Shown piece after piece: positions 1 through 64,000 of a stretch of 64,000 nt of DNA. Position 1 is the stretch's first letter. Each line of letters opens with the position of its first letter. Made by a program: the position numbers and the translations under genes. The notes under the pieces are model-generated. The model saw only the letters and a program-made list of their open reading frames with translations, searched no databases and was not told the origin of the DNA. Source of the DNA: Halococcus saccharolyticus DSM 5350 (GTDB lineage: Archaea; Halobacteriota; Halobacteria; Halobacteriales; Halococcaceae); assembly GCF_000336915.1 (NCBI RefSeq), contig NZ_AOMD01000012.1, positions 1-64,000 on the forward strand. The letters are read 5' to 3'.

Positions 1-96
1 GCACGAGCGTGACAGCAGACGACAACGAGGGCAGCGTACCGGCAACCGATCACGATCGAGTTCCGACGATCGGGGGCGGACCACGGGAGGTGTCGT

Positions 97-801
97 GTGA
101 GCCTGCTCGCTGTTTCGGCCCTCGACGCCGGCTACGGCGACCTCCAGGTGCTGTCCGGAGTCGATCTGACGGTGGAGCAAGACGAGTACGTCGCCGTCGT
201 CGGCCCGAACGGTGCCGGAAAGTCAACCGCGATGAAGGCCCTCTTCGGTCTCGCCGACCGGATGGACGGGGCGATCGCCTTCGACGGCACCGACATCACC
301 GATCGCCCGCCGGAGTCGATCATCCACGAGGGGATGAACTACGTCCCACAGACCGGCAACATCTTCCCGTCGCTGACCGTCGCGGAGAACCTCCGGATGG
401 GATCGTACATCCTCGATTCGACCCCCGAAGAACGCCGCGAGTCGGTTTACGACCGGTTCCCGGTCCTTCGCGAGCGACTCGACGAGTCTGCGGGCACGCT
501 GTCGGGCGGCCAACAGCAGATGCTGGCAATGGGGTGTGCGCTGCTGCTCGATCCCGATCTGCTGCTGCTCGACGAGCCGTCGGCGGGGCTCGCGCCCGAC
601 CTCGTCGACGAGATGTTCGACAGGATCGACGAGATCAACGAGGCCGGGACCGCCGTGCTGATGGTCGAGCAGAACGCCAAGGAGGCGCTGCGACACTGCG
701 ATCGGGGCTACGTCCTCGCACAGGGCGAGAACCGCTACGAGGGCCCCGGCGAGGAACTGCTTGACGACGAGGAGGTTCGCCGGCAGTTCCTCGGCGGGTG
801 A
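97..801 (+). CDS. livF: ABC transporter ATP-binding protein, LivF type
   Basis: ATPase subunit of an ABC importer, closest in layout to LivF of branched-chain amino acid transporters; it would hydrolyse ATP on the cytoplasmic face of the permease. At 234 residues it is full length for LivF. Walker A GPNGAGKS is at residues 36-43, the Q-loop near 84, the signature LSGGQQQ at 135-141 and Walker B LLLLDEP at 155-161. The H-loop position reads VEQN, as in LivF, instead of a histidine. The GTG start is preceded by GGGAGG at 85-90. Partner genes presumably lie left of the window; the bases before 97 may hold the tail of LivG, but its stop cannot be fixed. The substrate is inferred from family only. 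Confidence 0.9.
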   Translation: MSLLAVSALDAGYGDLQVLSGVDLTVEQDEYVAVVGPNGAGKSTAMKALFGLADRMDGAIAFDGTDITDRPPESIIHEGMNYVPQTGNIFPSLTVAENLRMGSYILDSTPEERRESVYDRFPVLRERLDESAGTLSGGQQQMLAMGCALLLDPDLLLLDEPSAGLAPDLVDEMFDRIDEINEAGTAVLMVEQNAKEALRHCDRGYVLAQGENRYEGPGEELLDDEEVRRQFLGG

Positions 802-833
802 CCGCCCGCCGACCCTGACCGGTCACAACGCGA

Positions 834-1808
834 TCACAGCGCGAGATCGGTGCCGAGTCCCTCCTCTCTCGCGGTCTCGTAGATTGCCGTGGCTGCGGCG
901 ACGTCAAACACCGCCGACCCGACGCTCTCGACCACGACGATCTCCTCGGCCGATTTCCGTCCTGCGCTACCGTCCTCGAACAGCGCCGCCATCGGGACGA
1001 GATCGGCGGCGGTCAGCGACGTTGCGGCGAGATCGCCGATCGTCGCCACTTCTTCGGGCACGTCCGCGAACACGCGCGCCGCACGGTCGAACACCGCAGG
1101 TTCGACCTCCTGTATCCCCGACTCGTACGCTCCGATCGCCACCACGAGCGTGCCAGGCGCGAGCGCGTCGGCCGGGAACACCGGGTCGGTGCTGGTGGTC
1201 GCCGTCACGACCACGTCCACGTCGCGAACGGCGTCGGCGGCCGATTCGGCGGCGCTCGCCGGGATTCCCTCCTCGTTGAGGACCTCGACGCACTCGTGTT
1301 TCGAGTCGCTTGGCGAGTAGACCGCGACGCTCTCGACGTCGCACAGTGCAGCGATGGCCCTCGTCTGCCACCTGGCCTGCGCGCCCGCACCGACGACGCC
1401 GACCCGCACGGGATCGGACGCGAGCTCGCGGGCCGCGAGGCCGCCGATGCAGCCGGTTCGGGCGTTGGTGATCCGCGTCCCATCGAGGACGGCGACGGGC
1501 TCGCCGGTGCGGGCGTCGGCGAGCACGATCTGGGCGTGGAGCGTCGGCAGCCCGCGGTCGGCGTTGCCCTCGTGGATGCTGGCGAGCTTCGTCGCGAAGT
1601 AGTCCTCGCCGTGGACGTACGCGGGCATGACGAGCCCCGTTCCGAGGGGGTCGTCGGATTCGAGTTCTTCGCCGACCGGGTAGTGGGGGCGTTCCGGGCG
1701 TTCGACCGCCCCCGCGGCCTGCTTGACGAGCGCGTGCTCGACCTCGTCGGCGAGCGATTCGAGGGCGAGCACCTGGTCGATCTCGGCGTCGGTGAGAACC
1801 AGGACCAT
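834..1808 (-). CDS. Ornithine cyclodeaminase / mu-crystallin family dehydrogenase
   Basis: NAD(P)-dependent enzyme of the ornithine cyclodeaminase/mu-crystallin family, 324 residues, the normal family length. Members include ornithine cyclodeaminase, archaeal alanine dehydrogenase and ketimine reductases; the sequence does not decide between them. Visible marks are the catalytic-lysine region ATKLASIHEGN (Lys about residue 74), the ARTGCIGGLAARELA segment around 116-130 and the Rossmann motif GAGAQ at 140-144. It is convergent with the ABC ATPase, with 32 bases between the two stops. The ATG at 1808 is the first in frame and gives the usual N-terminus. Confidence 0.9.
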   Translation of the reverse strand: MVLVLTDAEIDQVLALESLADEVEHALVKQAAGAVERPERPHYPVGEELESDDPLGTGLVMPAYVHGEDYFATKLASIHEGNADRGLPTLHAQIVLADARTGEPVAVLDGTRITNARTGCIGGLAARELASDPVRVGVVGAGAQARWQTRAIAALCDVESVAVYSPSDSKHECVEVLNEEGIPASAAESAADAVRDVDVVVTATTSTDPVFPADALAPGTLVVAIGAYESGIQEVEPAVFDRAARVFADVPEEVATIGDLAATSLTAADLVPMAALFEDGSAGRKSAEEIVVVESVGSAVFDVAAATAIYETAREEGLGTDLAL

Positions 1809-1947
1809 GCGTTCGCCATGTCAGTGATCGGGTTTATGGCTTTTCCCGCTCCGGTGTGAGTTCGGGAACGGCTGTAGAACGGCTCGAAAAGCGAAACGGA
1901 CGAGCTTGTCGAACTATTGGAAATTGATGGCTTTCAGGAATCCTGCT

Positions 1948-2000
1948 GCATATAGAGGGTGTAATCAGCAGGAAAATCTGTTGAAAGGGCTGGACAGAAT
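1948..2000 (-). repeat. Dispersed short repeat, copy 1 (left of the 2-3 kb island)
   Basis: Read on the minus strand this stretch contains CTGATTACACCCTCTATATG, resembling the core of a short repeat seen about ten times in the window (for example 26709-26755 and 51792-51835). It lies left of the AT-rich gene at 2097-2969, and a similar sequence in the opposite orientation lies right of that gene at 3021-3065. The resemblance was judged by eye. Confidence 0.4.
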
Positions 2001-2096
2001 GTTGCCTCATATCAAAATCTTTGTATGTCATGCGATGAGGCGGGGTTTATTGAGTATCCCAACACGCTTATACGGAAATACCTGTATCAAACCTCC

Positions 2097-2969
2097 ATGG
2101 CTCTCCCGCTGAGTGACCTGTTTTTCTTGGTTCTTGGGGCATTAGTTGGGGGGTATTTTCAGGCAGGACGGGAGAGGGTGAAACGCATCCGGAACGATGT
2201 TTGTGAACTAATGGCAGACGAAATTCGAAGTGCCAAATTAAATGGCGATATTGACCAGGAAGACAGATGGACGACATGGACTGAGCTTGACGACCTGGTC
2301 AAGCGAGAACTTCCGAATGGATTACGTAAGGAGTTTAGCCGATATTTCCAACTAGTAATTGATTTAGATGAGGAAAAAGATAGACTAGGGTATAGAAATC
2401 AAGAATTAGGGTCAACGTTTGCAGACGGAACTGTAATCTTAGAGTGGGAGAATGATGATCTACATGTGGCGACCGCTGAGTATGATTTACCGACTAAAGA
2501 GGACACAGAGATTCGTTATGGTGCTGAGTTCGAAAATTGGGTGCTGGAATATGGACCTATTCTCTCTGACCTTTTTGAAGAACAGGACTCACCATACCCG
2601 ATTCCAGAAAAAGTGGAAGATGCAATCCGCTCCCATGAGCCAGACCATCATGAATTCCAGAACCTTTGCGAAACGTGGGATTCTATCACCGAAGATGGAT
2701 GGAGCGAATTGATTCACGACTTGTATCTAAGTGCAGAAAGTGATCGATACTCTCTTTATCTCAAGTTGATGGAGAGAAACAAGCGGAAAATCAAGGAATC
2801 AGCTCAGACTATCGACAAATGGTTCACGATCATCGCTAATACAAACATCTACTTTCTGTATTGGTTGACAATTAAAAAGTTGATTGCTGAAATAAGGGAG
2901 TCTGGGGTTCGAGAGGTATTTGAAAATGACACATCACATGAAGCGTACAACTTATCAGAGTTGGAATAG
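2097..2969 (+). CDS. Membrane-anchored protein of unknown function, AT-rich orphan
   Basis: I do not recognise this 290-residue protein. Residues about 3-21 form one hydrophobic helix (LSDLFFLVLGALVGGYF), followed by basic residues, so the remaining roughly 265 residues are probably cytoplasmic. They are highly charged and helical-looking, with a second hydrophobic patch near 245-262 (IIANTNIYFLYWL). Codon use is AT-rich (TTA, AGA, ATA common), unlike both neighbours, which suggests acquisition by transfer. The ATG at 2097 is chosen because it begins just before the membrane helix; the frame is open further upstream to an ATG at 2025. A membrane-anchored effector is possible but pure speculation. 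Confidence 0.7.
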   Translation: MALPLSDLFFLVLGALVGGYFQAGRERVKRIRNDVCELMADEIRSAKLNGDIDQEDRWTTWTELDDLVKRELPNGLRKEFSRYFQLVIDLDEEKDRLGYRNQELGSTFADGTVILEWENDDLHVATAEYDLPTKEDTEIRYGAEFENWVLEYGPILSDLFEEQDSPYPIPEKVEDAIRSHEPDHHEFQNLCETWDSITEDGWSELIHDLYLSAESDRYSLYLKLMERNKRKIKESAQTIDKWFTIIANTNIYFLYWLTIKKLIAEIRESGVREVFENDTSHEAYNLSELE

Positions 2970-3020
2970 TCCGATGTCTCTATATTCCTCACATGCTAGT
3001 AGATAGTGAGATAGGCCCTA

Positions 3021-3065
3021 CGTGCTGATTACGTGCCCGTAGTCGGCACATTACTCACATCAGCC
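3021..3065 (+). repeat. Dispersed short repeat, copy 2 (right of the 2-3 kb island)
   Basis: Contains TGCTGATTACGTGCCCGTAG and a following GGCAC, resembling copy 1 at 1948-2000 in opposite orientation. Together the two bracket the AT-rich orphan gene. Similarity is partial and judged by eye. Confidence 0.35.
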
Positions 3066-3145
3066 GTTGTGGAGTTTAGCGGAACCAAACGAACGATTTC
3101 TCGCTTGGTACTCCCGATGAACACCGTTTCGAGTGCCGCCAGTAG

Positions 3146-3153
3146 ACTTATTC
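3146..3153 (+). promoter_or_regulatory. TATA-like box for the flavin oxidoreductase gene
   Basis: ACTTATTC lies 26-33 bases before the ATG at 3179. That is the spacing expected for a leaderless haloarchaeal transcript, and no Shine-Dalgarno sequence is seen. Confidence 0.5.
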
Positions 3154-3178
3154 GATCACGCGGCCCAAATTCGCCAGC

Positions 3179-4330
3179 ATGAACGTGGTGGTCGTCGGGG
3201 GCGGCATCGTTGGGCTCTCGTCCGCGCACGCGCTCGCCGAGGCCGGTGCGGACGTGACCCTCTGTGAGAGCGGCTCGCTCGGAACGGGGAGCACCGCCCG
3301 CTCGGCGGGCGGGATCAGAACCCAGTTCTCGACGCCGATCAACGTCCGTCTCTCGATCGAGAGCCTGCGGGTCTGGGACCGGTTCGAGGCGGCGTTCGGC
3401 GTCGACATCGCCCACCGGCGGCCAGGCTATCTCTTCCTCGCCCGGACCCCCGAGACGGCCGATCGTTTCCGCGAGAACGTGGCGATGCAGCACGACCTCG
3501 GCGTGGACAGCGAGTTCCTCTCGCCCGCCGAGGCCGTCGAGCGCTGTCCAGGCCTCGATGCCGACCAATTCGTCGGGGCGACCTACAACGCTGCCGACGG
3601 GTTCGCCGACCCGAACCTTGCCGTCCAGGGGTACGCGACGAGCGCTCGGGAGGCCGGCGTCGACATCCGAACGGGGACGCCCGTCGTCGATCTCGTCACC
3701 GACGGCGACGGGGTCACGGGCGTCGAAACCGACGCCGAACGGATCGACGCGGATTTCGTGGTCAACGCTGCGGGCGCGTGGGCAGCGGCCGTCGCCGACC
3801 TGGCGGGAGTCGATCTCCCGATCCACCCGCGCCGCCGGCAGGTCGCGGTCGTTGATCCCAGCCGCCCCCTGTCGGCGGACGTCCCCCTGACGATCGATCT
3901 CGAACGAGGGTCGTACTTCCGACCCGAACGGGACGGGGCCGCGCTGGTCGGCGGTCACTTCGCCGAGACCGAGTCCGACGTCGATCCGGACGCCTACTCG
4001 GACTCGATGGATCTCGACTGGGCGGCCACGGCGGTCGAACGTGCGGCAGCGTACACGAACTACTTCGACGGCGACTCGCGCATCCGCCGCGGGTGGGCCG
4101 GGCTGTACGCCGTGACGCCGGATCACCACCCAATCGTCGAAGAAACGGTGCCTGGCCTGATTACCGCGGCCGGGTTCTCGGGCCACGGGTTCCAGCACGC
4201 GCCCGCCACCGGTCGCCTGGTGGCCGAGCTCTGCACCGACGGCGAGGCGTCGCTGGTCGACATCGAGCCGCTGTCGAGTCGCCGTTTCGACGACGAGGGC
4301 GACGAACTCGTCGAACAGAACGTCGCCTGA
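3179..4330 (+). CDS. FAD-dependent amine oxidase of the DAO family
   Basis: Flavoprotein of the D-amino acid oxidase/sarcosine oxidase/glycine oxidase superfamily, 383 residues. The FAD-binding motif GGGIVG is at residues 7-12, with the typical acidic end of strand 2 (LCE) at 28-30, then the family segment ARSAGGIRTQF near 40-50. Near the C-terminus GFSGHGFQHAPATG matches the second FAD contact of this family. It would oxidise the C-N bond of an amino acid or N-methyl amine; the substrate cannot be read from sequence. It stands alone, followed 105 bases later by a VOC gene on the same strand. Confidence 0.9.
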   Translation: MNVVVVGGGIVGLSSAHALAEAGADVTLCESGSLGTGSTARSAGGIRTQFSTPINVRLSIESLRVWDRFEAAFGVDIAHRRPGYLFLARTPETADRFRENVAMQHDLGVDSEFLSPAEAVERCPGLDADQFVGATYNAADGFADPNLAVQGYATSAREAGVDIRTGTPVVDLVTDGDGVTGVETDAERIDADFVVNAAGAWAAAVADLAGVDLPIHPRRRQVAVVDPSRPLSADVPLTIDLERGSYFRPERDGAALVGGHFAETESDVDPDAYSDSMDLDWAATAVERAAAYTNYFDGDSRIRRGWAGLYAVTPDHHPIVEETVPGLITAAGFSGHGFQHAPATGRLVAELCTDGEASLVDIEPLSSRRFDDEGDELVEQNVA

Positions 4331-4435
4331 AGTCCGGATTGTGCGTCGGCATATTCGACGTTCCGGGGCCGACGCCACACGCTGGAGGGGGGATGAGGGT
4401 TTTTGCGCTTCCGGCGCGGATTGCGGGGGAGAGCC

Positions 4436-5281
4436 ATGACGCGCAGCATCGATCACGTCACGTTCACGGGCAGCGACCTCGAACGCCTGCAGGAGGCCTT
4501 CGAGACGGCCGGCTTCGAGCCGACGTACGGCGGTTCGCACTCGAACGGGGTCACACACATGGCGCTCGTGGGCTTCGAGGACGGGTCGTACGTCGAACTG
4601 ATCGCGAAGCACGACCCCGACGCCACAGCGCCGTGGTGGGACGAGCAGATCGACGGCGACGCCGGGGCGACCGCGTGGGCGGTGCCGACCGACGGGAGCG
4701 ACGCCACGGCCGCACGGCTCCGCGAGGCGGGGTTCGTCGTCCACGGACCGACGGAGTACGCGCGTGAGCGCCTGGACGGGGAACCAGTCGAATGGCGTTT
4801 GACCGTCGTCGGTGAGGGGCCCCAAGGTAGTCGATACCCGATGGTGGTCGAGGACCGCACGCCGCTCGACCGGCGCACGTCGATCACCGAACCAGCCGAG
4901 GAGACCGGGATCGGCGGGCTCTCGACAACGGTCGTGGGGACCGACGAGTTCGAGACGACCGTCGAGGGGTTCGAGGCGTTCTTCGGGACGGAACCGTCGA
5001 CGATCACCGAGTCAACAGGGTTCGGGGCCCGCATCGCCCATTTCCGGGATGCGCCGGTGGCCGTCGCGTCGCCGCTCGACGAGACGTGGCTCGCCGAGCG
5101 CGTCGCAGCGCGTGGAACGCTCCCCTGTGCGTACCTGCTCGACGTCACGGACCCCGCGACGGTCCGCGACCGCTTCGCCCTCGATGGGACGACCGACTGG
5201 AACGAGGACGTGGTCCACTGGCTCGATCTCGACGTTCCCGGTCGCCTGGGCGTTCGCGAGGCAGAGGTCACAGCGCGATAG
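4436..5281 (+). CDS. VOC superfamily protein, glyoxalase-like
   Basis: Two-part vicinal-oxygen-chelate fold protein of 281 residues, of the glyoxalase-like type (PF13468-like). It opens with SIDHVTFTGSDLERLQEAFE, a typical first VOC strand and helix. A second module begins around residue 155 (GIGGLSTTVVGTDEF). Potential metal ligands are the early His and the FEDGSYVELI segment. I start it at ATG 4436 because a GGGGGAGAG tract lies just before it and homology begins there, although the frame stays open to 4403. The substrate is unknown. Confidence 0.8.
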   Translation: MTRSIDHVTFTGSDLERLQEAFETAGFEPTYGGSHSNGVTHMALVGFEDGSYVELIAKHDPDATAPWWDEQIDGDAGATAWAVPTDGSDATAARLREAGFVVHGPTEYARERLDGEPVEWRLTVVGEGPQGSRYPMVVEDRTPLDRRTSITEPAEETGIGGLSTTVVGTDEFETTVEGFEAFFGTEPSTITESTGFGARIAHFRDAPVAVASPLDETWLAERVAARGTLPCAYLLDVTDPATVRDRFALDGTTDWNEDVVHWLDLDVPGRLGVREAEVTAR

Positions 5282-5359
5282 GACGCCATCCGAACGGGCG
5301 ACGACGGAAGCGATCGTTCCACCAGCACCCTTTTCCCCCGGCTCGTCGTCGGGGGAGAC

Positions 5360-5860
5360 ATGACGAACGCGACGCTGCACACCAACCGGGGCGACATCGA
5401 GGTCGAACTCCACGACGAGCGCGCGCCGCGAACGGTCGAGAACTTCGTCGGACTCGCAACTGGCGATCAGGAGTGGGAAGACAACGGCGACACAGTCGAG
5501 AAGCCGCTGTACGACGACGTGGCCTTCCACCGCGTGATCGAGGGGTTCATGATTCAGGGTGGTGACCCCGACGAATCGGGTCGTGGCGGGCCGGGCTACA
5601 CCTTCGACGACGAGTTCCACGACGAGCTCCGCCACGACTCGGCCGGAACGCTCTCGATGGCGAACTCGGGGCCCGATACGAATGGCTCGCAGTTCTTCAT
5701 CACGCTCGACGCCCAGTCCCACCTCGACGACCGCCACGCGGTGTTCGGCGAGGTCACCGACGGCATGGACGTCGTCCGCGAGATCGGCGCGGTCCCGACC
5801 GACGCGAACGATCAGCCCCAGGAAGAGGTCGTTCTCGAATCGGTCGAGATCCACGACTGA
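5360..5860 (+). CDS. ppiA: Peptidyl-prolyl cis-trans isomerase, cyclophilin type
   Basis: Cytoplasmic cyclophilin of 166 residues that speeds proline isomerisation during folding. Core motifs are intact: FHRVIEGFMIQGGD carries the catalytic Arg and Gln, and NGSQFFIT plus LDDRHAVFGEV form the rest of the active-site wall. No signal peptide is visible. A TTTTCC stretch at 5331 lies about 27 bases before the ATG, and GGGGGAGAC sits just before it, so either a leaderless or a short-leader transcript is possible. Confidence 0.95.
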   Translation: MTNATLHTNRGDIEVELHDERAPRTVENFVGLATGDQEWEDNGDTVEKPLYDDVAFHRVIEGFMIQGGDPDESGRGGPGYTFDDEFHDELRHDSAGTLSMANSGPDTNGSQFFITLDAQSHLDDRHAVFGEVTDGMDVVREIGAVPTDANDQPQEEVVLESVEIHD

Positions 5861-5957
5861 GGCCACAAGCACCAGTCCACGAATTGAGCCGGATGGCGAA
5901 CGTCCGCCAACTCGTCCGGCGAAACATCTATGATGTACTGGACGGATACCCGTCGGT

Positions 5958-6104
5958 ATGGCCGACGATACCACGGCGCGCTGTCTGAAGTGTGGGTTCG
6001 AAGCCGCAGGCAGAAACCAGTGGGATTCGGTCGACGCGCCACCGTTGGGTGCACTCACACAGTGTCCCGAGTGCGGGAGTACCGACATCTACACGCGCTC
6101 GTAA
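5958..6104 (+). CDS. Small CxxC zinc-ribbon protein
   Basis: A 48-residue protein with two CxxC pairs, Cys9/Cys12 and Cys36/Cys39 (CLKC and CPEC), spaced as in a single zinc ribbon. The rest is polar and acidic (opening MADDTTAR), as in haloarchaeal coding sequence, and the reading frame is intact from ATG to TAA. Such microproteins are common in haloarchaea and some affect motility or stress responses; nothing here shows the role. It sits between the cyclophilin and the ferredoxin on the same strand. Confidence 0.75.
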   Translation: MADDTTARCLKCGFEAAGRNQWDSVDAPPLGALTQCPECGSTDIYTRS

Positions 6105-6196
6105 CGCCGGGACGGCCGGCTGCAGTGTGCCTCGACGGGTTCGACGGCCGCCAGCCGAACGGTAAACGGAAACCGATCGAGACCTGATATCGGAGT

Positions 6197-6532
6197 ATGG
6201 CCGACGAACCCGTCGATCCGAGCGACATCGGCGAACGCGACGCGCCGCCGGTCGCGGAGAAACCTTACAAGATCATCTTCGAAGCGAACAAATGCATCGC
6301 GGCAGGCAAGTGTGCGGAGGTGTCGGACAACTGGACGATGAGCCTGACGAGCGAGATTGCCCAGCCCGAATCGTACTTCATCGGCGAGGAGGACCTCGAC
6401 GCGAACGTCGAGGCGGCCGAGGTCTGTCCCGCAAAGAAAGATCGGGGTGTGATCCACGTGGTCGACCGCCGGACGAACGAGGAGATCGCGCCCGATCCCG
6501 AGGGCGACGGCACGCTCTCGGTCGATTGGTAG
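6197..6532 (+). CDS. Small ferredoxin, probably [3Fe-4S] type
   Basis: A 111-residue single-cluster ferredoxin. Cys33 and Cys39 (CIAAGKC) and Cys77 (EVCPAKK) are the only visible ligands. The middle cysteine of a classical CxxCxxC motif is absent, which fits a [3Fe-4S] cluster or a [4Fe-4S] with one non-Cys ligand. The N-terminal 22 residues are an acidic tail typical of haloarchaeal proteins. It would act as a cytoplasmic electron carrier; no partner oxidoreductase is adjacent. The tRNA-Leu gene starts 48 bases downstream. Confidence 0.85.
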   Translation: MADEPVDPSDIGERDAPPVAEKPYKIIFEANKCIAAGKCAEVSDNWTMSLTSEIAQPESYFIGEEDLDANVEAAEVCPAKKDRGVIHVVDRRTNEEIAPDPEGDGTLSVDW

Positions 6533-6579
6533 CCCGGAGACCGAAACCGACTTTTCTCCGAGTGCGTAGGAGCGGACGG

Positions 6580-6664
6580 GCGAGGGTGGCCGAGTCTGGC
6601 CAAAGGCGGCGGGCTTAAGACCCGCTCTCTCAGGAGTTCGTGCGTTCAAATCGCATCCCTCGCA
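6580..6664 (+). tRNA. tRNA-Leu (anticodon UAA)
   Basis: The acceptor stem GCGAGGG pairs with CCCTCGC at the 3' end, followed by discriminator A. The anticodon stem GCGGG/CCCGC encloses the loop CTTAAGA, giving anticodon TAA. A long variable arm (class II) fits leucine. The T arm GTGCG-TTCAAAT-CGCAT is intact. CCA is not encoded and no intron is seen. A short T run follows at 6666-6669. Confidence 0.95.
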
Positions 6665-6710
6665 CTTTTGCGTCGATCGCCGAACAGCGACGATTTTATC
6701 ACGATTCCCC

Positions 6711-7112
6711 ATGAGCACCCGGATGATGGACTCCGACCTCCTCGCCGACGGGCCGGCCGACCGTCTCGTTCGAGTCGCCCGCACCGCGACCGGCGACAGC
6801 CTCCGCTCGGTCACCTACTTCACCAGAAGTGACTACGACCAGCTCTACCTCCGGGACGATCTCGAACAGGACGCCGACCTGATGAGTTTCATCGGTCACG
6901 AGTGGCACGACTTCAAGAACACCCGCAACGCCTACCAGAACTCCGAGTTGGGGACCTACCGCCACACCATCCGAGTGTTCGAAAACGGCTTTCTCCTCCG
7001 GATCACCACCGACCGCGACGGCGTGTTCGTGACCACCGACGGACTGACGATGCAGGACTTCGAGGCGGTCGCGAACGCAGTTACCACCGTTCTGGAAGAC
7101 CGCACCGAGTAG
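6711..7112 (+). CDS. Conserved haloarchaeal protein (DUF7522-like)
   Basis: A 133-residue soluble protein of a family widespread in haloarchaea, which I recall as DUF7522. Recognisable parts are GDSLRSVTYF near residue 24, YDQLYLRDDLEQDADL in the middle and YRHTIRVFENGFLLRI, the best conserved strand pair. No catalytic motif is visible and the function is unknown. The first ATG (6711) is taken; ATG codons four and five residues later are alternatives. It lies just after the tRNA gene. Confidence 0.8.
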   Translation: MSTRMMDSDLLADGPADRLVRVARTATGDSLRSVTYFTRSDYDQLYLRDDLEQDADLMSFIGHEWHDFKNTRNAYQNSELGTYRHTIRVFENGFLLRITTDRDGVFVTTDGLTMQDFEAVANAVTTVLEDRTE

Positions 7113-7165
7113 TTTCTCGGAGCGGGTGACGACGTGCTTTTGACCAGCAAGGGCGAACCGACCAC

Positions 7166-7663
7166 ATGACCAACGACGCGCCCAGCACCGACGGGTTCGA
7201 CAGTCATAGCGCGTTCGAGCCGACCGACGACGGGTTCGCGCTTACTACCATCCCGTTCGACAGCCAGGCCGAGGCCACTGAGTCGGGCTACCGAATCGAT
7301 ATCCACGTCCCGACGCTCGACGCTGCCACCGAGGAGTCGGTCGCGGAAGCGGTACGGGAGGGCTGGTTCGAGACGTTCGAACGCCGGCTCGCGGACGCCG
7401 GCGGCGTGACGCGCGGGAACGTCGACGTTCCGGCACCGTCCGTCGAGCGCGACGCTGGCACAGTGAGGGTCACGTTCGCGTTCGAGCACGACGATCTGGC
7501 GGGGGCGGCCGATGCCGCGAAGGCGCTGGCGGAGTACGTCGAGGGAACGTACGTCGAGGGGATCGTGCCCGGCTACACCTACGAGCCGCCGGTCGCCGAT
7601 CTGCTCGCCCGAGCACGTCAGCAGGGTGATGGCGAAGGGTCGAGCGGGGCGATGCCGCTCTGA
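7166..7663 (+). CDS. Conserved haloarchaeal protein (DUF5813)
   Basis: A 165-residue protein matching the haloarchaeal DUF5813 family: an FxxxDDGFALTT opening, VPTLDAAT in the middle, GWFETFERRL and the C-terminal EYVEGTYVEGIVPGY. It is soluble with no signal or membrane segment. The function is unknown. A TTTT stretch at 7139-7142 lies about 25 bases before the ATG, suggesting a leaderless transcript. It converges on the TrkA-type gene, 21 bases between stops. Confidence 0.85.
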   Translation: MTNDAPSTDGFDSHSAFEPTDDGFALTTIPFDSQAEATESGYRIDIHVPTLDAATEESVAEAVREGWFETFERRLADAGGVTRGNVDVPAPSVERDAGTVRVTFAFEHDDLAGAADAAKALAEYVEGTYVEGIVPGYTYEPPVADLLARARQQGDGEGSSGAMPL

Positions 7664-7684
7664 ATGCGAGCGTGGACGAACGGA

Positions 7685-8374
7685 TCAGGCGTCGCCGGCC
7701 GCACGGCTCGTGTCGCCGGCGATGATCCGACGAACGTCGCCGAGGACGCCGAAGTCCGCGAGTGCCACTACCCGATCGCCCTCTTCGAGTGAGTCGTCGG
7801 CGTGAGGGAGTCCGAGCGCCGACCCCTCCTTGCCGAACGCCAACAGCCGGGCGTCGCCGGGGAGTTCGAGTTCGCTCAGAGTGTACCCGCGGGTCGGTGA
7901 GTCCGGCGTGATGGTGAACTCCACGAGCTGGAGATGGTGGGCGATGTCGGCGATCGCGCGGATCGTCCCGCCGAGCAGGGCGTTTTTCGCGCCGATCGCG
8001 CCGAGGCGTTCGGGGTAGATCACCTCGTCGACCTCCGCGGCGTACTTCCGGTAGATCCCTTCGTACTCGTCGTTGTCGATGCGCATCACGGTCCGACACC
8101 CACGGGATTTGGCGATCAGACACGCCATGATGTTGGTGGTCACGTCGCCGGTCAGCGCCCCCACTGCGTCGGCCTCCTCGATCCCAGCGTCGACGAGGTC
8201 GTCCTCGTTTCCGCCGTCGCCGTCGAGGATGTCGACGATCTCGAGACGTTCGCCCCAGAGGCGTTCAAGCTGGTCGGGATCGTTCTCGATCACGGTCCCC
8301 TCGTGGCCCTCCTCGGCGAGCACTCTCGCTGTTCGGAGCCCGACCCGGCCGGCACCCACGATGACGAATCGCAT
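7685..8374 (-). CDS. trkA: TrkA-type potassium uptake regulator (RCK_N-RCK_C)
   Basis: Cytoplasmic gating subunit of a K+ uptake system, 229 residues. The RCK_N Rossmann domain occupies about residues 1-120 with GAGRVG at 7-12, the acidic strand end VIEND near 28-32, and ALTGDVTTN near 74. The RCK_C domain follows from about 140, with RGYTLSEL and LEEGDRVVALA. No membrane helices are present, so it must act on a separate TrkH/channel partner not found here. In salt-in haloarchaea this ties to cytoplasmic K+ control. Confidence 0.85.
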   Translation of the reverse strand: MRFVIVGAGRVGLRTARVLAEEGHEGTVIENDPDQLERLWGERLEIVDILDGDGGNEDDLVDAGIEEADAVGALTGDVTTNIMACLIAKSRGCRTVMRIDNDEYEGIYRKYAAEVDEVIYPERLGAIGAKNALLGGTIRAIADIAHHLQLVEFTITPDSPTRGYTLSELELPGDARLLAFGKEGSALGLPHADDSLEEGDRVVALADFGVLGDVRRIIAGDTSRAAGDA

Positions 8375-8442
8375 ACCTCCCGTACACCGAGGACTACCAA
8401 TAACCTTACTCCGCTCGCGGCTCCGCGGACCGACCCGGCTCC

Positions 8443-9459
8443 TCAGTCGTCGCCCGCGATCGATGCGCGCTGTCGGTCGAGTTCGGGCGTCGGCTCGGCG
8501 TAGACGTGCTCGAACAGTTCGTCGCTCTCGGGGTCGGGGATCGCCTCGGCGGTCTCGACCGCATCGGCGAGTTCGTCGTCAGCGTCGTCCTCGCACCGCT
8601 CGACGAACGTCTCGTCGATCACGTCCCGGTCGGTGAGATACTCGGTGAACCGCTCGACCGGATCGCGGGTGCGCCACGCCGGGAGATCGGGATCGTCGTC
8701 GCGGTAGCGACTCGGGTCGTCGCTCGTGGTGTGTGCGCCCCGGCGGTAGGTCAGGCTCTCGACGAGTACCGGCTCGCCGTCGCGAGCGCGATCAAGGGCA
8801 GCCTCGATCATCTCTCGCACCGCGAGCGGGTCCATCCCGTCGACCTGTGCGCCCTCGAATCCATATGCTGTGGCTTTCTCGGCGATACTCGGGCTCGCAG
8901 TCTGGCGTTCCCGCGGCAGGGAGATCGCCCAGCCGTTGTTCTCACAGAGGAAGACGACCGGCGCGTCGAACACGCCCGCGAAGTTCATCGCCTCGTGGAA
9001 ATCGCCCTCCGACGTCGCGCCGTCGCCGAAATCACAGACGATCGCGTGGTCGTTTTCCATGTGGTCGGCGGCCATCCCCGCACCGACGGCGTGAGGGAGT
9101 TGGGTCGCGATCGGTACTGCTTGCGGGAAGATCGGGAGATCGTGATCGGAGTTGAACTCGGGATGGCCACGCCGGAACGCGAGCAGGTCGCTCATCGGGA
9201 CCCCGCGGGCGAGCTGCATCGCGTTCGAGCGGTAGGTGGGGAACAGCCAGTCGTCGCTCGCGAGTGCGTGGGCCGTCCCGACCTGAGTGGCCTCCTGGCC
9301 CGCAAAGGGTGGATAGCCACTCATCCAGCCACGGCGCTGGAGCGCCACGGCGCGCTCGTCGAACCGCCGCGCGCGGATCATATCCCGGAGCAGGTCGCGC
9401 GCGTCGTCGGCATCGAACTGGGTCGCTTCGAGATCGCGCTCACCGATGACCCGGTGCAT
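8443..9459 (-). CDS. pdhA: Thiamine-dependent 2-oxoacid dehydrogenase E1 alpha subunit
   Basis: Alpha subunit of the E1 component of a pyruvate or branched-chain 2-oxoacid dehydrogenase, 338 residues. The thiamine diphosphate motif runs from GDG at 145-147 to NN at 174-175, with the usual spacing, and the E1 alpha signature GATSEGDFHEAMNFA follows directly. The phosphorylation-loop region is present (TYRRGAHTTSDDP). No E1 beta, E2 or E3 gene is adjacent, so this is an orphan copy; partners must lie elsewhere. The oxoacid specificity is not readable. Confidence 0.9.
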   Translation of the reverse strand: MHRVIGERDLEATQFDADDARDLLRDMIRARRFDERAVALQRRGWMSGYPPFAGQEATQVGTAHALASDDWLFPTYRSNAMQLARGVPMSDLLAFRRGHPEFNSDHDLPIFPQAVPIATQLPHAVGAGMAADHMENDHAIVCDFGDGATSEGDFHEAMNFAGVFDAPVVFLCENNGWAISLPRERQTASPSIAEKATAYGFEGAQVDGMDPLAVREMIEAALDRARDGEPVLVESLTYRRGAHTTSDDPSRYRDDDPDLPAWRTRDPVERFTEYLTDRDVIDETFVERCEDDADDELADAVETAEAIPDPESDELFEHVYAEPTPELDRQRASIAGDD

Positions 9460-9521
9460 ATCTGCTCTCCCACGGGCCCGCCCGAAAGCCGTTCCGATAC
9501 GCCGAAGTCCCGCGGGCCCCG

Positions 9522-9857
9522 ATGGGCGATATGGTCTCGGTTGCCGACCTCGTCGGGCTCGCCGTGGTCGTCGGCGTCAACGCCGCCATCGCTGCGCTCG
9601 CCACGCGCTTCATCCGCGTCCGGCTCGACACCCAGTGGGGCGTCGCGCTCTACATCGCCCTGCTCGTTCCGGCTGCGCTGTTCGTGACGACGCTGATCGC
9701 GACCGGTCCCGTGGGACTCGGCCCGGATCTCGGCGGCGCAACGGCGGTGCTCGGTGTCGCGGTCGCGCTGCCGTTCGCGCTCGGCGTCGCGTTCGATTAC
9801 TTCTGGATGCCGGCTCCTGAGGAAGTCGAACTCCCCGACACGCTCCGTGAGTCTTGA
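9522..9857 (+). CDS. Small membrane protein (DUF7534-like)
   Basis: A 111-residue membrane protein with three hydrophobic segments, about residues 6-26, 39-60 and 72-94, and an acidic C-terminal tail (APEEVELPDTL). It resembles a haloarchaeal family I recall as DUF7534. Function unknown. It is divergent from pdhA with 62 bases between starts, so the promoters share that gap. An alternative ATG lies three codons inside. Confidence 0.7.
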   Translation: MGDMVSVADLVGLAVVVGVNAAIAALATRFIRVRLDTQWGVALYIALLVPAALFVTTLIATGPVGLGPDLGGATAVLGVAVALPFALGVAFDYFWMPAPEEVELPDTLRES

Positions 9858-9860
9858 GTT

Positions 9861-9940
9861 CGCCACTACAGCCGCCACAGCTGCCACAGCCGCTACGACC
9901 GCCACACCCGCCGCAGCCGCCACAGTCCCCGCTCCACCGC
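9861..9940 (+). repeat. Imperfect GCCGCCACA simple repeat
   Basis: About 80 bases built of degenerate units like GCCGCCACAG and GCTGCCACAG begin three bases after the stop of the membrane protein. The top strand is almost free of runs of G. It is non-coding as far as can be judged: open frames across it on either strand are low-complexity. Confidence 0.7.
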
Positions 9941-10014
9941 ACAATCGACAGTTGTGGTATGTTCACAATCTCCACTCGAAACAGGCGGGTCGAACCACGA
10001 CGACTCGAAGCGAG

Positions 10015-10023
10015 TTTTTTAAC
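10015..10023 (+). promoter_or_regulatory. TATA-like box for the HTH_10 regulator
   Basis: TTTTTTAAC ends 25 bases before the ATG at 10048, the spacing of a leaderless archaeal promoter. Confidence 0.55.
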
Positions 10024-10047
10024 TAAGGCTACCGTCTGAGCACGGCC

Positions 10048-10725
10048 ATGGGGAGTGCTTGCGTCATCAGGGGCGAGATTCCAGCCGACGAGTTCGCGCT
10101 CTACGAGGCGCTCTCGTCGTCGCCCGACATCGAGTTCGAGGTCGAACGCATCATTGAGACCGGAACGGATGCCGCAATGCCGCTCGTGTGGGTCCGGGGG
10201 GCCGACCACGAGGCCGTTGCGGACGTCTTCGAGAACGATCCGAGCGTGCGGGAGATCGAACTCCTCTCGGAGTTCGACAACGAGCAGCTCTACCGGATGG
10301 AGTGGATCTCAGAGGTCGATCTCGTTCTCCAGATGCTCACGAACTCCGAGGCGACCATCACCGACGCGTACGGCACCGACGGCCGGTGGCATCTCCGTGT
10401 GCTCTATCCCGATCGCGAGTCGTTGACGAAGACGACCGAGTTCCGGGACGAGCAGGGACTGACGTTCGACATCACCGCGATCCGTGAGCTCGAAGGTGAA
10501 CCGGCGGGCCGGTACGGTCTGACCAAAGAGCAGTTCGAGGCGCTCGAAGCCGCGCTCGAAGCGGGCTACTACGAGGTCCCGCGCGACGTTGATCAGAATG
10601 AACTCGCCGAGAAACTGGGGATCTCCCACCAGGCGCTCTCCGAACGCCTCCGGCGTGCGACCGGCGCGCTCGTCGAGGACGCGCTGCTGGTCGGGGCCGT
10701 CCCGGACCACGATGCAAAGTCCTGA
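10048..10725 (+). CDS. HTH_10 (bacterio-opsin activator-like) regulator A
   Basis: DNA-binding regulator of the Bat family, 225 residues. The N-terminal about 150 residues form the HTH-associated sensor-like domain. The C-terminal HTH_10 domain spans about 165-215, with YEVPRDVDQNELAEKLG followed by ISHQALSERLRRAT as recognition helix. Targets are unknown. Two more members lie in the window at 38995 and 46014; this copy has ordinary high-GC codon use and the same ISHQALSER helix as the 38995 copy. Confidence 0.85.
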   Translation: MGSACVIRGEIPADEFALYEALSSSPDIEFEVERIIETGTDAAMPLVWVRGADHEAVADVFENDPSVREIELLSEFDNEQLYRMEWISEVDLVLQMLTNSEATITDAYGTDGRWHLRVLYPDRESLTKTTEFRDEQGLTFDITAIRELEGEPAGRYGLTKEQFEALEAALEAGYYEVPRDVDQNELAEKLGISHQALSERLRRATGALVEDALLVGAVPDHDAKS

Positions 10726-10818
10726 AACGGGATTTCCCACCTGTTTGCGAGCGACCGTACCACGGAACTGTGCTTTCATTCGCAACCTCAACGGATACAA
10801 GTGATTCGCCGAGTAGTG

Positions 10819-11106
10819 ATGGCAATGAGTCTGATCGGCGCGCTGCCGTCCGCTCCGCTGGATCGAGCGGATGCCGAGACGATACGCGCCCGCAACGACG
10901 TGGATGCGCTCATCGTGCTCGGTACTTCGTCGATGTACGCCCGTCGGAGTCGGTACGACGACCCTGCAACCGAGGCCGTTGTGCTCGTCGACGGTGACGT
11001 ATGCGGCCTCTCGTACGACGAATCCGGCTGGTCTCGGGAAGTACTTCGCCGCGACGCCGATCGTCACGAACACCTCGAAGCCACGCTCCAGTGGTCGTCG
11101 GGGTAA
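10819..11106 (+). CDS. Hypothetical haloarchaeal protein
   Basis: I do not recognise this 95-residue soluble protein. It has acidic, haloarchaeal-type composition (for example NDVDALIVLGTSSMYARR and EAVVLVDGDVCGLSYD). Two short hydrophobic strands suggest a small alpha/beta fold. GGATACAAG at 10793-10801 could be its TATA box, favouring a leaderless start at ATG 10819 or 10825; the frame is open to a GTG at 10801. It converges on thymidylate kinase. Confidence 0.55.
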   Translation: MAMSLIGALPSAPLDRADAETIRARNDVDALIVLGTSSMYARRSRYDDPATEAVVLVDGDVCGLSYDESGWSREVLRRDADRHEHLEATLQWSSG

Positions 11107-11175
11107 CGTCGCCGGCGCGTACCGGCGGTGATGGAGTCGTCGAGCGGGAGTTTGGACGGCGACCCGCTCGATGGG

Positions 11176-11766
11176 CTACTCGGCGGCCGCGTCGAGCAGC
11201 CGTTCGACCGCCGACTCGGCCGATTCGAGGACCGCCTCGGGCGACTGGCTCGCGTCGATCCGCACGAACCGCTCGGGTTCGTACTCGATGAGCTGTTCGT
11301 AGTTTGCCCGAACTCTGTCGAGATATTCCGCCTGCTCGAACTTGTTGGTCGCGCCGCTTCGCGCCGCCCCCTTCTCGGGATCGAGATCGAGATAGATCGT
11401 CGCATCCGGCGGGCGCGTCCACGGCTGATGGACCCCGCGAACGTACTCCATCGGGCGTCTCACCTGTCCGTCGAGCGCCGCGCCCTGATAGGCGTACCGC
11501 GAATCGGAGTACCGATCCGAGATCACGATGTCGCCGGCGTTGAGCGCGGGGCGCACAGTAGATGAGAGGTGGGCGGCGTGGTCGGCCGTGTACAGAAAGA
11601 GTTCGGCGAGCGGGTCGGCCTCGGGATCACCGATCGACCGTGCGACCGCTTCGCCGTACCACGAGTCAGTCGGCTCGCGGGTGAACGTGGCGTCGACGGT
11701 GTCGTGGAGTGCCTCCCAAACCGTGGTCTTCCCACTGCCGTCGATCCCTTCAAGCGTGATGAGCAT
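11176..11766 (-). CDS. tmk: Thymidylate kinase
   Basis: dTMP kinase, 196 residues, phosphorylating dTMP to dTDP for DNA synthesis in the cytoplasm. The P-loop GIDGSGKT is at residues 7-14. The DR motif appears in [15 protein letters not shown], and [10 protein letters not shown] is the substrate-binding segment. The lid region [15 protein letters not shown] is intact. It is divergent from the NDUFA9-like gene, with starts 80 bases apart. Confidence 0.95.
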
Positions 11767-11816
11767 ACCGCGTCTTCGCCCGCCGACGGGTAAGCCTTCC
11801 CTGCCGGTGACGGTGG

Positions 11817-11822
11817 TTTTAG
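11817..11822 (+). promoter_or_regulatory. TATA-like box for the NDUFA9-like gene
   Basis: TTTTAG ends 24 bases before the ATG at 11847, consistent with a leaderless transcript. Confidence 0.5.
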
Positions 11823-11846
11823 GTCAGTTCCACGAGTAGTCACGGT

Positions 11847-12734
11847 ATGGACGTACTCGTGACCGGTGGCGACGGCTTCGTTGGACGACATCTGTGTGAC
11901 GAACTGGCGGATCGCGGCCACGACGTGACGGCGCTCTCGCGTGATCCCGATCCATCGGTGTTCGAGGCGGATGTCGAGACCGCGATCGGCGACGTAACCG
12001 CCTACGACTCGATGGAAGGGGCGTTCGCGGACCAGGATGCGGTCGTGAATCTCGTCGCGCTCTCGCCACTCTTCCAGCCCTCGGGCGGCGACGAACAGCA
12101 CTTCGAAATCCATCTCGGTGGCACCGAAAACGCCGTCCGAGCCGCCGAGGAACACGGCGTCGAACGGCTCGTCCAGATGAGCGCGCTCGGGGCCGACCCC
12201 CAGGGATCGACGGCGTACATCCGATCGAAGGGCGAGGCCGAGCAGGTAGTACGGGACTCGGCGCTCGACTGGACGATCTTCCGGCCATCGGTGGTGTTCG
12301 GGGACGGCGGCGAGTTCGTCTCGTTCACGAAGAAACTCACGCCGCCGTACCTCGCACCGCTGCCCCGCGGCGGCCGTACCCGATTCCAGCCGATCTGGAT
12401 CGGCGACCTCGTGCCGATGCTCGCCGACGCTGTGACGGAGGACGGTCACACCGGCGAGACCTACGAGATCGGCGGGCCGGCGACCCTGACGCTCGCTGAC
12501 GTCGCCAAACTCGCCTACCGGGCGGAGGGGAAGTCCGTCTCGATCGTTCCGGTGCCGATGGGGCTCACGAAGCTCGGGATGGGACTCGCCGACCCGCTGC
12601 CGGTGATCCCGTTCGGCTCGGACCAGGCGCGCTCGCTCGAAATGGACAACACGGTCGCCGACAACGACGTCGCCGCATTCGGCCGCGACGTCACCGATTT
12701 GCAGTCACTCGCCGACTACCTCGGCGTTGCGTGA
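11847..12734 (+). CDS. NDUFA9-like NAD(P)-binding protein (atypical SDR)
   Basis: Atypical short-chain dehydrogenase of 295 residues, most like the complex I NDUFA9 subunit family. The Rossmann motif GGDGFVG sits at residues 7-13. NLVALSPLF and VERLVQMSALGA follow the SDR pattern, and AYIRSKGEAEQVV supplies the Tyr-x-x-x-Lys-like position (YIRSK). FRPSVVFGDGGEF is the family's C-terminal hallmark. It probably binds NADPH; whether it associates with a respiratory complex or acts as an epimerase or reductase is not decided by sequence. Confidence 0.85.
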   Translation: MDVLVTGGDGFVGRHLCDELADRGHDVTALSRDPDPSVFEADVETAIGDVTAYDSMEGAFADQDAVVNLVALSPLFQPSGGDEQHFEIHLGGTENAVRAAEEHGVERLVQMSALGADPQGSTAYIRSKGEAEQVVRDSALDWTIFRPSVVFGDGGEFVSFTKKLTPPYLAPLPRGGRTRFQPIWIGDLVPMLADAVTEDGHTGETYEIGGPATLTLADVAKLAYRAEGKSVSIVPVPMGLTKLGMGLADPLPVIPFGSDQARSLEMDNTVADNDVAAFGRDVTDLQSLADYLGVA

Positions 12735-12822
12735 CCCCTGATCGTTGGTAGCGTCGCCGACGGCAGCCTCCTTCTCCACGCCGACCGGCACCCATTTGAC
12801 GCCGAGCGGCCGAGCCTGACGC

Positions 12823-13449
12823 ATGCGCGTCGTCGTTCCGTTCGCGGCCGAGCAGCCGAAGACTCGGCTCGCGGACGTGTTTACGCCCGCCGAGCGGCGG
12901 GAACTCGCCCGCGTCATGCTGGACGACGTTCTCCGTGCGCTCCGTGAGGCCGGCCACACGCCCGAAGTGCTCACGACGGCCACGATCGACGTGAACGTAC
13001 CCACGATCGTCGACGATCGTCCACTGAACGCGGCCGTCAATGCGGTGTTGGCGGACGGATCGCCGGTCGCGGTGGTGATGGCAGACCTCCCGCTCGCGAC
13101 CCCTGACGCGTTCGCGCGGCTGTTCGCGTCCGATGCCGACGTGGTGCTCGCGCCCGGCCGAGGTGGCGGGACGAACGCGTTCGTGACGCGTCACTCCAGC
13201 TTCCGGGTCGACTACCACGGCGCGTCGTACCGAGACCACCGCGAACGCGCCCGCGAGGTCGGCGCGAGCGTCGCGACGATCGATTCCCATCGGCTCGCGA
13301 CCGATGTCGACGAATCCACGGATCTCGTCGAAGTGCTGCTCCACGGAACTGGCGAGACGCGTCGATGGCTCGAAGAACGAGGCGTTCGACTCGACACGAG
13401 CGGGGACGGTCGTGTCGGTATCCGGCGAGACGATACGACCGCTGTGTAG
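12823..13449 (+). CDS. cofC: 2-phospho-L-lactate guanylyltransferase
   Basis: CofC transfers a guanylyl group from GTP to 2-phospho-L-lactate, making LPPG for coenzyme F420. The protein is 208 residues, normal length. The nucleotide-binding opening VVPFAAEQPKTRLADVFTP, the AVVMADLPLATPDAF strand and APGRGGGTNAF are characteristic. The next gene on the strand is cofG, 231 bases on, so the two F420 genes are neighbours though not a tight operon. Confidence 0.93.
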   Translation: MRVVVPFAAEQPKTRLADVFTPAERRELARVMLDDVLRALREAGHTPEVLTTATIDVNVPTIVDDRPLNAAVNAVLADGSPVAVVMADLPLATPDAFARLFASDADVVLAPGRGGGTNAFVTRHSSFRVDYHGASYRDHRERAREVGASVATIDSHRLATDVDESTDLVEVLLHGTGETRRWLEERGVRLDTSGDGRVGIRRDDTTAV

Positions 13450-13512
13450 CAGGATGAAGGGACAGAGACGGGCTGAATCGGGTGAGAGTTGGGACAATCC
13501 TTTCAAGGAGAC

Positions 13513-13630
13513 GTCACCGAGGACGAACTGCGCGAACCCGCTTCCCCGGTTCGCGCGCGGGGTGACTGTCGGCTGTGGTGCCCGCCGCTCCCGGCCCGGT
13601 ATCCCCCACTCCCCTCCTTGGATACCGGGC
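13513..13630 (+). other. Structured spacer before cofG (candidate ncRNA)
   Basis: Two strong stem-loops lie in the 231-base gap between cofC and cofG. In the first, GCGCGAACC (13530-13538) pairs with GGTTCGCGC (13548-13556) around nine bases, and this is enclosed by GTCACC (13513-13518) pairing with GGTGAC (13561-13566). In the second, GCCCGGTATCC (13594-13604) pairs perfectly with GGATACCGGGC (13620-13630) around 15 bases. The cofG promoter lies further downstream at 13651. Whether the region is transcribed on its own is unknown. Confidence 0.5.
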
Positions 13631-13650
13631 ATCCCCGCTGAGTGAGTGCC

Positions 13651-13656
13651 TTTTAG
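13651..13656 (+). promoter_or_regulatory. TATA-like box for cofG
   Basis: TTTTAG ends 24 bases before the ATG at 13681, which fits a leaderless cofG transcript starting after the two stem-loops. Confidence 0.55.
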
Positions 13657-13680
13657 CCGTCCGGGTTCCTCGCCGAAGCC

Positions 13681-14793
13681 ATGCAAGAGGCCGACACGCG
13701 CGACCCACTCGACGCTCTCGACGTCACGACGCGAGATGTCGACCGGCTATGTAGCGTCGAGCCGGCGGACGTCGATCCCGCTCCCCACCTCTCGTTCGCG
13801 CGCAACGTCTTCCTCCCGCTGACCACGGCATGTCGGTACACCTGTACCTACTGCACGTACTTCGACCCGCCCGGTGAGGCCAGCCTGATGAGCCGCGAGG
13901 ACGTCCGACAGGTGCTCGAAACCGGAGCCGACGCCGGCTGCACCGAGGCGCTGTTCACCTTCGGCGACAAGCCCGACGACCGCTACGCGGCGATCCACGA
14001 TCAGCTCGACGCGTGGGGTCACGACTCGATCCACGAGTATCTCTACGAGATGTGCGAACTCGCGCTCGACGTCGGGCTCCTCCCCCACAGCAACCCTGGC
14101 GACCTCCAGCACGACGAGATGGCGATGCTCGCCGAGGTGAACGCCTCGATGGGCGTCATGCTCGAAACCACCGCCGATGTCGACGCGCACGCCGGCCCCC
14201 GGCAGAAGACCCCCGAACAGCGCCTCGACACCATCCGCGCGGCCGGCGAGGTCGGGATCCCCTTCACCACCGGGATTCTGGTAGGAATTGGCGAAAGCTG
14301 GAAGGATCGGGCCGAATCGCTGCTGGCGATCCGCGAACTCAACGAGCGCTACGGCCACATCCAGGAGGTGCTCGTCCAGCCCGTTGTCGAGAACGAACGC
14401 TGGAACAGCCCGACGCCCGACGCCGGGACGCTCCGGCGCGCGGTCGCGATGGCACGCGTTGCGCTCCCCGAGGAGGTGTCGATCCAGGTGCCACCGAACC
14501 TCGCGCCCGTCCGCGAGGTGCTCGACTGCGGCGTCGACGACCTTGGCGGGGTGTCGCCCGTGACCGACGACCACATCAATCCCGACTACGCGTGGCCGGG
14601 TCTCGACGAACTCGAAGCCATCACTGGAGAGGCCGGCGTCCCGCTCGGCGAGCGCCTGCCGGTGTACAAGCGATTCGTCGACGACGGCGACTGGATCGAC
14701 GAACGGATCGAGACGGCGATCGCCGCCGACACCGTCCACGGCGAGCGGTTCCGATCGGTGCTCGAATACGGCGAGAATCCTGCCGAGGTCTGA
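13681..14793 (+). CDS. cofG: 7,8-didemethyl-8-hydroxy-5-deazariboflavin synthase subunit CofG
   Basis: Radical SAM subunit of FO synthase, joining a tyrosine-derived unit to the riboflavin-type precursor to make the F420 chromophore together with CofH. At 370 residues it is full length. The cluster motif CxxxCxxC is Cys51, Cys55 and Cys58. LFTFGDKPDDRY, LLPHSNPGDLQHDE and FTTGILVGIGESW are strongly CofG-like. CofH is not in the window. cofC lies upstream on the same strand. Confidence 0.95.
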   Translation: MQEADTRDPLDALDVTTRDVDRLCSVEPADVDPAPHLSFARNVFLPLTTACRYTCTYCTYFDPPGEASLMSREDVRQVLETGADAGCTEALFTFGDKPDDRYAAIHDQLDAWGHDSIHEYLYEMCELALDVGLLPHSNPGDLQHDEMAMLAEVNASMGVMLETTADVDAHAGPRQKTPEQRLDTIRAAGEVGIPFTTGILVGIGESWKDRAESLLAIRELNERYGHIQEVLVQPVVENERWNSPTPDAGTLRRAVAMARVALPEEVSIQVPPNLAPVREVLDCGVDDLGGVSPVTDDHINPDYAWPGLDELEAITGEAGVPLGERLPVYKRFVDDGDWIDERIETAIAADTVHGERFRSVLEYGENPAEV

Positions 14794-14845
14794 GTCCCCG
14801 TCTCCAATCCAGACTGCGGCCAGAAGCGAGAGCGCCGAGGCTCCG

Positions 14846-15625
14846 TTACCGGCGGCCGGCGGGTTCGCGTTCGCGGTCTCGATCGGCGTCGGAGCGCGAC
14901 CGCGAATCGGCTCGCTCCGGTGTGGGGTCGTATCGCTCGGTCTCGTCGCCTGTTGTCGATTCGTCATCGAACTCGACGGTGAGCGGCCGTGCGAGTCGGG
15001 CAGCCGCGGTCGCGGCCAGGTCCCGTGCTCGGGCCATCGTCCCCGGTTCGGGTGGAGACTGTGTTTCGAGTTCGCTCCCCTCGCGCACGAGGAGGTCGCG
15101 GTCGTCGAGTTCGGCGAGCGCGCGGTCGATCGCCGCGTCGTCGGGATCGAGCGCGGTCGAGAGTTCCCGGCGAGTGAGGCGCTCCTCACGGAGCGTCTCG
15201 TCGACCTGGCGTGTGACGTAGTCGTGGTAGACATCCCGACCGTCGGGAGTCTCGTCGGTGTCGTCGTCGCCGACGGTGAGTCCCTCGTGACGGAGCGTCT
15301 GGACTGCGTCGAGGCTGATCCACCCGCCGATGGCCGCGAAAAGCACCGGCAGCCACCACGTGCCAGTGCCACCGAGCACGAACAGGGCAACGCTGGAGAG
15401 CAGCGCCACGAGACCGAACCCAAACGATCTGACCTCGCCACGGAGATCGTACACCTCCGAGAGGAGTTCGGACAGACCGAGAACTACGGTCATAACGAGG
15501 CTGGTCCCCATCTGTGCGATCGATCCATCGAGAAACCAGAACGTGATCGCGACGAATCCGAGCCAGGTCAGTATCGCCCGGAAACCGATCCGATCCTGGA
15601 TCGCGGCGCGGACGGAGTCGGCCAT
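14846..15625 (-). CDS. Membrane protein with cytoplasmic winged-helix-like tail
   Basis: A 259-residue protein whose first about 110 residues hold three or four membrane helices (about 16-33, 40-56, 67-84 and 88-106). A soluble domain then runs to about residue 175; the segment TRRELSTALDPDDAAIDRALAELDDRDLLVREG reads as a winged-helix-like fold. A disordered Arg/Asp-rich tail ends the protein (SRSRSDADRDRER). I do not recognise a named family. A membrane-bound regulator is possible. Confidence 0.7.
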   Translation of the reverse strand: MADSVRAAIQDRIGFRAILTWLGFVAITFWFLDGSIAQMGTSLVMTVVLGLSELLSEVYDLRGEVRSFGFGLVALLSSVALFVLGGTGTWWLPVLFAAIGGWISLDAVQTLRHEGLTVGDDDTDETPDGRDVYHDYVTRQVDETLREERLTRRELSTALDPDDAAIDRALAELDDRDLLVREGSELETQSPPEPGTMARARDLAATAAARLARPLTVEFDDESTTGDETERYDPTPERADSRSRSDADRDREREPAGRR

Positions 15626-15807
15626 CGATCACCGGTTCTCATCCTGTGTAATTAACTCCTCGCCTCGCCGATCGTTTCGGATCGACGAACGGACGACGGC
15701 TCGTCAGGAGCGTGGATCGGAACACTCCGTGCGAACCGATCGTTCTTCCGGAATATCTCGGTTATTCAACATGGTTCGTCGCAGACGGATGCGTGGTGAG
15801 GACACGA

Positions 15808-16875
15808 ATGGCCAAATCCACACGACGCGAGCTGCTGAAACTGACCGGAGCGACGGCGGCAGCTGCGGTCGGCGTCCCGAGCGTCGGTCTTGCGCAGGAC
15901 GACACGCCCGACACCGAGTGGACGGCTGTGGAATCGCCAACCACGAAGACACTGAACGGTGCGGTCGATACTGCCGAAGGCCCGTTCGTGGTCGGGGCGG
16001 GCGGCGACGTACTCGCCCGTCGGAAAGACGGCTGGCAGAAGGTCGTCGAGTACGGTCCACAGGCGCGGAGTCGCCCGCTGACCGGGGTCGACGTGACCGA
16101 CGACGGCAAGGCGCTCTGGTTCGTCGGTGGCTCGGGCGTGATCGGCGAGTACCGCGTCGACACCGAGACGCTCACGAACTACTCCGCGCCGAAGGAGAAG
16201 ACGAGCACGTGGGAGGGCTGTGCGGTGCGGGGCAGGGCGGGCGAGAACGAGCGGCTCTACTTCGTCAACGGCTCGGGCGAGCTACTGATCGGCGTCCGCC
16301 AGGAGAGCGGCGCGGTCAAGTACGAGGACGTGACCAAACCCGGTGGCGGGTCGACGATTCCGGCGATCGACTTCCACGCGCGAAAGAAGGGACACGTCGT
16401 CTCGACCAGCCAGTTCGTCGCCGCGACGGGCGACGGTGGCAAGAACTGGAAGCGAATCGGGATCGACTTCGCTGGCGGGGCCTTTTTCGACACCGCGAGC
16501 GTCGGCCCGAAGGACGTCAACGTGGCCGCCGGCGGCGGGATCGTCTATCGCTACGACGGGTTCCGGTGGACGCCCCACGTCATCGACGACGGCCGCCAGG
16601 CGATCCGGGCGATCGACCGCGACGGCGCGATGGGACTCGCGGCAGGCTCGGGCGGAAAGGTCTACGAACGCCAGTCCGTCGGCCAGTGGCGACGGACGCA
16701 AACGCCGGTCGAGACGAAGCTCAACGGCGTCGCGCGCACGGACACCTACGACGTGGCGGTCGGCGCTGGCGGTACCATCGTCGAACGTTCGGTCGATCGC
16801 GACGCCGAGCCACCGAGCGGCAACAAATCGGTGGTGCGGTACGCGGAGGGCGCTGTCGAAGCGGCGTGGGACTGA
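15808..16875 (+). CDS. Tat-exported beta-propeller protein
   Basis: A 355-residue secreted protein. The Tat signal is KSTRRELLKLTGA (Arg6-Arg7) followed by an alanine-rich h-region ending near LAQDD about residue 32. The rest shows about six repeats with a Gly-rich turn, such as VGAGGDVLARR, VGGSGVIGEYR, AAGGGIVYRY, AAGSGGKVYER and VGAGGTIVER. This is the pattern of Ycf48-like or BNR beta-propellers. It probably folds in the cytoplasm and acts outside the cell; ligand unknown. The ATG at 15808 is chosen because it starts the Tat signal. Confidence 0.8.
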   Translation: MAKSTRRELLKLTGATAAAAVGVPSVGLAQDDTPDTEWTAVESPTTKTLNGAVDTAEGPFVVGAGGDVLARRKDGWQKVVEYGPQARSRPLTGVDVTDDGKALWFVGGSGVIGEYRVDTETLTNYSAPKEKTSTWEGCAVRGRAGENERLYFVNGSGELLIGVRQESGAVKYEDVTKPGGGSTIPAIDFHARKKGHVVSTSQFVAATGDGGKNWKRIGIDFAGGAFFDTASVGPKDVNVAAGGGIVYRYDGFRWTPHVIDDGRQAIRAIDRDGAMGLAAGSGGKVYERQSVGQWRRTQTPVETKLNGVARTDTYDVAVGAGGTIVERSVDRDAEPPSGNKSVVRYAEGAVEAAWD

Positions 16876-16890
16876 GTTCGAAGCGGCCGG

Positions 16891-17142
16891 CTACGCCGAG
16901 CGAGTCGACGGCGAACCCGACGGATCGCCGAGTTCGTCGTCCAACCCCGACCAGCAGTCCGCACACACCATCCGGATGGTCTCCTCGTCGCCGTCCGATC
17001 CGCTTTCGTCGATCAGGACTGCCCGACAGTCGGGATAGTCTCGGGGGCTGAGATCGGTCCCGCAGAGCGCACACTCCGTGCCGGCAGGGGTCGAGTCGCC
17101 GGGCGTCGTATCGTCCGATATCGGCTCGGAATCGTCCGTCAT
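16891..17142 (-). CDS. Small CxxC zinc-binding protein
   Basis: An 83-residue protein with an acidic, disordered first 20 residues and then two CxxC pairs, Cys24/Cys27 (CALC) and Cys60/Cys63 (CADC), 32 residues apart, consistent with one zinc site. The C-terminus is polar. It lies three bases after the stop of the 48-residue CxxC protein on the same strand, so the two are probably co-transcribed. Function unknown. Confidence 0.7.
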   Translation of the reverse strand: MTDDSEPISDDTTPGDSTPAGTECALCGTDLSPRDYPDCRAVLIDESGSDGDEETIRMVCADCWSGLDDELGDPSGSPSTRSA

Positions 17143-17145
17143 CGA

Positions 17146-17292
17146 TCACTTCCCCTCGCCGAATCGGCCGTTGAGTTCGTCCCAACAGCCCCGACAGAGT
17201 CGGTACGTACGTTCGTCCGTGCCGTGTTCGAGTCGGATCGCCCACTGTGACTCGGCTTCGGCGTCACACTTCCCGCAGATGTATTCTGTCAT
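17146..17292 (-). CDS. Small CxxC zinc-binding protein
   Basis: A 48-residue protein with Cys6/Cys9 (CGKC) and Cys33/Cys36 (CRGC), 23 residues apart. The start is ATG 17292; the frame is open further upstream, but that part is basic and unlike haloarchaeal protein. It is the first of two adjacent zinc microproteins and is divergent from purC. Function unknown. Confidence 0.7.
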   Translation of the reverse strand: MTEYICGKCDAEAESQWAIRLEHGTDERTYRLCRGCWDELNGRFGEGK

Positions 17293-17407
17293 TGCGTGTG
17301 GATCGGTATCTCGAAGGTTCGAGACGGACGAGTGATATATGTTTGCTCCACTCGATCGGCGAGGGCGAGATAGCAACCGCTTAGTTCGACCGACGGAACT
17401 CCCCCGC

Positions 17408-18457
17408 ATGACCAGCGTCAAGGAGTTCCGGGTCGAGGAGCCCGCCACCGCCGACGCGCCGGGCCGGGGTCGGTTCGTCTTCACCGACGCCTACTCGGTG
17501 TTCGACTGGGGACAGATGCCCGACACCGTTCCCGAAAAGGGGCGTTCCCTCTGTGCGATGGGCGCGTACAACTTCGAGCTGCTCGAAGCTGAAGGCGTTC
17601 CGACTCACTACCGGGGCGTCGTCGATCCGACCGCTGACGACACGGACGGGGAGCCTGAGACGGTCGGCTTGGACGAGGCCGTGGGGCCGCCCCGCGAGAT
17701 GGCGATCGATCTCGTCCAGGTGCCGGATCTCCCTCCCGAGAACGGAAGCTACGACTACGAGACGTTCCACGCCGCGGCGGACGAGAACTACCTGGTCCCG
17801 CTCGAAATCGTCTTCCGAAACAGCGTCCCGGTGGGGTCGAGCCTGCGCTCGCGCCGCGATCCTGTCGAGGTGGGACTCGACACCACCGCGTGGCCCGACG
17901 ACCCGGTCGACTTGCCGGAACCGGTCGTCGAGTTCTCGACGAAGTTCGAGGAGCAGGACCGGTATCTCACGCGCGAGGAGGCCGACCGGATCGCGGGCCA
18001 AGCGACGCTCGACGACCTTGCAGCGGTCGCTCGCGAAGTCAACCGGGTCGTGACCGATCGGGCCGAGTCAGTCGAAATGACTCACGAGGACGGCAAGATC
18101 GAGTGCTGTTACGTCGACGGCGAGGTTCGGGTCGCGGATGTAGTAGGGACGTTCGACGAGAACCGCTTTTCCTATGATGGACAACAGATCTCGAAAGAGG
18201 TGCTCAGACAGTACCACAAGCGGACGCAGCCGGAGTGGGTCGCGGCGGTCGACGCCGCGAAGACCGAGGCCGACGAACAGCGCGAAACCGACTGGCGCGC
18301 GCTGTGTGAACGCGATCCTGAATCGCTCGACGAGGCGGTCATCGACGCCGCGAGCGACCTCTACACTGCGGGCGCGAACACCTACCTCGATCGAGAACTG
18401 TTCGACGCACCGGCGCTCGACGACGCGGTTGCGGCCGTGCGTTCGCTCGGGAACTGA
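17408..18457 (+). CDS. purC: Phosphoribosylaminoimidazole-succinocarboxamide synthase
   Basis: SAICAR synthetase of de novo purine synthesis: it joins aspartate to CAIR with ATP. It is 349 residues, the longer archaeal form. Typical parts are [19 protein letters not shown] near residue 19, [19 protein letters not shown], a [16 protein letters not shown] segment that matches the family's EVVVRNYAAGS-type motif, and [11 protein letters not shown] 17408 starts the homologous part. It is followed convergently by purU, and purS-purQ come next, so this is a purine neighbourhood without a single operon. Confidence 0.9.
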
Positions 18458-18474
18458 GAATCAGTCGCCGGTTG

Positions 18475-19446
18475 TCAGTCGTCGCTCGTTCCGGCCGATT
18501 CGCCGGCGGGTGGCGTCGCGTCGTCGACCGGCTGGTCCGGGTTCAGTCGCTCGATCTCGCCCGGGAGGCCGAGATCGGCCTTTTCGCCGTTGCGGAGATG
18601 CGTCCGGCCTCGGCCAACGACGAGATCGTCTTCGAGGTGGAGGCGCACCGCCTCGATCAGGGCTTCGGCTTCGAGCGGTTGGCCGCGGCGTTCGAGGTCT
18701 TCGACGGTGGCGTCGTCGGGCACGTTGAACGCGCGCTGGGCGATGATCGGTCCCTGGTCGAGGTCGGTCGTGACGTAGTGGGCGGTGACGCCCGCGATCC
18801 GTACCCCGGCGTCGAGCGCCTGGCGGTACGGCTCCGCACCGGGGAAAGCGGGCAGCAGCGAGGGATGGATGTTGATGATGCGGCTCTCGTAGCGAAACAC
18901 CACGTTGGGGCTGAGGATGCGCATGTAGCGCGCGAGCACCACGAGATCGACATCGTGGTCGGCGAGGATGTCGAGCAGCCACTCCTCGTCGGGGACGCCG
19001 CCCGCATCGCCGACGTCGTAGAACGGTACGTCGTGGGCCTCGGCGATCGATGCGAGGTCGTCGTGGTTCGCGACCACGACTCCGATCTCGGCGTCGGGAT
19101 CGCCCGTCTCCCACGCGTCGAACAGCGCGTCGAGGCAGTGTGACTCCTTCGTGGCGAGCACTGCGACCTGTCTGGTCTCGCGGTCGGCGGGGAATCGCAC
19201 CTGGACGTCCATTCCCAGCTCCTCACAGAGGTCGTCGAGCGCCCGTCGGAGATCGTCCTTCGAGCCGTCCATCTCACTGGTGTCGACCCGCATCGTCATC
19301 CGGAACAGGTCCTGTCGAACCGCCTGATCGAGGTCCTCGATGTTGATCCCACGCTCGAAGAGGAGGGAGGTGACCCGGGCGATGAGGCCGGTGTCGTCGT
19401 CGCCGATCACCGTGATCTCCGTGAGTCGAGGGTTCATCGCCACCAC
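18475..19446 (-). CDS. purU: Formyltetrahydrofolate deformylase
   Basis: PurU hydrolyses 10-formyl-tetrahydrofolate to formate and tetrahydrofolate, supplying formate to purine synthesis. An N-terminal ACT domain (about residues 7-85, TVIGDDDTGLIARVTS) precedes the formyltransferase-like domain. Catalytic residues are visible in INIHPSLLPAFPG and GVTAHYVTTDLDQGPI (the His and Asp of the family). At 323 residues it carries a C-terminal acidic extension of about 40 residues beyond bacterial PurU. It converges on purC, 17 bases between stops. Confidence 0.9.
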   Translation of the reverse strand: MVAMNPRLTEITVIGDDDTGLIARVTSLLFERGINIEDLDQAVRQDLFRMTMRVDTSEMDGSKDDLRRALDDLCEELGMDVQVRFPADRETRQVAVLATKESHCLDALFDAWETGDPDAEIGVVVANHDDLASIAEAHDVPFYDVGDAGGVPDEEWLLDILADHDVDLVVLARYMRILSPNVVFRYESRIINIHPSLLPAFPGAEPYRQALDAGVRIAGVTAHYVTTDLDQGPIIAQRAFNVPDDATVEDLERRGQPLEAEALIEAVRLHLEDDLVVGRGRTHLRNGEKADLGLPGEIERLNPDQPVDDATPPAGESAGTSDD

Positions 19447-19570
19447 CGCGTGTCGGTTACGTTCATTGGCGTCGCTTCGCCGAACGCGGGCGAAAACCCT
19501 TCGTTTGCAGCAGCACTCGCGGCCGAGCCGATGCAGAAGGGTTTTCGCCGACGGCTCCCTTCCGCCGCCG

Positions 19571-19822
19571 ATGACCGCCTACACCGCCGTCGTCACCGTT
19601 CGACTAAAGCGGGGTGTGCTCGATCCTGAGGCCGAGACCACCGCCCGCGCGCTCGAACGTCTCGGGTTCGAGCTGGACGAGCTCCGCGCGGCCGACCGCT
19701 TCGAGGTCGATCTCGACGCCGCCGACGAGGATGCGGCCGCAGAGCGCGCGGACGCGATGGCCGAACGCCTGCTCGCCAACCCGACCATCCACGACTACAC
19801 CGTGACGGTCGAGCCCCGATGA
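19571..19822 (+). CDS. purS: Phosphoribosylformylglycinamidine synthase subunit PurS
   Basis: An 83-residue structural subunit of FGAM synthase that bridges PurQ and PurL. The family pattern is clear: VTVRLKRGVLDPEAETTARALERLGF at the start and ANPTIHDYTVTVE at the end. Its stop overlaps the start of purQ by four bases (ATGA), showing translational coupling. purL is not in the window. Confidence 0.93.
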   Translation: MTAYTAVVTVRLKRGVLDPEAETTARALERLGFELDELRAADRFEVDLDAADEDAAAERADAMAERLLANPTIHDYTVTVEPR

Positions 19823-20496
19823 CGGTCTCGGTGGTGCAGTTCGGCGGTTCGAACTGCGATCGCGACGCGGTTCGTGCGCTCCACGACGTGGGAATCGACG
19901 CCGAGCGGACGTGGCACGAGGACGGACTCCCCGAGAATCCATCGGGAATCGTCCTCCCTGGCGGCTTCTCCTATGGCGACTACCTCCGGGCAGGCGCGAT
20001 GGCCGGGCGCGCGCCGATCATGGCGGCAGTCCGCGACGCCGCGAGTGAGGGCGTGCCGGTGCTCGGGATCTGCAACGGCGCACAGGTCGGCTGCGAGACG
20101 GGCCTCACGCCTGGCGCGTTCACCACCAACGCGAGCGCGCGCTTCCAGTGCGAGCACGTTCACCTCCGGGTCGAGAACGCCGACACGCCGTGGACGCGAG
20201 CGTTCGAACCGGGCGACGTGATCGAACTCCCGATCGCCCACGGCGAGGGCCGATTCGAGATCGACGAGGAGCGTCTCGACGAGCTCGATGCCGACGACCG
20301 AATCCTCTTTCGGTACTGCGACGCCGACGGGAACGTGACGCCGGAATCGAACCCGAACGGCTCGACGGACGGAGTGGCGGGCGTACTCGGCGAGCGCGAG
20401 TCCGTCGCCGTGTTGATGCCCCACCCCGAGCGCGCGACCCTGGCCGAACTCGGCGGCACCGACGGTCGGGGAATCCTGCGCGGGTTCGCGGAGTAA
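19819..20496 (+). CDS. purQ: Phosphoribosylformylglycinamidine synthase subunit PurQ
   Basis: Glutaminase subunit of FGAM synthase, a class I glutamine amidotransferase of 225 residues. The nucleophile is Cys85 in LGICNGAQ, and the His-Glu pair is in LMPHPERA near the C-terminus. GGFSYGDYLRAGA near residue 48 is the PurQ signature. It overlaps purS by four bases. Confidence 0.95.
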   Translation: MTVSVVQFGGSNCDRDAVRALHDVGIDAERTWHEDGLPENPSGIVLPGGFSYGDYLRAGAMAGRAPIMAAVRDAASEGVPVLGICNGAQVGCETGLTPGAFTTNASARFQCEHVHLRVENADTPWTRAFEPGDVIELPIAHGEGRFEIDEERLDELDADDRILFRYCDADGNVTPESNPNGSTDGVAGVLGERESVAVLMPHPERATLAELGGTDGRGILRGFAE

Positions 20497-20543
20497 CCGC
20501 CGCGACGCACGCTGACGGGGAGGTCGTGTGGATGAGCGGAGTC

Positions 20544-21296
20544 TCAAGACGGGGATTCGTTTTCGGCCGTCCCGAGCATCAGTCTGGTGTACCGACCGGA
20601 GACCCACGCGAGTGCGTTGAGGAGATGGAGCGAGAGGATCCCGAGCGCGACCCCGAAACCGGCGACGGCGAGCGCCTCGGCGAGCGTGTCGATCCGCCAC
20701 ACCGACAGCGTGACGACGGTTTCGAGGCCCACTAGCAGTCGGTCCCAGCCGACGTAGAGCGCCGGGTGATAGCTCACGGGCGCGTCGGTGACGACCCCGA
20801 CGTAGACGCCAGGCTGGTCATAGACCAACGGCACCGCGAGCATGCTCACCGCGGTCACCAGCAGCGACATAGCGATGACGTACGCGGCCACTCCGATGAA
20901 CAGCTTCGTCACGAGGTACACCACTGCTTTCCACGGTCCGAGCCGTGCCACGAGCCGGCGCACCCACCCTCGGAGCGAGTCGGGCGGCGGCTCGTTCCTC
21001 GTCGGCACTTCGATACCGAGAAACGCCATCGCCAGCCGCCGTTCGACGGTCGCCAGCCCCGTGGCGAGCGCGAGCATGGCAAGCAGGATCGGGATGCCGA
21101 TCACGACTACCGTGAGGCCGACGCCGAGCGAGAGGCCGACCGAAAAGAGCACGAAATACACCACGCCGAGCGGGAAGGCGAGGACAAGATACGAGAGGTT
21201 CCGGTAGGTCTGGATCCGGAACGGCACGCCGAAAACGGTCCGCACGACCTCGCCGAAATCGGCGTCGAGACCGCCGGAACGCACGTCCGGAACCAT
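20544..21296 (-). CDS. Putative sensor-domain membrane protein (PF13796-like)
   Basis: A 250-residue membrane protein matching the putative sensor domain common in haloarchaea and actinobacteria. It opens with a segment found in that family (FGVPFRIQTYRNLSYL), followed by paired helices at about 33-55 and 58-80, then two more hydrophobic regions near 125-160 and 210-235. It lacks a kinase domain, so it is a stand-alone sensor. Not adjacent to any obvious partner apart from the divergent HTH gene 161 bases away. Confidence 0.75.
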   Translation of the reverse strand: MVPDVRSGGLDADFGEVVRTVFGVPFRIQTYRNLSYLVLAFPLGVVYFVLFSVGLSLGVGLTVVVIGIPILLAMLALATGLATVERRLAMAFLGIEVPTRNEPPPDSLRGWVRRLVARLGPWKAVVYLVTKLFIGVAAYVIAMSLLVTAVSMLAVPLVYDQPGVYVGVVTDAPVSYHPALYVGWDRLLVGLETVVTLSVWRIDTLAEALAVAGFGVALGILSLHLLNALAWVSGRYTRLMLGTAENESPS

Positions 21297-21457
21297 CGCG
21301 TGCCGGATGCTCCGGGCGGATATGAATAAACGTATCGGTGAGTCGCGAACGGCGCGGCGGGCCGTGGCCGTTTATGTGGCGGCGCTGAAAACGACCGACC
21401 GATGGGACGGCGCGGTCGGTCGCGGGCGCGTTCGCCCTCGCCCGGCGGAGGGCCACG

Positions 21458-21802
21458 GTGAGCGACGACCTTGGCGCGATGACGTCGCTGCTCGACGACG
21501 AGTACGCGCGGACCATCCTCGAAGCCGCCCGGGACGAACCGCTGTCGGCCGACGAGTTGAGCGACGCCTGTGAGGCCTCGTCCTCCACTGTCTACCGACG
21601 CATCGAGCGGTTGCAGGCCCAGAATCTCCTCGACGACCACCAGCGGCTCGACCCCGATGGCCACCACCACAAGGTGTATTCCACCCGGGTCGAACGGGTC
21701 ACGGTCGAACTCCGGGACGACGGGTTCGCGTGTACGGTCGACCGAGGCGGCGGCGAGGACGCCGCGGACAGATTCACCAGGCTCTACGAGGGATTCAAAT
21801 GA
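21458..21802 (+). CDS. Winged-helix transcriptional regulator (ArsR-like)
   Basis: A 114-residue DNA-binding protein. Residues about 10-75 form a winged helix: YARTILEAARDEPLSADELSDA, then ASSSTVYRRIERLQAQ as the recognition helix, then the wing DPDGHHHKVYST. It starts with GTG; ATG seven codons later is an alternative. Its stop overlaps the next gene by ATGA, so it is the first gene of a coupled three-gene unit with two small membrane proteins. It probably regulates this unit or responds to them; no ligand site is visible. Confidence 0.8.
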   Translation: MSDDLGAMTSLLDDEYARTILEAARDEPLSADELSDACEASSSTVYRRIERLQAQNLLDDHQRLDPDGHHHKVYSTRVERVTVELRDDGFACTVDRGGGEDAADRFTRLYEGFK

Positions 21803-22107
21803 TGCAGGTACAGCCGACTGGCGGCGACACGACAGTAGTGCTCGCGGCGCTCGTCGGTTTCGTCGTGGCGCTCGTGCTGGCGCTCGCGGTCGCGTACAAG
21901 CTGTTCACCGGCTACCGTCGCGTCGGCGACCCCGGTATGTTCCGGCTGGCCGTGGGGCTGACGCTGCTGACCGCGGTGCCCATGCTCCTGCGCGTGGTAC
22001 TGACCAACGTTCCGATCGTGTCGCCCGCCGCCCGGTCGCTCGCGGTGACCGGCTGCGAGCTCGGCGGGCTGGTCGTGATCCTGGTGGTGATCTACGATGC
22101 TGGCTGA
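21799..22107 (+). CDS. Small membrane protein (DUF7521-like), first of pair
   Basis: A 102-residue protein with three hydrophobic helices, about 13-34, 50-67 and 79-99. GYRRVGDPGMFRLAVGLTLLT is the recognisable part, repeated in altered form in the next gene as YRGYRRHDSRTMRALAVGI, so the pair are diverged paralogues. It overlaps the HTH gene upstream and the second membrane gene downstream, implying co-translation. It resembles a haloarchaeal family I recall as DUF7521; function unknown. Confidence 0.75.
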   Translation: MMQVQPTGGDTTVVLAALVGFVVALVLALAVAYKLFTGYRRVGDPGMFRLAVGLTLLTAVPMLLRVVLTNVPIVSPAARSLAVTGCELGGLVVILVVIYDAG

Positions 22108-22369
22108 ACTGGTCGCGCCCGCAGGGGCACTCACCGCTGTCGTTGGGCTGTTCGTCGCCACACAGGCCTACCGAGGCTACCGCCGCCACGACAGCCGGAC
22201 GATGCGCGCGCTCGCCGTCGGCATCGTCTGTCTCACCGCGGTGCCGTTCCTCGTCCAGTATGTGCTCGCACCCGTGGTGGGACTGACGGACGCCGAAACG
22301 CTGCTCGGTGTGGTGTCCGCGTACGTCGTCGGTCTCGCGGCGATCCTCCACTCGTTACTCAGTCCGTGA
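22097..22369 (+). CDS. Small membrane protein (DUF7521-like), second of pair
   Basis: A 90-residue protein with three hydrophobic helices at about 5-22, 38-58 and 67-88, and the motif GYRRHDSRTMRALAVG between the first two. It starts within the end of the preceding gene (11-base overlap). With its paralogue and the winged-helix gene it forms a compact operon; the two may make a hetero-oligomer in the membrane. Function unknown. Confidence 0.75.
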   Translation: MLAELVAPAGALTAVVGLFVATQAYRGYRRHDSRTMRALAVGIVCLTAVPFLVQYVLAPVVGLTDAETLLGVVSAYVVGLAAILHSLLSP

Positions 22370-22478
22370 TCGCCCTCGGCCGGGATGACACTGCAGACGA
22401 ATCCCACGGACGAACGTCGACAGGCCTCACCGCTCGCCCGAAGCGATGGGCGTAGAAGAGTGGCGACCGACGAGCGAA

Positions 22479-23336
22479 TCAACGCAATCGGTCGAGCACG
22501 ATGTCGCCGTTGATCGTCTCGACGGAGAGGTCGTGCGTGCCGTCGCCGAGCGTCCCGCGAACGGTGTTGCTCCCGGAGCCGACGGCGTCGAGCGGGAGTC
22601 GGTTCGTGGTGATAGTTCCGTTGCGCGTCGAGGCGACCACCGTTGCGTCGAGGTCGGGGGCGAGCGCCGCGGTGATAGCGCCGTTGGTCGAGGCGACCGA
22701 AACTTCGCCCTCGACTGCGGGGATGGCGACGTCGACGTCGCCGTTAGTCGTCTCGGCCCCGTCGAGACCCGCTACGTTCCGGGCGCTGGCGTCACCGTTC
22801 GTCGACGCCAGCGAGACGTGTCCGTCGACGTTCCGTGCTTTCACCGCGCCGTTCGTCGATTCGATCGTCATATTGCCAGCGACATCGGTCGCGGTGGTGT
22901 CGCCGTTCGCCGCCGAAACCCGTTCGACGGCGACGCCCTCGGGAACCCCGGCGTCGAGGGAGATCGATTTATTGCCGAGACCGAGAAAGGAGCTCTCCCC
23001 CGAATCGCCGGTGATCCGGAGGTGGTCGCCGTCCCGGGTGGCCTCGACGGTGATGTCCTCAATGTCGGCGAACACCGATGCCGCCTCCTTGATACCGTGA
23101 AGCTGTATTTCGTCGGCATCCGTCCGGCTCACGTTCACGTCGCCGCTGTCGGTTTCGACGGTGATACGCCCCGTGTTCCCGTCGAACGTCCGGTCGAACT
23201 CCGTCCGCTTGCCGACGAACGGTGTCGCCCCCGAACAACCCGCCGCGGTGGCCGAGAGACCGACTGCGCAGGCCCCGAGAAGACCACGGCGAGTGACCGT
23301 CGGTGTCGTCGTCTTCGAGTTGTCTGCCGCTGTCAT
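22479..23336 (-). CDS. Tat-exported lipoprotein with DUF4097-type beta repeats
   Basis: A 285-residue surface lipoprotein. The Tat motif is VTRRGLLGA (Arg16-Arg17) and the lipobox cysteine is Cys34 in AAGCSG, so it should be lipidated and anchored outside the cell. The mature part is a run of short beta repeats, each about 18 residues, with the theme STNGD: GDVNVSRTD, SAANGDTTATD, ESTNGAVKARN, ASTNGDASARN and TTNGDVDVAI. This is the DUF4097 beta-helix-like pattern. The start at 23336 gives the proper Tat signal; the frame runs further upstream without support. Confidence 0.8.
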   Translation of the reverse strand: MTAADNSKTTTPTVTRRGLLGACAVGLSATAAGCSGATPFVGKRTEFDRTFDGNTGRITVETDSGDVNVSRTDADEIQLHGIKEAASVFADIEDITVEATRDGDHLRITGDSGESSFLGLGNKSISLDAGVPEGVAVERVSAANGDTTATDVAGNMTIESTNGAVKARNVDGHVSLASTNGDASARNVAGLDGAETTNGDVDVAIPAVEGEVSVASTNGAITAALAPDLDATVVASTRNGTITTNRLPLDAVGSGSNTVRGTLGDGTHDLSVETINGDIVLDRLR

Positions 23337-23536
23337 CGTGTTCGAGTTGTTCCACTGCAACGATATAATCGTCCGCACCATCCCCGAACGCGCGACGCTG
23401 CGAAACGTATTTGTACTAGAACGGCGCTGCCGATCCAGTCGCTTCGGCGTGATGCCGCAGCCGAGCGACACTGGGACGGAGCCACCGTGACCGTGAGAGC
23501 CCACGACTTTTTGTCCTTGGTGCGGTATCTACTCGC

Positions 23537-23647
23537 ATGGGCGAGCGTGCGTGCTACCGCGCGATCTGCTCGAGCTGTGATCGCCAGGTGTCGATCGCCG
23601 ACGAGACCTGTCCGGAGTGTGGTGCGGATCTCGATACCGACGGATAG
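23537..23647 (+). CDS. Zinc-ribbon microprotein, 36 residues
   Basis: A 36-residue protein with Cys6, Cys11, Cys14, Cys25 and Cys28; the CSSC and CPEC pairs form a compact zinc ribbon, and Cys6 is extra. An acidic tail follows. The frame is closed by ATG and TAG. Zinc-ribbon microproteins of this size are frequent in haloarchaea. Function unknown. Confidence 0.65.
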   Translation: MGERACYRAICSSCDRQVSIADETCPECGADLDTDG

Positions 23648-23718
23648 CGACGAGGCGTAGCAGAAGCCGCGACGGGACGAACAGAGCTAACACCCGACCG
23701 GCCATAGCCGTGATCGAG

Positions 23719-23997
23719 ATGGCCGACGACACGGTCCGAGTCTGGCTGGTTGAGCGCACGTACTCCGACGACGAGCAGAACCTCATCATTCTGACCTATG
23801 CGACACCCGACGGCGAGCACGACTTCCGGAAGGAGCGCGCCCTCCCGAGCTTTTCGGGATCGGGCCGCGAGACGACCGCTGCACTCGATGTCGATCCAAA
23901 CAACCTCGGCGACGTCGCCGACCCCGACATCCGGGAGCGCTACGCGCGCGAAGCGAGTCGGATGGCCGACGAGCACGAGCCCGACGACGCGATCTGA
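23719..23997 (+). CDS. Conserved haloarchaeal protein of unknown function
   Basis: A 92-residue soluble acidic protein with the conserved-looking core VWLVERTYSDDEQNLIILTY, then RKERAL and RERYAREASRMA. I recognise the type as a common haloarchaeal orphan but know no function. ATG 23719 is preferred; a GTG three codons upstream is in frame. It converges on the RaSEA gene, 18 bases between stops. Confidence 0.75.
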   Translation: MADDTVRVWLVERTYSDDEQNLIILTYATPDGEHDFRKERALPSFSGSGRETTAALDVDPNNLGDVADPDIRERYAREASRMADEHEPDDAI

Positions 23998-24015
23998 TCC
24001 GTGGTTGCGGGTGAA

Positions 24016-25089
24016 CTACTGCGCCAGCGGCATCCCGTAGCTCTTCTCGCGCTCCACGATCGCCTCCCACGTCGCCTCGCACTCGCAGGACACTTGGTCG
24101 AACACTGAGGGGTCCTGTCGCTTGTCGAAGTCCTTGATTGCGGTCTGGACTCGGTCGTCGCACTCGCCGCAGTTGTGCGGGCCGCGATCCGAGCCGTGAC
24201 CCACCGGATCCGAAACCACGATCGCGTCGGCGTCGGCAGTCGATTCGAGCACCTTGGCGACCGACCATAGCCACGGTGGGCGGTAGCCGCCGTCGTGGTA
24301 GAGGTCCTCGACCATCGTGTGGCGCTGGACGTTACAGGGGTTCATCGAGACGGTGTGGGCATATTCGGAACACCGTCGTACCGACGAGACCATGTCCGCG
24401 ATCGACTCGCTTTCGGTGAGGAACGGCGGTTTCATCAGGAGGTAGGCTTTGATCCCCGCGCCCGCCACGTCGGCCGCCTCGCTCGCCGCGACGAACTCGG
24501 CGAAGTCGAAGTACTTGTTCACGCAGTCGTGACGCACCCGATCGGTCGCGGTTTCAAGACCGACTGCGATGTCGATCGCGAGGTCGCGGTCGGTGAAGTC
24601 AGCGAGGCGGTCGCGCTCGACGAAATCGGGGAGTGACTCAACCACGATCCGCTCACGGTCGGCGAACGTCTCGGCGATCGCGGCGCGGGTTTCGGCCGGG
24701 ATCTCACGTTCGTCGAGGAAGCTCCCGGAGGTGTAGATTTTCACGAGCGGGCAGGGTTCGTCGGCGTTCTCTCGCTCGTGATCGAGGCAGACGTCCAGTT
24801 GATCCATGAGAGCGTCGTGGGGGACCGTACCACCCTCGACCGACTCGGCGACGTAGCCACACATCGTACAGCCGCCGGCGCGCGCCCAGCGACAGCCGCC
24901 GGCGTTCAGGATGATCGTGAGGCTCCGTCGGACGCCGTCGGGCGTGTTGTCCTCGTCGAGCCAGACCCGGGTTGGCTCGTGGGGATCGTAGGTTTGGTCG
25001 TTGCGCGCACGGATCCGGCGCATGGCCGCGTTGTGCGCGTCCATCCCCTTGCCCTGCTCGTAGACCTCGGGATCGGGCGTACTGCTCAT
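24016..25089 (-). CDS. Archaeosine biosynthesis radical SAM protein RaSEA
   Basis: RaSEA, 357 residues, acts with ArcS to turn the preQ0-lysine adduct in tRNA position 15 into archaeosine. The iron-sulfur motif is Cys66, Cys74 and Cys77 (GGCRWARAGGCTMCGY), the spaced radical SAM motif of this family. Other marks are VKIYTSGSFLDEREIP, IVVESLPDF, LAIDIAVGLET and NPCNVQRHTMVE. Its partners arcS and tgtA lie about 28 kb away in this window, so the pathway is split. The start at 25089 is the first ATG before homology. Confidence 0.9.
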   Translation of the reverse strand: MSSTPDPEVYEQGKGMDAHNAAMRRIRARNDQTYDPHEPTRVWLDEDNTPDGVRRSLTIILNAGGCRWARAGGCTMCGYVAESVEGGTVPHDALMDQLDVCLDHERENADEPCPLVKIYTSGSFLDEREIPAETRAAIAETFADRERIVVESLPDFVERDRLADFTDRDLAIDIAVGLETATDRVRHDCVNKYFDFAEFVAASEAADVAGAGIKAYLLMKPPFLTESESIADMVSSVRRCSEYAHTVSMNPCNVQRHTMVEDLYHDGGYRPPWLWSVAKVLESTADADAIVVSDPVGHGSDRGPHNCGECDDRVQTAIKDFDKRQDPSVFDQVSCECEATWEAIVEREKSYGMPLAQ

Positions 25090-25135
25090 TGCCGGTACTA
25101 CCCGATCGAGCGGCAAAACCCTGCCGTCCGCCGAC

Positions 25136-26008
25136 TCAATCGAGCCACGTCGCCATGAGCACCTCGTCGACGTACTCCCCGCCGATCCGATAGTGTTCGG
25201 TGTGAACGGCTTCGCGCTCCCAGCCTGCGTTTTCGAGGAACGCGACGGCCTCGTCGTTCGTCGCCGGCAGTGCCTGGTAGATCTTGTGGTAGCCGACCGA
25301 CGCCGCCCAGTCGAGGGCGTGTTCGAGGAGCGCCCGGCCGATGCCCTGTCGGCGACGCTCGGCGACGACCCCGACGGTGAGTTCGGCGGTATGGCTGAGT
25401 TTCTCGACATCAAGCGCGTCGACGTGGACCCACCCGACTACCTGTTCGTCGTCAGCGTCCTCGCCGCTACCGTCGTCCTGATCGGTCCCGGCCGCATTCG
25501 CGGTGTCCGTTTCGACAGCGTCCTCACGTTCGGTCGCGACGAAGAACGTCCGTCGGCGATCGTCGTGGCGCAACAGCGCGCTCTCGCGGTCGATCGCCTC
25601 CCCGACGGTCTCGGCACGGATGTGGGTGCCCGCGGCCGTAACTCGTCCGATCACGTCGGTGATCCCGTCCATGTCTTCTTGGTGGGCGGGACGGATCCTC
25701 ACCGGCCCGTCCGTCGTGTCGAGCTCGTCGGTCTCGGCCTCCCACGCGACCCTGAGCTTGCCGTCGTGTTCGTCGAGATGTCCCGCGTCGATCAGCGCGT
25801 CGACGTGCTCGCGGAACTGTACGGCCGGGAGGCGGACGCGTTTGGTCGGCACGGCCGACCGTGGCGGTTTCGACCCCGGCCGGTCGTCCTCGACTCGAAC
25901 CTCGTTTCTGAGCACTTCCGGTCGAACCGCACCGTTCCGTTCCACGTACTCGTAGAGCCGCCGTCGAACGTCGTCGTCGAACGTCTCCGGTTCGGTCGTC
26001 GTGCTCAT
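25136..26008 (-). CDS. GNAT N-acetyltransferase with N-terminal extension
   Basis: A 290-residue acetyltransferase. The C-terminal GNAT domain (about 128-290) has the acetyl-CoA loop RRRQGIGRALLEHAL and the substrate side AVAFLENAGWERE. About 125 residues before it form a winged-helix-like region (RRLYEYVERNGAVRPEVL, VDALIDAGHLDEHDGKLRV). An acidic insertion near 200-220 (DQDDGSGEDADDEQ) is typical of halophile loops. It might acetylate a protein N-terminus or a small amine; not decided. Confidence 0.85.
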   Translation of the reverse strand: MSTTTEPETFDDDVRRRLYEYVERNGAVRPEVLRNEVRVEDDRPGSKPPRSAVPTKRVRLPAVQFREHVDALIDAGHLDEHDGKLRVAWEAETDELDTTDGPVRIRPAHQEDMDGITDVIGRVTAAGTHIRAETVGEAIDRESALLRHDDRRRTFFVATEREDAVETDTANAAGTDQDDGSGEDADDEQVVGWVHVDALDVEKLSHTAELTVGVVAERRRQGIGRALLEHALDWAASVGYHKIYQALPATNDEAVAFLENAGWEREAVHTEHYRIGGEYVDEVLMATWLD

Positions 26009-26145
26009 ACCGAGGGGAACACGACTCTCCCTCTTAGCTGTTGGCCGCGTTCGGTCTGGGCGGCTCCCGCCATAGGGAACCGTCCGAATCGAGTGGGCGA
26101 CGAATGGCAAAGCGAAAGTGGCCGACCGAGGTAGTTGTGTCATCC

Positions 26146-26646
26146 ATGGACGACGGCACAGGACGAGGCTATCAGCGGTCGGAGGGTTCTCGCGGTCTGT
26201 ACCCGTGGTTCGTTTCGGCGTGGGTCGACAGATACGGGCCACCGATGGTGGCGCTCGCGTCGACCGTCCTGAGCTGGGTGACCGTGCAGGTGCCGCTGGG
26301 GTCGGCGCGAAGCTTCTTGGGTCTCGAACTCTGGCCCGGTCGCGGTGTCGCAGTCGTTGCTGTCGTCGTTCTGCTCCTCTCGTGGCGGCTTCGGGGCTGG
26401 GCTGGAGCGTGGTGTCGGTTCGCGGGCGGTATCGCCATCATCGGATTGGTTTTCCTCCAACTGCGCTCGAACGAATGGGTCAAACAGCAGGTCATCGGGT
26501 CGGCCGCCGATGCGGGCAACCCCCTCGCGGAGGGAAGTGCCTCAGCGTTTGCCGTCACACCCGGTATCGGACTGGGTGTGGCGCTTCTCGCCGGTGTGTT
26601 CCTGCTGTTCGTGGAGTACTATCGGTGGCAGATCACTTCGGCCTGA
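26146..26646 (+). CDS. Membrane protein of unknown function
   Basis: A 166-residue protein with three or four hydrophobic helices at about 29-45, 57-78, 86-104 and 136-156 and a short acidic N-terminus. I do not recognise the family. ATG 26146 is preferred because the encoded N-terminus is acidic (MDDGTGRGYQ) as is usual here; ATG 26104 is in frame and would add 14 residues. It is the last backbone-like gene before the AT-rich island. Confidence 0.65.
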   Translation: MDDGTGRGYQRSEGSRGLYPWFVSAWVDRYGPPMVALASTVLSWVTVQVPLGSARSFLGLELWPGRGVAVVAVVVLLLSWRLRGWAGAWCRFAGGIAIIGLVFLQLRSNEWVKQQVIGSAADAGNPLAEGSASAFAVTPGIGLGVALLAGVFLLFVEYYRWQITSA

Positions 26647-26708
26647 GGGGCGAACGCCGCTTCTCAGGGCTTAGCCGAAGTTCTCGTACTTTCCAATGGT
26701 GCGGAACA

Positions 26709-26755
26709 GCTACCTGTTGAAATCGGCGTGCAAGATTCAGAGCGTGTATCGGTCA
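26709..26755 (-). repeat. Dispersed short repeat, copy 3 (left edge of the main island)
   Basis: On the minus strand this reads GACCGATACACGCTCTGAAT, then CTTGCACGCCGATTTCAAC and AGGTAGC. The same order of words occurs at 51792-51835 and 50163-50210 in the opposite orientation. It sits exactly where high-GC backbone changes to AT-rich sequence. Confidence 0.55.
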
Positions 26756-26911
26756 CTGGCCCCAATGAAAATGGAATAATCATATAAATATCACATACTA
26801 CAAAAATCTACAACCGAAAATAATGATATTCAATGTAATAACTGGTATGGTATCGTAAATAGCAATTTGATTAATACAGGAGTTTTAGTTAGGTAGTTTC
26901 TCCGGGGCCGA

Positions 26912-27529
26912 TCATCCGAAGAGATTGTTGAGCGTGAGTGCGATAAAGAGTAGAATAACGGCCTCATTGACGATCCACGAGTTAGTGTTCATCCAGTCAC
27001 GGATCTTTGGGAGAAACGCTTCCGCCCGCTCACCGAGTGCAAGCACAGCGATCGATGGAAGCGCCAAGAGGAACACAGTAAGCAATATGAAACCAATCGA
27101 ATCCGTCAACGGTAGATTGTTGCCTGAAAGATACGAACCAACGGCGGCTGAGGTGAGGATATCGGTTGGAAACACACCCAATAGCAGGAACCCGAGTCTG
27201 AACGAGAACCTAGGATTCGCCGATTGTAGCTTTCCCATCCACTTCGGCGGTTCTGCTTCCTCTCTATTCAGATACACAGAGACCATAGCAAAGAGTAAGA
27301 GAAGGAGTACAATTATCTGTAATCCTGTGTGAGAGCTCCCTCCATCCGTCGCACTGTTACCGAGGAAGTATGCAACTGTGACGACGAGAGCAATTGAGAG
27401 AGTCGCACCGAAAACGAACGAGGCCGAGTTTTGTCGCCAGTCCTCACTCGTAGCGAGAAAGATCGCACTGAGAAGTTGCGGCCCCGCAATCATCACAACC
27501 GCTAGTGGGAGAAGTGTAAGAAAACTCAT
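26912..27529 (-). CDS. GAP family membrane protein
   Basis: A 205-residue protein with six hydrophobic helices, matching the GAP/LysE-like family (mycobacterial Gap is involved in glycolipid export). Helices lie at about 3-22, 35-55, 65-83, 110-130, 140-158 and 185-203. The ATG at 27529 (MSFLTLLPL) begins the first helix; a GTG six codons upstream is also possible. Codon use is more AT-rich than the backbone. It opens a leftward run of membrane-protein genes; the substrate is unknown. Confidence 0.75.
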   Translation of the reverse strand: MSFLTLLPLAVVMIAGPQLLSAIFLATSEDWRQNSASFVFGATLSIALVVTVAYFLGNSATDGGSSHTGLQIIVLLLLLFAMVSVYLNREEAEPPKWMGKLQSANPRFSFRLGFLLLGVFPTDILTSAAVGSYLSGNNLPLTDSIGFILLTVFLLALPSIAVLALGERAEAFLPKIRDWMNTNSWIVNEAVILLFIALTLNNLFG

Positions 27530-27733
27530 CTCCCAACCGCCCTGCACGCTGTTTCTTCACTATCTTCTTTAGTACTTGCTGGGATTACGTTCTTCATTTT
27601 AGGTTGTTACACTGGCTACAGTGGAAATATCTATCTATTACCCTCATAGACATTGGGCTGCTCTGACTCCTGTCTCTCCTGTTGATCGTCGCGTATTCTC
27701 TTGTGAGCTTCATCTTTTTTGAGGCGGATCTCA

Positions 27734-28906
27734 TTAGGTCGCCTTACCACCCCTCAGCGGATCACTGAGGCCCTCGTCCGTTTCTTGGAGAGTCGTCTGA
27801 CCGATATCGAGAGGAGAAGAAGTTTCTTCGTCACGAAGTTGTGGGACGACCACCTGAAGAAACTGGACGACGATAACCATCAGGAGTGGTCCGAGAAAGA
27901 TTCCATACCACCCGAACAGTATCGGCCCGAGCAGGTAGGCGAACATCACGAGTGAGAGGTGGAACATCTTCCCCGAAAGGTATGGACGAATGTATGTTCG
28001 GACGACGTTGTCGAACGCTAGCGTCATAAAGACGAAAAACAAGAGTGGGTACCAGACGAGTGTTGGATTGAGTTGGATAGCCCCTAGTGCGAGAAGTGCG
28101 GCGATGCCGAGATAAATGATGGATCGACCGACCAGTGGAACGAGAGTGAAAAGGCCTGTAACGACTGCCAACAAGATAGTTGCGGGAATGAGGAGGTTCT
28201 CCGGGGCGAAGAAATTGAACACGTTGTAGATGATTGCGGTTAGGATCATGATGACGAATATGGTCAACGTGTACCCAAAGAACACCGAGTTCAGTCCTCT
28301 GTCGACCGCTTCGAGATAGTCGATCGACACTGCGTCGTTGCCGAGTATCTGGTCTCTACCCCACTGACCGAGGCGCTGGTCCTCCACGAGAAGGAAGAAC
28401 CCCAACAACAGCGAGAGAAACAGCATGAAGATCCCAGAAGCGGCGGCACCAACGAAGGCTTGCGCTTCGGCTAGCACTGATTGCACCGATGGGTCTGACA
28501 GCGTAGTTGTCGCTGTGTTAACCAACTGGTCGGGGTCGTCCGGTATCGTCTCAACGTTGATCGGTGATTGTTCGAGAAGTTGTCCTGAGGCTTCAGATGT
28601 CGCAAAGGCGGCGAATTGTCCCAACGCTATCGAGAGGAACACACCCAACAAGAGCACGACTGGCACGATAATGAGAAGCAATGTGAGCGCTGCGGAGAGG
28701 TTTCCCTTCCCGATTCGGTCCCCGATACGTTGGTTGATGGGACGAGCAACATAGTAGATGAAGAGCCCCAACACTACCCAGGGAAGGAACATATACCCGA
28801 CGAAAGCAATGATTCCAAACACCACCAACGCTACCGTTCCCCATCTCACATTCGACCGAGTGATGCGAACCCGCGTCATTTCTGGACTGTCCCTACTCGT
28901 AGACAT
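27734..28906 (-). CDS. AI-2E / PerM family transporter
   Basis: A 390-residue membrane protein of the AI-2E exporter (UPF0118, PerM) family, normal length. Two N-terminal helices (about 22-57) with the motif YYVARPINQRI are followed by a helix near 70-95, a soluble insert of about 75 residues, and five more helices from about 155 to 345. IYLGIAALLALGA and YLSGKMFHLSLVMFAYLLGPILFG are recognisable family segments. Some relatives exchange Na+ for H+, which could matter at high salt, but substrate is not readable here. Confidence 0.85.
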   Translation of the reverse strand: MSTSRDSPEMTRVRITRSNVRWGTVALVVFGIIAFVGYMFLPWVVLGLFIYYVARPINQRIGDRIGKGNLSAALTLLLIIVPVVLLLGVFLSIALGQFAAFATSEASGQLLEQSPINVETIPDDPDQLVNTATTTLSDPSVQSVLAEAQAFVGAAASGIFMLFLSLLLGFFLLVEDQRLGQWGRDQILGNDAVSIDYLEAVDRGLNSVFFGYTLTIFVIMILTAIIYNVFNFFAPENLLIPATILLAVVTGLFTLVPLVGRSIIYLGIAALLALGAIQLNPTLVWYPLLFFVFMTLAFDNVVRTYIRPYLSGKMFHLSLVMFAYLLGPILFGWYGIFLGPLLMVIVVQFLQVVVPQLRDEETSSPLDIGQTTLQETDEGLSDPLRGGKAT

Positions 28907-28971
28907 GCAATACTAGAGACTATCATTACATTTATAGGTATTGGAGAATCACCGATAAATTTGATATATAA

Positions 28972-30333
28972 TCAAGAGTAGTATCGTAACCCTGACGGTG
29001 AGCCCTGAACTCCACGTAATCCGCCGAGGTGTGGATTCGGCGGTTCTTCTTCCGAGACTTGCTCTTCGATGAAGCCAACTCGAACCGCGACATCTTGCCC
29101 TAACTGCTCAGTTAGATGGTCATCAAACTGCTGTGCAAGGTCAGGCGGTACTGTTTGGTCGCGTGAGATTCCTATGAGGACGTTGACTTCCGGTTCGTTG
29201 CCGAGGAGTATGTCTGCTGGTTCGTAATCAACAGTTGTTCTCACCAATTCAACGCCTCTGAGGTCCGCTTGGGTGAACTGTTGTTGGAGTTCTGTCTTCG
29301 TCTGTTGTTCATACGACTGTGCCTGAAAAGTCGTCCAGGTGACGGCACCGAGGACAATAGAAAGGACCGCGATGCCGATAGCGATAACCACGATACGGGA
29401 GAACACGGATGCTTTCACGCCCTCGAACTTACCAGCGTCGAGTGGCTTGAATCCGGACAGATAGAACAGAATGAGCGCCGAGAGGTTGATAGCGAGCAAG
29501 TTCACAAGGACCAGCACAGCGGCAGCGATGGCGACCCCTGGGAGTCCGAAGGCGAGTCCGAGACCTGACGTTGCCGCCGGCGGAATGAGCGCCACGGCGA
29601 TTGCCACACCCACGAGTGCTGACCCCGCTCCACGCATAATGCTAAGTGCTCCTGCAAGTCCGGAGCCGAGTGCAAGGAAGAGTGAGAGGAAGTTCGGACT
29701 CGTTCGTTCGGCGACCTGCGGGATGGTGCGGATGTCGAGGTCAGGAGGAATGAGAATGGTTTCTTGGAGCAACCAACCCATGATCGCGGCAGTAGCGATG
29801 GCGGCGAGCAACCCCGTCACCTGAAGCGTCACGCCGCGGGAGGCCATGCGCTGATCGTCGAGAATCGTGCCGACGCTCGCCGAGATGGCAGGCCCCATGA
29901 GCGGTGCAACAACCATCGCGCCGATGATAGTGGCGGCCGAATCCAGCAACAATCCCGTGGTTGCGATGATCGTACTCAGGATGAGAAAGGCGAAGAAGGT
30001 AGAATTGGCGGGCGCGAGATCCTGGGCCCGTGCGTACAGTTCTTCGCGCGAAATGCGGAGTCCAGGGAACCGCTCAGTTAGCGCTGAGAGTCGCTGTGAA
30101 ACGACTGTTTCGGTCGGTAAGACGATGGTATACGAGTGTTCTTGTATCCCCGCATCCGTTAACGTCTCGAGTATCGTTTCCACACCACTCGGCGGAACCG
30201 GAAACTGGACCATCGCCTCGAAGTCGCCCCTACCGACTTCGTCGAAAACCGCGTAGTCGATTCCCTGTGCATCCAAAGCTGTAAGGACGCTTTCTTGTTT
30301 GCCTTCCGGAATCAGCACCTGCACGAGACGCAT
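28972..30333 (-). CDS. DUF389 membrane protein (TIGR00341 family)
   Basis: A 453-residue protein. The N-terminal about 90 residues form a ferredoxin-like soluble domain (MRLVQVLIPEGKQ at the start). The DUF389 membrane domain follows with about eight helices; the signature STIIATTGLLLDSAATIIGAMVVAPLMGP lies at about 120-148. A C-terminal soluble domain runs from about 340. Two ATGs nine bases apart are possible; the inner one (30333) gives the family's usual MRLVQV. Function unknown; a channel or sensor is suspected for the family. Confidence 0.88.
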   Translation of the reverse strand: MRLVQVLIPEGKQESVLTALDAQGIDYAVFDEVGRGDFEAMVQFPVPPSGVETILETLTDAGIQEHSYTIVLPTETVVSQRLSALTERFPGLRISREELYARAQDLAPANSTFFAFLILSTIIATTGLLLDSAATIIGAMVVAPLMGPAISASVGTILDDQRMASRGVTLQVTGLLAAIATAAIMGWLLQETILIPPDLDIRTIPQVAERTSPNFLSLFLALGSGLAGALSIMRGAGSALVGVAIAVALIPPAATSGLGLAFGLPGVAIAAAVLVLVNLLAINLSALILFYLSGFKPLDAGKFEGVKASVFSRIVVIAIGIAVLSIVLGAVTWTTFQAQSYEQQTKTELQQQFTQADLRGVELVRTTVDYEPADILLGNEPEVNVLIGISRDQTVPPDLAQQFDDHLTEQLGQDVAVRVGFIEEQVSEEEPPNPHLGGLRGVQGSPSGLRYYS

Positions 30334-30468
30334 GTGTGACATAGATTACACAGTACGATAAATTAGGTGGCTAAATTGACCTGCTTGCTCGCCTCATTGA
30401 GCGGAGATTCGTCTGAGTCTAAACGATCTCCTCGGATAATGAGCCAAAAAGGGTTTCCAGCGGTGTCG

Positions 30469-30726
30469 CTACCGTGCTGCTGGTTCGACTACCCGTTCCA
30501 TCCGCCGTTCTTTGTACCATCCTCCAAATGCACCACCGACTGCACCGGGGATCGCGTAGGTGACGACTACGATGAGTCCGACGACAGCAGTGCCAAAGCT
30601 CGCGACCAGTCCTTCGAAGAGTAATCCAAGAAGGATCAAGGCCCGCTGAACTGCTGGCGATTCCAGTGCCTTCTGCTCGATAGTCTCTTCGAGCCTCTCG
30701 ATCTGTGTATCGTATTCATCAATCAC
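30469..30726 (-). CDS. Chimeric ORF: IS110 coiled-coil end fused to membrane segment
   Basis: An 85-residue ORF starting with GTG. Its first about 27 residues (IDEYDTQIERLEETIEQ and on) are the continuation, in the shifted frame, of the IS110 transposase to its right. From residue 28 the sequence changes to two hydrophobic helices, about 29-47 and 50-68, and a basic tail (GGWYKERRMERVV). A transposase would instead continue into its C-terminal catalytic-serine domain. The ORF is therefore probably an accidental fusion at a deletion junction near 30646. Whether it is translated is unknown. Confidence 0.5.
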   Translation of the reverse strand: MIDEYDTQIERLEETIEQKALESPAVQRALILLGLLFEGLVASFGTAVVGLIVVVTYAIPGAVGGAFGGWYKERRMERVVEPAAR

Positions 30727-31259
30727 CGAGAGGTGCGCCTCAACGATCGTTCTATCAGCATCATTTAACGAGAGTTCTGCGAGGAACTCTCGCCCCGTTG
30801 GCCGAAGAGTTCGCTGCCGTAGGCGTTATCGGTCCGCTTGATGACAGCTCTCACGCGATTTTTCTCAGCTGTCCGCTCTTCGACCAGCGACTTTCTGGTT
30901 CGGACGAGATCCCGCAGCGTGCGGATCTCGTCCGAGGGAACGTAGCTCTCGGCGAGCATATCCACCCGAAGCATGTGGGCGAGGCATTTGGCGTCGATCC
31001 GATCGGTCTTGACCGTCGCATCGGCGATCTCCCTGTTCTTTGATGGGTTGACGAGTGTAACGTCGAGATGCTCGTCGAGCATCTCGTACACCGGGCGGTA
31101 GTGGCCGGACGCCTCGATGGCAGCTTCACCATCGGCGTACTGTTCGGCGAGTTGGTCGAGACGGTCGTTTGGTAAGCGAATCTCATCGTGCAAGTTGCCG
31201 TCGTGGACGACGACGGCAACTTGGGAGTATCGTGCGTGAGTGTCTATTCCGGGGTACAT
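30646..31259 (-). pseudogene. IS110 family transposase, frameshifted and 3' truncated
   Basis: N-terminal part of an IS110 transposase (the RuvC-like DEDD domain). It starts YPGIDTHARYSQVAVV with the first catalytic Asp, has EASGHYRPVYEML, and KTDRIDAKCLAHML with the later acidic residues. Near 30807 the frame shifts: FGQRGESSSQ replaces what would be FGPTGREFL, explained by loss of one C in a GGCC(C)AACGG stretch. The original reading continues in the next frame (EFLAELSLNDADRTIVEAHL) to about 30646, where homology ends and the C-terminal domain is missing. The element cannot transpose by itself. Confidence 0.85.
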
Positions 31260-31284
31260 AGGACGCCTCCGTTGGGACTGTGGC

Positions 31285-31421
31285 GTGAACGAGAGATCCT
31301 CCTATACGTGCTCGGTGGCACAAGATTCCGCGTCTTATCACGGCCTCGGACCATTCTCTGGTATCGTGCTGGTCACACTGGCTGTATCGCGGTCTCAGTC
31401 AGTCCCTAGTGCCTCGTTCAC
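31285..31421 (-). ncRNA. Candidate IS110 bridge RNA in the element's leader
   Basis: On the minus strand, 25 bases before the transposase start, a 137-base segment is closed by GTGAACGAG (31421-31413) pairing perfectly with CTCGTTCAC (31293-31285). Inside it CCGCG (31392-31388) pairs with CGCGG (31332-31328), leaving internal loops on both sides. IS110-group elements are known to carry a structured bridge RNA upstream of the transposase. Position, size and stem-with-loops layout fit; the loops have not been matched to donor or target sequences. Confidence 0.45.
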
Positions 31422-31436
31422 GCTTTAGGGTCTTAG

Positions 31437-31475
31437 GTGCGAGATTTTCATGGATTCTCTATATCTTGCACTTGG
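31437..31475 (+). repeat. Dispersed short repeat, copy 4
   Basis: GTGCGAGAT (31437-31445) and ATATCTTGCAC (31461-31471) form imperfect inverted arms, and TCTCTATATCTTGCAC resembles the core of the copy at 51792. It lies in the 357-base non-coding stretch between the IS110 remnant and the DUF4386-like gene. That stretch otherwise holds a CCTCGTTCAC/GTGAACGAGG inverted pair at 31412-31421 and 31595-31604, and no gene I can support. Confidence 0.4.
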
Positions 31476-31616
31476 CCTTTGCCGGTATGTCTTACCTCTT
31501 ATCGATCAATAACGGGATTTTGGTTGTGATATCTAACAATTGGTCTCTACAAGAGACACGCTGGGGTAGTTGAAACAATTCGCCTCCTCACGGGGTGAAC
31601 GAGGGAAGTTTCTTGA

Positions 31617-32357
31617 TTAACTCGACGGTCGACCAGCGGCGGGTTCCTGCTGGGTCTGCTGGGCTTTGAGTGCGCTCGGGTTGGTACGTAGCAGGACGAT
31701 TCCGAGCCATGCGAACCACACGATGGCCCCGAGTCCGAACAGGTCCACCAGACCACCGAGAACTGGGATAACCGAGACGATTCCCGCCGCCCCGATCACC
31801 GCGCCGAGGTAGTTCAGGACGCGTGGAAGCACTCCGGCCCGTAGGGCTGCCAGACTCGCCAGCAACACCCAGATGCCGCCGACGATCTCAGTACCGCCGC
31901 CCAGACCGTCCTGGACGACTTCGATCGCCATCCAGAGCGACGCCGCTTGGGCCGGGTCTTGGCTATAGAGATCGACAACGGTGGTCAGACCGATGCTTGC
32001 GATCATGGCTGCAGCCATGAGCACACCGGCCCAGATGAGCCCGAACACGGTCGCCGTCTGTGCGAGTACTGGCGAACTGGCCTTCAGCAGGTTATAGAGT
32101 GCCAGTGCCAAGATCGCCACGAGGACGCTGGAGGCCACATAGACGAGCACGTTCACGACGTACACCGCGGTTTGATTGTCTGCAAGGAAGGCGACGTTCT
32201 GCATCGGATCGGTGCTTGCCCCGTAGCCAGCCGGGATGAGAATCCCGAGAAACAACACCATCGCGACCACGTATACAGCGGCCTGGGTTAGTGCGGCAAT
32301 GCCGCCCATTTTCTGTAATCCACTCATTTTCCGTCCCTGTTCTACATTCGTTTTCAT
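31617..32357 (-). CDS. DUF4386-like membrane protein
   Basis: A 246-residue protein with six hydrophobic helices (about 20-43, 65-88, 98-120, 145-165 weaker, 170-200 and 205-225). The arrangement resembles the DUF4386 family, and a second, clearer member lies at 34445. Long loops carry few charges. The start at 32357 is the first ATG; ATG at residue 11 is possible. Function unknown. Confidence 0.65.
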   Translation of the reverse strand: MKTNVEQGRKMSGLQKMGGIAALTQAAVYVVAMVLFLGILIPAGYGASTDPMQNVAFLADNQTAVYVVNVLVYVASSVLVAILALALYNLLKASSPVLAQTATVFGLIWAGVLMAAAMIASIGLTTVVDLYSQDPAQAASLWMAIEVVQDGLGGGTEIVGGIWVLLASLAALRAGVLPRVLNYLGAVIGAAGIVSVIPVLGGLVDLFGLGAIVWFAWLGIVLLRTNPSALKAQQTQQEPAAGRPSS

Positions 32358-32531
32358 GTATCTCTCAACCTCGCTAGTATCTAGCGTACTATCATTATAA
32401 TACGCTAAGAGATAACGCTACCGCTTACATGGGAGGGAGAGACGTAGTGGAGTTGCATGCCGAGAAATAGCAGACTCTGGGAGGTCCCACGAGGAATTTT
32501 TCACTAAAACGATGTGTGTAATTTCGGCAAT

Positions 32532-33305
32532 TCAGATACTCTCCACACCCTCTCTCGAAGAAGTCGATTCTTCCTCGACGGAGAGCCTACCCTCTTCCTC
32601 GCGGAGTGCAGTGAGTTCAGTGTAGGTGAGAGCGAGCGCGGCCGCCGAGAAGACGGTCACGAGAGCGCTCGCCGCCTGTGCGAGAACGAACCCGCCGACT
32701 GCGCCGCTTATCTCACCGCCAATGCCGAAGACGATCTCGACCATCACCGAAACGAGCATCACTGCGATGCCGAGCAGGAGGAGTTTGAGACGATGACCAC
32801 GGGTCAGGCCCCAACTGCTACGGAGTCCCTCGATGAAGTTCTGCCCCTCCACGGCGACGAAGACGCTCCAGAACGCCAAGGTCACGAGCAGGAAGATCCC
32901 TGGGATAACCAATGCGACCAATCCCAGCGCGACAGCAGTCACGAAGACGACCGTGCCGACGATGACGTTCAATGCCGCCCATCCAATATTCCGAGTGAAG
33001 TATTCACGCGGAAGCCGCTCGGTCTCGTCGGTGACGAATACACGGATCGCAGCGATGCTGACGACAAGGGTCGCCACACCGATGATGAACGCGAGCAGTC
33101 CCGCAATGAGGGGTGGAAGAACGAACAGCGCATTCGTTTGCATCTCAACCGACAGGAACTGCTGGTTGACGTACTGAGCAATGCCAGCTCCGAGGAGGCC
33201 ACTGAGTAGCGACAGTACGAAAATGATTCCCACGAGGATGAGGCCGTTCCGCTTTGCACTCCGGCTTGCTGCTTCTCTCAGAATTGTTGTGATGTTTATA
33301 GCCAT
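32532..33305 (-). CDS. Polytopic membrane protein, haloarchaeal type
   Basis: A 257-residue protein with about six helices: 20-42, 62-88, 112-136, 140-155, 172-192 and 200-225. FIEGLRSSWGLTRGHRLKLLLL and the long VVGTVVFVTAVALGLVALVIPG segment resemble the glycerophosphodiesterase-type membrane domain proteins of haloarchaea (DUF7544/DUF7847-like), but I cannot fix the family. The acidic tail (VEEESTSSREG) is cytoplasmic or disordered. No soluble catalytic domain is present. Confidence 0.7.
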   Translation of the reverse strand: MAINITTILREAASRSAKRNGLILVGIIFVLSLLSGLLGAGIAQYVNQQFLSVEMQTNALFVLPPLIAGLLAFIIGVATLVVSIAAIRVFVTDETERLPREYFTRNIGWAALNVIVGTVVFVTAVALGLVALVIPGIFLLVTLAFWSVFVAVEGQNFIEGLRSSWGLTRGHRLKLLLLGIAVMLVSVMVEIVFGIGGEISGAVGGFVLAQAASALVTVFSAAALALTYTELTALREEEGRLSVEEESTSSREGVESI

Positions 33306-33410
33306 TACGAGAACATACAGGTTGTACTAGATAATAAATATTGCTATTTTGACACTCTTTAGGTGACGATCAAATTTGGGGTGCCTGTCCTTGCACGGAT
33401 GCCGAACCCC

Positions 33411-34445
33411 TTAGCTGATCACGATTTTCCCTTTCGCACGACCGTCTTCGAGATACCGGATGGCTTCGGGAACCTCGGCGAGCGGGTACGTTCGGTCAAT
33501 GACCGGTGTGACCTTCTCGGATTCAATGAGATCCTTGAGGACGATCAGGTCCTCATGGTTCTCCGAAGAGACGAACGTGCCGAGCTTCTGGCTCACGAAC
33601 GGGGATAGTACGAGCGCCCGAAGCTGGCGATCGATGCCTCCGAGCCACCGCCCGCCCGTTTCACCGCCGACGATGACGAGAGTCCCCTGAGGGACGAGGG
33701 CGCGTCGGAGGCGCGCTAACGAGGAATTCCCGCCAATGTCGAGGATCAGGTCGTAGTGCTGCTCCCCCTCGGCGAAGTCGTCGCGAGTGTAATCGATGAC
33801 GTGATCCGCGCCGATCGATTGGACCATGTCCATCTTTGCGGTGCTGCACACGCCGGTGACGTGCGCGTCGAACGCCTTGGCGATCTGCACGGCAAAGGTG
33901 CCCACGCCGCCCGACGCGCCGATGATCAGCACCTTCTGTCCCGGTTCGACCTGTCCGTGGTCGCGCAGGCCTTGCAAGGCGGTCAATCCAGAGATGGCAA
34001 CCACTGCTGCTTGCTCGAAGGTGAGGTTCGCCGGCTTGGGTGCGAGTTTGTTTTCGGGGGCGCACGCGTAGTCGGCGTACGAGCCCGTACCGATCCCGAA
34101 TACTTCATCGCCAGACTGGAACCTGGTCACGTTCTTGCCGACCGTCTCCACGACCCCTGCGACATCCATGCCTAGAACAGGGTTCTTGGGCGCGCGGAGC
34201 CCGTAGCCTGCGAGACGTATCGGGTATGGCAGGCCCATCATGAGATGCCAGACACCCCGATCCACGCCAGCCGCGTGAACGCGTACTAGCACCTCATCAT
34301 CCTCGATCGCTGGCTTGCCGATCTCCCTGAGTTCGAGAACGTCTGGATTTCCGTATTTCGAATACACGACCGCGTTCATACCGTCTTCGTCCGAATTCGA
34401 TGCAGCCGCCCCTTTATTCGATGTCGTTGTGATTGTTTCTGCCAT
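33411..34445 (-). CDS. NAD(P)-dependent medium-chain alcohol/quinone oxidoreductase
   Basis: Zinc-independent MDR-family reductase, 344 residues, of the quinone oxidoreductase/RTN4IP1 type. The nucleotide motif GASGGVGTFAVQIAK lies around residue 170-185. GVDRGVWHLMMG, PVLGMDVAGVVETVG and SGDEVFGIGTGSYADYA are the catalytic-domain marks. The structural-zinc cysteine loop is absent. Its ATG overlaps the stop of the DUF4386 gene (34445), so the two are one transcript. It probably reduces a quinone or enone with NADPH. Confidence 0.9.
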   Translation of the reverse strand: MAETITTTSNKGAAASNSDEDGMNAVVYSKYGNPDVLELREIGKPAIEDDEVLVRVHAAGVDRGVWHLMMGLPYPIRLAGYGLRAPKNPVLGMDVAGVVETVGKNVTRFQSGDEVFGIGTGSYADYACAPENKLAPKPANLTFEQAAVVAISGLTALQGLRDHGQVEPGQKVLIIGASGGVGTFAVQIAKAFDAHVTGVCSTAKMDMVQSIGADHVIDYTRDDFAEGEQHYDLILDIGGNSSLARLRRALVPQGTLVIVGGETGGRWLGGIDRQLRALVLSPFVSQKLGTFVSSENHEDLIVLKDLIESEKVTPVIDRTYPLAEVPEAIRYLEDGRAKGKIVIS

Positions 34446-35206
34446 CAGACTCTCTCCGATTTTGCAGGTTCTTGCGATCTAACCCCTTTCACCACCAGAT
34501 ACAGGGCTAGAGCCATTTCTCCGATGATGGCAGTCACGACGACGATCGTCGACGCCATCGGTTCGTAGGTGGGAATGAGGAAGAACGTGAAGCTCTCCAG
34601 CAGATAGCCGAACCCTGCAAGCACGACCAAACCCCCAAGCACCACGGGAAAGAGTTCGGACTGGTAAATCAGATAGCCCAGCACGAGGAGGTGTAGGCCG
34701 AAGAAGATCCCACCGATCAGGTAGCCATAGCTGTGAGCGGTGAAGAAGAGCAGAGCGAATGCATGCAGTTGTTCAGTTCCGAAGGCGGACAGATACTCTG
34801 CCCCGCTCAAGAGTTCCAGTCCAATATAAAGATTGAGCATGTTGATGCTCGCTATCGCGGGATGTGCGATCAGTCGCAACGACGCGGCCACCAGCGCGAG
34901 GGTTTTGCTCACTGGTCTGAGAAGCACATAGAGCAGGACGGCCACGACTGCATCAGCCGAAAAAGCGATTAGATCGCTGATAAAACCCAGCCGGAACAGC
35001 CCCTCCGAGGCGGCGATGTTCGCGGCGGTCGCTGTCGCATCGCCAGGGACGATCAACGTGGCACGAACGAATCCCTCGCTGAAGCCAGCGGTGATGAAGA
35101 TCAGCAGATAGAGAAGCCCAGTGAGTCGAGCAATCGTTTTGATCGAAAGCGTTCGTGTCTTCGGTGTCTGCTGGACACCGACCGAATCGGTGGTCGTGGT
35201 TGCCAT
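34445..35206 (-). CDS. DUF4386 family membrane protein
   Basis: A 253-residue protein with six helices and the DUF4386 layout: ARLTGLLYLLIFITAGFSEGFVR at the start, LGFISDLIAFSADAVVAVLLYVLLRPV, then AASLRLIAHPAI and HSYGYLIGGIFFGLHLLVLGYLIY. ATG 35206 gives a 20-residue soluble N-terminus before the first helix; the frame is open further. It is the first gene of a two-gene unit with the MDR reductase. Function unknown. Confidence 0.85.
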   Translation of the reverse strand: MATTTTDSVGVQQTPKTRTLSIKTIARLTGLLYLLIFITAGFSEGFVRATLIVPGDATATAANIAASEGLFRLGFISDLIAFSADAVVAVLLYVLLRPVSKTLALVAASLRLIAHPAIASINMLNLYIGLELLSGAEYLSAFGTEQLHAFALLFFTAHSYGYLIGGIFFGLHLLVLGYLIYQSELFPVVLGGLVVLAGFGYLLESFTFFLIPTYEPMASTIVVVTAIIGEMALALYLVVKGVRSQEPAKSERV

Positions 35207-35689
35207 GAGGTGTACCTCTTGATATCCTGACTTAACTGTACCAATGACTTGGGGGCGCAATGCAGAGACATCACGCTCCAGTCACCGAAGAGTGTCGGTA
35301 AGGATCGTCTTGTAAATGGTCTTTCAATTAATATAAGCTATTCGTGATAGTTGATTGCTAGTTTAGTTTCGATGACTGCGCTTTGTTTGCCGATTGAAGG
35401 TTTAGCTGGCTTTCGTTTGCTGTTTACCGTTTACTGGGCAGTCGTAGCTCGGCCTAAGCCGCTGCGACTGACCGTGCAAGATATGCGCCCTGTATCTCGC
35501 ATAGTTACGTCCGGTCTGCCCAACTTCTGTCAGTAAGGTCGTGACCGATGCAGAGGATCTATGCAGCAAGGAGACATGGCAAATCCTTCGAACTGATTTT
35601 TCACAGGGTCCTTCAAACTACGACTTCCACAGATTCTTTACCGAATAGAAAACAGAAGTAGCTTACACTATTAGAATGATGCTAAGCTA
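35207..35689. other. Non-coding stretch with a repeat-like block
   Basis: No gene is supported in these 483 bases. Around 35365-35412 the sequence (TCGATGACTGCGCT, TTGCCGATTGAAGGTTTAGC) resembles the larger repeats at 38745 and 41364, and a short-repeat copy follows at 35474. The remainder is AT-rich with no clear promoter assignment. Confidence 0.5.
35474..35520 (+). repeat. Dispersed short repeat, copy 5
   Basis: GTGCAAGATATGCGCCCTGT then ATCTCGC closely follows the pattern of the perfect palindrome at 51792 (GTGCAAGATAC, seven bases, GTATCTTGCAC), with two or three changes in the right arm. It lies about 170 bases before the DUF368 gene. Confidence 0.55.
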
Positions 35690-36703
35690 GTGACGTCACC
35701 TAACGAAGACACGTCTTCAGGACTGACTACCACTGTGGAGTCTTCATCCACGTTTCGTGCATCTGCGAGGATCTTCGTCGTTGGAATCCTAATGGGAAGT
35801 GCCGATGCCGTTCCAGGTATCTCTGGTGGAACGGTCGCACTTATTGGAGGGATCTATGGACGTCTGATCAACGCAATCACAGCAATCACTCCCGCTCGCT
35901 CTCTTGATCTTCTCAAAGCAATCTTACCAATCGGGTTCGGTATCTCAAGACACCGCGCTAAGCTGATTCTCCGGGAGTTCGATGTGATATTTGTTGCTAC
36001 CTTGCTTACTGGGATCGCCACAGCTGTAGTCATAGTCGGACGAGTCGTCGAGTATGCCGCAGCACGTGCTCCTGTGCTCCTGTTTGGGTTGTTTTTCGGC
36101 CTCATCGCCGCTTCTGCAGTAATCCTCTGGCGAGAGCTCACGATAGACACGATCGGCCAAGGATTAGCGGCGGTTACTGGATTTTCTCTTGCGTTCGTAC
36201 TCTCTGGTGGTGTGAAACTATTCGAAGGCGGGGGTCTTACTGTCGTTTTCGTTGCGGGTGCAATCGCAGTGAGTGCGATGATTCTTCCAGGAATCTCCGG
36301 TTCGCTTTTGCTGATTATCCTCGGCCAGTATATTCCGATGTACGATTCACTCAACAGTTTCTTGGACGGTCTTGGGGGAGTGGCTACTGGTGGTGCGATT
36401 GAGGCAGTCATTACCCCTGGCCGAGACGTGTTCACCTTTCTTGTGGGCGGTCTACTGGGTCTGTTTACTGTCGCCCGCCTCATCCGACGACTACTCAGGA
36501 GAAATCGAGAGGCCACTCTTGCGTTTCTCGTTGCATTGGTTTTTGGAGCTCTTCGAGCACCGATTGCGGAACTCTCTGGGAATGAAGAATTCAACTGGAC
36601 GGTGGCAACGCTGGGCGAGTTTGGCGTATTGGCGCTTGTTGGAGCAGTCTTGGTGCTGATTCTAGATTGGTATGCAATAGATATCGACTTTGGTAGTTTG
36701 TGA
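35690..36703 (+). CDS. DUF368 family polyprenyl-phosphate flippase-like protein
   Basis: A 337-residue membrane protein of the DUF368 family with about nine helices. The signature GSADAVPGISGGTVALIGGIYGRLI is at about 37-60 and a mirror copy, ILPGISGSLLLIILGQY, near 190-210. Bacterial DUF368 proteins (PopT) recycle undecaprenyl phosphate across the membrane; in a haloarchaeon the analogous lipid would be dolichyl phosphate for S-layer glycosylation, an inference. The start is GTG at 35690; the first about 28 residues are polar. No glycosylation gene is adjacent. Confidence 0.85.
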   Translation: MTSPNEDTSSGLTTTVESSSTFRASARIFVVGILMGSADAVPGISGGTVALIGGIYGRLINAITAITPARSLDLLKAILPIGFGISRHRAKLILREFDVIFVATLLTGIATAVVIVGRVVEYAAARAPVLLFGLFFGLIAASAVILWRELTIDTIGQGLAAVTGFSLAFVLSGGVKLFEGGGLTVVFVAGAIAVSAMILPGISGSLLLIILGQYIPMYDSLNSFLDGLGGVATGGAIEAVITPGRDVFTFLVGGLLGLFTVARLIRRLLRRNREATLAFLVALVFGALRAPIAELSGNEEFNWTVATLGEFGVLALVGAVLVLILDWYAIDIDFGSL

Positions 36704-36724
36704 GAAAACTCTCGTTGGTCCTTT

Positions 36725-36760
36725 CCGCTCTTAGAGCGTGTAATCAGCAAAGGGCTATGA
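36725..36760 (-). repeat. Dispersed short repeat, copy 6
   Basis: On the minus strand this reads AGCCCTTTGCTGATTACACG then CTCTAAGAG, matching the copy at 1948-2000 better than the others (AGCCCTTT and CTGATTACAC are shared). It lies 22 bases after the DUF368 stop. Confidence 0.4.
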
Positions 36761-36870
36761 CGAACCTGTCAAGCCGATTCTGCTTGTATAGTGCCAGCCC
36801 ATCCAAGAGGGACGATCTTGGCTATCATACGTGTCCCTATCGGCAATCAAGTGGCTGTTGGCAAAGAATT

Positions 36871-37329
36871 TCAGATAGTCAAGCAGCGAGCCTGGCGGTA
36901 CGAGCGAACCGTTCGGGTTGCGGTCCATCCGAGCGCGAGAACGACCAGAGAGACGAGTCCAAGGATTATCGGTTCACCCTCTAACCCCCACTGGACCATC
37001 ATCGTAAGGAAACGTCCGATAAGACTGAGAGACGTCAAGATGGGTAGTAGAAGGACCGAATAGCGTATCACGGTTTGGCTAGTATTCCCTCTCCGGAGTA
37101 CGTCGTAGCCATTAATACGGATCATTGCAACTTCACCAGCGGCTTTAATACCGATAATGGCACTCACGAGCACGAGGGCGACGTACTGCCCTCCGATGAG
37201 ACCGTTACCACCGACAAGATGTGCTACCATCTGCGTGGTTCCAATGAGGACACCAGCAGTAAGCGGGCCGATTAACAGTAACGACCCAATTGCGACCGCA
37301 CCTAGGACAACTGCTTTTCGATGGTTCAT
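36871..37329 (-). CDS. Membrane protein of unknown function
   Basis: A 152-residue protein with four hydrophobic helices, about 6-30, 45-62, 84-108 and 117-136, and a basic C-terminus (RTVRSYRQAR). I do not recognise it. ATG 37329 (MNHRKAVVLG) is taken; the frame also has a TTG two codons upstream. Convergent with DUF368, 167 bases between stops. Confidence 0.6.
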   Translation of the reverse strand: MNHRKAVVLGAVAIGSLLLIGPLTAGVLIGTTQMVAHLVGGNGLIGGQYVALVLVSAIIGIKAAGEVAMIRINGYDVLRRGNTSQTVIRYSVLLLPILTSLSLIGRFLTMMVQWGLEGEPIILGLVSLVVLALGWTATRTVRSYRQARCLTI

Positions 37330-37611
37330 GCTCAATCAGACATTCAGCCACTCCTACAAAAAGTGCTGTGCTGCTGAAACCAAACGGCGATAGCTTTCCT
37401 CACGGCCCCTCGGGGGCTGTCGGGGCAGGATAAGTATGAGCGTAAAGCCCGTGGAGGACAGTTTCCGCGCAACTGCACGGACTGCGTGCCGTAACCTCGC
37501 CGATCGCGAAATTGCACATGGATCACCCCAGATGATGTGCAAAATCGCTCGTCGACGGAACTGAAACGCTCCGTAGGTGCGGTCGCGCCAGGATCGCCTC
37601 GCGGCGGATTC

Positions 37612-37911
37612 TTACCTAACTCTCAGAGACACCGCCGTTCTGATGTTTGGTAAGATTAGAGCAGCACCCGGCGGCACGTCCCACTCGGCGATATCGGTCC
37701 ACTCGACCGAGTGAAACGCGAGGTCGTCGGCGTCGTTCGCCTCGCGGTCGCTGAATATCCCGTATCGTATCCCGGCCAGGTAGCGCTCGACCTGCTCGCG
37801 GCGAGACTCGTCGAGGTCACATTCGGCGAGCACCTCGTCGGGCGTCGCGCCGTGGTTCCCGTCAGCGACGTATTTGCCCGCCTACGACGGGAGCGGATCG
37901 GTGGCGGTCAT
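37612..37911 (-). pseudogene. Short gene after the PIN toxin, with in-frame TAG at codon 10
   Basis: Four bases after the PIN-domain stop an ATG at 37911 opens a frame (MTATDPLPS) that meets TAG at 37882-37884, codon 10. The same frame then continues without interruption (AGKYVADGNHGATPDEV, LAECDLDESRREQVERYLAG) to a stop at 37612. Codon use in the whole frame is haloarchaeal, so the natural reading is one gene of about 99 residues broken by one nonsense change. Alternatively translation begins at GTG 37833, giving 73 residues. I do not recognise the product. Confidence 0.55.
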
Positions 37912-37914
37912 GAA

Positions 37915-38295
37915 TTAGTAAGTCTCGACGTCGAGGTCGGCGACACGGGCGAACTCCTCGACGTTTCGGGTGAGAACACGCGAGTCCGCACTCTCGACAG
38001 CGGTCGCCGCTATCAGTGAATCAATGTCGCCGATCGGTTCGCCCTGGCCGTCAAGCCTGCGCTGGATAGACAGCGCTCGGCGTGACTCGGTACGACCAGG
38101 GGGGAGAACGACCATCGACGCGAGTATCTCGTCGAAACGGGCGTATTCACTCTCACGGAGTCCGATACCCGTCTCATACACTGTGAGCGGTGAAACAGCG
38201 ACCGGGGTCTCTCCCTCAATGAGATCGGCGAGTGCGTCCTCCGCCGCGTCGAGTTGATCGAGCAGGTCAATCAGAAACGTCGTATCGAGTAACAT
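37915..38295 (-). CDS. vapC: PIN-domain toxin (VapC-like)
   Basis: A 126-residue PIN-domain ribonuclease. Acidic residues expected in the active site are Asp4 (LDTTFLIDLL), Glu41 (TVYETGIG) and Asp90/Asp92 (IGDIDSLIAATA). VapC toxins cut tRNA or rRNA when the antitoxin is degraded. The upstream gene (38317-38682, 21 bases away) is a winged-helix protein and probably the antitoxin or regulator; a classical VapB is not seen. A broken small gene follows four bases downstream. Confidence 0.85.
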   Translation of the reverse strand: MLLDTTFLIDLLDQLDAAEDALADLIEGETPVAVSPLTVYETGIGLRESEYARFDEILASMVVLPPGRTESRRALSIQRRLDGQGEPIGDIDSLIAATAVESADSRVLTRNVEEFARVADLDVETY

Positions 38296-38316
38296 CTAGT
38301 CCTCTTTTCGATCGGC

Positions 38317-38682
38317 TCACCGAGTGTCCATCCGATCGTTGAACTCCTCGCGGAACTCCCGTGAACGCCTCTTGACGCGCTCCGCTCTCTCCTCGTCGAC
38401 GAGACCGACCAGCTCGCGGAGCGGTTCGGCGGACCCTCCCCGCGACCGTTCACTGTCAGTCCGCCACCACACGACTCTCCCCGCGGTTTTTCTGCGAGAG
38501 ACGCGTCCTTTTTCGTGCAACTCTTTGAGCTTTCGCCGGGCGGTCTCACGCGAACACCCGAGCGCGTCGGCGACATCGCCACTCGTGACGACCGGCCCCT
38601 CAACCTCGTTGAACACCTCGACCACGGCGGCGAGCGTGACCGACTCGATGAACTCGCCCGAGTCACTTCGGTTGCGGCTCAT
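38317..38682 (-). CDS. Winged-helix DNA-binding protein, likely antitoxin/regulator
   Basis: A 121-residue protein. Residues about 15-75 form a winged helix: LAAVVEVFNEVEGPVVTSGDVADALG, then CSRETARRKLKELHEKG as recognition helix, and a beta wing RKTAGRVVWWR. The C-terminal 45 residues are charged and helical (EERAERVKRRSREFREEF), which could bind the PIN toxin. It is the first gene of a leftward unit with the PIN gene. The antitoxin role is inferred from position only. Confidence 0.75.
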   Translation of the reverse strand: MSRNRSDSGEFIESVTLAAVVEVFNEVEGPVVTSGDVADALGCSRETARRKLKELHEKGRVSRRKTAGRVVWWRTDSERSRGGSAEPLRELVGLVDEERAERVKRRSREFREEFNDRMDTR

Positions 38683-38744
38683 ACCACCACTACGTAACCG
38701 ACCGGCATAACCCTGTTGGCGTACGCCACGAGATATACACCAAT

Positions 38745-38863
38745 AGGTTTACTCTGGTTTAACCGAATCGTGGTCGATGCTGCGCTGGTGCAATTGCCGA
38801 GTTTCGGGTTCAACTGACTGCCGACGGTGATTTATGTCATTTCCGAAACGTGCAAAGCTGAGT
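38745..38863 (+). repeat. Long repeat, copy A (upstream of HTH_10 regulator B)
   Basis: About 119 bases that align with 41364-41484 along their whole length, roughly four bases in five by eye. Perfectly shared blocks include CTGCGCTGGTGCAAT and ACGTGCAAAGCTGAGT. It lies 131 bases before the HTH_10 gene at 38995. The 312-base gap 38683-38994 holds nothing else I can support apart from GTGCAAGATC near 38880, a partial short-repeat match. Confidence 0.7.
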
Positions 38864-38994
38864 CATTAGAGAGATCCGATGTGCAAGATCAAGACCACGC
38901 TCTTCCTAATGCGTAACTGTACGGAGTCGTGCTGAGAGGATGGTCGATGGTCCTGAGGCAAAACCTTCATTTGCAAGCTTTTTCTCCCTCCTTT

Positions 38995-39654
38995 ATGACG
39001 ACGATCGCCGAATTCAGTATTCCGGTTGAAGAGTTTGCGCTCTATGACACGCTCGAACGCCGGCCAGACATGGTCTTTGAGATCGACCGCGTGGTAGCCC
39101 ACGAGACGACCCACGTGGTGCCGTTCGTCAGGGCAGCGCACGGGGACTTCGAGAAGTTGACCGTGATACTCGAAGACGATCCAAGCGTCGAGGAGGTCGA
39201 ACTCCTTGGCGAAGTCGAAGACGAAGCCTTCTACCGGATGGTATGGACCGACCGCGCACAGGTCATCGGCTACATGGTTGCCGGACAAGGTGCAACTATC
39301 CAAGAGGCCACCGCGAGCGACGGCGAATGGCATCTCCAGGTATTCTTTCCCGATCGGAGTGGACTCTCGGCGACCAGCAACTACGCCCATGAGAGCGGCT
39401 TCTCACTCGATGTGAAGCGTATCTATGGACTGGATGATATGGAACAAGCTCAGTATGATCTCACCGAGCAACAGCACGATACTCTCACTACGGCCGTCGA
39501 ACGGGGCTACTACGATATTCCGCGAGGCATAAACGCCCAAGAGCTTGCCGACGAACTCGGCATCTCTCATCAGGCACTTTCCGAACGATTCCGCCGGGCG
39601 ACCAAGCATCTCATCACGAGCACACTACTCGTCGACGAGGATGAAGAGAACTGA
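38995..39654 (+). CDS. HTH_10 (bacterio-opsin activator-like) regulator B
   Basis: A 219-residue Bat-type regulator. It shares its whole layout with the one at 10048: an EEFALYDTLERRPDMVFEIDR opening, an EDDPSVEEVELLGEVEDEAFYRM segment, WHLQVFFPDRSGL and a C-terminal HTH_10 with YYDIPRGINAQELADELG and ISHQALSERFRRAT. The ATG 38995 matches the start of that homologue. The conserved upstream block (38745-38863) may be its regulatory region. Targets unknown; a paralogue of the backbone gene residing in the island. Confidence 0.85.
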   Translation: MTTIAEFSIPVEEFALYDTLERRPDMVFEIDRVVAHETTHVVPFVRAAHGDFEKLTVILEDDPSVEEVELLGEVEDEAFYRMVWTDRAQVIGYMVAGQGATIQEATASDGEWHLQVFFPDRSGLSATSNYAHESGFSLDVKRIYGLDDMEQAQYDLTEQQHDTLTTAVERGYYDIPRGINAQELADELGISHQALSERFRRATKHLITSTLLVDEDEEN

Positions 39655-40183
39655 GACTACGGTGCACAAATTGGGAGTCTCAGTACCTCACAAAGCTCGT
39701 CGGTTGACTACTTCTGAGATGTGAGTTCGGTGGAGAAATCGGTGCCGAGCAACTGCTGAGAAGGACGGTTCGGCACCGAGAGCATCAAACCTGTCGTAGT
39801 CGGCGGCGGAACGCCGCCGACGCGACGGTGTTGCCACTCGCCGAGCTGGCGTTCTCGGTTGGTGGATTACCGCTCGAAGCGGTCGTCCGGTGGCTTGTTT
39901 GCGGGGACGGCGCGCCGCACAGCGAGCGCCGTCTCCGTTGCCCTCCGTACCATTCCGAGGAACTCGTCGAATCTTCCCAAACATTCGACCTTCAAGGAAA
40001 ATGTCTGGATATATCGTTCAAATAACCACAGCCTTTCGTAATTCCTATCGACCTATAGAGGAGCGCTGTCGCAGAACAGGCTCTTTTGCAGTATGTTCGT
40101 TTCTCGAACTCCCTCAAGGGGACAGAGCAGATACAGTTATTGTGTTGACACTCGTATGGGATCTTGTTACGAGGGGAGTTACG
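39655..40183. other. Non-coding stretch with a perfect hairpin
   Basis: No gene is supported in these 529 bases; open frames here are arginine-rich shadows. GTCGGCGGC (39799-39807) pairs perfectly with GCCGCCGAC (39813-39821) around a five-base loop. It is not followed by a T run, so it is not an ordinary terminator for the regulator, whose stop lies 144 bases earlier. Confidence 0.5.
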
Positions 40184-41149
40184 ATGGCATCCAGTACGAA
40201 AACAGTAGAAACGACAACCACGACGCCGCGGACGGGGTTCCGATTCCAAAACGTCGGCCTCTTTCTCCTGATGGCCATCGTGCTCGGCGGCGCGTTCCCC
40301 GCGGTCAAGGCCGGACTCGAATTCCTTCCGCCGGTGTTGTTCGCAGCGTTCCGCTTCACTCTCGCTGGTGTGCTCATCCTCGGATACGCCATCGTGACCA
40401 GCGACCGCTGGCGGCCACGTACCCGCAACGACTGGACCGCCGTGTTCGCCGCCGGCGTGTTCTCGATGGGTGGCATCGGATTGGCGTTCATCGGCCAACA
40501 ATTCACGACCGCGGGTATCGCCGCGATCATCTTCAGCCTGAGTCCGATCCTCACACCGATCATCGCGTGGCCGCTGCTGGCGGACGAGCGGCTCTCGCGG
40601 CGCGGAATTATCGGGATTCTCGTCGGCTTCGTCGGTGTCGGCATCGTCGTCCAACCGAATCCCGCTGCGTTCGGCTCGACCCTCGTCGGCCAATCGCTGA
40701 TCCTCTGTGCCACGGTGAGTGTTACGCTGGGAAGCGTCCTCATCCGACGAAGCGGGCCGACGATGTCGGTCGTCGCACTCACGGGCTGGGCGATGTTGAT
40801 CGGCGCAACGATCCAGTACGGGTTCAGCATCGCGCTCGGTGAGTCACTATCGATGGTTCGGCTCACGCCGACCGCAGTCGTGATTGTGCTCTACCTCGCG
40901 GTGGTCGCCAGCGGTATTGGATTCGTCATCTACTACGTCTTGCTCGAACGATTCGGTCCGTTGGAAGTCAATCTGGTGACATACGTTATTCCAGTGGTCG
41001 CTACTCTCGTCGGCTGGGCCGTTCTTGGTGAAACGATCACAGCCGCGGCAGTCGTTGGCTTCCTCGTCATCGCTGCCGGATTTGCGTTGCTGAAATACCG
41101 GGAACTCGTTGCTGTGATCCCGCACGTTCGAAAAGCAGCGACACGGTGA
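40184..41149 (+). CDS. DMT superfamily (EamA) transporter
   Basis: A 321-residue drug/metabolite transporter with ten membrane helices in two EamA halves, about residues 18-150 and 165-300. Typical parts are LGGAFPAVKAGLEFLPP, SMGGIGLAFIGQQFTTAGIAAIIFSLSPILTPIIAW and, in the second half, VASGIGFVIYYVLLERFGPLEVNL and LGETITAAAVVGFLVIAAGFALL. ATG 40184 starts just before a 19-residue polar N-terminus rich in Thr. A broken paralogue lies at 43876. Substrate unknown. Confidence 0.88.
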   Translation: MASSTKTVETTTTTPRTGFRFQNVGLFLLMAIVLGGAFPAVKAGLEFLPPVLFAAFRFTLAGVLILGYAIVTSDRWRPRTRNDWTAVFAAGVFSMGGIGLAFIGQQFTTAGIAAIIFSLSPILTPIIAWPLLADERLSRRGIIGILVGFVGVGIVVQPNPAAFGSTLVGQSLILCATVSVTLGSVLIRRSGPTMSVVALTGWAMLIGATIQYGFSIALGESLSMVRLTPTAVVIVLYLAVVASGIGFVIYYVLLERFGPLEVNLVTYVIPVVATLVGWAVLGETITAAAVVGFLVIAAGFALLKYRELVAVIPHVRKAATR

Positions 41150-41363
41150 GTCGTTTAGTGGAATACCAGGGACGATCGATACTCGGTGTCCTGCTGAGAG
41201 TTCGACTGGTGTATGACTGCTGTATGACCGACAGGTGTGCGCTGTCTGGTTACTCGGCTTTGCACGTTGGGGATGCAACATATTCAGACGGAAATAGGCG
41301 TCCAAAGCATTCTATTGATGCCCAGATCGAGAGCGACCGTGTTGCGAGTCGTGGTTGATCAGT

Positions 41364-41484
41364 TGGATTTGCTCTGGTCCAGCCAAATCGTAGCCGATAC
41401 TGCGCTGGTGCAATCACCGAGTTTGGTTCCTAACTGGCTGCCGTACGGTGATTCATATCACCTCCCCAACGTGCAAAGCTGAGT
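41364..41484 (+). repeat. Long repeat, copy B
   Basis: Aligns over about 120 bases with copy A (38745-38863), same orientation, with one- and two-base gaps near 41425 and 41440. No regulator gene follows it here, unlike copy A. Confidence 0.7.
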
Positions 41485-41783
41485 ACTGAAATGAACTCGA
41501 TCGGCGGCTAGATCGCCTCTGACACGCCTGACTCTATTGAGAGACTGGTCGAGCGTCAACGCGAGAATACAGAACGGGAGACTGAGCACGGCTGAGTGAG
41601 TTGTTCCGCACTCTAGAGGCTCCGATAGTCCCCGGTCGTTCTGCTGAACTCTTAGCAAGCGGGATTGCAAACCTTTCTTCGATGTTCATAGAGAAGCAAC
41701 CGAACACCAGCGGAGTAAGGCACGTCCTGAGTCACAGGTGACTGGGTGCCGCAGCAGTTCACGAAGGTTAAGTCGGCAATCGA

Positions 41784-41830
41784 GATGACCGATATACGCC
41801 CTGTATGCAGTACGGCTGCCGAAACCTGTC
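41784..41830 (+). repeat. Dispersed short repeat, copy 7
   Basis: GACCGATATACGCCCTGTAT then GCAGTACGGCTGCC follows the order of copy 3 (GACCGATACACGCTCTGAAT then CTTGCACGCCG). It lies a few bases before the open frame of the tail-gene fragment at 41842. Confidence 0.45.
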
Positions 41831-41841
41831 GCTGATTATGA

Positions 41842-42282
41842 GTTTCAACAAGGCCAAATCCTCGTGTTCACTCGAATGATTCATATCTCATCATGGTTCT
41901 GCTCTCGCAGGTCGTCACTCGACTTGGGAGCCTAGCAGAGGTGACGCCACAAACGATGGAGAACCTCTTCGCCGCTGATCTGGCACACTTGCAAGATATG
42001 TACGAGCGCATCAACGATCGCGGGATGAACACGGTAGAGGCGGTCTGGTCCGACTGCGGCGAGTCATTCGCGGTGGAGGTCGGTGTAGGGAGCGATACAG
42101 AACGCAGCAGAGAGATGTCGACGACCACCGATGGGAGCCGCAACGACCGAGCGTCAGTGACAACCGACGTGAGAAAGACGCAAGCGGAACGTTGGATGGT
42201 AACGCAGGAAATACTGGCTCCCCGACAGCGTGGTTTCGCTCGAAGGAGGAGCCGGCGGACGACCGGCCGAGTTCGTGAGTGA
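41842..42282 (+). pseudogene. Fragment of contractile-tail / eCIS assembly gene
   Basis: The frame opens after TGA at 41839 and reads NDSYLIMVLLSQVVTRLGSL, then EVTPQTMENLFAADLAHLQD and MYERIND. This closely resembles the middle of a small tail-assembly protein found beside tube and sheath genes of phage tails and extracellular contractile injection systems. A zinc-ribbon-like end follows, VEAVWSDCGESFAVEV, in which Trp occupies the place expected for the first Cys. The N-terminal part is missing and after about 42095 the sequence no longer resembles the family. ATG 41893 is available, but this is a remnant. No sheath, tube or baseplate gene is nearby. Confidence 0.6.
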
Positions 42283-42430
42283 TCACCACGTCGTACTCCG
42301 CGACGTGTTCGCGGAGGCGCTGGTACTCTCGGTGCGAGGTCGAGGCTTCACTCTCGTCGAGGTCGCAGAACCAGTCGATCTGGTTGCCCTGCTCATCGTA
42401 CTTCTCGGAGATAGCGCCCCAGGGTTTTGG
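42240..42430 (-). pseudogene. Fragment of a serine recombinase/resolvase
   Basis: Minus-strand frame reading WGAISEKYDEQGNQIDWFCD, then LDESEASTSHREYQRLREHV and AEYDVVITHELGRSSAGSSFE. The pattern D-x-D-E-S...R-x-x-Y-Q-R-L...YDVVxxxELxR matches the catalytic domain of haloarchaeal resolvases. A TAG at 42431-42433 precedes it in frame, so the N-terminal part with the catalytic serine is lost or in another frame, and the C-terminus degenerates. It lies tail to tail with the contractile-tail fragment. Confidence 0.6.
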
Positions 42431-42550
42431 CTACCCCGGCGAGAACCCGCATAACAAGTCGCTGGAGTCGAGTGAGGAGGCGAGAGGACGTCGTACCATG
42501 CGTGCGGACGAATACCCTCATAAGTGATGTTATAGAATCATTGTTCGAGA

Positions 42551-42560
42551 AACATATATC
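42551..42560 (+). promoter_or_regulatory. TATA-like box for the flavin monooxygenase
   Basis: ACATATATCC lies 28-37 bases before ATG 42588, supporting that start (leaderless) over the in-frame GTG at 42573. Confidence 0.55.
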
Positions 42561-42587
42561 CTTCCTCCCGACGTGAAACTGACTATT

Positions 42588-43835
42588 ATGACCAGACATC
42601 GTGATGTCGTCGTTATCGGCGGCGGGCAGGCGGGGTTGGCAACGAGTTATTATCTGTCGGAAGCGGGGTGTGATCACCTCGTCCTCGAACGGGACCGGGT
42701 GGGAGAGCGCTGGCGGAGCGAAAAGTGGGATTCGTTTACGCTGGTGACCCCGAACTGGACGAACGGACTCCCGGGATTCCCCTACGAGGGTGACGATCCG
42801 GACGGGTTCCTCTCTCGCGAGGACGTCATCGCGTACCTCGAGGCGTACGTCGACCGCTTCGATCCCCCACTGCAGTGTGGTGTCGAGGTGATGGCGGTTC
42901 AGCGGAACGACTCTGGTTTTACCGTCGAGACGACGGACGCCACGTACGAGGCAGCGAACGTCGTGGTGGCGACCGGGACGTTCCAACAGCCCCGCACACC
43001 GGCATTCAGTGCCGACGTTCCGTCGTTCGTTCGGCAGGTGCATACGAGCCGATACGGCAATCCGGAGCAGCTACCTTCTGGTGGGGTTCTCGTGGTCGGA
43101 TCCGGCCAGTCGGGCGCACAGATCGCCACGGAACTCCACGAGAGCGGGCGTGACGTGTACCTCTCGGTCAGTGGAGCTCCGAAAGCACCCCGCCGGTATC
43201 GCGGGAAGGACGTCGTCGGGTGGATGGTCGATATGGGTGGGTTCGATGCGCCCGTCGACAGTCTCGACTCGCCCGCGGATCGGTTCGCTCCATCCGTCTA
43301 CGTTTCGGGGAAAGACGGTGGCCGGGAGATCGACCTTCTCGACCTCGCTGCAGACGGGATGATGCTACTCGGACGGACAGAGGGAATTGAGGGCGGACGT
43401 CTCGTCTTTGCGAACGACCTTGAGGAGAACCTTCACAACGCGTATCGATTCTACGCGGGACTCATTGGGCAGATCGATGAACACATCGAAGCCGGGGACA
43501 TCGACGCCCCCGAACCGGAATTCGTGCCGCCGATTCCCGACGATATCTCGGTCGACAGTCCTCGAGAACTCGACTTGGAGACGGCGAACGTTCGAACCGT
43601 TATCTGGGCGACCGGGTACGAGTTCGATTTCAGCTGGGTCGAGCCCGCGACGTTCGACGAATACGGCTATCCCGTTCACGATCGTGGGGTCACCGAGGTG
43701 GCCGGCCTGTATTTCGTTGGGCTCCAGTGGTTACACACACAGGGGTCCTCGCTCCTCTTCGGTGTCGGTGACGACGCAAAACACATCACCGAACACGTTC
43801 TGAGTCGTCTGGACCGATCTTCTCCCGGCATATAG
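42588..43835 (+). CDS. Flavin-containing monooxygenase (CzcO-like)
   Basis: A 415-residue FAD- and NADPH-binding oxidoreductase. The FAD motif GGGQAG is at residues 11-16. The NADPH Rossmann motif GSGQSG lies near 170, and ATGTFQQPRTP marks the link region. WDSFTLVTPNWTNGLPGFPY is typical of CzcO/YUCCA-like flavoproteins. The C-terminal GLYFVGLQWLHTQGSSLLFGVGDDAKHI is conserved in this group. It would hydroxylate a small lipophilic or N/S-containing substrate. A broken DMT transporter follows immediately and may once have been its export partner. Confidence 0.9.
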   Translation: MTRHRDVVVIGGGQAGLATSYYLSEAGCDHLVLERDRVGERWRSEKWDSFTLVTPNWTNGLPGFPYEGDDPDGFLSREDVIAYLEAYVDRFDPPLQCGVEVMAVQRNDSGFTVETTDATYEAANVVVATGTFQQPRTPAFSADVPSFVRQVHTSRYGNPEQLPSGGVLVVGSGQSGAQIATELHESGRDVYLSVSGAPKAPRRYRGKDVVGWMVDMGGFDAPVDSLDSPADRFAPSVYVSGKDGGREIDLLDLAADGMMLLGRTEGIEGGRLVFANDLEENLHNAYRFYAGLIGQIDEHIEAGDIDAPEPEFVPPIPDDISVDSPRELDLETANVRTVIWATGYEFDFSWVEPATFDEYGYPVHDRGVTEVAGLYFVGLQWLHTQGSSLLFGVGDDAKHITEHVLSRLDRSSPGI

Positions 43836-43875
43836 AGCGGTATTCTACAGTAAGTCTCTCAGACAGACTATCGGG

Positions 43876-44765
43876 TTGTTCCTCCTCGTTACGCTCCTGT
43901 TCGGGACGGGATTCTCGGCAGTAAAGACCGGACTGTCGTTCGTTTCGCCGCTGTTGTTCGCAGCGGCCCAGATTTGCCTCTCGGCCGCTCTACTGTTGGT
44001 CTACGCCGGTGCGACGATGGAGTACTGGCATCCCCGTTCTTGGCGAGACTGCGTGGCAGTACTCGCCGGAGGACTGTTCATGATCGGTGGGACGGGCCTC
44101 GGGTTCGTCGGCCAGCAGTTCCTCGCCGCCGGCGTGGCAGCCATCATCTTCAGCCTGTCACCCGTCGTCACGGCCGTTCTCGCGTGGATTCTCTTGCCGG
44201 CGGAGCGACTGGATGGTCGCGACTACCTCGGTGTTCTTTTCGGTTTCGTCGGGATAGCGGTCGTTATCCGTCCGGATCCGGCGAGCCTTCTCGATCCGGA
44301 AGTCGTCGGGAAACTGCTCTTCTTCGCCGGCGTGACCGTCGTCGCGCTCGGGATCGTTCTGGTCCGACGGAGCCAGACTACTATGCCGGTCCCGGCGATA
44401 ACCGGCTGGGCGATGCTGCTCGGGGGACCGTCTACGTCGTATTCACGATCGCAGTCGGTGAATCAGTCGCGAGCATTCAACCGACACCCCTGTCAGTAGC
44501 GATCGTCGTCTATCTCAGCCTCTTCATTGGAGTGTTCGGGTTCGTCACGTACCTCGAACTGATCGGCGAGGTAGGGGCGCTGAAAGCGAGTCTGACGACG
44601 CGCCTCACGCCGATTGCTGTCCTTGCTGTCGGATGGTTGTTGCTTGACGAACGGATACAGCCCGTGGCGCTCATCGGCTTCGGAATCATCGTCGCCGGGT
44701 TCGTGCTGTTGGAAAGCCGCGACATCACCGCCGAACTCGCCAAGTACCGCAGTCAGTTTCCGTGA
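43876..44765 (+). pseudogene. DMT transporter, frameshifted and lacking a clear start
   Basis: Ten-helix EamA transporter paralogous to the gene at 40184 (GTGFSAVKTGLSFVSPLL; GLGFVGQQFLAAGVAAIIFS). The frame breaks near 44425 after GWAMLLGG: one more G in the run CTCGGGGGACC would restore the reading into TVYVVFTIAVGES, which then runs to 44765 in the third frame. Upstream, the frame is open from 43804 with conserved-looking residues (RQTIGLFLL) but holds no ATG or GTG; TTG 43876 is the only candidate. Either both are decay or the G-run is a sequencing error. Confidence 0.75.
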
Positions 44766-45293
44766 CCGATCCCGTCCGGTAGTCTCGTCGTGAAGGGAGA
44801 CGCAGACGGGAAGCGACATCGAGAGCGATGCATCCGGACCCGTCCCCCGCCGAAGGGATAGCGGGCGCTGTTTTCCCTGACCCGTCCCTCTTCCTCGGGG
44901 CGCTGTGGGCGGGAGATAGTCTCGGCACGCTACGGTTCGATAGTTCTGCTCCGTAGGGCCGGGATACTGTACTGACTCTCGCGGCTATCGGACGCCTCGG
45001 TGGCGGTTGTAGCGGTGGCGATCCATGCACGCGTTGTGAGCGCGACCGGATCACAGAATTCGACCACTCGAGTACCACGAGCCATTCAGCACGCTTGGAA
45101 CGGCTCGGTCACTCGAAGAAGGAACGACCGTCATGCCATGGATCACACGGCCTCGAGGGTCGTGTGGTAGTTCAGCGGCACTCGGCTGGGATCGTCCCGG
45201 ACGTGCTCCCGGCGTTACTGAACATGACGTCGACTTCCGTGACGACGATACCGGTTCCGCCGGGACGGCGACAACCGGCACCCGGTGGTCCGT
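44766..45293. other. Decayed stretch without a supported gene
   Basis: No gene is supported in these 528 bases. On the minus strand about 45175-45235 reads DVMFSNAGSTSGTIPAE, resembling the NAG motif of a short-chain dehydrogenase, but it is only about 20 codons between stops or frame changes. GC is high, so this is probably the remains of backbone-like genes. Confidence 0.45.
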
Positions 45294-45665
45294 TCAGCCC
45301 GTCTCGTTCGCATCCGTGGCGGTCGTCTCCACTCGCTCGATCCCGGTGATGGCGGGTTCGTCATCGATGGTGGCCCGGAGCTCCTCGCCGCCGAGCGGGA
45401 TCGTCACACGCGCCAGCCACGGATCCTCGGAGACGAGCGTCGTCCGGTTGTCGCTGACACACCAGTCGAACTCCCAGTATGGCGTCTTGATCAGGTCGAC
45501 GCCGTGGTGGTGATAGAAGCCGATGACCGCCGGCTGAAAGAGCAGCGGTAACCCGATGGCGTGTCCGCTCCATCGGGTGCAATGCTCGCAGTCGTACTTG
45601 ACTGCATCGCCGTCACTGTGTTCCGCTAATCTACAGAAGAGCGTCCTGACTACTTGTAGAAAGGA
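45294..45665 (-). pseudogene. C-terminal fragment of a DUF7351-like HTH regulator
   Basis: A 123-codon open frame without a start codon (a TGA precedes it at 45666-45668). It reads RLAEHSDGDAVKYDCEHC, then LLFQPAVIGFYHHHGVDLIK, WEFDWCVSDNRTTLVSEDPW and LGGEELRATIDDEPA. This matches the C-terminal half of the complete regulator at 51933 (YHPAVVGFYHDHGLAL and following) in order and spacing. The DNA-binding N-terminal half is gone. It is probably not expressed as a functional protein. Confidence 0.7.
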
Positions 45666-46013
45666 TCAGCCACCCAAGAGAGTTACAGCCGACGCTTCAA
45701 AATAATATCAAAATTCTGTATTTGTTCTAGATGATTTGGCCACTTCTTCTTAGATTGCGAGAGAATAATCGCCAGACATCCACGGTTTCACGCAGTCCCG
45801 GAATTGAATGACAATACCTCACATCCAAGCGTATGGGGGATTTGTACACAGATGCGATTCGGAGTAACCACAGAGGTGGTTGGGGATGGAAAACGTCATT
45901 CAGTGGACGAAGATCTCCATCACGAGCAGTCAGGGGAGCCATCCGTCCAAGATCGATCTGTTCAGTAGACCGTCTTGGGCGAGACCGATCGTAGCGAGAG
46001 GGGGGACGAGCGC
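45666..46013. other. Non-coding stretch, AT-rich then mixed
   Basis: No gene is supported in these 348 bases. The first 80 bases are AT-rich (CAAAATAATATCAAAATTCT). The last 20 contain GAGAGGGGGGACGAG directly before the HTH_10 start at 46014, a probable ribosome binding site. Confidence 0.5.
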
Positions 46014-46682
46014 ATGAGTATCATCGCAACGTACCAGCTCGACCATCCAGAATACCTCCAGATATTCGAACGATTCCCTGCTCTCGAACTCGATGTCGAA
46101 CAAATCGTTGCCTGCAGTCCCGAGACTCTCTCGGTGACGGTCTGGGCCGAGACAGAGGATCAGGCGGCATTCGAAAGCGAACTCGAGCGTACGAATGCCG
46201 TCGAGTCGATCGAGTATCGCGATCACCACGCCGACCGGACGCTCTACCAAATCCGTACGCCGGTCTCGAAAACAACCTACTGGGACTGGACGGGACTCGG
46301 CGGTGTGTTGCTCGACTGTACAGCGACGGCCGATGGTGTGACGATGCGGATGCGCTTTCCCGATCGGGAGGCACTCACAACCTATCGAAAATGCTGTCGA
46401 GATCAGGGCATCAACTTCACTCTCACCGGCCTCACCAACGGCGATCCAGACATCTCCGCGAACGAACACCCGCTGACATCGGCACAACACGAACTCCTTA
46501 TAGTAGCCATCGACCGTGGCTATTTCTCGATTCCACGCGAAACCGGTCTTGGCGAGCTCGCGGCAACGTTTGAAATCTCCGATCAGGCGGCATCCGAGCG
46601 ACTCCGGCGGGGTCTTTCGAACTTGCTTAAGAGCGGATCAGTCAATGCATCATCCACTCCCTCTTCTGGAGAGTTGCGGTGA
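46014..46682 (+). CDS. HTH_10 (bacterio-opsin activator-like) regulator C
   Basis: A 222-residue Bat-type regulator, more diverged than the other two. The N-terminal domain opens MSIIATYQLDHPEYLQIF, contains TLYQIRTPVSKTTYWDWTG, and MRMRFPDREALTTYRKCC matches the FPDR segment of its paralogues. The HTH_10 lies at about 162-212: YFSIPRETGLGELAATFEISDQAASERLRRG. ATG 46014 is preceded by a GGGGGG-ACGAG purine tract, suggesting a leadered message unlike regulator A. A strong hairpin at 46698 follows the stop. Confidence 0.85.
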   Translation: MSIIATYQLDHPEYLQIFERFPALELDVEQIVACSPETLSVTVWAETEDQAAFESELERTNAVESIEYRDHHADRTLYQIRTPVSKTTYWDWTGLGGVLLDCTATADGVTMRMRFPDREALTTYRKCCRDQGINFTLTGLTNGDPDISANEHPLTSAQHELLIVAIDRGYFSIPRETGLGELAATFEISDQAASERLRRGLSNLLKSGSVNASSTPSSGELR

Positions 46683-46697
46683 CAGAGTAAGAGGCAA

Positions 46698-46733
46698 CCC
46701 GGCTAGCACGGTGGTTGGAAAGTGCTGGCCGGG
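46698..46733 (+). terminator. Stem-loop after HTH_10 regulator C
   Basis: CCCGGCTAGCAC (46698-46709) pairs with GTGCTGGCCGGG (46722-46733), 12 base pairs with one G-U, loop of 12. It begins 16 bases after the stop codon. Only short pyrimidine runs follow (TTGTCCTCTC), so termination is plausible but not certain. Confidence 0.5.
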
Positions 46734-46888
46734 CTGCCATTGTCCTCTCTATGCTCTATGGTTAAAGAGGTTTGTGAGAAACTGAGTGAACAATACCGAG
46801 TTAGATTCGTCGACTGCAAGCAGCGCAATCGGTAAGCGTGTCGCAAGCTTAAGTTCCTCCACTCCATCCTTCGGATGGTGGTTGGACT

Positions 46889-47701
46889 GTGGCAACTGAT
46901 GCGGAACAAGAGGCGGTCGAGCTGTTACAGAATCTCGGGCTCAAGGAGTACGAGGCAAAGTGTTTCGTCGCGTTGACGCGCCTTCCATCCGGGACGGCAA
47001 AGGATATCAGCGACATCGCAGCCGTCCCCCGAACCCGCGTCTACGACGCCGTCCGGGTTCTCGAATCCGATGGATTAGTCGCGATCCAGCACGGCAATCC
47101 GCAGCGATTTCGTGCCCTCTCGGTCGAGGAAGCGGTCGATATCCTCGGCGAGCGCTACACGGACCGTATCGACGACCTCGAACGCACCCTTCACGAGGTT
47201 GAACCACACGACGGAGAGGAGACTCGATCCAGCCAGGAGGTCTGGGCGCTTTCAGGGCGTGAGGCGATCGAAGCACGCACCACTCAGATCGTCGCGGAGA
47301 CGACCAAGGAACTCATCTTCATTGTGGGGGCCGAGACCGCCCTCACCGAGAAATTGTACGACACCCTCGGCGCGACGGCTGAGCGTGATGTTGATGTTCT
47401 CGTTGGCGCGGTCTCGTCGGGAGCGCGCGACCGGTTCCGCGATCGTCTTCCCGAGGCGGAGGTGTTCGAGACGGAACTCGACTGGCTCAACGAACCCGAG
47501 GAAGAGGACGAACCCTCGATCGGGCTGCTGGTAATGGTCGATCGGAACGTCCTACTCGTGAGCTCCCAAACCGATCACGGATCCGGCGAGCAACCGACTG
47601 AATCGGCGGTGTACGGGAGGGGCTTCTCGAACGGACTGGTGGTGATCGCCCGGCGGTTGCTGGCACGCGGACTGCTGGCCGAGCGCGATCCCGCACAGTG
47701 A
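46889..47701 (+). CDS. TrmB family transcriptional regulator
   Basis: A 270-residue regulator. The N-terminal TrmB winged helix (about 8-75) reads LLQNLGLKEYEAKCFVALTRLPSGTAKDISDIAAVPRTRVYDAVRVLES; the C-terminal effector region has VWALSGREAIEARTTQIV and a PLD-like segment. It starts with GTG 46889; AGCTTAAGTT near 46847 is a TATA candidate about 35 bases upstream. It converges on a second TrmB gene (47802-48581) of similar design, so the two are probably paralogues. The usual sugar ligand of TrmB cannot be inferred for this shorter type. Confidence 0.88.
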   Translation: MATDAEQEAVELLQNLGLKEYEAKCFVALTRLPSGTAKDISDIAAVPRTRVYDAVRVLESDGLVAIQHGNPQRFRALSVEEAVDILGERYTDRIDDLERTLHEVEPHDGEETRSSQEVWALSGREAIEARTTQIVAETTKELIFIVGAETALTEKLYDTLGATAERDVDVLVGAVSSGARDRFRDRLPEAEVFETELDWLNEPEEEDEPSIGLLVMVDRNVLLVSSQTDHGSGEQPTESAVYGRGFSNGLVVIARRLLARGLLAERDPAQ

Positions 47702-47801
47702 GTCATCCCATCGTGCTGTAACCTCTGCGTACGTATCCCTCTGTGACCGAGACGCTTCGAGGTCGTTCCTTCACACTGGCGAGCGGTGGCTACAGCGGTG
47801 T

Positions 47802-48581
47802 TTACTCGTCGTCCTCACGCTGAAATCGCCAGGTGAAGATCGCCCGCAGCACTACCACGAGGCTGTTGTACTCGCCTGCGCCCCAGATGGCCGTCTCCTC
47901 GCTGCCATCGGCCGAATCGGGGAGTAACACACTCACGAGTGCGGTCTGATCGTCGGTGATGAGGAGGCTGCCCGCGGACGCTTCCTCCCAGTCCCAGAGC
48001 GTCTCGAACAGCGTCGCCTCGGGAATCCGGTCTTGGACGCGTTGTTGGACCTCTTCGGAGATGCCTGCGAGGCGGATCTCGACGCCGCGCTCGGCCGCGG
48101 CCGCCAGCTCGTCGAGATGGTCTTCGGTCAGCAACTCGTCGACGGTCATGTAGACGAGTTCGTCGTCGGTGTCGTCGATGAACTCCAGTGCTCGGCTGGT
48201 CACTGCCTTCCGACCAGTGGTGGTCCAGACCCCGAGTTCCTCTCGCCGTGGTTCGGCGGGATCGAGTTGGGTCAGCGCGTCTTCGAGGCGCGCGATGAGG
48301 TTTTCGTGGTCGAGCCGGAGCTTTCGGAGGGCGGTTTCGTGGGAGACAGTCGTGAACGTCTGTGGCGTCGAGTGCTGGATGTCGACGAGGCCGCGATCGT
48401 GGAGGGATTCGACGGCATCGTAGACACGGGTCCGCGGGACGTGATCGATCTCGGCGACCTCCTTCGCGGTGCCTGTTCCAAGCTGGATAAGGGCGACGAA
48501 CGTGCTCGCCTCGTACTCGGTGAGCCCCAACTGTTCGAGTTGGGCGACGGCTATCTCTCGTGGCTGCTGTGTGTTTGCCAT
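47802..48581 (-). CDS. TrmB family transcriptional regulator
   Basis: A 259-residue paralogue of the convergent TrmB gene. The winged helix reads LEQLGLTEYEASTFVALIQLGTGTAKEVAEIDHVPRTRVYDAVESLH. The effector region has VWTTTGRKAVTSRALEFI and an ISEEVQQRVQDRIPEATLFETLWDWEE segment matching GARDRFRDRLPEAEVFETELDW in its partner. ATG 48581 begins the homologous part; the frame is open 33 codons upstream without support. A small zinc protein lies 53 bases upstream on the same strand. Confidence 0.88.
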   Translation of the reverse strand: MANTQQPREIAVAQLEQLGLTEYEASTFVALIQLGTGTAKEVAEIDHVPRTRVYDAVESLHDRGLVDIQHSTPQTFTTVSHETALRKLRLDHENLIARLEDALTQLDPAEPRREELGVWTTTGRKAVTSRALEFIDDTDDELVYMTVDELLTEDHLDELAAAAERGVEIRLAGISEEVQQRVQDRIPEATLFETLWDWEEASAGSLLITDDQTALVSVLLPDSADGSEETAIWGAGEYNSLVVVLRAIFTWRFQREDDE

Positions 48582-48634
48582 TGTACCACCGTGGTTTCGC
48601 GCGGTAGGGGAGCGGAAAGCAATCGTTCCATGAT

Positions 48635-48850
48635 TCACTCCGAGAGGTCGCTGAAGAGCGCTTCCCAGCACGAGTGACACAATCGACGCTCGATACGCCG
48701 ATTTTGTGCGGTGTCACTTTCGTCCTGGAGAATTATCATGTGGCGTGGATACGGACTGTCGGCGACATGGTCTCGACAGAGCGGGCACTCGTCCGTGGTT
48801 GTGGTCGTGGATTCGTTCCTACTTGTTCGGGCCCATGGAACATCGCTCAT
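48635..48850 (-). CDS. Small CxxC zinc-binding protein
   Basis: A 71-residue protein with Cys22/Cys25 (CPLC) and Cys58/Cys61 (CHSC), 32 residues apart, the same spacing as in the protein at 16891-17142. The DESDTAQNRRIERRLCHSCWEAL ending also parallels that protein's ESGSDGDEETIRMVCADCWSGL, so both belong to one family. It is upstream of and on the same strand as the TrmB gene. Function unknown. Confidence 0.7.
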   Translation of the reverse strand: MSDVPWARTSRNESTTTTTDECPLCRDHVADSPYPRHMIILQDESDTAQNRRIERRLCHSCWEALFSDLSE

Positions 48851-48951
48851 TTCGATCACTCCCGAACGAGTATACCCGCTCGGTTGGGCGTACATTATAC
48901 TCTCTATCGGTATTAGTGTTTTGTGAGAATTTGGGTGACAGCTTCTCACTC

Positions 48952-49167
48952 ATGGAACGTGGTGTGAGGAGTCGCTACGCTCTTACGGAGTGGTTTGCCG
49001 GTATCCTCCTGTCTGCTATTGGTATCTACTCCAATGTCTTCATCGCATTATGGCGTGGAAGCAGCCGGGTGGGAGTGCATGATCGACGACAGCCATCGAG
49101 ATGCTGGGAGAAAGCTGCAGACGATAATCACCGCATCAAATCCAATTTCGCACCTTTCAATACATAG
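48952..49167 (+). CDS. Doubtful small membrane ORF
   Basis: A 71-residue ORF whose first about 37 residues look real: a basic start (MERGVRSRYALTEW) and one hydrophobic helix (FAGILLSAIGIYSNVFIALW). The rest is basic and low quality, perhaps because of a frame change. It lies in the otherwise empty AT-rich gap 48851-49248. It could equally be chance or a broken gene. Confidence 0.3.
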   Translation: MERGVRSRYALTEWFAGILLSAIGIYSNVFIALWRGSSRVGVHDRRQPSRCWEKAADDNHRIKSNFAPFNT

Positions 49168-49248
49168 AATCATTCTAATCGATACAATTGACGTCCTCTA
49201 AGCAGAAGATGTGCCTGAATTTTCAACAGGTGAGTTAAGATAATAAAT

Positions 49249-49587
49249 CTAAGAGAATATCATTGGAAAGTGTGAGTAAGATGTATCGCCGCGGTCATAT
49301 TGGCATTGCACTCCTGGCCTACGCATCGATCGCTTACGGCCTCGGGCATAATCAAGCAGCGCCGGGGTAATGTCCAGACCTGTGGCGCTGGCACCTCGTC
49401 GGGCGGTGGTGATGGCGACATTTCCGGTCCCACAGCCGACATCCAGCACGGTGTCGTTCGCACTGACGTTCGTCGCCTCGACGAGACGAGCTGCCATGGA
49501 CAGGAAATGCGGTGCGACGTCCGAATAGGACCCGAGCGTCCACACCCGTTTCACTCGCTCCTCGGGAGACGACACTTCTTGATCCAT
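49249..49587 (-). pseudogene. SAM-dependent methyltransferase, N-terminal fragment
   Basis: A 112-residue N-terminal part of a class I methyltransferase. It contains VWTLGSYSDVAPHFLSMAARLVE and motif I, VLDVGCGTGNVAI, at 47-59, then GLDITPALLDYAR (motif II). After about residue 90 the sequence loses resemblance and ends near what would be motif IV (FPMIFS). A full enzyme would be about 240-270 residues, so the catalytic fold is incomplete. It is truncated at an AT-rich boundary. Confidence 0.7.
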
Positions 49588-49684
49588 GGTAACAAACTAC
49601 GCCACAGGCCAGCATAACACTATGCTCTGAGCGATTCATCCTCTGTATCGGTCTCGTCGGTGGTGGCAGAATTATGGTAACTTC

Positions 49685-49725
49685 TGTAGGTGATGCTGCA
49701 TACAGGGTGCCTATGTAGCAACCAG
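49685..49725 (-). repeat. Dispersed short repeat, copy 8
   Basis: Minus-strand reading GCTACATAGGCACCCTGTAT then GCAGC resembles copies 5 and 7. It lies between the methyltransferase fragment and the DUF4260 gene. Confidence 0.4.
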
Positions 49726-49766
49726 CCCGCCGAAATACTCATCATCTCTGTTGAAAGAACTGCCTC

Positions 49767-50153
49767 ATGGACCCACGGACGTTCCTGCGTGTCGAGGGAC
49801 TGGCCGCGTTGACAATCGCGCTAAGTGGCTATTTCACGCTCAACGGGCCGATTTGGATGTTGATCGTCCTTGGGCTGGCTCCGGATCTGTCGATGATCGG
49901 GTACCTCGTTGGTCCTCGGCTCGGCAGTCTGACCTACAACGTTGTCCATACGTATACGCTGCCGCTTGCTCTCGGTTCCATCGGCTACTGGGGCGACATC
50001 CGACTGGCCCTCCTCGTCGCACTGATCTGGATCGGCCATATCGGCGTGGACCGATTCGTCGGCTACGGCCTCAAATTTGAAACCGGATTCAAAGACACGC
50101 ATCTCTCTACCCAGCCCGCTCCGATTGATAGGTTTACCCAGTCCGATCAGTAG
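49767..50153 (+). CDS. DUF4260 family membrane protein
   Basis: A 128-residue protein with four short hydrophobic helices and the DUF4260 pattern: LRVEGLAALTIALSGYF, LGLAPDLSMIGYLVGPRLGSLTYNVVHTY, then ALIWIGHIGVDRFVGYGLKFETGFKDTHL. The His and Asp residues within and next to helices (PDLSM, HIGVDR) are the conserved ones I know of; function unknown. ATG 49767 is the obvious start. Confidence 0.88.
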   Translation: MDPRTFLRVEGLAALTIALSGYFTLNGPIWMLIVLGLAPDLSMIGYLVGPRLGSLTYNVVHTYTLPLALGSIGYWGDIRLALLVALIWIGHIGVDRFVGYGLKFETGFKDTHLSTQPAPIDRFTQSDQ

Positions 50154-50162
50154 CCGATTTGC

Positions 50163-50210
50163 TGAATAGATCTTCTGTATCTTGTACGCCGATTTTGGCA
50201 GATAGCCGAT
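50163..50210 (+). repeat. Dispersed short repeat, copy 9
   Basis: ATAGATCTTCTGTATCTTGT then ACGCCGATTTTGGCAGATAG CC matches the right part of copy 3 (CTTGCACGCCGATTT, then CAGGTAGC) and copy 10. It begins ten bases after the DUF4260 stop. Confidence 0.5.
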
Positions 50211-50381
50211 CTGTGATAGTGGAAAGTACGAAGACTTCAGCGAATCCCTATAGAACATATGCCCGCACCCCATGCTGACTGTTCTATGACATCCTCATAG
50301 ATGGTTATGAATGAGGAATCAACCCAACTGATCTCTACTTAGACTATCAAAGAAACAACTGAATCCGACGAACGTTTACCC

Positions 50382-50528
50382 GGAAAGAGTTGATTAGCGG
50401 GAGTCCACCACGGATCCATGACAGACGATGCTGGTGGAAGCCAACTCTAACTTCCATTTGGAATGAGTTGATGTGCCAAAATCTCACCACGAGGACACAT
50501 GGTGGCTCAGGGCCAACTCTAACCCTTC
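50382..50528. repeat. Two tandem stem-loop units (candidate ncRNA)
   Basis: Two units of about 70 bases, 50382-50455 and 50460-50528. Each begins GGAAAGAGTTG or GGAATGAGTTG and ends with the identical 12-mer GCCAACTCTAAC, so the ends pair (GAGTTG with CAACTC). Inside unit 1 TCCACCA (50404-50410) pairs with TGGTGGA (50432-50438); inside unit 2 TCACCA (50484-50489) pairs with TGGTGG (50500-50505), one G-U. The connecting bases differ, so structure is kept while sequence changes. The 676-base gap 50154-50829 holds this and short-repeat copy 9, and no gene I can support. Confidence 0.6.
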
Positions 50529-50829
50529 GCGTTGGTCAACAGTAGTTGTCTTATCAGCCAAATATTCGCTCGAACACCTCCATTTCTGCTTTGATCACCT
50601 CACTTCTACACACTTCTCTTTGATATATTAGCTCTTTCGGTCGTTTATGACTTGTTGCCAAGCGGTCGGATCAGGGTGGGGTTGGAGGGCGATCGCTGGT
50701 AATTCGTCAGAAAGTGGGTGGCATAACTGAAAATCTTGGTATATGGAAGAGAGTCCGGAAAAATATGAACAATTGGGCCGAAATACGTTTAAACTCTGGT
50801 ATCTAGTCCGATATCGTAGTGATAAACGC

Positions 50830-51702
50830 ATGAACGATGTAAAAGGGAGCGAAGAAAAATACAGTGTTAGTCAGAGTTATCTCGGGCAGAAAAATGGGTT
50901 TTTGACATCCACTGCTGAATTGCAAGCGATTCGTTCCGAGGTGGTCACATTCATCCGGGACAACGTCGAGGATACCGCGGTAGTCGCGATGAGTGGGGGG
51001 ATCGACTCGACGCTGACTGCAGCATTAGCAGTCGAAGCAATCGGCAGTGAAAACGTGATGGCGCTCTCGCTCCCCTGTAAAAAGACGGACGATGAACACA
51101 CTACCGACGTACAGACGATCGCAGAAGGTCTTGGCGTCGAGTATCACTCGGTTTCGATTCGGCCCCTCCTCGATCTCTTCGAGGACCACATCGCGCCTGC
51201 GCTCGATCCCGCCGGCGATCGAGGGTCAATCGGGAACGTGATGGCGCGAATGCGGATGATGTGCGCGTACTACGCATCGAATGTTGGCAATCGACGCGTG
51301 CTTGGGACGAGCAATCGATCGGAGCTACTGCTTGGATACTTCACAAAACACGGAGATGGTGCAGCGGATCTGTATCCATTGGGTGAGTTCTACAAGACTG
51401 AGGTTCACGCCCTCGCGGATTTCATTGGGCTTCCGCAGCGAATCGTCCACAAAGAGCCGACTGCGGGCCTTTGGACCGGCCAGACTGACGAAGCTGATCT
51501 CGGTGCATCATACGATGTACTCGATCCAATTCTTCGATCGTTCGTCGATGAAGACGCGGATGCCACGACTATTGCCGACGAGGTGGATGTCCCCCAACAG
51601 TTCGTTGAGGATATTATCAAACGGTATTACGATAACCGGCACAAGCGTTCCATGGCCTCGACGCTTGAACTCAAAGATCGAGAATCCAGCGTATCCACCT
51701 GA
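50830..51702 (+). CDS. nadE: NH3-dependent NAD+ synthetase
   Basis: NAD synthetase, 290 residues, converting deamido-NAD to NAD with ammonia and ATP. The PP-loop SGGIDS is at residues 55-60. GTSNRSELLLGYFTKHGDGAADLYPLGEFYKTEV carries the substrate-binding and Mg2+-binding loops and is typical. No glutaminase domain is present. ATG 50830 is chosen because the upstream 29 codons (to ATG 50743) look unlike coding sequence, but the longer form cannot be excluded. AT-rich upstream codons contrast with the core, so the gene may have been moved into the island. Confidence 0.88.
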   Translation: MNDVKGSEEKYSVSQSYLGQKNGFLTSTAELQAIRSEVVTFIRDNVEDTAVVAMSGGIDSTLTAALAVEAIGSENVMALSLPCKKTDDEHTTDVQTIAEGLGVEYHSVSIRPLLDLFEDHIAPALDPAGDRGSIGNVMARMRMMCAYYASNVGNRRVLGTSNRSELLLGYFTKHGDGAADLYPLGEFYKTEVHALADFIGLPQRIVHKEPTAGLWTGQTDEADLGASYDVLDPILRSFVDEDADATTIADEVDVPQQFVEDIIKRYYDNRHKRSMASTLELKDRESSVST

Positions 51703-51791
51703 TCTCTTCAGTACGTTGTCTGGATTCTGGCGGTCGCTCAATCCGCGTCAGATACGATCCTGTAGCCAGAAAACATCTGGTGCGACTTGAG

Positions 51792-51835
51792 GTGCAAGAT
51801 ACGCGCTCTGTATCTTGCACGCCGTTTCTGACAGC
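51792..51835 (+). repeat. Dispersed short repeat, copy 10 (right edge of the island)
   Basis: The best-preserved copy: GTGCAAGATAC (51792-51802) and GTATCTTGCAC (51810-51820) are perfect 11-base inverted arms around GCGCTCT, followed by GCCGTTTCTGACAGCC. It lies about 90 bases after the nadE stop, where AT-rich sequence returns to backbone, and is inverted relative to copy 3 at 26709. Confidence 0.65.
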
Positions 51836-51932
51836 CAGTGAGAGATATGCTATGAGAATGTATGGGAACTCCTGCTAAACACTATAGCACCGACGGGCCG
51901 TGACGACGGACTCACGTCGCCCGCCGCTCGGT

Positions 51933-52907
51933 TTACTCCTCGATGTCGACAACGGACAGCGTCTCGTCGAGTTCGACCCGGATCCGGTCGCCATCGATCT
52001 CGATCACCACGGCGACGTGTGGCGGCTCGTCCGAGAGCACCGTCACCGCCGTTCTGCCGAGGTTCAGTCGCTGGACGAGCGTTTCGAAGTCGTCGATGTC
52101 GTGTTGCAACGCGAGCCCGTGATCGTGGTAGAACCCGACGACTGCGGGGTGGTACTTCGCGATACTGCCGGCCGTCGACTGGGCTCCTTCCTTGCAGACG
52201 GGACAGCGGAGACGGGCGACGACGCGTTCGCGGTGTCCGCAGCTCGGACACGTTCCATCGGGGCCGTGATCGTCGCACACGTCGAGAGTTCGCTCGACCG
52301 GCCCCGAGCAGATCGGACAGACGCCCTCGATCATGCTGTACAGCTTCCTGAAGGTGCTCACCCACGCTGCGGTGTAGATCTCGTTCGGTGATCGGCCGCT
52401 GACGCCGGCGGGTTCGAGCGAGAACTTCCCGAGATGACCGTGTGAGCGGTCGCCCGGTTCCGTCCACAGCCCGTCGCAGTCGGTACAGAGGATGTAGAGG
52501 TAGTCTCCTTCGTACAGGATTTCGACGGCCCCACCGCAGAGGGTGCAGGTGGTGTCGACGCGGGCTGGGCCGAGATCGGGCTCTTCGATGCCCGCGCCCG
52601 CGAGCACCGTCTGGACGAACCTGAGCCCCATCTCGCTGAGTTCGTATCCCTCGTCGGTCGCGTCGACGAACTGACCGTCGAGCCTGTCGAGATGGTAGCT
52701 GAACTGGCCGCTGTCGCCAGTGCCAACGCGGGCGTACAGCTCCGAGAACCGCAGTCCGGTCTCCGCCTCGAACGGTTCGTACTCCTCCCAGAGCGCCACT
52801 AGGATCGCCAGCCGTGTCTCGTCGCTCAACAGCTCGAACGCGTCGATCGCTCGCTCCTCCGCGGAGAGTGCCGACAGGGGTGATTTGGTGGCGGCAGACC
52901 TGGTCAT
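51933..52907 (-). CDS. HTH regulator with zinc ribbons (DUF7351-like)
   Basis: A 324-residue regulator. An ArsR-like winged helix lies at about 20-95 (AFELLSDETRLAILVALWEE, FSYHLDRLDGQFV). Cysteine-rich segments follow: CTLCGG near 121, CTDCDG near 141, CPICSG near 195, CPSCGH near 217 and CPVCKEG near 233. The C-terminal part (YHPAVVGFYHDHGLAL and on) is a conserved alpha/beta domain. The whole pattern fits a common haloarchaeal group I recall as DUF7351. A fragment of a paralogue lies at 45294-45665. Ligand and targets are unknown. Confidence 0.85.
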   Translation of the reverse strand: MTRSAATKSPLSALSAEERAIDAFELLSDETRLAILVALWEEYEPFEAETGLRFSELYARVGTGDSGQFSYHLDRLDGQFVDATDEGYELSEMGLRFVQTVLAGAGIEEPDLGPARVDTTCTLCGGAVEILYEGDYLYILCTDCDGLWTEPGDRSHGHLGKFSLEPAGVSGRSPNEIYTAAWVSTFRKLYSMIEGVCPICSGPVERTLDVCDDHGPDGTCPSCGHRERVVARLRCPVCKEGAQSTAGSIAKYHPAVVGFYHDHGLALQHDIDDFETLVQRLNLGRTAVTVLSDEPPHVAVVIEIDGDRIRVELDETLSVVDIEE

Positions 52908-52969
52908 GACGGTCCGTAGCTCACCGGTGGGGCGGGGTAAATGGTCGGATCGGGTGCGGCGACTCGCTC

Positions 52970-54715
52970 CTACCGCTCCTCGACGTGACGAACTGTGACG
53001 GCGACGCCGCGGGTGCCCTCGGCCATCGCGGAGCCGTGCATCGCCGCGCGGCCGACCGCGAACGCCCTCGGCCCCTCGACGACCACCTCGTCGCCGACCC
53101 GGATCGCGTCGTCGGCGTCGACGATTCCCGGTGCGAGCACGCTACCGTGCGGGACGAACCCGTCGATCGTCACTCGTTTCGTGGGGGCATCGCTCTCGAC
53201 CCACCGGCGGGCACCCGCGAGCGTCAGGGCGAGCGTGCCGTACTGCGGCACCATCGTCGCGAGGTGGTCGTCACCCCTTCGAACCCGGAGTTTGGGGTAG
53301 AAGCTCTCCGTAGTGATCGACTCGAACAGTGCGTCGCCCGCTCGCGGTCCGAACTGGTAATCCGCGATCGCCCGGACGGTGTTGTGCTGGCGCTCGCGCT
53401 TCGCATACTTGAGTTCGCCGTCGAGCGCGTCGTCGAGCGCCGCGAGCGAGTCCGTTGTGGTCGGATGGTCGGCGACGGTGTACGTAAACTCGATTCCGAG
53501 CGCATCCTCCACGCGCTCGGTGATCGGTCGGTAGTCCGCGGGAACGTGGGCGATAACTCGGGAGTACTCGTTGCGTTCGAGATAGGCTTCGAGCACGCTC
53601 GCCACGAACTCGCGCTCCCCGGCGGTCCACTCGCCCGTCACGACCGAGTCGTAGTGCTGGGCCGGGTAGGTGCATTCGAGCTCCTGGGGCACGACACCGA
53701 TCGGGGAGGTCATCGAGACCGTGTGTGCTCGGAACCCGATGGCGCTGTGGAACTGTTCGTGACTTTGGGACTCGCTGTAGGGTTTCGTCGCCGAGCACGG
53801 GACGAGGACGAGAGGATTGTCGAATCGATTGTGGTACCGCGTCGTGACCCGCTCGGCGAAGCGCTGAATTTCGGCCCGCCGGAGGGTCTCCTCGCTCGCA
53901 GCTAACAGTTCGGAGCGTCGGAGCACCGGCGTGCGCTCTTCGAGATACGCGTATTCCTGGTCGAACTGTCTGAGTGCCGCCGTCAGCCACCCCTCGTGGC
54001 GAGCCTGCCCTTCGAGGTAATCCCGGAGCCGTCCTCGACGGATCCGTTCGCGAACGGTCGACAGTTCGGCTTCGAGGACGGTCGCGTTGTGTGTCGCACA
54101 GTCCTCGCGATCGAACTCGTCCCGCTCTATCTGGCAGGCCGGACAGGCACACGGCAGTTCGGTGAGATCCTCGAGGAACCGCTCGCCGTCGGTAGTGAGA
54201 TACTTGCCCTGGGTTCCCTTCACGACAGCGCGATCGCTGTCGAGGAGATCGACGCCAGCATACGCGAGCAGCGCGGCGTTCGCGGGCGTCGCCACCCCCG
54301 GAAGATAGAGCGCCGTATCGTCGGGGATCGCCTTTCGTACCCCGACGATCGCCTCCACGAACGCGCTGGCGTGGCCGACGACTCCCTGGGCGTCCGAGAG
54401 GGCGTAGGCGTCAGTGCCATGGTCGGCCGCTGTTGCCGTCGAGACGACCGCAGCGCTCGGCGCGTCGATGTTGGGGTGTTCGGGGGCGAACGCTCCCGCG
54501 ACCTCGTCGGGGGTGCCCGCTGGGAGCGCGCGATGCGGAAGAACAGTCAGACGACCGGGATCGCCGGTCGGTGCTTCGCGATCTTCAGGCCAGAGGCTCC
54601 CTGCATCCGCGAGCACGTCACCACAGAGTGCGGGTGTAGTGAGCGAATCGGCGAGGCGCACCTCCCCGATCCGGGCCGCCCCGTCGCGGTCGTGGATCTC
54701 GAAGAACTCGGTCAT
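52970..54715 (-). CDS. arcS: Archaeosine synthase alpha subunit ArcS
   Basis: ArcS (TgtA2), 581 residues, attaches lysine to preQ0 in tRNA position 15 before RaSEA completes archaeosine. The signature PC-x3-KPY-x2-S-x2-H is complete at residues 306-319 ([14 protein letters not shown]). The N-terminal TGT-like domain keeps its zinc motif ([19 protein letters not shown] near 179-199). The C-terminal region from about 500 is a PUA domain ([36 protein letters not shown]). Its ATG overlaps the tgtA stop by four bases, so the two are translated together. The start at 54715 excludes an Arg-rich upstream extension. Confidence 0.93.
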
Positions 54716-56214
54716 TGGTCCGTTTCGCCCGCCGCGTCGTATTCGTCCATCGATTCGAGCGGCACCACCGAAACGCGCTCGGGAACCCGTTCGAGCGCAC
54801 TCGTCGGCCACTCCCGGTGAGCGAGCGTGAACTCGACATCGGGGTTCGATTCTACCAGTTGGACGACTCCTTCGGCGGCTGCCTCGTAAGACTCGCGGCC
54901 GGTCCGCTCGGGTACCTCGGCGGTGAGCGGGTACGTCTCCGAGAGATGTCGCGGGAACGGGCCGAACGGTGGCACGATCCGCCACGATTCGTCGTATGAG
55001 CTGTTCTCGCCACCCGCGGTGAGCAGGACGTGACCCTCGAGAGCCAGCCGCGCGAGGCGGTCGTGGTGGCGGCGGACCTCGGGCCGCCGAGCGCTCTCGG
55101 TCGAGAGGTGAAAGAACGCGTCCTTCGAGACCGGATCCGAGCGCTCCAGCCGATCGGCGTGATCGAGCAGCGCGCGATACCCGTCGAGCATCGCCGGGTG
55201 GCCTCGTGCACGTGCCTCGACCAGTTCGAGGAGGTTCCCGCGGCGGATCGCTTGCTTGATCCGGCGGAGTTCGCCGAAGCTCACATAGAGGTTGTGCTCG
55301 GCGAGATGTCGTTCCCGCTCGTCGTCGCCGAGATCACGAAGGTCGTCTGGCGTGTGCGCGACACAGATCGGACACTCACAGGGGAGGTAGTCGAGTTCTC
55401 CAAGCTGTTCGGTGCCGCGTACCGTGAGATAGCGATCGTCGCGGGCGTAGAGCGCGTACGCCGCCGAGTCGAACAGGTCACAGCCCGCCGCGACCGCGAG
55501 CGCGAACATCATCGGGTGGCCCGCGCCGAACAGGTGCACGGGTTTGTCGGCACCGAGCCCGCGTTTCGCCGCGGTGACGATCTCGACCACGTCGTCGTAG
55601 CGGTAGGCGTTCAACAGCGGGACCGCCGCGCCGACCGGGAACACGTCGAGGCCCGTGTCGCGGGCGTGTCGCCCCGCGTCCTCACGGAGATCGGGGTACG
55701 TCGACCCTTGGACCGGGGCGTTCACGAGCATCTCGCCGGTCTCGACCTCCCGAGCGCGTTCGAGTCGGTTCTGGGTCGTCGAAAGCTCGCGCTCCGCCTG
55801 GTCCCGCCCCGCATCGGGCGGTGTCGGGATGTCGATCGGGGTGCCGATGTCCGAACCGATCTCGTACTGGAAGTCGAGAATTTCGGGCGTCGTGACGTCG
55901 ATCTCGCCGTATTCGGCGAGCTGAAAGGAACCGGAATCGGTCATGATCGCCCCCGAGAAATCGAGGAGATCGTGGAGTCCCATCGACAGCGCAGCCTCGC
56001 GGAGATCCTCGCTCTGTGAGAGGATATACCCGTTCGTGATCAGGATCTCCGCACCGAACTCCTCTTCCAGCCGTGACGGGGCGATCGTCTGCACGTGGGG
56101 GTTGACGACCGGCATCAGCGCGGGCGTCTCAACCGTCACGCCCGAACGCGGCACGGCGAGTTCGCCGATCCGTCCCGCGGCGTCCGCCGTCCGCTGCTCG
56201 AAAAATCCACTCAT
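54712..56214 (-). CDS. tgtA: tRNA guanine(15) transglycosylase TgtA
   Basis: Archaeal TGT, 500 residues, exchanging guanine 15 in the D-loop of tRNA for preQ0, the first tRNA step of archaeosine synthesis. The catalytic segment [13 protein letters not shown] has the nucleophile-region Asp93. Zinc ligands are in [14 protein letters not shown] and the later LAEHNLY His. [30 protein letters not shown] is the product-binding strand region. It is upstream of arcS on the same transcript. Confidence 0.95.
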
Positions 56215-56503
56215 TCCTGTTTAAAACCGCCGGCGCGCGCCTAAGGATTGCGTTCTCCGTACCAGCGGCTGTCGAAGTGGTTGTAGTCGCCGTCGCTATT
56301 GAACACGATTCGATCGCTCTCATCGCTATCGTGCCCGCTACTGATGCCGACACAAATGAGAACCGCAGGCCACACCCTCCCCAGCCGATTCCTTCGCGTC
56401 GCTCACTCCGTTCGCTCCAATCAGTCATCCCTCGCGCGAGTCGCGCCCCCGGCGCTCCCGCGCGCCAACTGCAATTCCCGGTCCCGAGATCGCGCTTCTC
56501 GCC

Positions 56504-57052
56504 TCAATCCTCGGCGAACCGTTCGTAATAGAGCAGACAGAGTGCGGTGCGGCCGTCACGGAGTTCGCCGGCGGCGAGCGCGTCCAGGAGAGCGTCACGG
56601 GTCGTCGTCTCGACACGGATCGACTCGTCGTCGTCGAGACGCTGTTCGCCCGCCGGTCGACAGCCCCGCGCGACGAAGTGGTGATGGACCGAGTTCGCGA
56701 GACCGTTGAGTGGCTCGACAGTTGTGAGTGGATCGAGCGTGTCGGCCACGTAGCCTGTTTCCTCTTCGAGTTCGCGCCGTGCGGCAGTCGCGAGATCGTC
56801 GTCTCCTGGTTCGACGGTACCCGCAGGGAATCCCCGATTCACCCGACCGACGGCCTCGCGCCACTCCTCGATCACCACCACCTGATCGTCGGTCGTCAGC
56901 GCAATCACCACGACTGCGGCGGGCTCGTCGACGTAATCGAAGTCAGTCTCGGTGCCGTCGGGGAGTTCGACGGTCTCGTTGACGATATCGAATCCCGGAC
57001 ACGAGTACGCGATGTCGGCGTCGCGGGTCGCCCACGCGAGCGGATCGTCCAT
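56504..57052 (-). CDS. NUDIX hydrolase, ADP-ribose pyrophosphatase type
   Basis: A 182-residue NUDIX protein. The Nudix box reads GTVEPGDDDLATAARRELEEETGY, with the RELEEE core intact and one residue more than the classic spacing before it. The GFPAGTVEPGD segment and the VNRGFPAG opening fit ADP-sugar pyrophosphatases; the substrate remains inference. ATG 57052 begins the acidic N-terminus. The 289 bases to tgtA contain no supported gene. Confidence 0.85.
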   Translation of the reverse strand: MDDPLAWATRDADIAYSCPGFDIVNETVELPDGTETDFDYVDEPAAVVVIALTTDDQVVVIEEWREAVGRVNRGFPAGTVEPGDDDLATAARRELEEETGYVADTLDPLTTVEPLNGLANSVHHHFVARGCRPAGEQRLDDDESIRVETTTRDALLDALAAGELRDGRTALCLLYYERFAED

Positions 57053-57099
57053 GCACTCTCGACTTTCGAGCCGAGAATAAGCGTTGTCGTCGCCCCCGA

Positions 57100-58194
57100 T
57101 CAGTCGTCGTCGGCCGCTTCGGACGGCGCGCCCATCGCCCCCGCGACGTCCTCGCGCTCGACGCCGTCGAATTCGAGTACGAACTCGGGACCGAACGCCG
57201 ATGCCGGGGTCTGGAAACCGGGCGCGACCTCGCCGGCCGCCACCCGCCGTGCGGACTCGGCGGCGGTCCGTGCGGTCAGATCGTACGTATCGGGGGTTTC
57301 GAGCCGTGCGGCGATCCGCTTGCCCTCGTCGTTCTCGACCTCGCCCCACACGCGGGTGGTGCTCCGTGCGCGCTCGGCGGCGGTCGGCCCCGAGACGGTC
57401 GCGTCGATCACCGCTTTCAGCACCCGCTGGACCGACGCCGAACCGAACACGGGCGTGAGCGCGCTGGATCGGCGCAGCATCGCGACCGCGAGCCGCGGCA
57501 CGGTGGCGTAGGTCTCGACGTTCGGAATACCCGTGGTGTAGTACGCCGTCGCGACGTCGCCCCACGGGATCGTCACCGCGGGCTTCGGCCCCACGCCGAG
57601 GTCGATCCGACGGGTCTTCCACGCCGGCGGCACGGTCCGGATCTCGCCGTCGATCCGCGCCGCACCCGACTGCGAGAGCCCCTCCACGATGGATTTCAGG
57701 GTTCCCGGTGAGAACGTCCCCATACTGTCGATCGCGAGTCTGAGCTGTGTCGACGACGGAAGCCGGCTTTCGAGGTAAGCCGCGAGGCAGTCGGTGGGCA
57801 CGACATCGAAACCCACTCCCGGAAGCAGGGTCACGTCGGCCTTCTCGGCCTCGCGGTCGCGCTCGGCGAGGGCTTCGAAGGCGGCGATCTCGCCGGTGAT
57901 GTCGAGGTAGTCGGTGCCAGTACGGAGACACGCCTCGACCATCGGCTCCGCCGTCGCCGAGAACGGCCCCGCGCAGTTCAACACCGCGTCGAACTCGTCG
58001 AGATGGCCCTCGATCACGTCTGGATGGTCGAGGCTGAACACGCGGTGATCGAGGTCACGGTCGGTGGCCTGGCGCTCGACCGGCTCCGCACGCCGACCCG
58101 CGAGCGTGGGTGAGAGTCCCTCCTCGGTGGCTGTCTCGACGATCAACGCGCCGGTATACCCGTACGACCCGTAGATCAACAGCTCGTCGGTCAT
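57100..58194 (-). CDS. Saccharopine dehydrogenase-like NAD(P)-binding protein
   Basis: A 364-residue protein of the saccharopine dehydrogenase/trans-acting enoyl reductase family. The Rossmann motif is YGSYGYTGALI near residues 7-17. FDAVLNCAGPFSATAEPMVEACLRTGTDYLDITGE is the family's core, and LLPGVGFDVVPTDCLAAYL follows. In haloarchaea such proteins are often called saccharopine dehydrogenase without evidence for lysine metabolism; a lipid or polyketide enoyl reductase role is equally possible. It sits beside a 3-hydroxyacyl-CoA dehydrogenase on the same strand. Confidence 0.85.
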   Translation of the reverse strand: MTDELLIYGSYGYTGALIVETATEEGLSPTLAGRRAEPVERQATDRDLDHRVFSLDHPDVIEGHLDEFDAVLNCAGPFSATAEPMVEACLRTGTDYLDITGEIAAFEALAERDREAEKADVTLLPGVGFDVVPTDCLAAYLESRLPSSTQLRLAIDSMGTFSPGTLKSIVEGLSQSGAARIDGEIRTVPPAWKTRRIDLGVGPKPAVTIPWGDVATAYYTTGIPNVETYATVPRLAVAMLRRSSALTPVFGSASVQRVLKAVIDATVSGPTAAERARSTTRVWGEVENDEGKRIAARLETPDTYDLTARTAAESARRVAAGEVAPGFQTPASAFGPEFVLEFDGVEREDVAGAMGAPSEAADDD

Positions 58195-58237
58195 GATTCC
58201 CCTATCGGACGGCGACAATAAAACTCACGCGGCCGGC

Positions 58238-59098
58238 TCAGTCGTACTCGTAGAACCCGCGGCCCGTCTTCTTCCCAAGATCACCTGCCTCGACCTTGCG
58301 CTTCAGAAGGTACGCTGGCGTGTACCGGTCACCGAGTTCGTCGTGGAGCGTCTCGGTGGCATCGAGACAGATGTCGAGACCGATGTGGTCGGCGAGTTCG
58401 AGGGGGCCCATCGGCACGTTCGTTCCGAGTTTCATCCCGCGGTCGATGTCTTCCTTCGTCGCAACGCCCTCGTCGAGAGTTCGAATGCCCTCGTTGATCC
58501 ACGGCATCAGGATCCGATTCGAGACGAACCCCGGCTTATCGTCGGACTCCCACGTTTCCTTGCCGAGCTCCTCGGCGAAGTCGTGGGCCAGCGCGGTCGT
58601 CTTCTCGCCTGTGCGCTCGCCGACGACGATCTCGACGCCGTCCATCACGGGCACGGGGTTCATGAAGTGGACGCCGACGACGAGTTCCTGCCGGCTGGTC
58701 GCGCTCGCGATCGACGTGACAGAGAGCGTGCTGGTGTTTGTCGCGAGCACCACGTCGTCGGGGATCGTTTCGTCGAGATCGGCGAAGATCTCCTGTTTGA
58801 TCTCCATCTCCTCGACTGCGGCCTCAACCACGAGATCGCAGTCCGCGAGATCGTCGAGGTCCGTGGTCCCGGTAATCCGCTCGCGGGTCGCCGCCGCCTC
58901 GTCCTCGGTAAGCTTATTGCCGTCGACGAGGCGACCGAGACTGCTATCGATCGCGTCGAACCCGCGATCGACGAACTCCTGCTCGATGTCGCGCATCACC
59001 ACGTCGTACCCGGCGGTCGCGGCGACCTGGGCGATGCCGTTGCCCATCGTTCCTGCGCCGACGACGCCCACCCGCTCGACCGAATCGAGTTCGCGCAT
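58238..59098 (-). CDS. 3-hydroxyacyl-CoA dehydrogenase
   Basis: NAD-dependent 3-hydroxyacyl-CoA (or 3-hydroxybutyryl-CoA) dehydrogenase, 286 residues, of fatty acid oxidation or the polyhydroxybutyrate/crotonate route. The Rossmann motif GAGTMGNGIAQV is near residue 15. NTSTLSVTSIAS and GVHFMNPVPVMDGVEIV are catalytic-site segments (His in VHFMNP). KPGFVSNRILMPWINEGI begins the C-terminal dimerisation domain. It is single-function: no enoyl-CoA hydratase domain is present. Confidence 0.93.
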   Translation of the reverse strand: MRELDSVERVGVVGAGTMGNGIAQVAATAGYDVVMRDIEQEFVDRGFDAIDSSLGRLVDGNKLTEDEAAATRERITGTTDLDDLADCDLVVEAAVEEMEIKQEIFADLDETIPDDVVLATNTSTLSVTSIASATSRQELVVGVHFMNPVPVMDGVEIVVGERTGEKTTALAHDFAEELGKETWESDDKPGFVSNRILMPWINEGIRTLDEGVATKEDIDRGMKLGTNVPMGPLELADHIGLDICLDATETLHDELGDRYTPAYLLKRKVEAGDLGKKTGRGFYEYD

Positions 59099-59415
59099 AC
59101 GCCCGGTCCGGGCGGCCCGCTCCTAAGCCTGCTGGACCGCTGCTCGCTCCTCAGGTGAGGGCGAATAAACAGCGGAAGTTCTCATCACCTCAAAAAGCAT
59201 GGAACACACGGTTAGATGTCCGCCTCTACAGTCAACGAAACCAGAGCGAAACAGTGAATTCTCCGCTCAAGCGAAAATACGATGTATTCGTGAGATCACA
59301 CCATTGGTGGAATCAGTTTCACGAACACCCTTGCGTGTCTCGTTTACGATCTTAACCGGATCCTCTAACGATCGGTAGTGAGAAAGGTTATGTACTTCGA
59401 CAGGAGTTAGACAAT
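59099..59415. other. Non-coding stretch
   Basis: No gene is supported in these 317 bases between the hydroxyacyl-CoA dehydrogenase start and the small membrane ORF. The first 60 bases are GC-rich promoter region of the leftward gene, and the rest is AT-richer, with no clear repeat. Confidence 0.5.
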
Positions 59416-59640
59416 GTGATTGAACATACACGAGCAAACTTTCTTTTCAGCCTTCGTCGAGCGGTATTCGCCTATTCCCTTGCGTTACTCGTATTTCTTA
59501 GTGATATGTGGATCATTCATGGTTTGGGAATCAACACACCTGAAGAACTCTTGACTCAGACACTTATTCACGGAACTGGTTTGTACCTCGGCTTCACTCT
59601 CATGGCCCTATTTGATAGGTCAACTGAAACCCCCAACTAA
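59416..59640 (+). CDS. Small membrane protein, AT-richer
   Basis: A 74-residue protein with two hydrophobic helices, about 15-35 and 50-66, and a short basic N-terminus (HTRANFLFSLRR). The start is GTG at 59416. Codon use is AT-richer than its neighbours. I do not recognise it; the layout resembles small haloarchaeal membrane proteins such as DUF8186-like or YnzK-like, but no identity is claimed. Confidence 0.55.
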   Translation: MIEHTRANFLFSLRRAVFAYSLALLVFLSDMWIIHGLGINTPEELLTQTLIHGTGLYLGFTLMALFDRSTETPN

Positions 59641-59731
59641 GCAGTACGCGCAGTGAACAGTAGTTTCGCGAGATCAGGTATCTACGGAAGAGGGATTTGA
59701 TAGAGCCGGACAAACAGCGAAATGGGGCGGG

Positions 59732-61237
59732 CTACGCGGCGTGCAGCCGATCGAGTGCCTCGACCATCGCCTCGACGCTCGCGCGGGTGATGTCGGCGTC
59801 GCTCGCGGCGACCGACACCGTCCGGCCGTCACGAGTCATCTCGACTTCGACCGTGACGACCGCGTCGGTCCCGCCGGTGATCGCGTCGACGTGATATGAG
59901 TCGAGCGTCGCATCACCGCTGGGGCCGAGCGCCTCTCGGACGGCCCCGACTGCGGCGTCGACGGGGCCGCTGCCGGTGCCGCTCGCGGTGCGCTCGTCGC
60001 CGTTGATCCGGAGTCGGACGCTCGCGGTCGGTGTCCCGCTGCCGCTTGCGGCCGTGAGGTCGAGGAGTTCGACCCGACGCTCGCGCTCGCGGCCCTGGAC
60101 CGTCTCTGCGATCGCGAGCACGTCGGCGTCGGTCACGCGCTTGCCCTCGCCGAGATCGGTGACTCGATCGGTGATCTCAGCGAGTTCGTCGTCGGTCACT
60201 TGGACGTCGTGTTCTTCGAGCGCCGCTGCGACGCCTGCCCGGCCGGCGTGCTTGCCGAGGACGAGCCGACGCTCGCGACCCACGGTCTCCGGGGGGTAGG
60301 GCTCATACATCGCCTCATCCTTCAGCGTGCCGTCGGTGTGAATGCCCGATTCGTGGGTGAACGCGTTCTCGCCGACCACCGCCTTGTTCGAAGCGAGTGG
60401 AACTCCGGTGGCGTCGGCGACGGTTCTGGCGAGGTCGTAGAGGAGGGTGGTGTCGACGGTCTCGACCCCATATCCGTGGGCGATCGCGATCGCGACTTCT
60501 TCGAGGGCGACGTTACCCGCACGCTCGCCGACCCCGTTCACGGTCGCGTGGACGAGGTCCGCGCCGGCCGCCACGCTCGCGAGCGCGTTCGTCACCCCCA
60601 ACCCGAGGTCGTCGTGGGTGTGGGTGCTTGTCGGGCCGCACTCGGCGAGCGTCGAGACCACCTCGACCGTTCGCTCGGGCGTTGCGTGCCCAACGGTATC
60701 ACAGTAACACACACGATCCGCACCGGCCTCGAACCCCCGGCGAGCGAGCCGCGAAAGGAAGTCGATGTCGGCGCGACTCCCGTCCTCGCCGAGAAGTTCG
60801 ACCCAGAGGCCGTGATCGCGGGCGTACTCGACGAGCTCGACCGTGTCTGCGAGCACGTCCTCGCGGGTCGAGCCGACCTTCCCCTCGATGTGGCGGTCGC
60901 TCGCGGGCACGACGAGGTTGATCCCGTCGACGTCACAGTCGAGCGCGAGGTCGACGTCGCGGCGGACCCCACGACAGAAACTCGTCACTCGGGCGTCGAG
61001 GTTCGCCTCCGTAACTCGTGAGATCGCCTCGCGCTCGCCCGCACCGGTGCAGGCGCTGCCGGCCTCGATGACCGACACGCCGGCCCGGTCGAGCCGCCGC
61101 GCGATATCGACCTTCTCGGTGGGTGCGAGCGAGACTCCTGGGGCCTGTTCGCCGTCACGGAGTGTGGTATCGAGAAACTGTACGTCAGTGTCGGAGAGCG
61201 GAGTGGTTTCGGGGAGGCCCCCGAATAAATCGGTCAC
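59732..61237 (-). CDS. 2-isopropylmalate synthase or (R)-citramalate synthase
   Basis: A DRE-TIM acyl-CoA condensing enzyme, 501 residues. The barrel opens with QFLDTTLRDGEQAPGVSL. TSTHTHDDLGLGVTNALASVAAGADLVHATVNGVGERAGN is the metal-binding and catalytic segment. The C-terminal LeuA dimer/regulatory domain runs from about 380 (RERERRVELLDLTAASGS). Sequence does not decide between LeuA (leucine) and CimA (isoleucine from pyruvate). The gene stands alone. The start is GTG 61237; no in-frame ATG is near. Confidence 0.9.
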   Translation of the reverse strand: MTDLFGGLPETTPLSDTDVQFLDTTLRDGEQAPGVSLAPTEKVDIARRLDRAGVSVIEAGSACTGAGEREAISRVTEANLDARVTSFCRGVRRDVDLALDCDVDGINLVVPASDRHIEGKVGSTREDVLADTVELVEYARDHGLWVELLGEDGSRADIDFLSRLARRGFEAGADRVCYCDTVGHATPERTVEVVSTLAECGPTSTHTHDDLGLGVTNALASVAAGADLVHATVNGVGERAGNVALEEVAIAIAHGYGVETVDTTLLYDLARTVADATGVPLASNKAVVGENAFTHESGIHTDGTLKDEAMYEPYPPETVGRERRLVLGKHAGRAGVAAALEEHDVQVTDDELAEITDRVTDLGEGKRVTDADVLAIAETVQGRERERRVELLDLTAASGSGTPTASVRLRINGDERTASGTGSGPVDAAVGAVREALGPSGDATLDSYHVDAITGGTDAVVTVEVEMTRDGRTVSVAASDADITRASVEAMVEALDRLHAA

Positions 61238-61360
61238 TGGTCATGATAGCCACTCGCACCGCCGCGCGGCAGGGTCTTAAAGAGGTGCCTTCTGGCAGAT
61301 GTTGCTGTCCGATCCGTTCGTCGCTGTCTGCCGAGGGTTGAAGCCACCATCGACCGATGT

Positions 61361-61924
61361 ATGAACATGGAAAGGACGCCCGCCGGCACGTCGGTCGGCG
61401 TCGACGACCCCTACGCGTTCGTCGAGCGGTGCGACCATCTCACCGACGATGGCCGGTGTCGATACGCCCTCGAACACGCTGAACACGATCCGTCGTTCGC
61501 CGCCGAGCGCCGAGCCGACGATTGCCGGTGTCCGGCGGCCGATCCCGCCGGTGAGTGGACGTGGCGGGACTGCCCCCACTTCCGGGCGCGAAACCGGTCG
61601 CGAGAGTGTGTTCGATGTGGACTCGACGAGCGTCGGATGGCCCACTCCGAGGAGCGCCCGCTGCTCGAAGAACATCACCTCTCGTACGCCGACATCGACG
61701 ACGGCGCGGACCACGGCGACGACGGCTCAGCCGACGAGCCGAACCACGAGATCACGGTCTACCTCTGTCGGTGGTGTCACGCCAAGATCCACAACTCGTG
61801 GGCGCGGCTCGGCGACGACGCCAGTCCTGATCCTGAGGCAATCGCCGCACGTGAGGGACGACGGAGCCGCGAACAGGACGAACTCGGCTTTTCGTCGGCG
61901 GCCGAGCGATACGGCGACGAGTGA
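61361..61924 (+). CDS. HNH-like zinc protein, haloarchaeal (DUF7097-like)
   Basis: A 187-residue soluble protein. Cysteine-rich segments include CDHLTDDGRCRY, CRCPAADP and DCPHFRARNRSRECVRCG. The C-terminal half shows an HNH-like array: ECVRCGLDERRMAHSEERPLLEEHHLSY followed by EITVYLCRWCHAKIHNSW, with CxxC pairs and the HH and HxxxH residues of HNH nucleases. It may be a nuclease or a structural zinc protein. The pattern fits a haloarchaeal family I recall as DUF7097. ATG 61361 and ATG two codons later are both possible. Confidence 0.75.
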   Translation: MNMERTPAGTSVGVDDPYAFVERCDHLTDDGRCRYALEHAEHDPSFAAERRADDCRCPAADPAGEWTWRDCPHFRARNRSRECVRCGLDERRMAHSEERPLLEEHHLSYADIDDGADHGDDGSADEPNHEITVYLCRWCHAKIHNSWARLGDDASPDPEAIAAREGRRSREQDELGFSSAAERYGDE

Positions 61925-62033
61925 ACCTGACGACCGACGAGCCGACACTAACTGTCGGGATGCGGCCCCGACGATCCGATCCGCCGAGCGAGGACGGCAG
62001 AGCCCTTACTTCTGTCCCGTCCGACGAAAGCGC

Positions 62034-62471
62034 ATGAGTCGTTCGACGCCCCACCTCGGCCACGTCCATCTCAAGATCCGCGACGTCGAGCGTTCGGTCG
62101 CGTTCTACACCGACGTGTTCGATCTCGACGTGAACGATCGCCACGGCCCGTTCGCCTTCCTCTCCTTCGGCGACCATCACCACGACGTCGCCGTCCAAGA
62201 AATCGGGGCCGACGCGGCCGGATCGGGACCAGGCGTCGGCCTCTACCACGCCGCGTTCGAGGTCGAGAGCCGCGAGGCACTCCGACGGATCCACGAAACG
62301 CTCGACGAACGCGGCGTCCGGGTCGACCCGATCGACCACGGCATCAGCGAGGCGTTGTACTTCGATGATCCGGACGGTAACGGGCTCGAAGTCTATCGCG
62401 ACACTCGGGTAGAGAACGATCACACCGAGTGGCAGGGGATGAACGAACCGTTCGATCCGATGGCATTGTGA
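62034..62471 (+). CDS. VOC family dioxygenase/glyoxalase
   Basis: A 145-residue VOC protein of the catechol 2,3-dioxygenase-like type. HLGHVHLKIRDVERSVAFYTDVF is the first metal-binding module; GVGLYHAAFEVESREALRRIHETL and SEALYFDDPDGNGLEVYRD form the second, with His and Glu ligands (HVHLKI, YHAAFEV, LEVYRD). The substrate is unknown; related proteins act on glyoxals, catechols or antibiotics. ATG 62034 begins the homology. Confidence 0.88.
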   Translation: MSRSTPHLGHVHLKIRDVERSVAFYTDVFDLDVNDRHGPFAFLSFGDHHHDVAVQEIGADAAGSGPGVGLYHAAFEVESREALRRIHETLDERGVRVDPIDHGISEALYFDDPDGNGLEVYRDTRVENDHTEWQGMNEPFDPMAL

Positions 62472-62522
62472 GCGATCGAGAAGTGGACGGGACGACGAGC
62501 TGGCGGTTGAAAACGAACCGTC

Positions 62523-63812
62523 TCAGGGCCAGAGGCCACGCGCTTCGTGGGCCTCTGCCAGCCGGCGGAGCGCGACGATGTAGGCGGCATCGCGCCACGT
62601 CGCGTCGTGATCGTCGAACGCCGCGCGGACGTCCTCCCACGCGGTCAGCATCTCGGCTTCGAGTTCCTCGTTGACCTCCTCCAGCGACCACGCTCGGCGG
62701 TTGATGTCCTGGAGCCACTCGAAATAGGAGACCGTAACGCCGCCGGCGTTCGCGAGGATGTCGGGAACGACCGGAACGCCGCGCTCCTCGAAGATTTCGT
62801 CCGCCGCGGTCGTCGTCGGACCGTTCGCGCCTTCGACCACGATGTCGGCCCGCACGTCGCCGGCGTTCGCTTCGGTCAGGACGTTACCGATCGCCGCCGG
62901 GATCAGGACGTCGACGTCGAGTTCGAGGAGGTCGGCGTTCGTGATCGCCTCGGCCCCGGGATAGCCGGTGACGGCCTCTGGCTGTTCCTCGTGCGAACGC
63001 ACGTCGCTGGTGTCGAGGCCGTCAGGGTCGTAGATCGCGCCGTTGACGTCCGAGACCGCGACGACCGAGGCTCCCCAATCGTCGAGCTGGCGGGCGGCGT
63101 TCGCACCCACGCTACCGAACCCCTGGACCGCGACCGTGGTCTCGGCCAGTGGTCGATCGTAGTACTTGCACACCTCGCGCGCGACGATCGCGACGCTCTG
63201 GCCAGGAGCCTCCTCGCGGCCGTAGCTCCCGCCGACGACGGGCGGTTTGCCGGTGACGACGCCAGGGATGGTCTCACCCTCCTGCATCGAGTAAGCGTCC
63301 ATGAACCACGCCATCGTCTCGGCGTCGGTGCCCATGTCGGGGGCCGGGATATCGCGGGTCGGTCCGATGACGTTCCGGAGCTCCTGGGCGAATCGCCGGG
63401 TGAGCCGCTCCTTCTCCTCGCCGGAGAGCGATTTCGGATCGACCACGATCCCGCCCTTCGCGCCGCCGAAGGGGAGATCCATCACCGCACACTTCCACGT
63501 CATCCACATCGAGAGCCCCACGCACTCCTCGTCGGTGACGCCGGGGTGATAGCGAAGGCCGCCCTTGTAGGGGCCGCGAACGCTGTCGTGCTGGGCGCGG
63601 TAGCCCGTAAAGACCTCGACGGTACCGTTGTCACGCTCCATCGGTACCGACACCCGGTGAACCTGGGTCGGGTTCGATAGTCTGGTGACGACGTTCCGAT
63701 CGATATCGAGCTGTGCGGCCGCGCGCTCTAACTGGCGCTCGGCGGTCTCACGCGCCGATTCCGGCTCTTCTTCCTCCTCACTCTCGTCGGTCTCGGCGGT
63801 TGCTGCCGCCAT
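62523..63812 (-). CDS. gdhA: Glutamate dehydrogenase
   Basis: Hexameric glutamate dehydrogenase, 429 residues, interconverting glutamate and 2-oxoglutarate plus ammonia. The catalytic segments YKGGLRYHP and [21 protein letters not shown] are intact, and the nucleotide motif is [17 protein letters not shown]. The N-terminal about 22 residues are acidic and probably disordered. A possible TATA element TATTATTAA lies at 63902-63910 on the same strand, about 90 bases upstream, so unlike many genes here it would have a leader; GAGGGGAT at 63822-63829 is a weak ribosome binding site. Confidence 0.95.
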
Positions 63813-63813
63813 C

Positions 63814-63879
63814 TCAGCGATCCCCTCGCCAGTAGCTGTCGGCTGCTGTGCGCGCCGCGGTGCTGTCGGCAGTCTGCAT
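63814..63879 (-). CDS. Possible upstream ORF in the gdhA leader
   Basis: A 21-codon ORF ([20 protein letters not shown] and one more residue) begins at 63879 and ends with TGA at 63814-63816, one base before the gdhA start codon. It lies between the TATA candidate and gdhA. Translation would bring ribosomes directly to the gdhA ATG, so it could couple or regulate gdhA. Nothing in its sequence suggests an attenuator, and it may be chance. Confidence 0.3.
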
Positions 63880-64000
63880 TGGCTCGGCTCACGGGCTGCA
63901 TCTTAATAATACTGATGCTATTACGACATACCTGTGCATACTATTCAATATAAGGTTCACGTGACGACGTGTCGCTCCCGCTGTTCGGGCGGTTTCAGGG

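What the first reader, a model, noticed from the sequence alone, without database searches (positions are those of the whole stretch)
50382..50528. Two tandem stem-loops with conserved ends and changed interiors
Two adjacent units of about 70 bases share the paired ends GAGTTG...CCAACTCTAAC and an inner CACCA/TGGTG stem, while the bases between differ in sequence and length. Keeping pairing while sequence changes suggests selection on RNA structure. The units lie in a gap with no gene, about 300 bases before nadE. They match no RNA class I know.
Basis: partly seen in the sequence, partly recalled or inferred. Interest (0 to 1): 0.58.

Follow-up and report, generated by a model that had tools for sequence, protein, structure and literature searches.

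The report
Duplicated hairpin sequence before second nadE
A short hairpin-forming sequence has been copied side by side in a spacer of one salt-loving archaeon; the copies are real and their paired ends are unchanged, but no relative was found elsewhere, so a working RNA is possible and not shown.

Summary
The two units are real: u1 50387-50451 and u2 50465-50523. They are a diverged tandem duplication (local alignment 54; best of 2000 shuffles 36.5). Each can form an outer stem GAGTTG/CAACTC and an inner stem CACCA/TGGTG. All 22 arm positions are identical and no pair has a compensatory change; only the unpaired parts differ (9 mismatches, 16 gaps). That contrast hints at constraint on the arms (p = 0.007 without gaps, post hoc alignment), but folding is only weakly better than shuffles (z -1.0 to -2.3). 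Covariance searches found only these two copies in 392 order-level and 391 class-level genomes at E 0.1. Pattern scans gave chance-like matches; of 30 nadE loci only the window's own has it. No Rfam match; H/ACA and C/D signatures are absent. It sits in a low-GC region beside a dispersed repeat. Best reading: a lineage-specific two-hairpin RNA candidate without known partner. Neutral debris is nearly as likely. Modest interest.

The parts
50387..50451 (+). unit 1: outer stem GAGTTG/CAACTC, inner stem CCACCA/TGGTGG, 3' tail TAAC
   Evidence: sequence and fold; alignment to unit 2
50465..50523 (+). unit 2: same stems, shorter apical loop, longer 3' internal loop, tail TAAC
50441..50470 (+). junction palindrome CAACTC-TAAC-TTCC-ATTT-GGAA-T-GAGTTG, an alternative hairpin that competes with the two-unit fold
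   Evidence: -8.0 kcal/mol, z -2.48; used in the whole-region fold
50368..50381 (+). promoter-like BRE/TATA sequence just before unit 1 (inferred, weak)
   Evidence: top 0.03% of window positions under a motif learned from 239 upstream regions; about 0.4 such sites expected by chance in the 611 bases scored
50743..51702 (+). NAD synthase gene (second nadE copy); start codon uncertain, in-frame ATG at 50830
   Evidence: another nadE on contig C34 of the same genome
49767..50153 (+). DUF4260 gene upstream of the spacer

Best explanation
A lineage-specific structured-RNA candidate: one imperfect palindrome was duplicated in tandem, and the two copies have since diverged in their unpaired parts while their stem arms stayed the same. 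If transcribed, each copy folds as a hairpin with an asymmetric internal loop; the shared stems would be the protein- or processing-recognition part, and the different internal and apical loops the part that is free to vary. Shown: the duplication, the identical arms, the possible pairing, the absence of detectable relatives. Inferred: transcription, strand, selection on pairing, any partner. It would be one of the many intergenic small RNAs of haloarchaea rather than a nadE leader, because promoter-like sites nearer to nadE lie downstream of it (weak sites).
For: Duplication beyond chance; 22/22 arm positions kept against 23 of 32 aligned non-arm positions plus 16 gaps; spacing between half-sites differs between the units (inner arms 21 and 10 nt apart), which a hairpin tolerates better than a rigid operator; z -1.96/-1.21 (+) and -1.03/-2.22 (-) for single units, -1.65/-2.29 for the region; reading frames across it match no protein family credibly. 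Intergenic sRNAs are common in haloarchaea (PMC3956466, PMC6560208: search listing and start of abstract only).
Against: No compensatory change; no second occurrence in the genome, none in 9 other genus members nor in the other genomes searched; folding energies close to shuffles; the whole region prefers a single long hairpin that pairs unit 1 with unit 2 over two separate hairpins; no transcript evidence could be examined; the arm/non-arm test uses a hand-checked alignment and arms chosen after seeing them.
Confidence: 0.38

Rival explanations
1. Neutral debris: a short palindrome duplicated by slippage or recombination in an accessory region that is decaying, with arms kept alike by hairpin-mediated correction or by recent age, no function.
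For: No homologue anywhere searched; low-GC region 26-52 kb at 0.51-0.60 against about 0.66 around it; truncated methyltransferase and IS110 fragments in that region; a dispersed repeat in the same spacer.
Against: Arms unchanged while 9 of 32 aligned non-arm positions differ.
Confidence: 0.35
2. DNA-level operator pair: four GAGTTG-type and four CACCA-type half-sites bound by a regulator near a promoter.
For: All eight half-sites identical between units; a promoter-like site at 50368-50381 directly before unit 1.
Against: Half-site spacings differ between the units and are not in helical register (read from coordinates); the promoter-like score is expected about 0.4 times by chance in the stretch scored; no gene starts just downstream of it.
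Confidence: 0.12
3. Remnant or end of a small mobile element (MITE-like foldback).
For: Palindromic, about 145 bp, one long imperfect hairpin possible; lies next to a multi-copy dispersed repeat.
Against: Single place in its genome and none elsewhere, whereas such elements are usually multi-copy; no flanking target duplication was recognised.
Confidence: 0.1
4. Orphan dual-guide RNA of the IS110 bridge-RNA or TIGR stem-loop kind: constant stems, two variable internal-loop sides per unit acting as split guides.
For: Two stem-loops with a long 5' and a shorter 3' internal-loop side resemble the published bridge-RNA layout (PMC11208160, passages) and stem-loop TIGR units (PMC12045711, passages); an IS110 fragment lies 19 kb away.
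Against: No recombinase or Tas gene adjacent; no IS110 non-coding end among 10 fetched haloarchaeal elements has such tandem arms and the model finds none in the 4 of them it was run on; loop segments have no convincing match nearby (best of six, shuffle fraction 0.032); motif order UG-loop-CCA is the reverse of the published one.
Confidence: 0.03

Closest known systems
Haloarchaeal intergenic sRNAs (e.g. sRNA132 of Haloferax volcanii)
   Same: intergenic, no convincing open frame
   Different: no transcript known here; no target; two tandem hairpins
Haloarchaeal H/ACA guide hairpins (HP1/HP2, PMC2584109, passages read)
   Same: hairpin with an internal loop, roughly similar size (size recalled)
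   Different: no ANA box after the stem, no target better than shuffled guides, not found in other haloarchaea
IS110 bridge RNA / TIGR stem-loop array
   Same: stems with internal-loop sides that vary
   Different: no recombinase or Tas gene adjacent, motif order reversed, only two units, no target found

Membership tests
Archaeal H/ACA guide RNA | ANA box directly 3' of the lower stem | tested here: not met
   both units are followed by TAACTT / TAACCC, no A-N-A
Archaeal H/ACA guide RNA | internal-loop guide complementary to rRNA around a U | tested here: not met
   u1 none; u2 one U with 10 pairs (LSU 2605, 5+5), but 67 of 100 shuffled u2 guides do as well
Archaeal H/ACA guide RNA | K-turn or K-loop in the upper part | tested here: inconclusive
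   UGA...GA in the u1 apical loop, none in the u2 apical loop
Box C/D guide RNA | C box RTGATGA and D box CTGA | tested here: not met
   no C box within one mismatch and no D box on +; on - only a CTGA followed by a one-mismatch C-like word in u2, i.e. in the wrong order
Any Rfam family, NAD-type riboswitches included | covariance-model match | tested here: not met
   0 matches at gathering in the window; only one chance match (E 8.5), outside the units, at E up to 10 in the spacer
IS110 bridge RNA | in the non-coding end of an IS110 element | tested here: not met
   neighbouring genes are DUF4260 and NAD synthase; the IS110 fragment is at 30768-31259
TIGR array | adjacent Tas (Nop-domain) gene | tested here: inconclusive
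   no Nop domain among the 22 window genes given to Pfam (26 proteins with four spacer frames); not every ORF of the window and not the whole contig was scanned
TIGR array | box C (CCA) before and box D (UG) after each spacer | tested here: not met
   read from the sequence: order is UG-loop-CCA on both strands; feature taken from PMC12045711
MITE | multiple copies | tested here: not met
   one place in the genome
Conserved structured RNA | homologues with compensatory changes | tested here: not met
   no homologue; 0 compensatory changes between the two units

The most novel reading that the evidence does not exclude
The two hairpins are the constant scaffold of a small dual-guide RNA of an undescribed haloarchaeal system: the stems are recognised by one protein, and the differing internal-loop sides pair with two different targets. 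Nothing here excludes a trans-acting partner elsewhere in the genome.
Probability: 0.03. Interest if true: 0.75.

Novelty: new member of a known kind. Interest (0 to 1): 0.2.

Why it matters
If it is a working RNA it would be a lineage-restricted haloarchaeal sRNA with an internal duplication, a way to see which parts of such an RNA are held and which may drift. If not, it is a caution: identical stems in a tandem duplicate look like conserved structure without being covariation.

Tried and rejected
H/ACA and C/D guides: the first idea, because unit 2 has a guide-like match to 23S rRNA in the peptidyl-transferase region (position recalled); rejected after shuffles and for lack of an ANA box.

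nadE leader or riboswitch: no Rfam match; 30 nadE loci from the order search (the window's own L007 and 29 others, of 57 places in 56 genomes) searched with the model: only the window's own units, plus one 13-bit match (E 0.74) downstream of nadE in L008.

Coding repeat: both spacings (72 and 78) are multiples of three and open frames of 60-62 codons run through both strands, but no credible Pfam, PHROGs or plasmid tblastn match. A 41-base, 84% DNA match in another genome (L253) lies inside a gene there; at E 7e-4 per genome about 0.1 such matches are expected over the 146 genomes, so I took it as chance.

Similarity that I thought I saw upstream of the closest nadE relative (L008): the best alignment scored 30 against a shuffle maximum of 28, but at a different stretch, outside the units.

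Pattern hits: 32 of 392 genomes, 38 places of which two are the window's own; the loci printed show no exact GAGTTG arm except in the window, three others only within one mismatch. Not every place had a locus. Viral patterns gave 3, 27 and 9 stretches; all 39 scored with the model, none at E 0.1. Species genomes: 99 stretches, 80 listed with titles and none of those haloarchaeal, all 99 scored, none at E 0.1. Two weak class-level matches (19.9 and 18.9 bits, E 0.31 and 0.63) were read and dropped because they do not show both stems.

Full report
The observation. The units lie at 50387-50451 and 50465-50523, in the spacer between a DUF4260 gene ending at 50153 and a NAD synthase gene whose longest ORF starts at 50743 and which has an in-frame ATG at 50830. 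Aligned, they read GGAAWGAGTTGAT..GC...A.TC.CACCACG ... TGGTGG ... GCCAACTCTAAC. They are copies of one ancestral unit: local alignment score 54 against at most 36.5 in 2000 shuffled pairs; among 2554 adjacent window pairs of the 64 kb this place ranks second. The bare architecture is less remarkable: 1 in the window, 4 instances in 20 shuffled windows.

The inference of structure. In the paired bases the sequence does not change. Eleven pairs (22 positions) are identical in both units; a twelfth is C-G in one and U-G in the other by sequence. In the counting alignment A3, whose loops I had edited and in which that position reads C in both rows, 0 of 12 pairs vary. The rest has 23 matches, 9 mismatches and 16 gap columns, Fisher p 0.007 without gaps and 6e-6 counting gaps as changes. 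The alignment was set by hand and the arms were chosen after they had been seen, so this is a hint of constraint and no more. Folding: single units z -1.96 and -1.21 on +, -1.03 and -2.22 on -; the junction palindrome -2.48; the 151-base region -1.65 on + and -2.29 on -. The best fold of the region is one long hairpin pairing unit 1 with unit 2, not two hairpins.

Search for relatives. Blastn of the 156 bases found no second copy in the own genome (3.4 Mb, 36 contigs; the other three matches are 14-18 bases, E 0.87 or worse) nor in the other 9 genomes of the genus (two matches of 18-21 bases, E 0.5 or worse). A covariance model of the two units (R1, seeds edited by me) finds both at 55.5 and 54.1 bits and no other match at E 0.1 in 392 genomes of the order; in 391 genomes of the class, overlapping that set, two more matches at E 0.31 and 0.63 that do not show both stems. 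With so many genomes the tool uses stricter filters, so weak relatives may be lost. The tandem pattern occurs in 1 of 18 family-level genomes, the own one. Pattern scans of the order, of viral contigs and of species genomes gave matches that look like chance, checked. Strains very near the window's genome may be left out of the collections, so conservation within the species is untested. Of 30 nadE loci from the order search, only the window's own has the units.

What it is not. Rfam: none. H/ACA: no ANA box, and guide-to-rRNA matches no better than shuffled guides (the features are those given in PMC2584109, passages read). C/D: no boxes. Protein: four reading frames through it gave nothing credible in Pfam or PHROGs, and the two of them tried in plasmid tblastn nothing better than E 1. 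IS110 bridge RNA and TIGR arrays were considered because two hairpins with a shared frame and different internal-loop sides fit their published layouts (PMC11208160 and PMC12045711, passages read); there is no adjacent recombinase or Tas gene, none of 10 haloarchaeal IS110 elements fetched from plasmids shows such tandem arms, the model finds none in the four of these it was run on, and the UG/CCA order is reversed.

Setting. The window has a low-GC stretch from about 26 to 52 kb (0.51-0.60 against about 0.66) with an IS110 fragment, a truncated methyltransferase and several regulators. The same spacer holds a dispersed repeat (50174-50253) that has other copies in this genome and genus. This fits recently acquired or decaying DNA, so absence from relatives does not by itself mean lack of function.

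Mechanism. I commit, at 0.38, to a lineage-specific small structured RNA: constant stems as the recognition part, loops free to diverge. Steps shown: duplication, arm identity, potential pairing. Steps inferred: transcription, strand, selection, partner. A promoter-like site at 50368-50381 would start a + strand transcript inside unit 1, given the usual distance between TATA box and start (recalled), which does not favour a transcript covering both units from that site; it is also near chance. Neutral debris (0.35) is almost as likely.

Literature. Five paper searches ran; none of the titles and abstract starts they listed names such an element. That is not a proof of absence from print, since the library holds open-licence papers only and the words searched were few.

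Noticed in passing
50174-50253 (+) and 26666-26741 (-): A dispersed repeat of about 80 bases ending in AATCCCTATAG, with copies at 91% and 86% on another contig of the genome and in other genus members; weaker partial matches in other genera and in haloarchaeal plasmids. The two window copies stand in inverted orientation near the two borders of the low-GC region.
   Followed up: partly
50267-50311: Short motif (C)TGTTCTATGACAYCCTC shared with stretches of several other haloarchaeal genomes.
   Followed up: no
30768-31520 (-): IS110 transposase N-terminal fragment, up to 91% identical to plasmid elements over its first 156 residues; its upstream non-coding end is conserved with relatives and is a candidate bridge-RNA region.
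   Followed up: partly
26000-52000: Low-GC, probably accessory region inside a contig of about 0.66 GC.
   Followed up: partly
50743-51702: Second NAD synthase gene, 42% identical to another copy on contig C34; relatives at E 1e-80 or better in 56 of 392 order genomes, own included.
   Followed up: partly
50471-50483 and 50191-50203: The 5' internal-loop side of unit 2 is complementary to a stretch 280 bases upstream (10 bases contiguous); best of six loop segments tested, shuffle fraction 0.032, so not significant.
   Followed up: yes
37915-38682 (-): PIN-domain protein next to a small helix-turn-helix protein, possibly a toxin-antitoxin pair.
   Followed up: no
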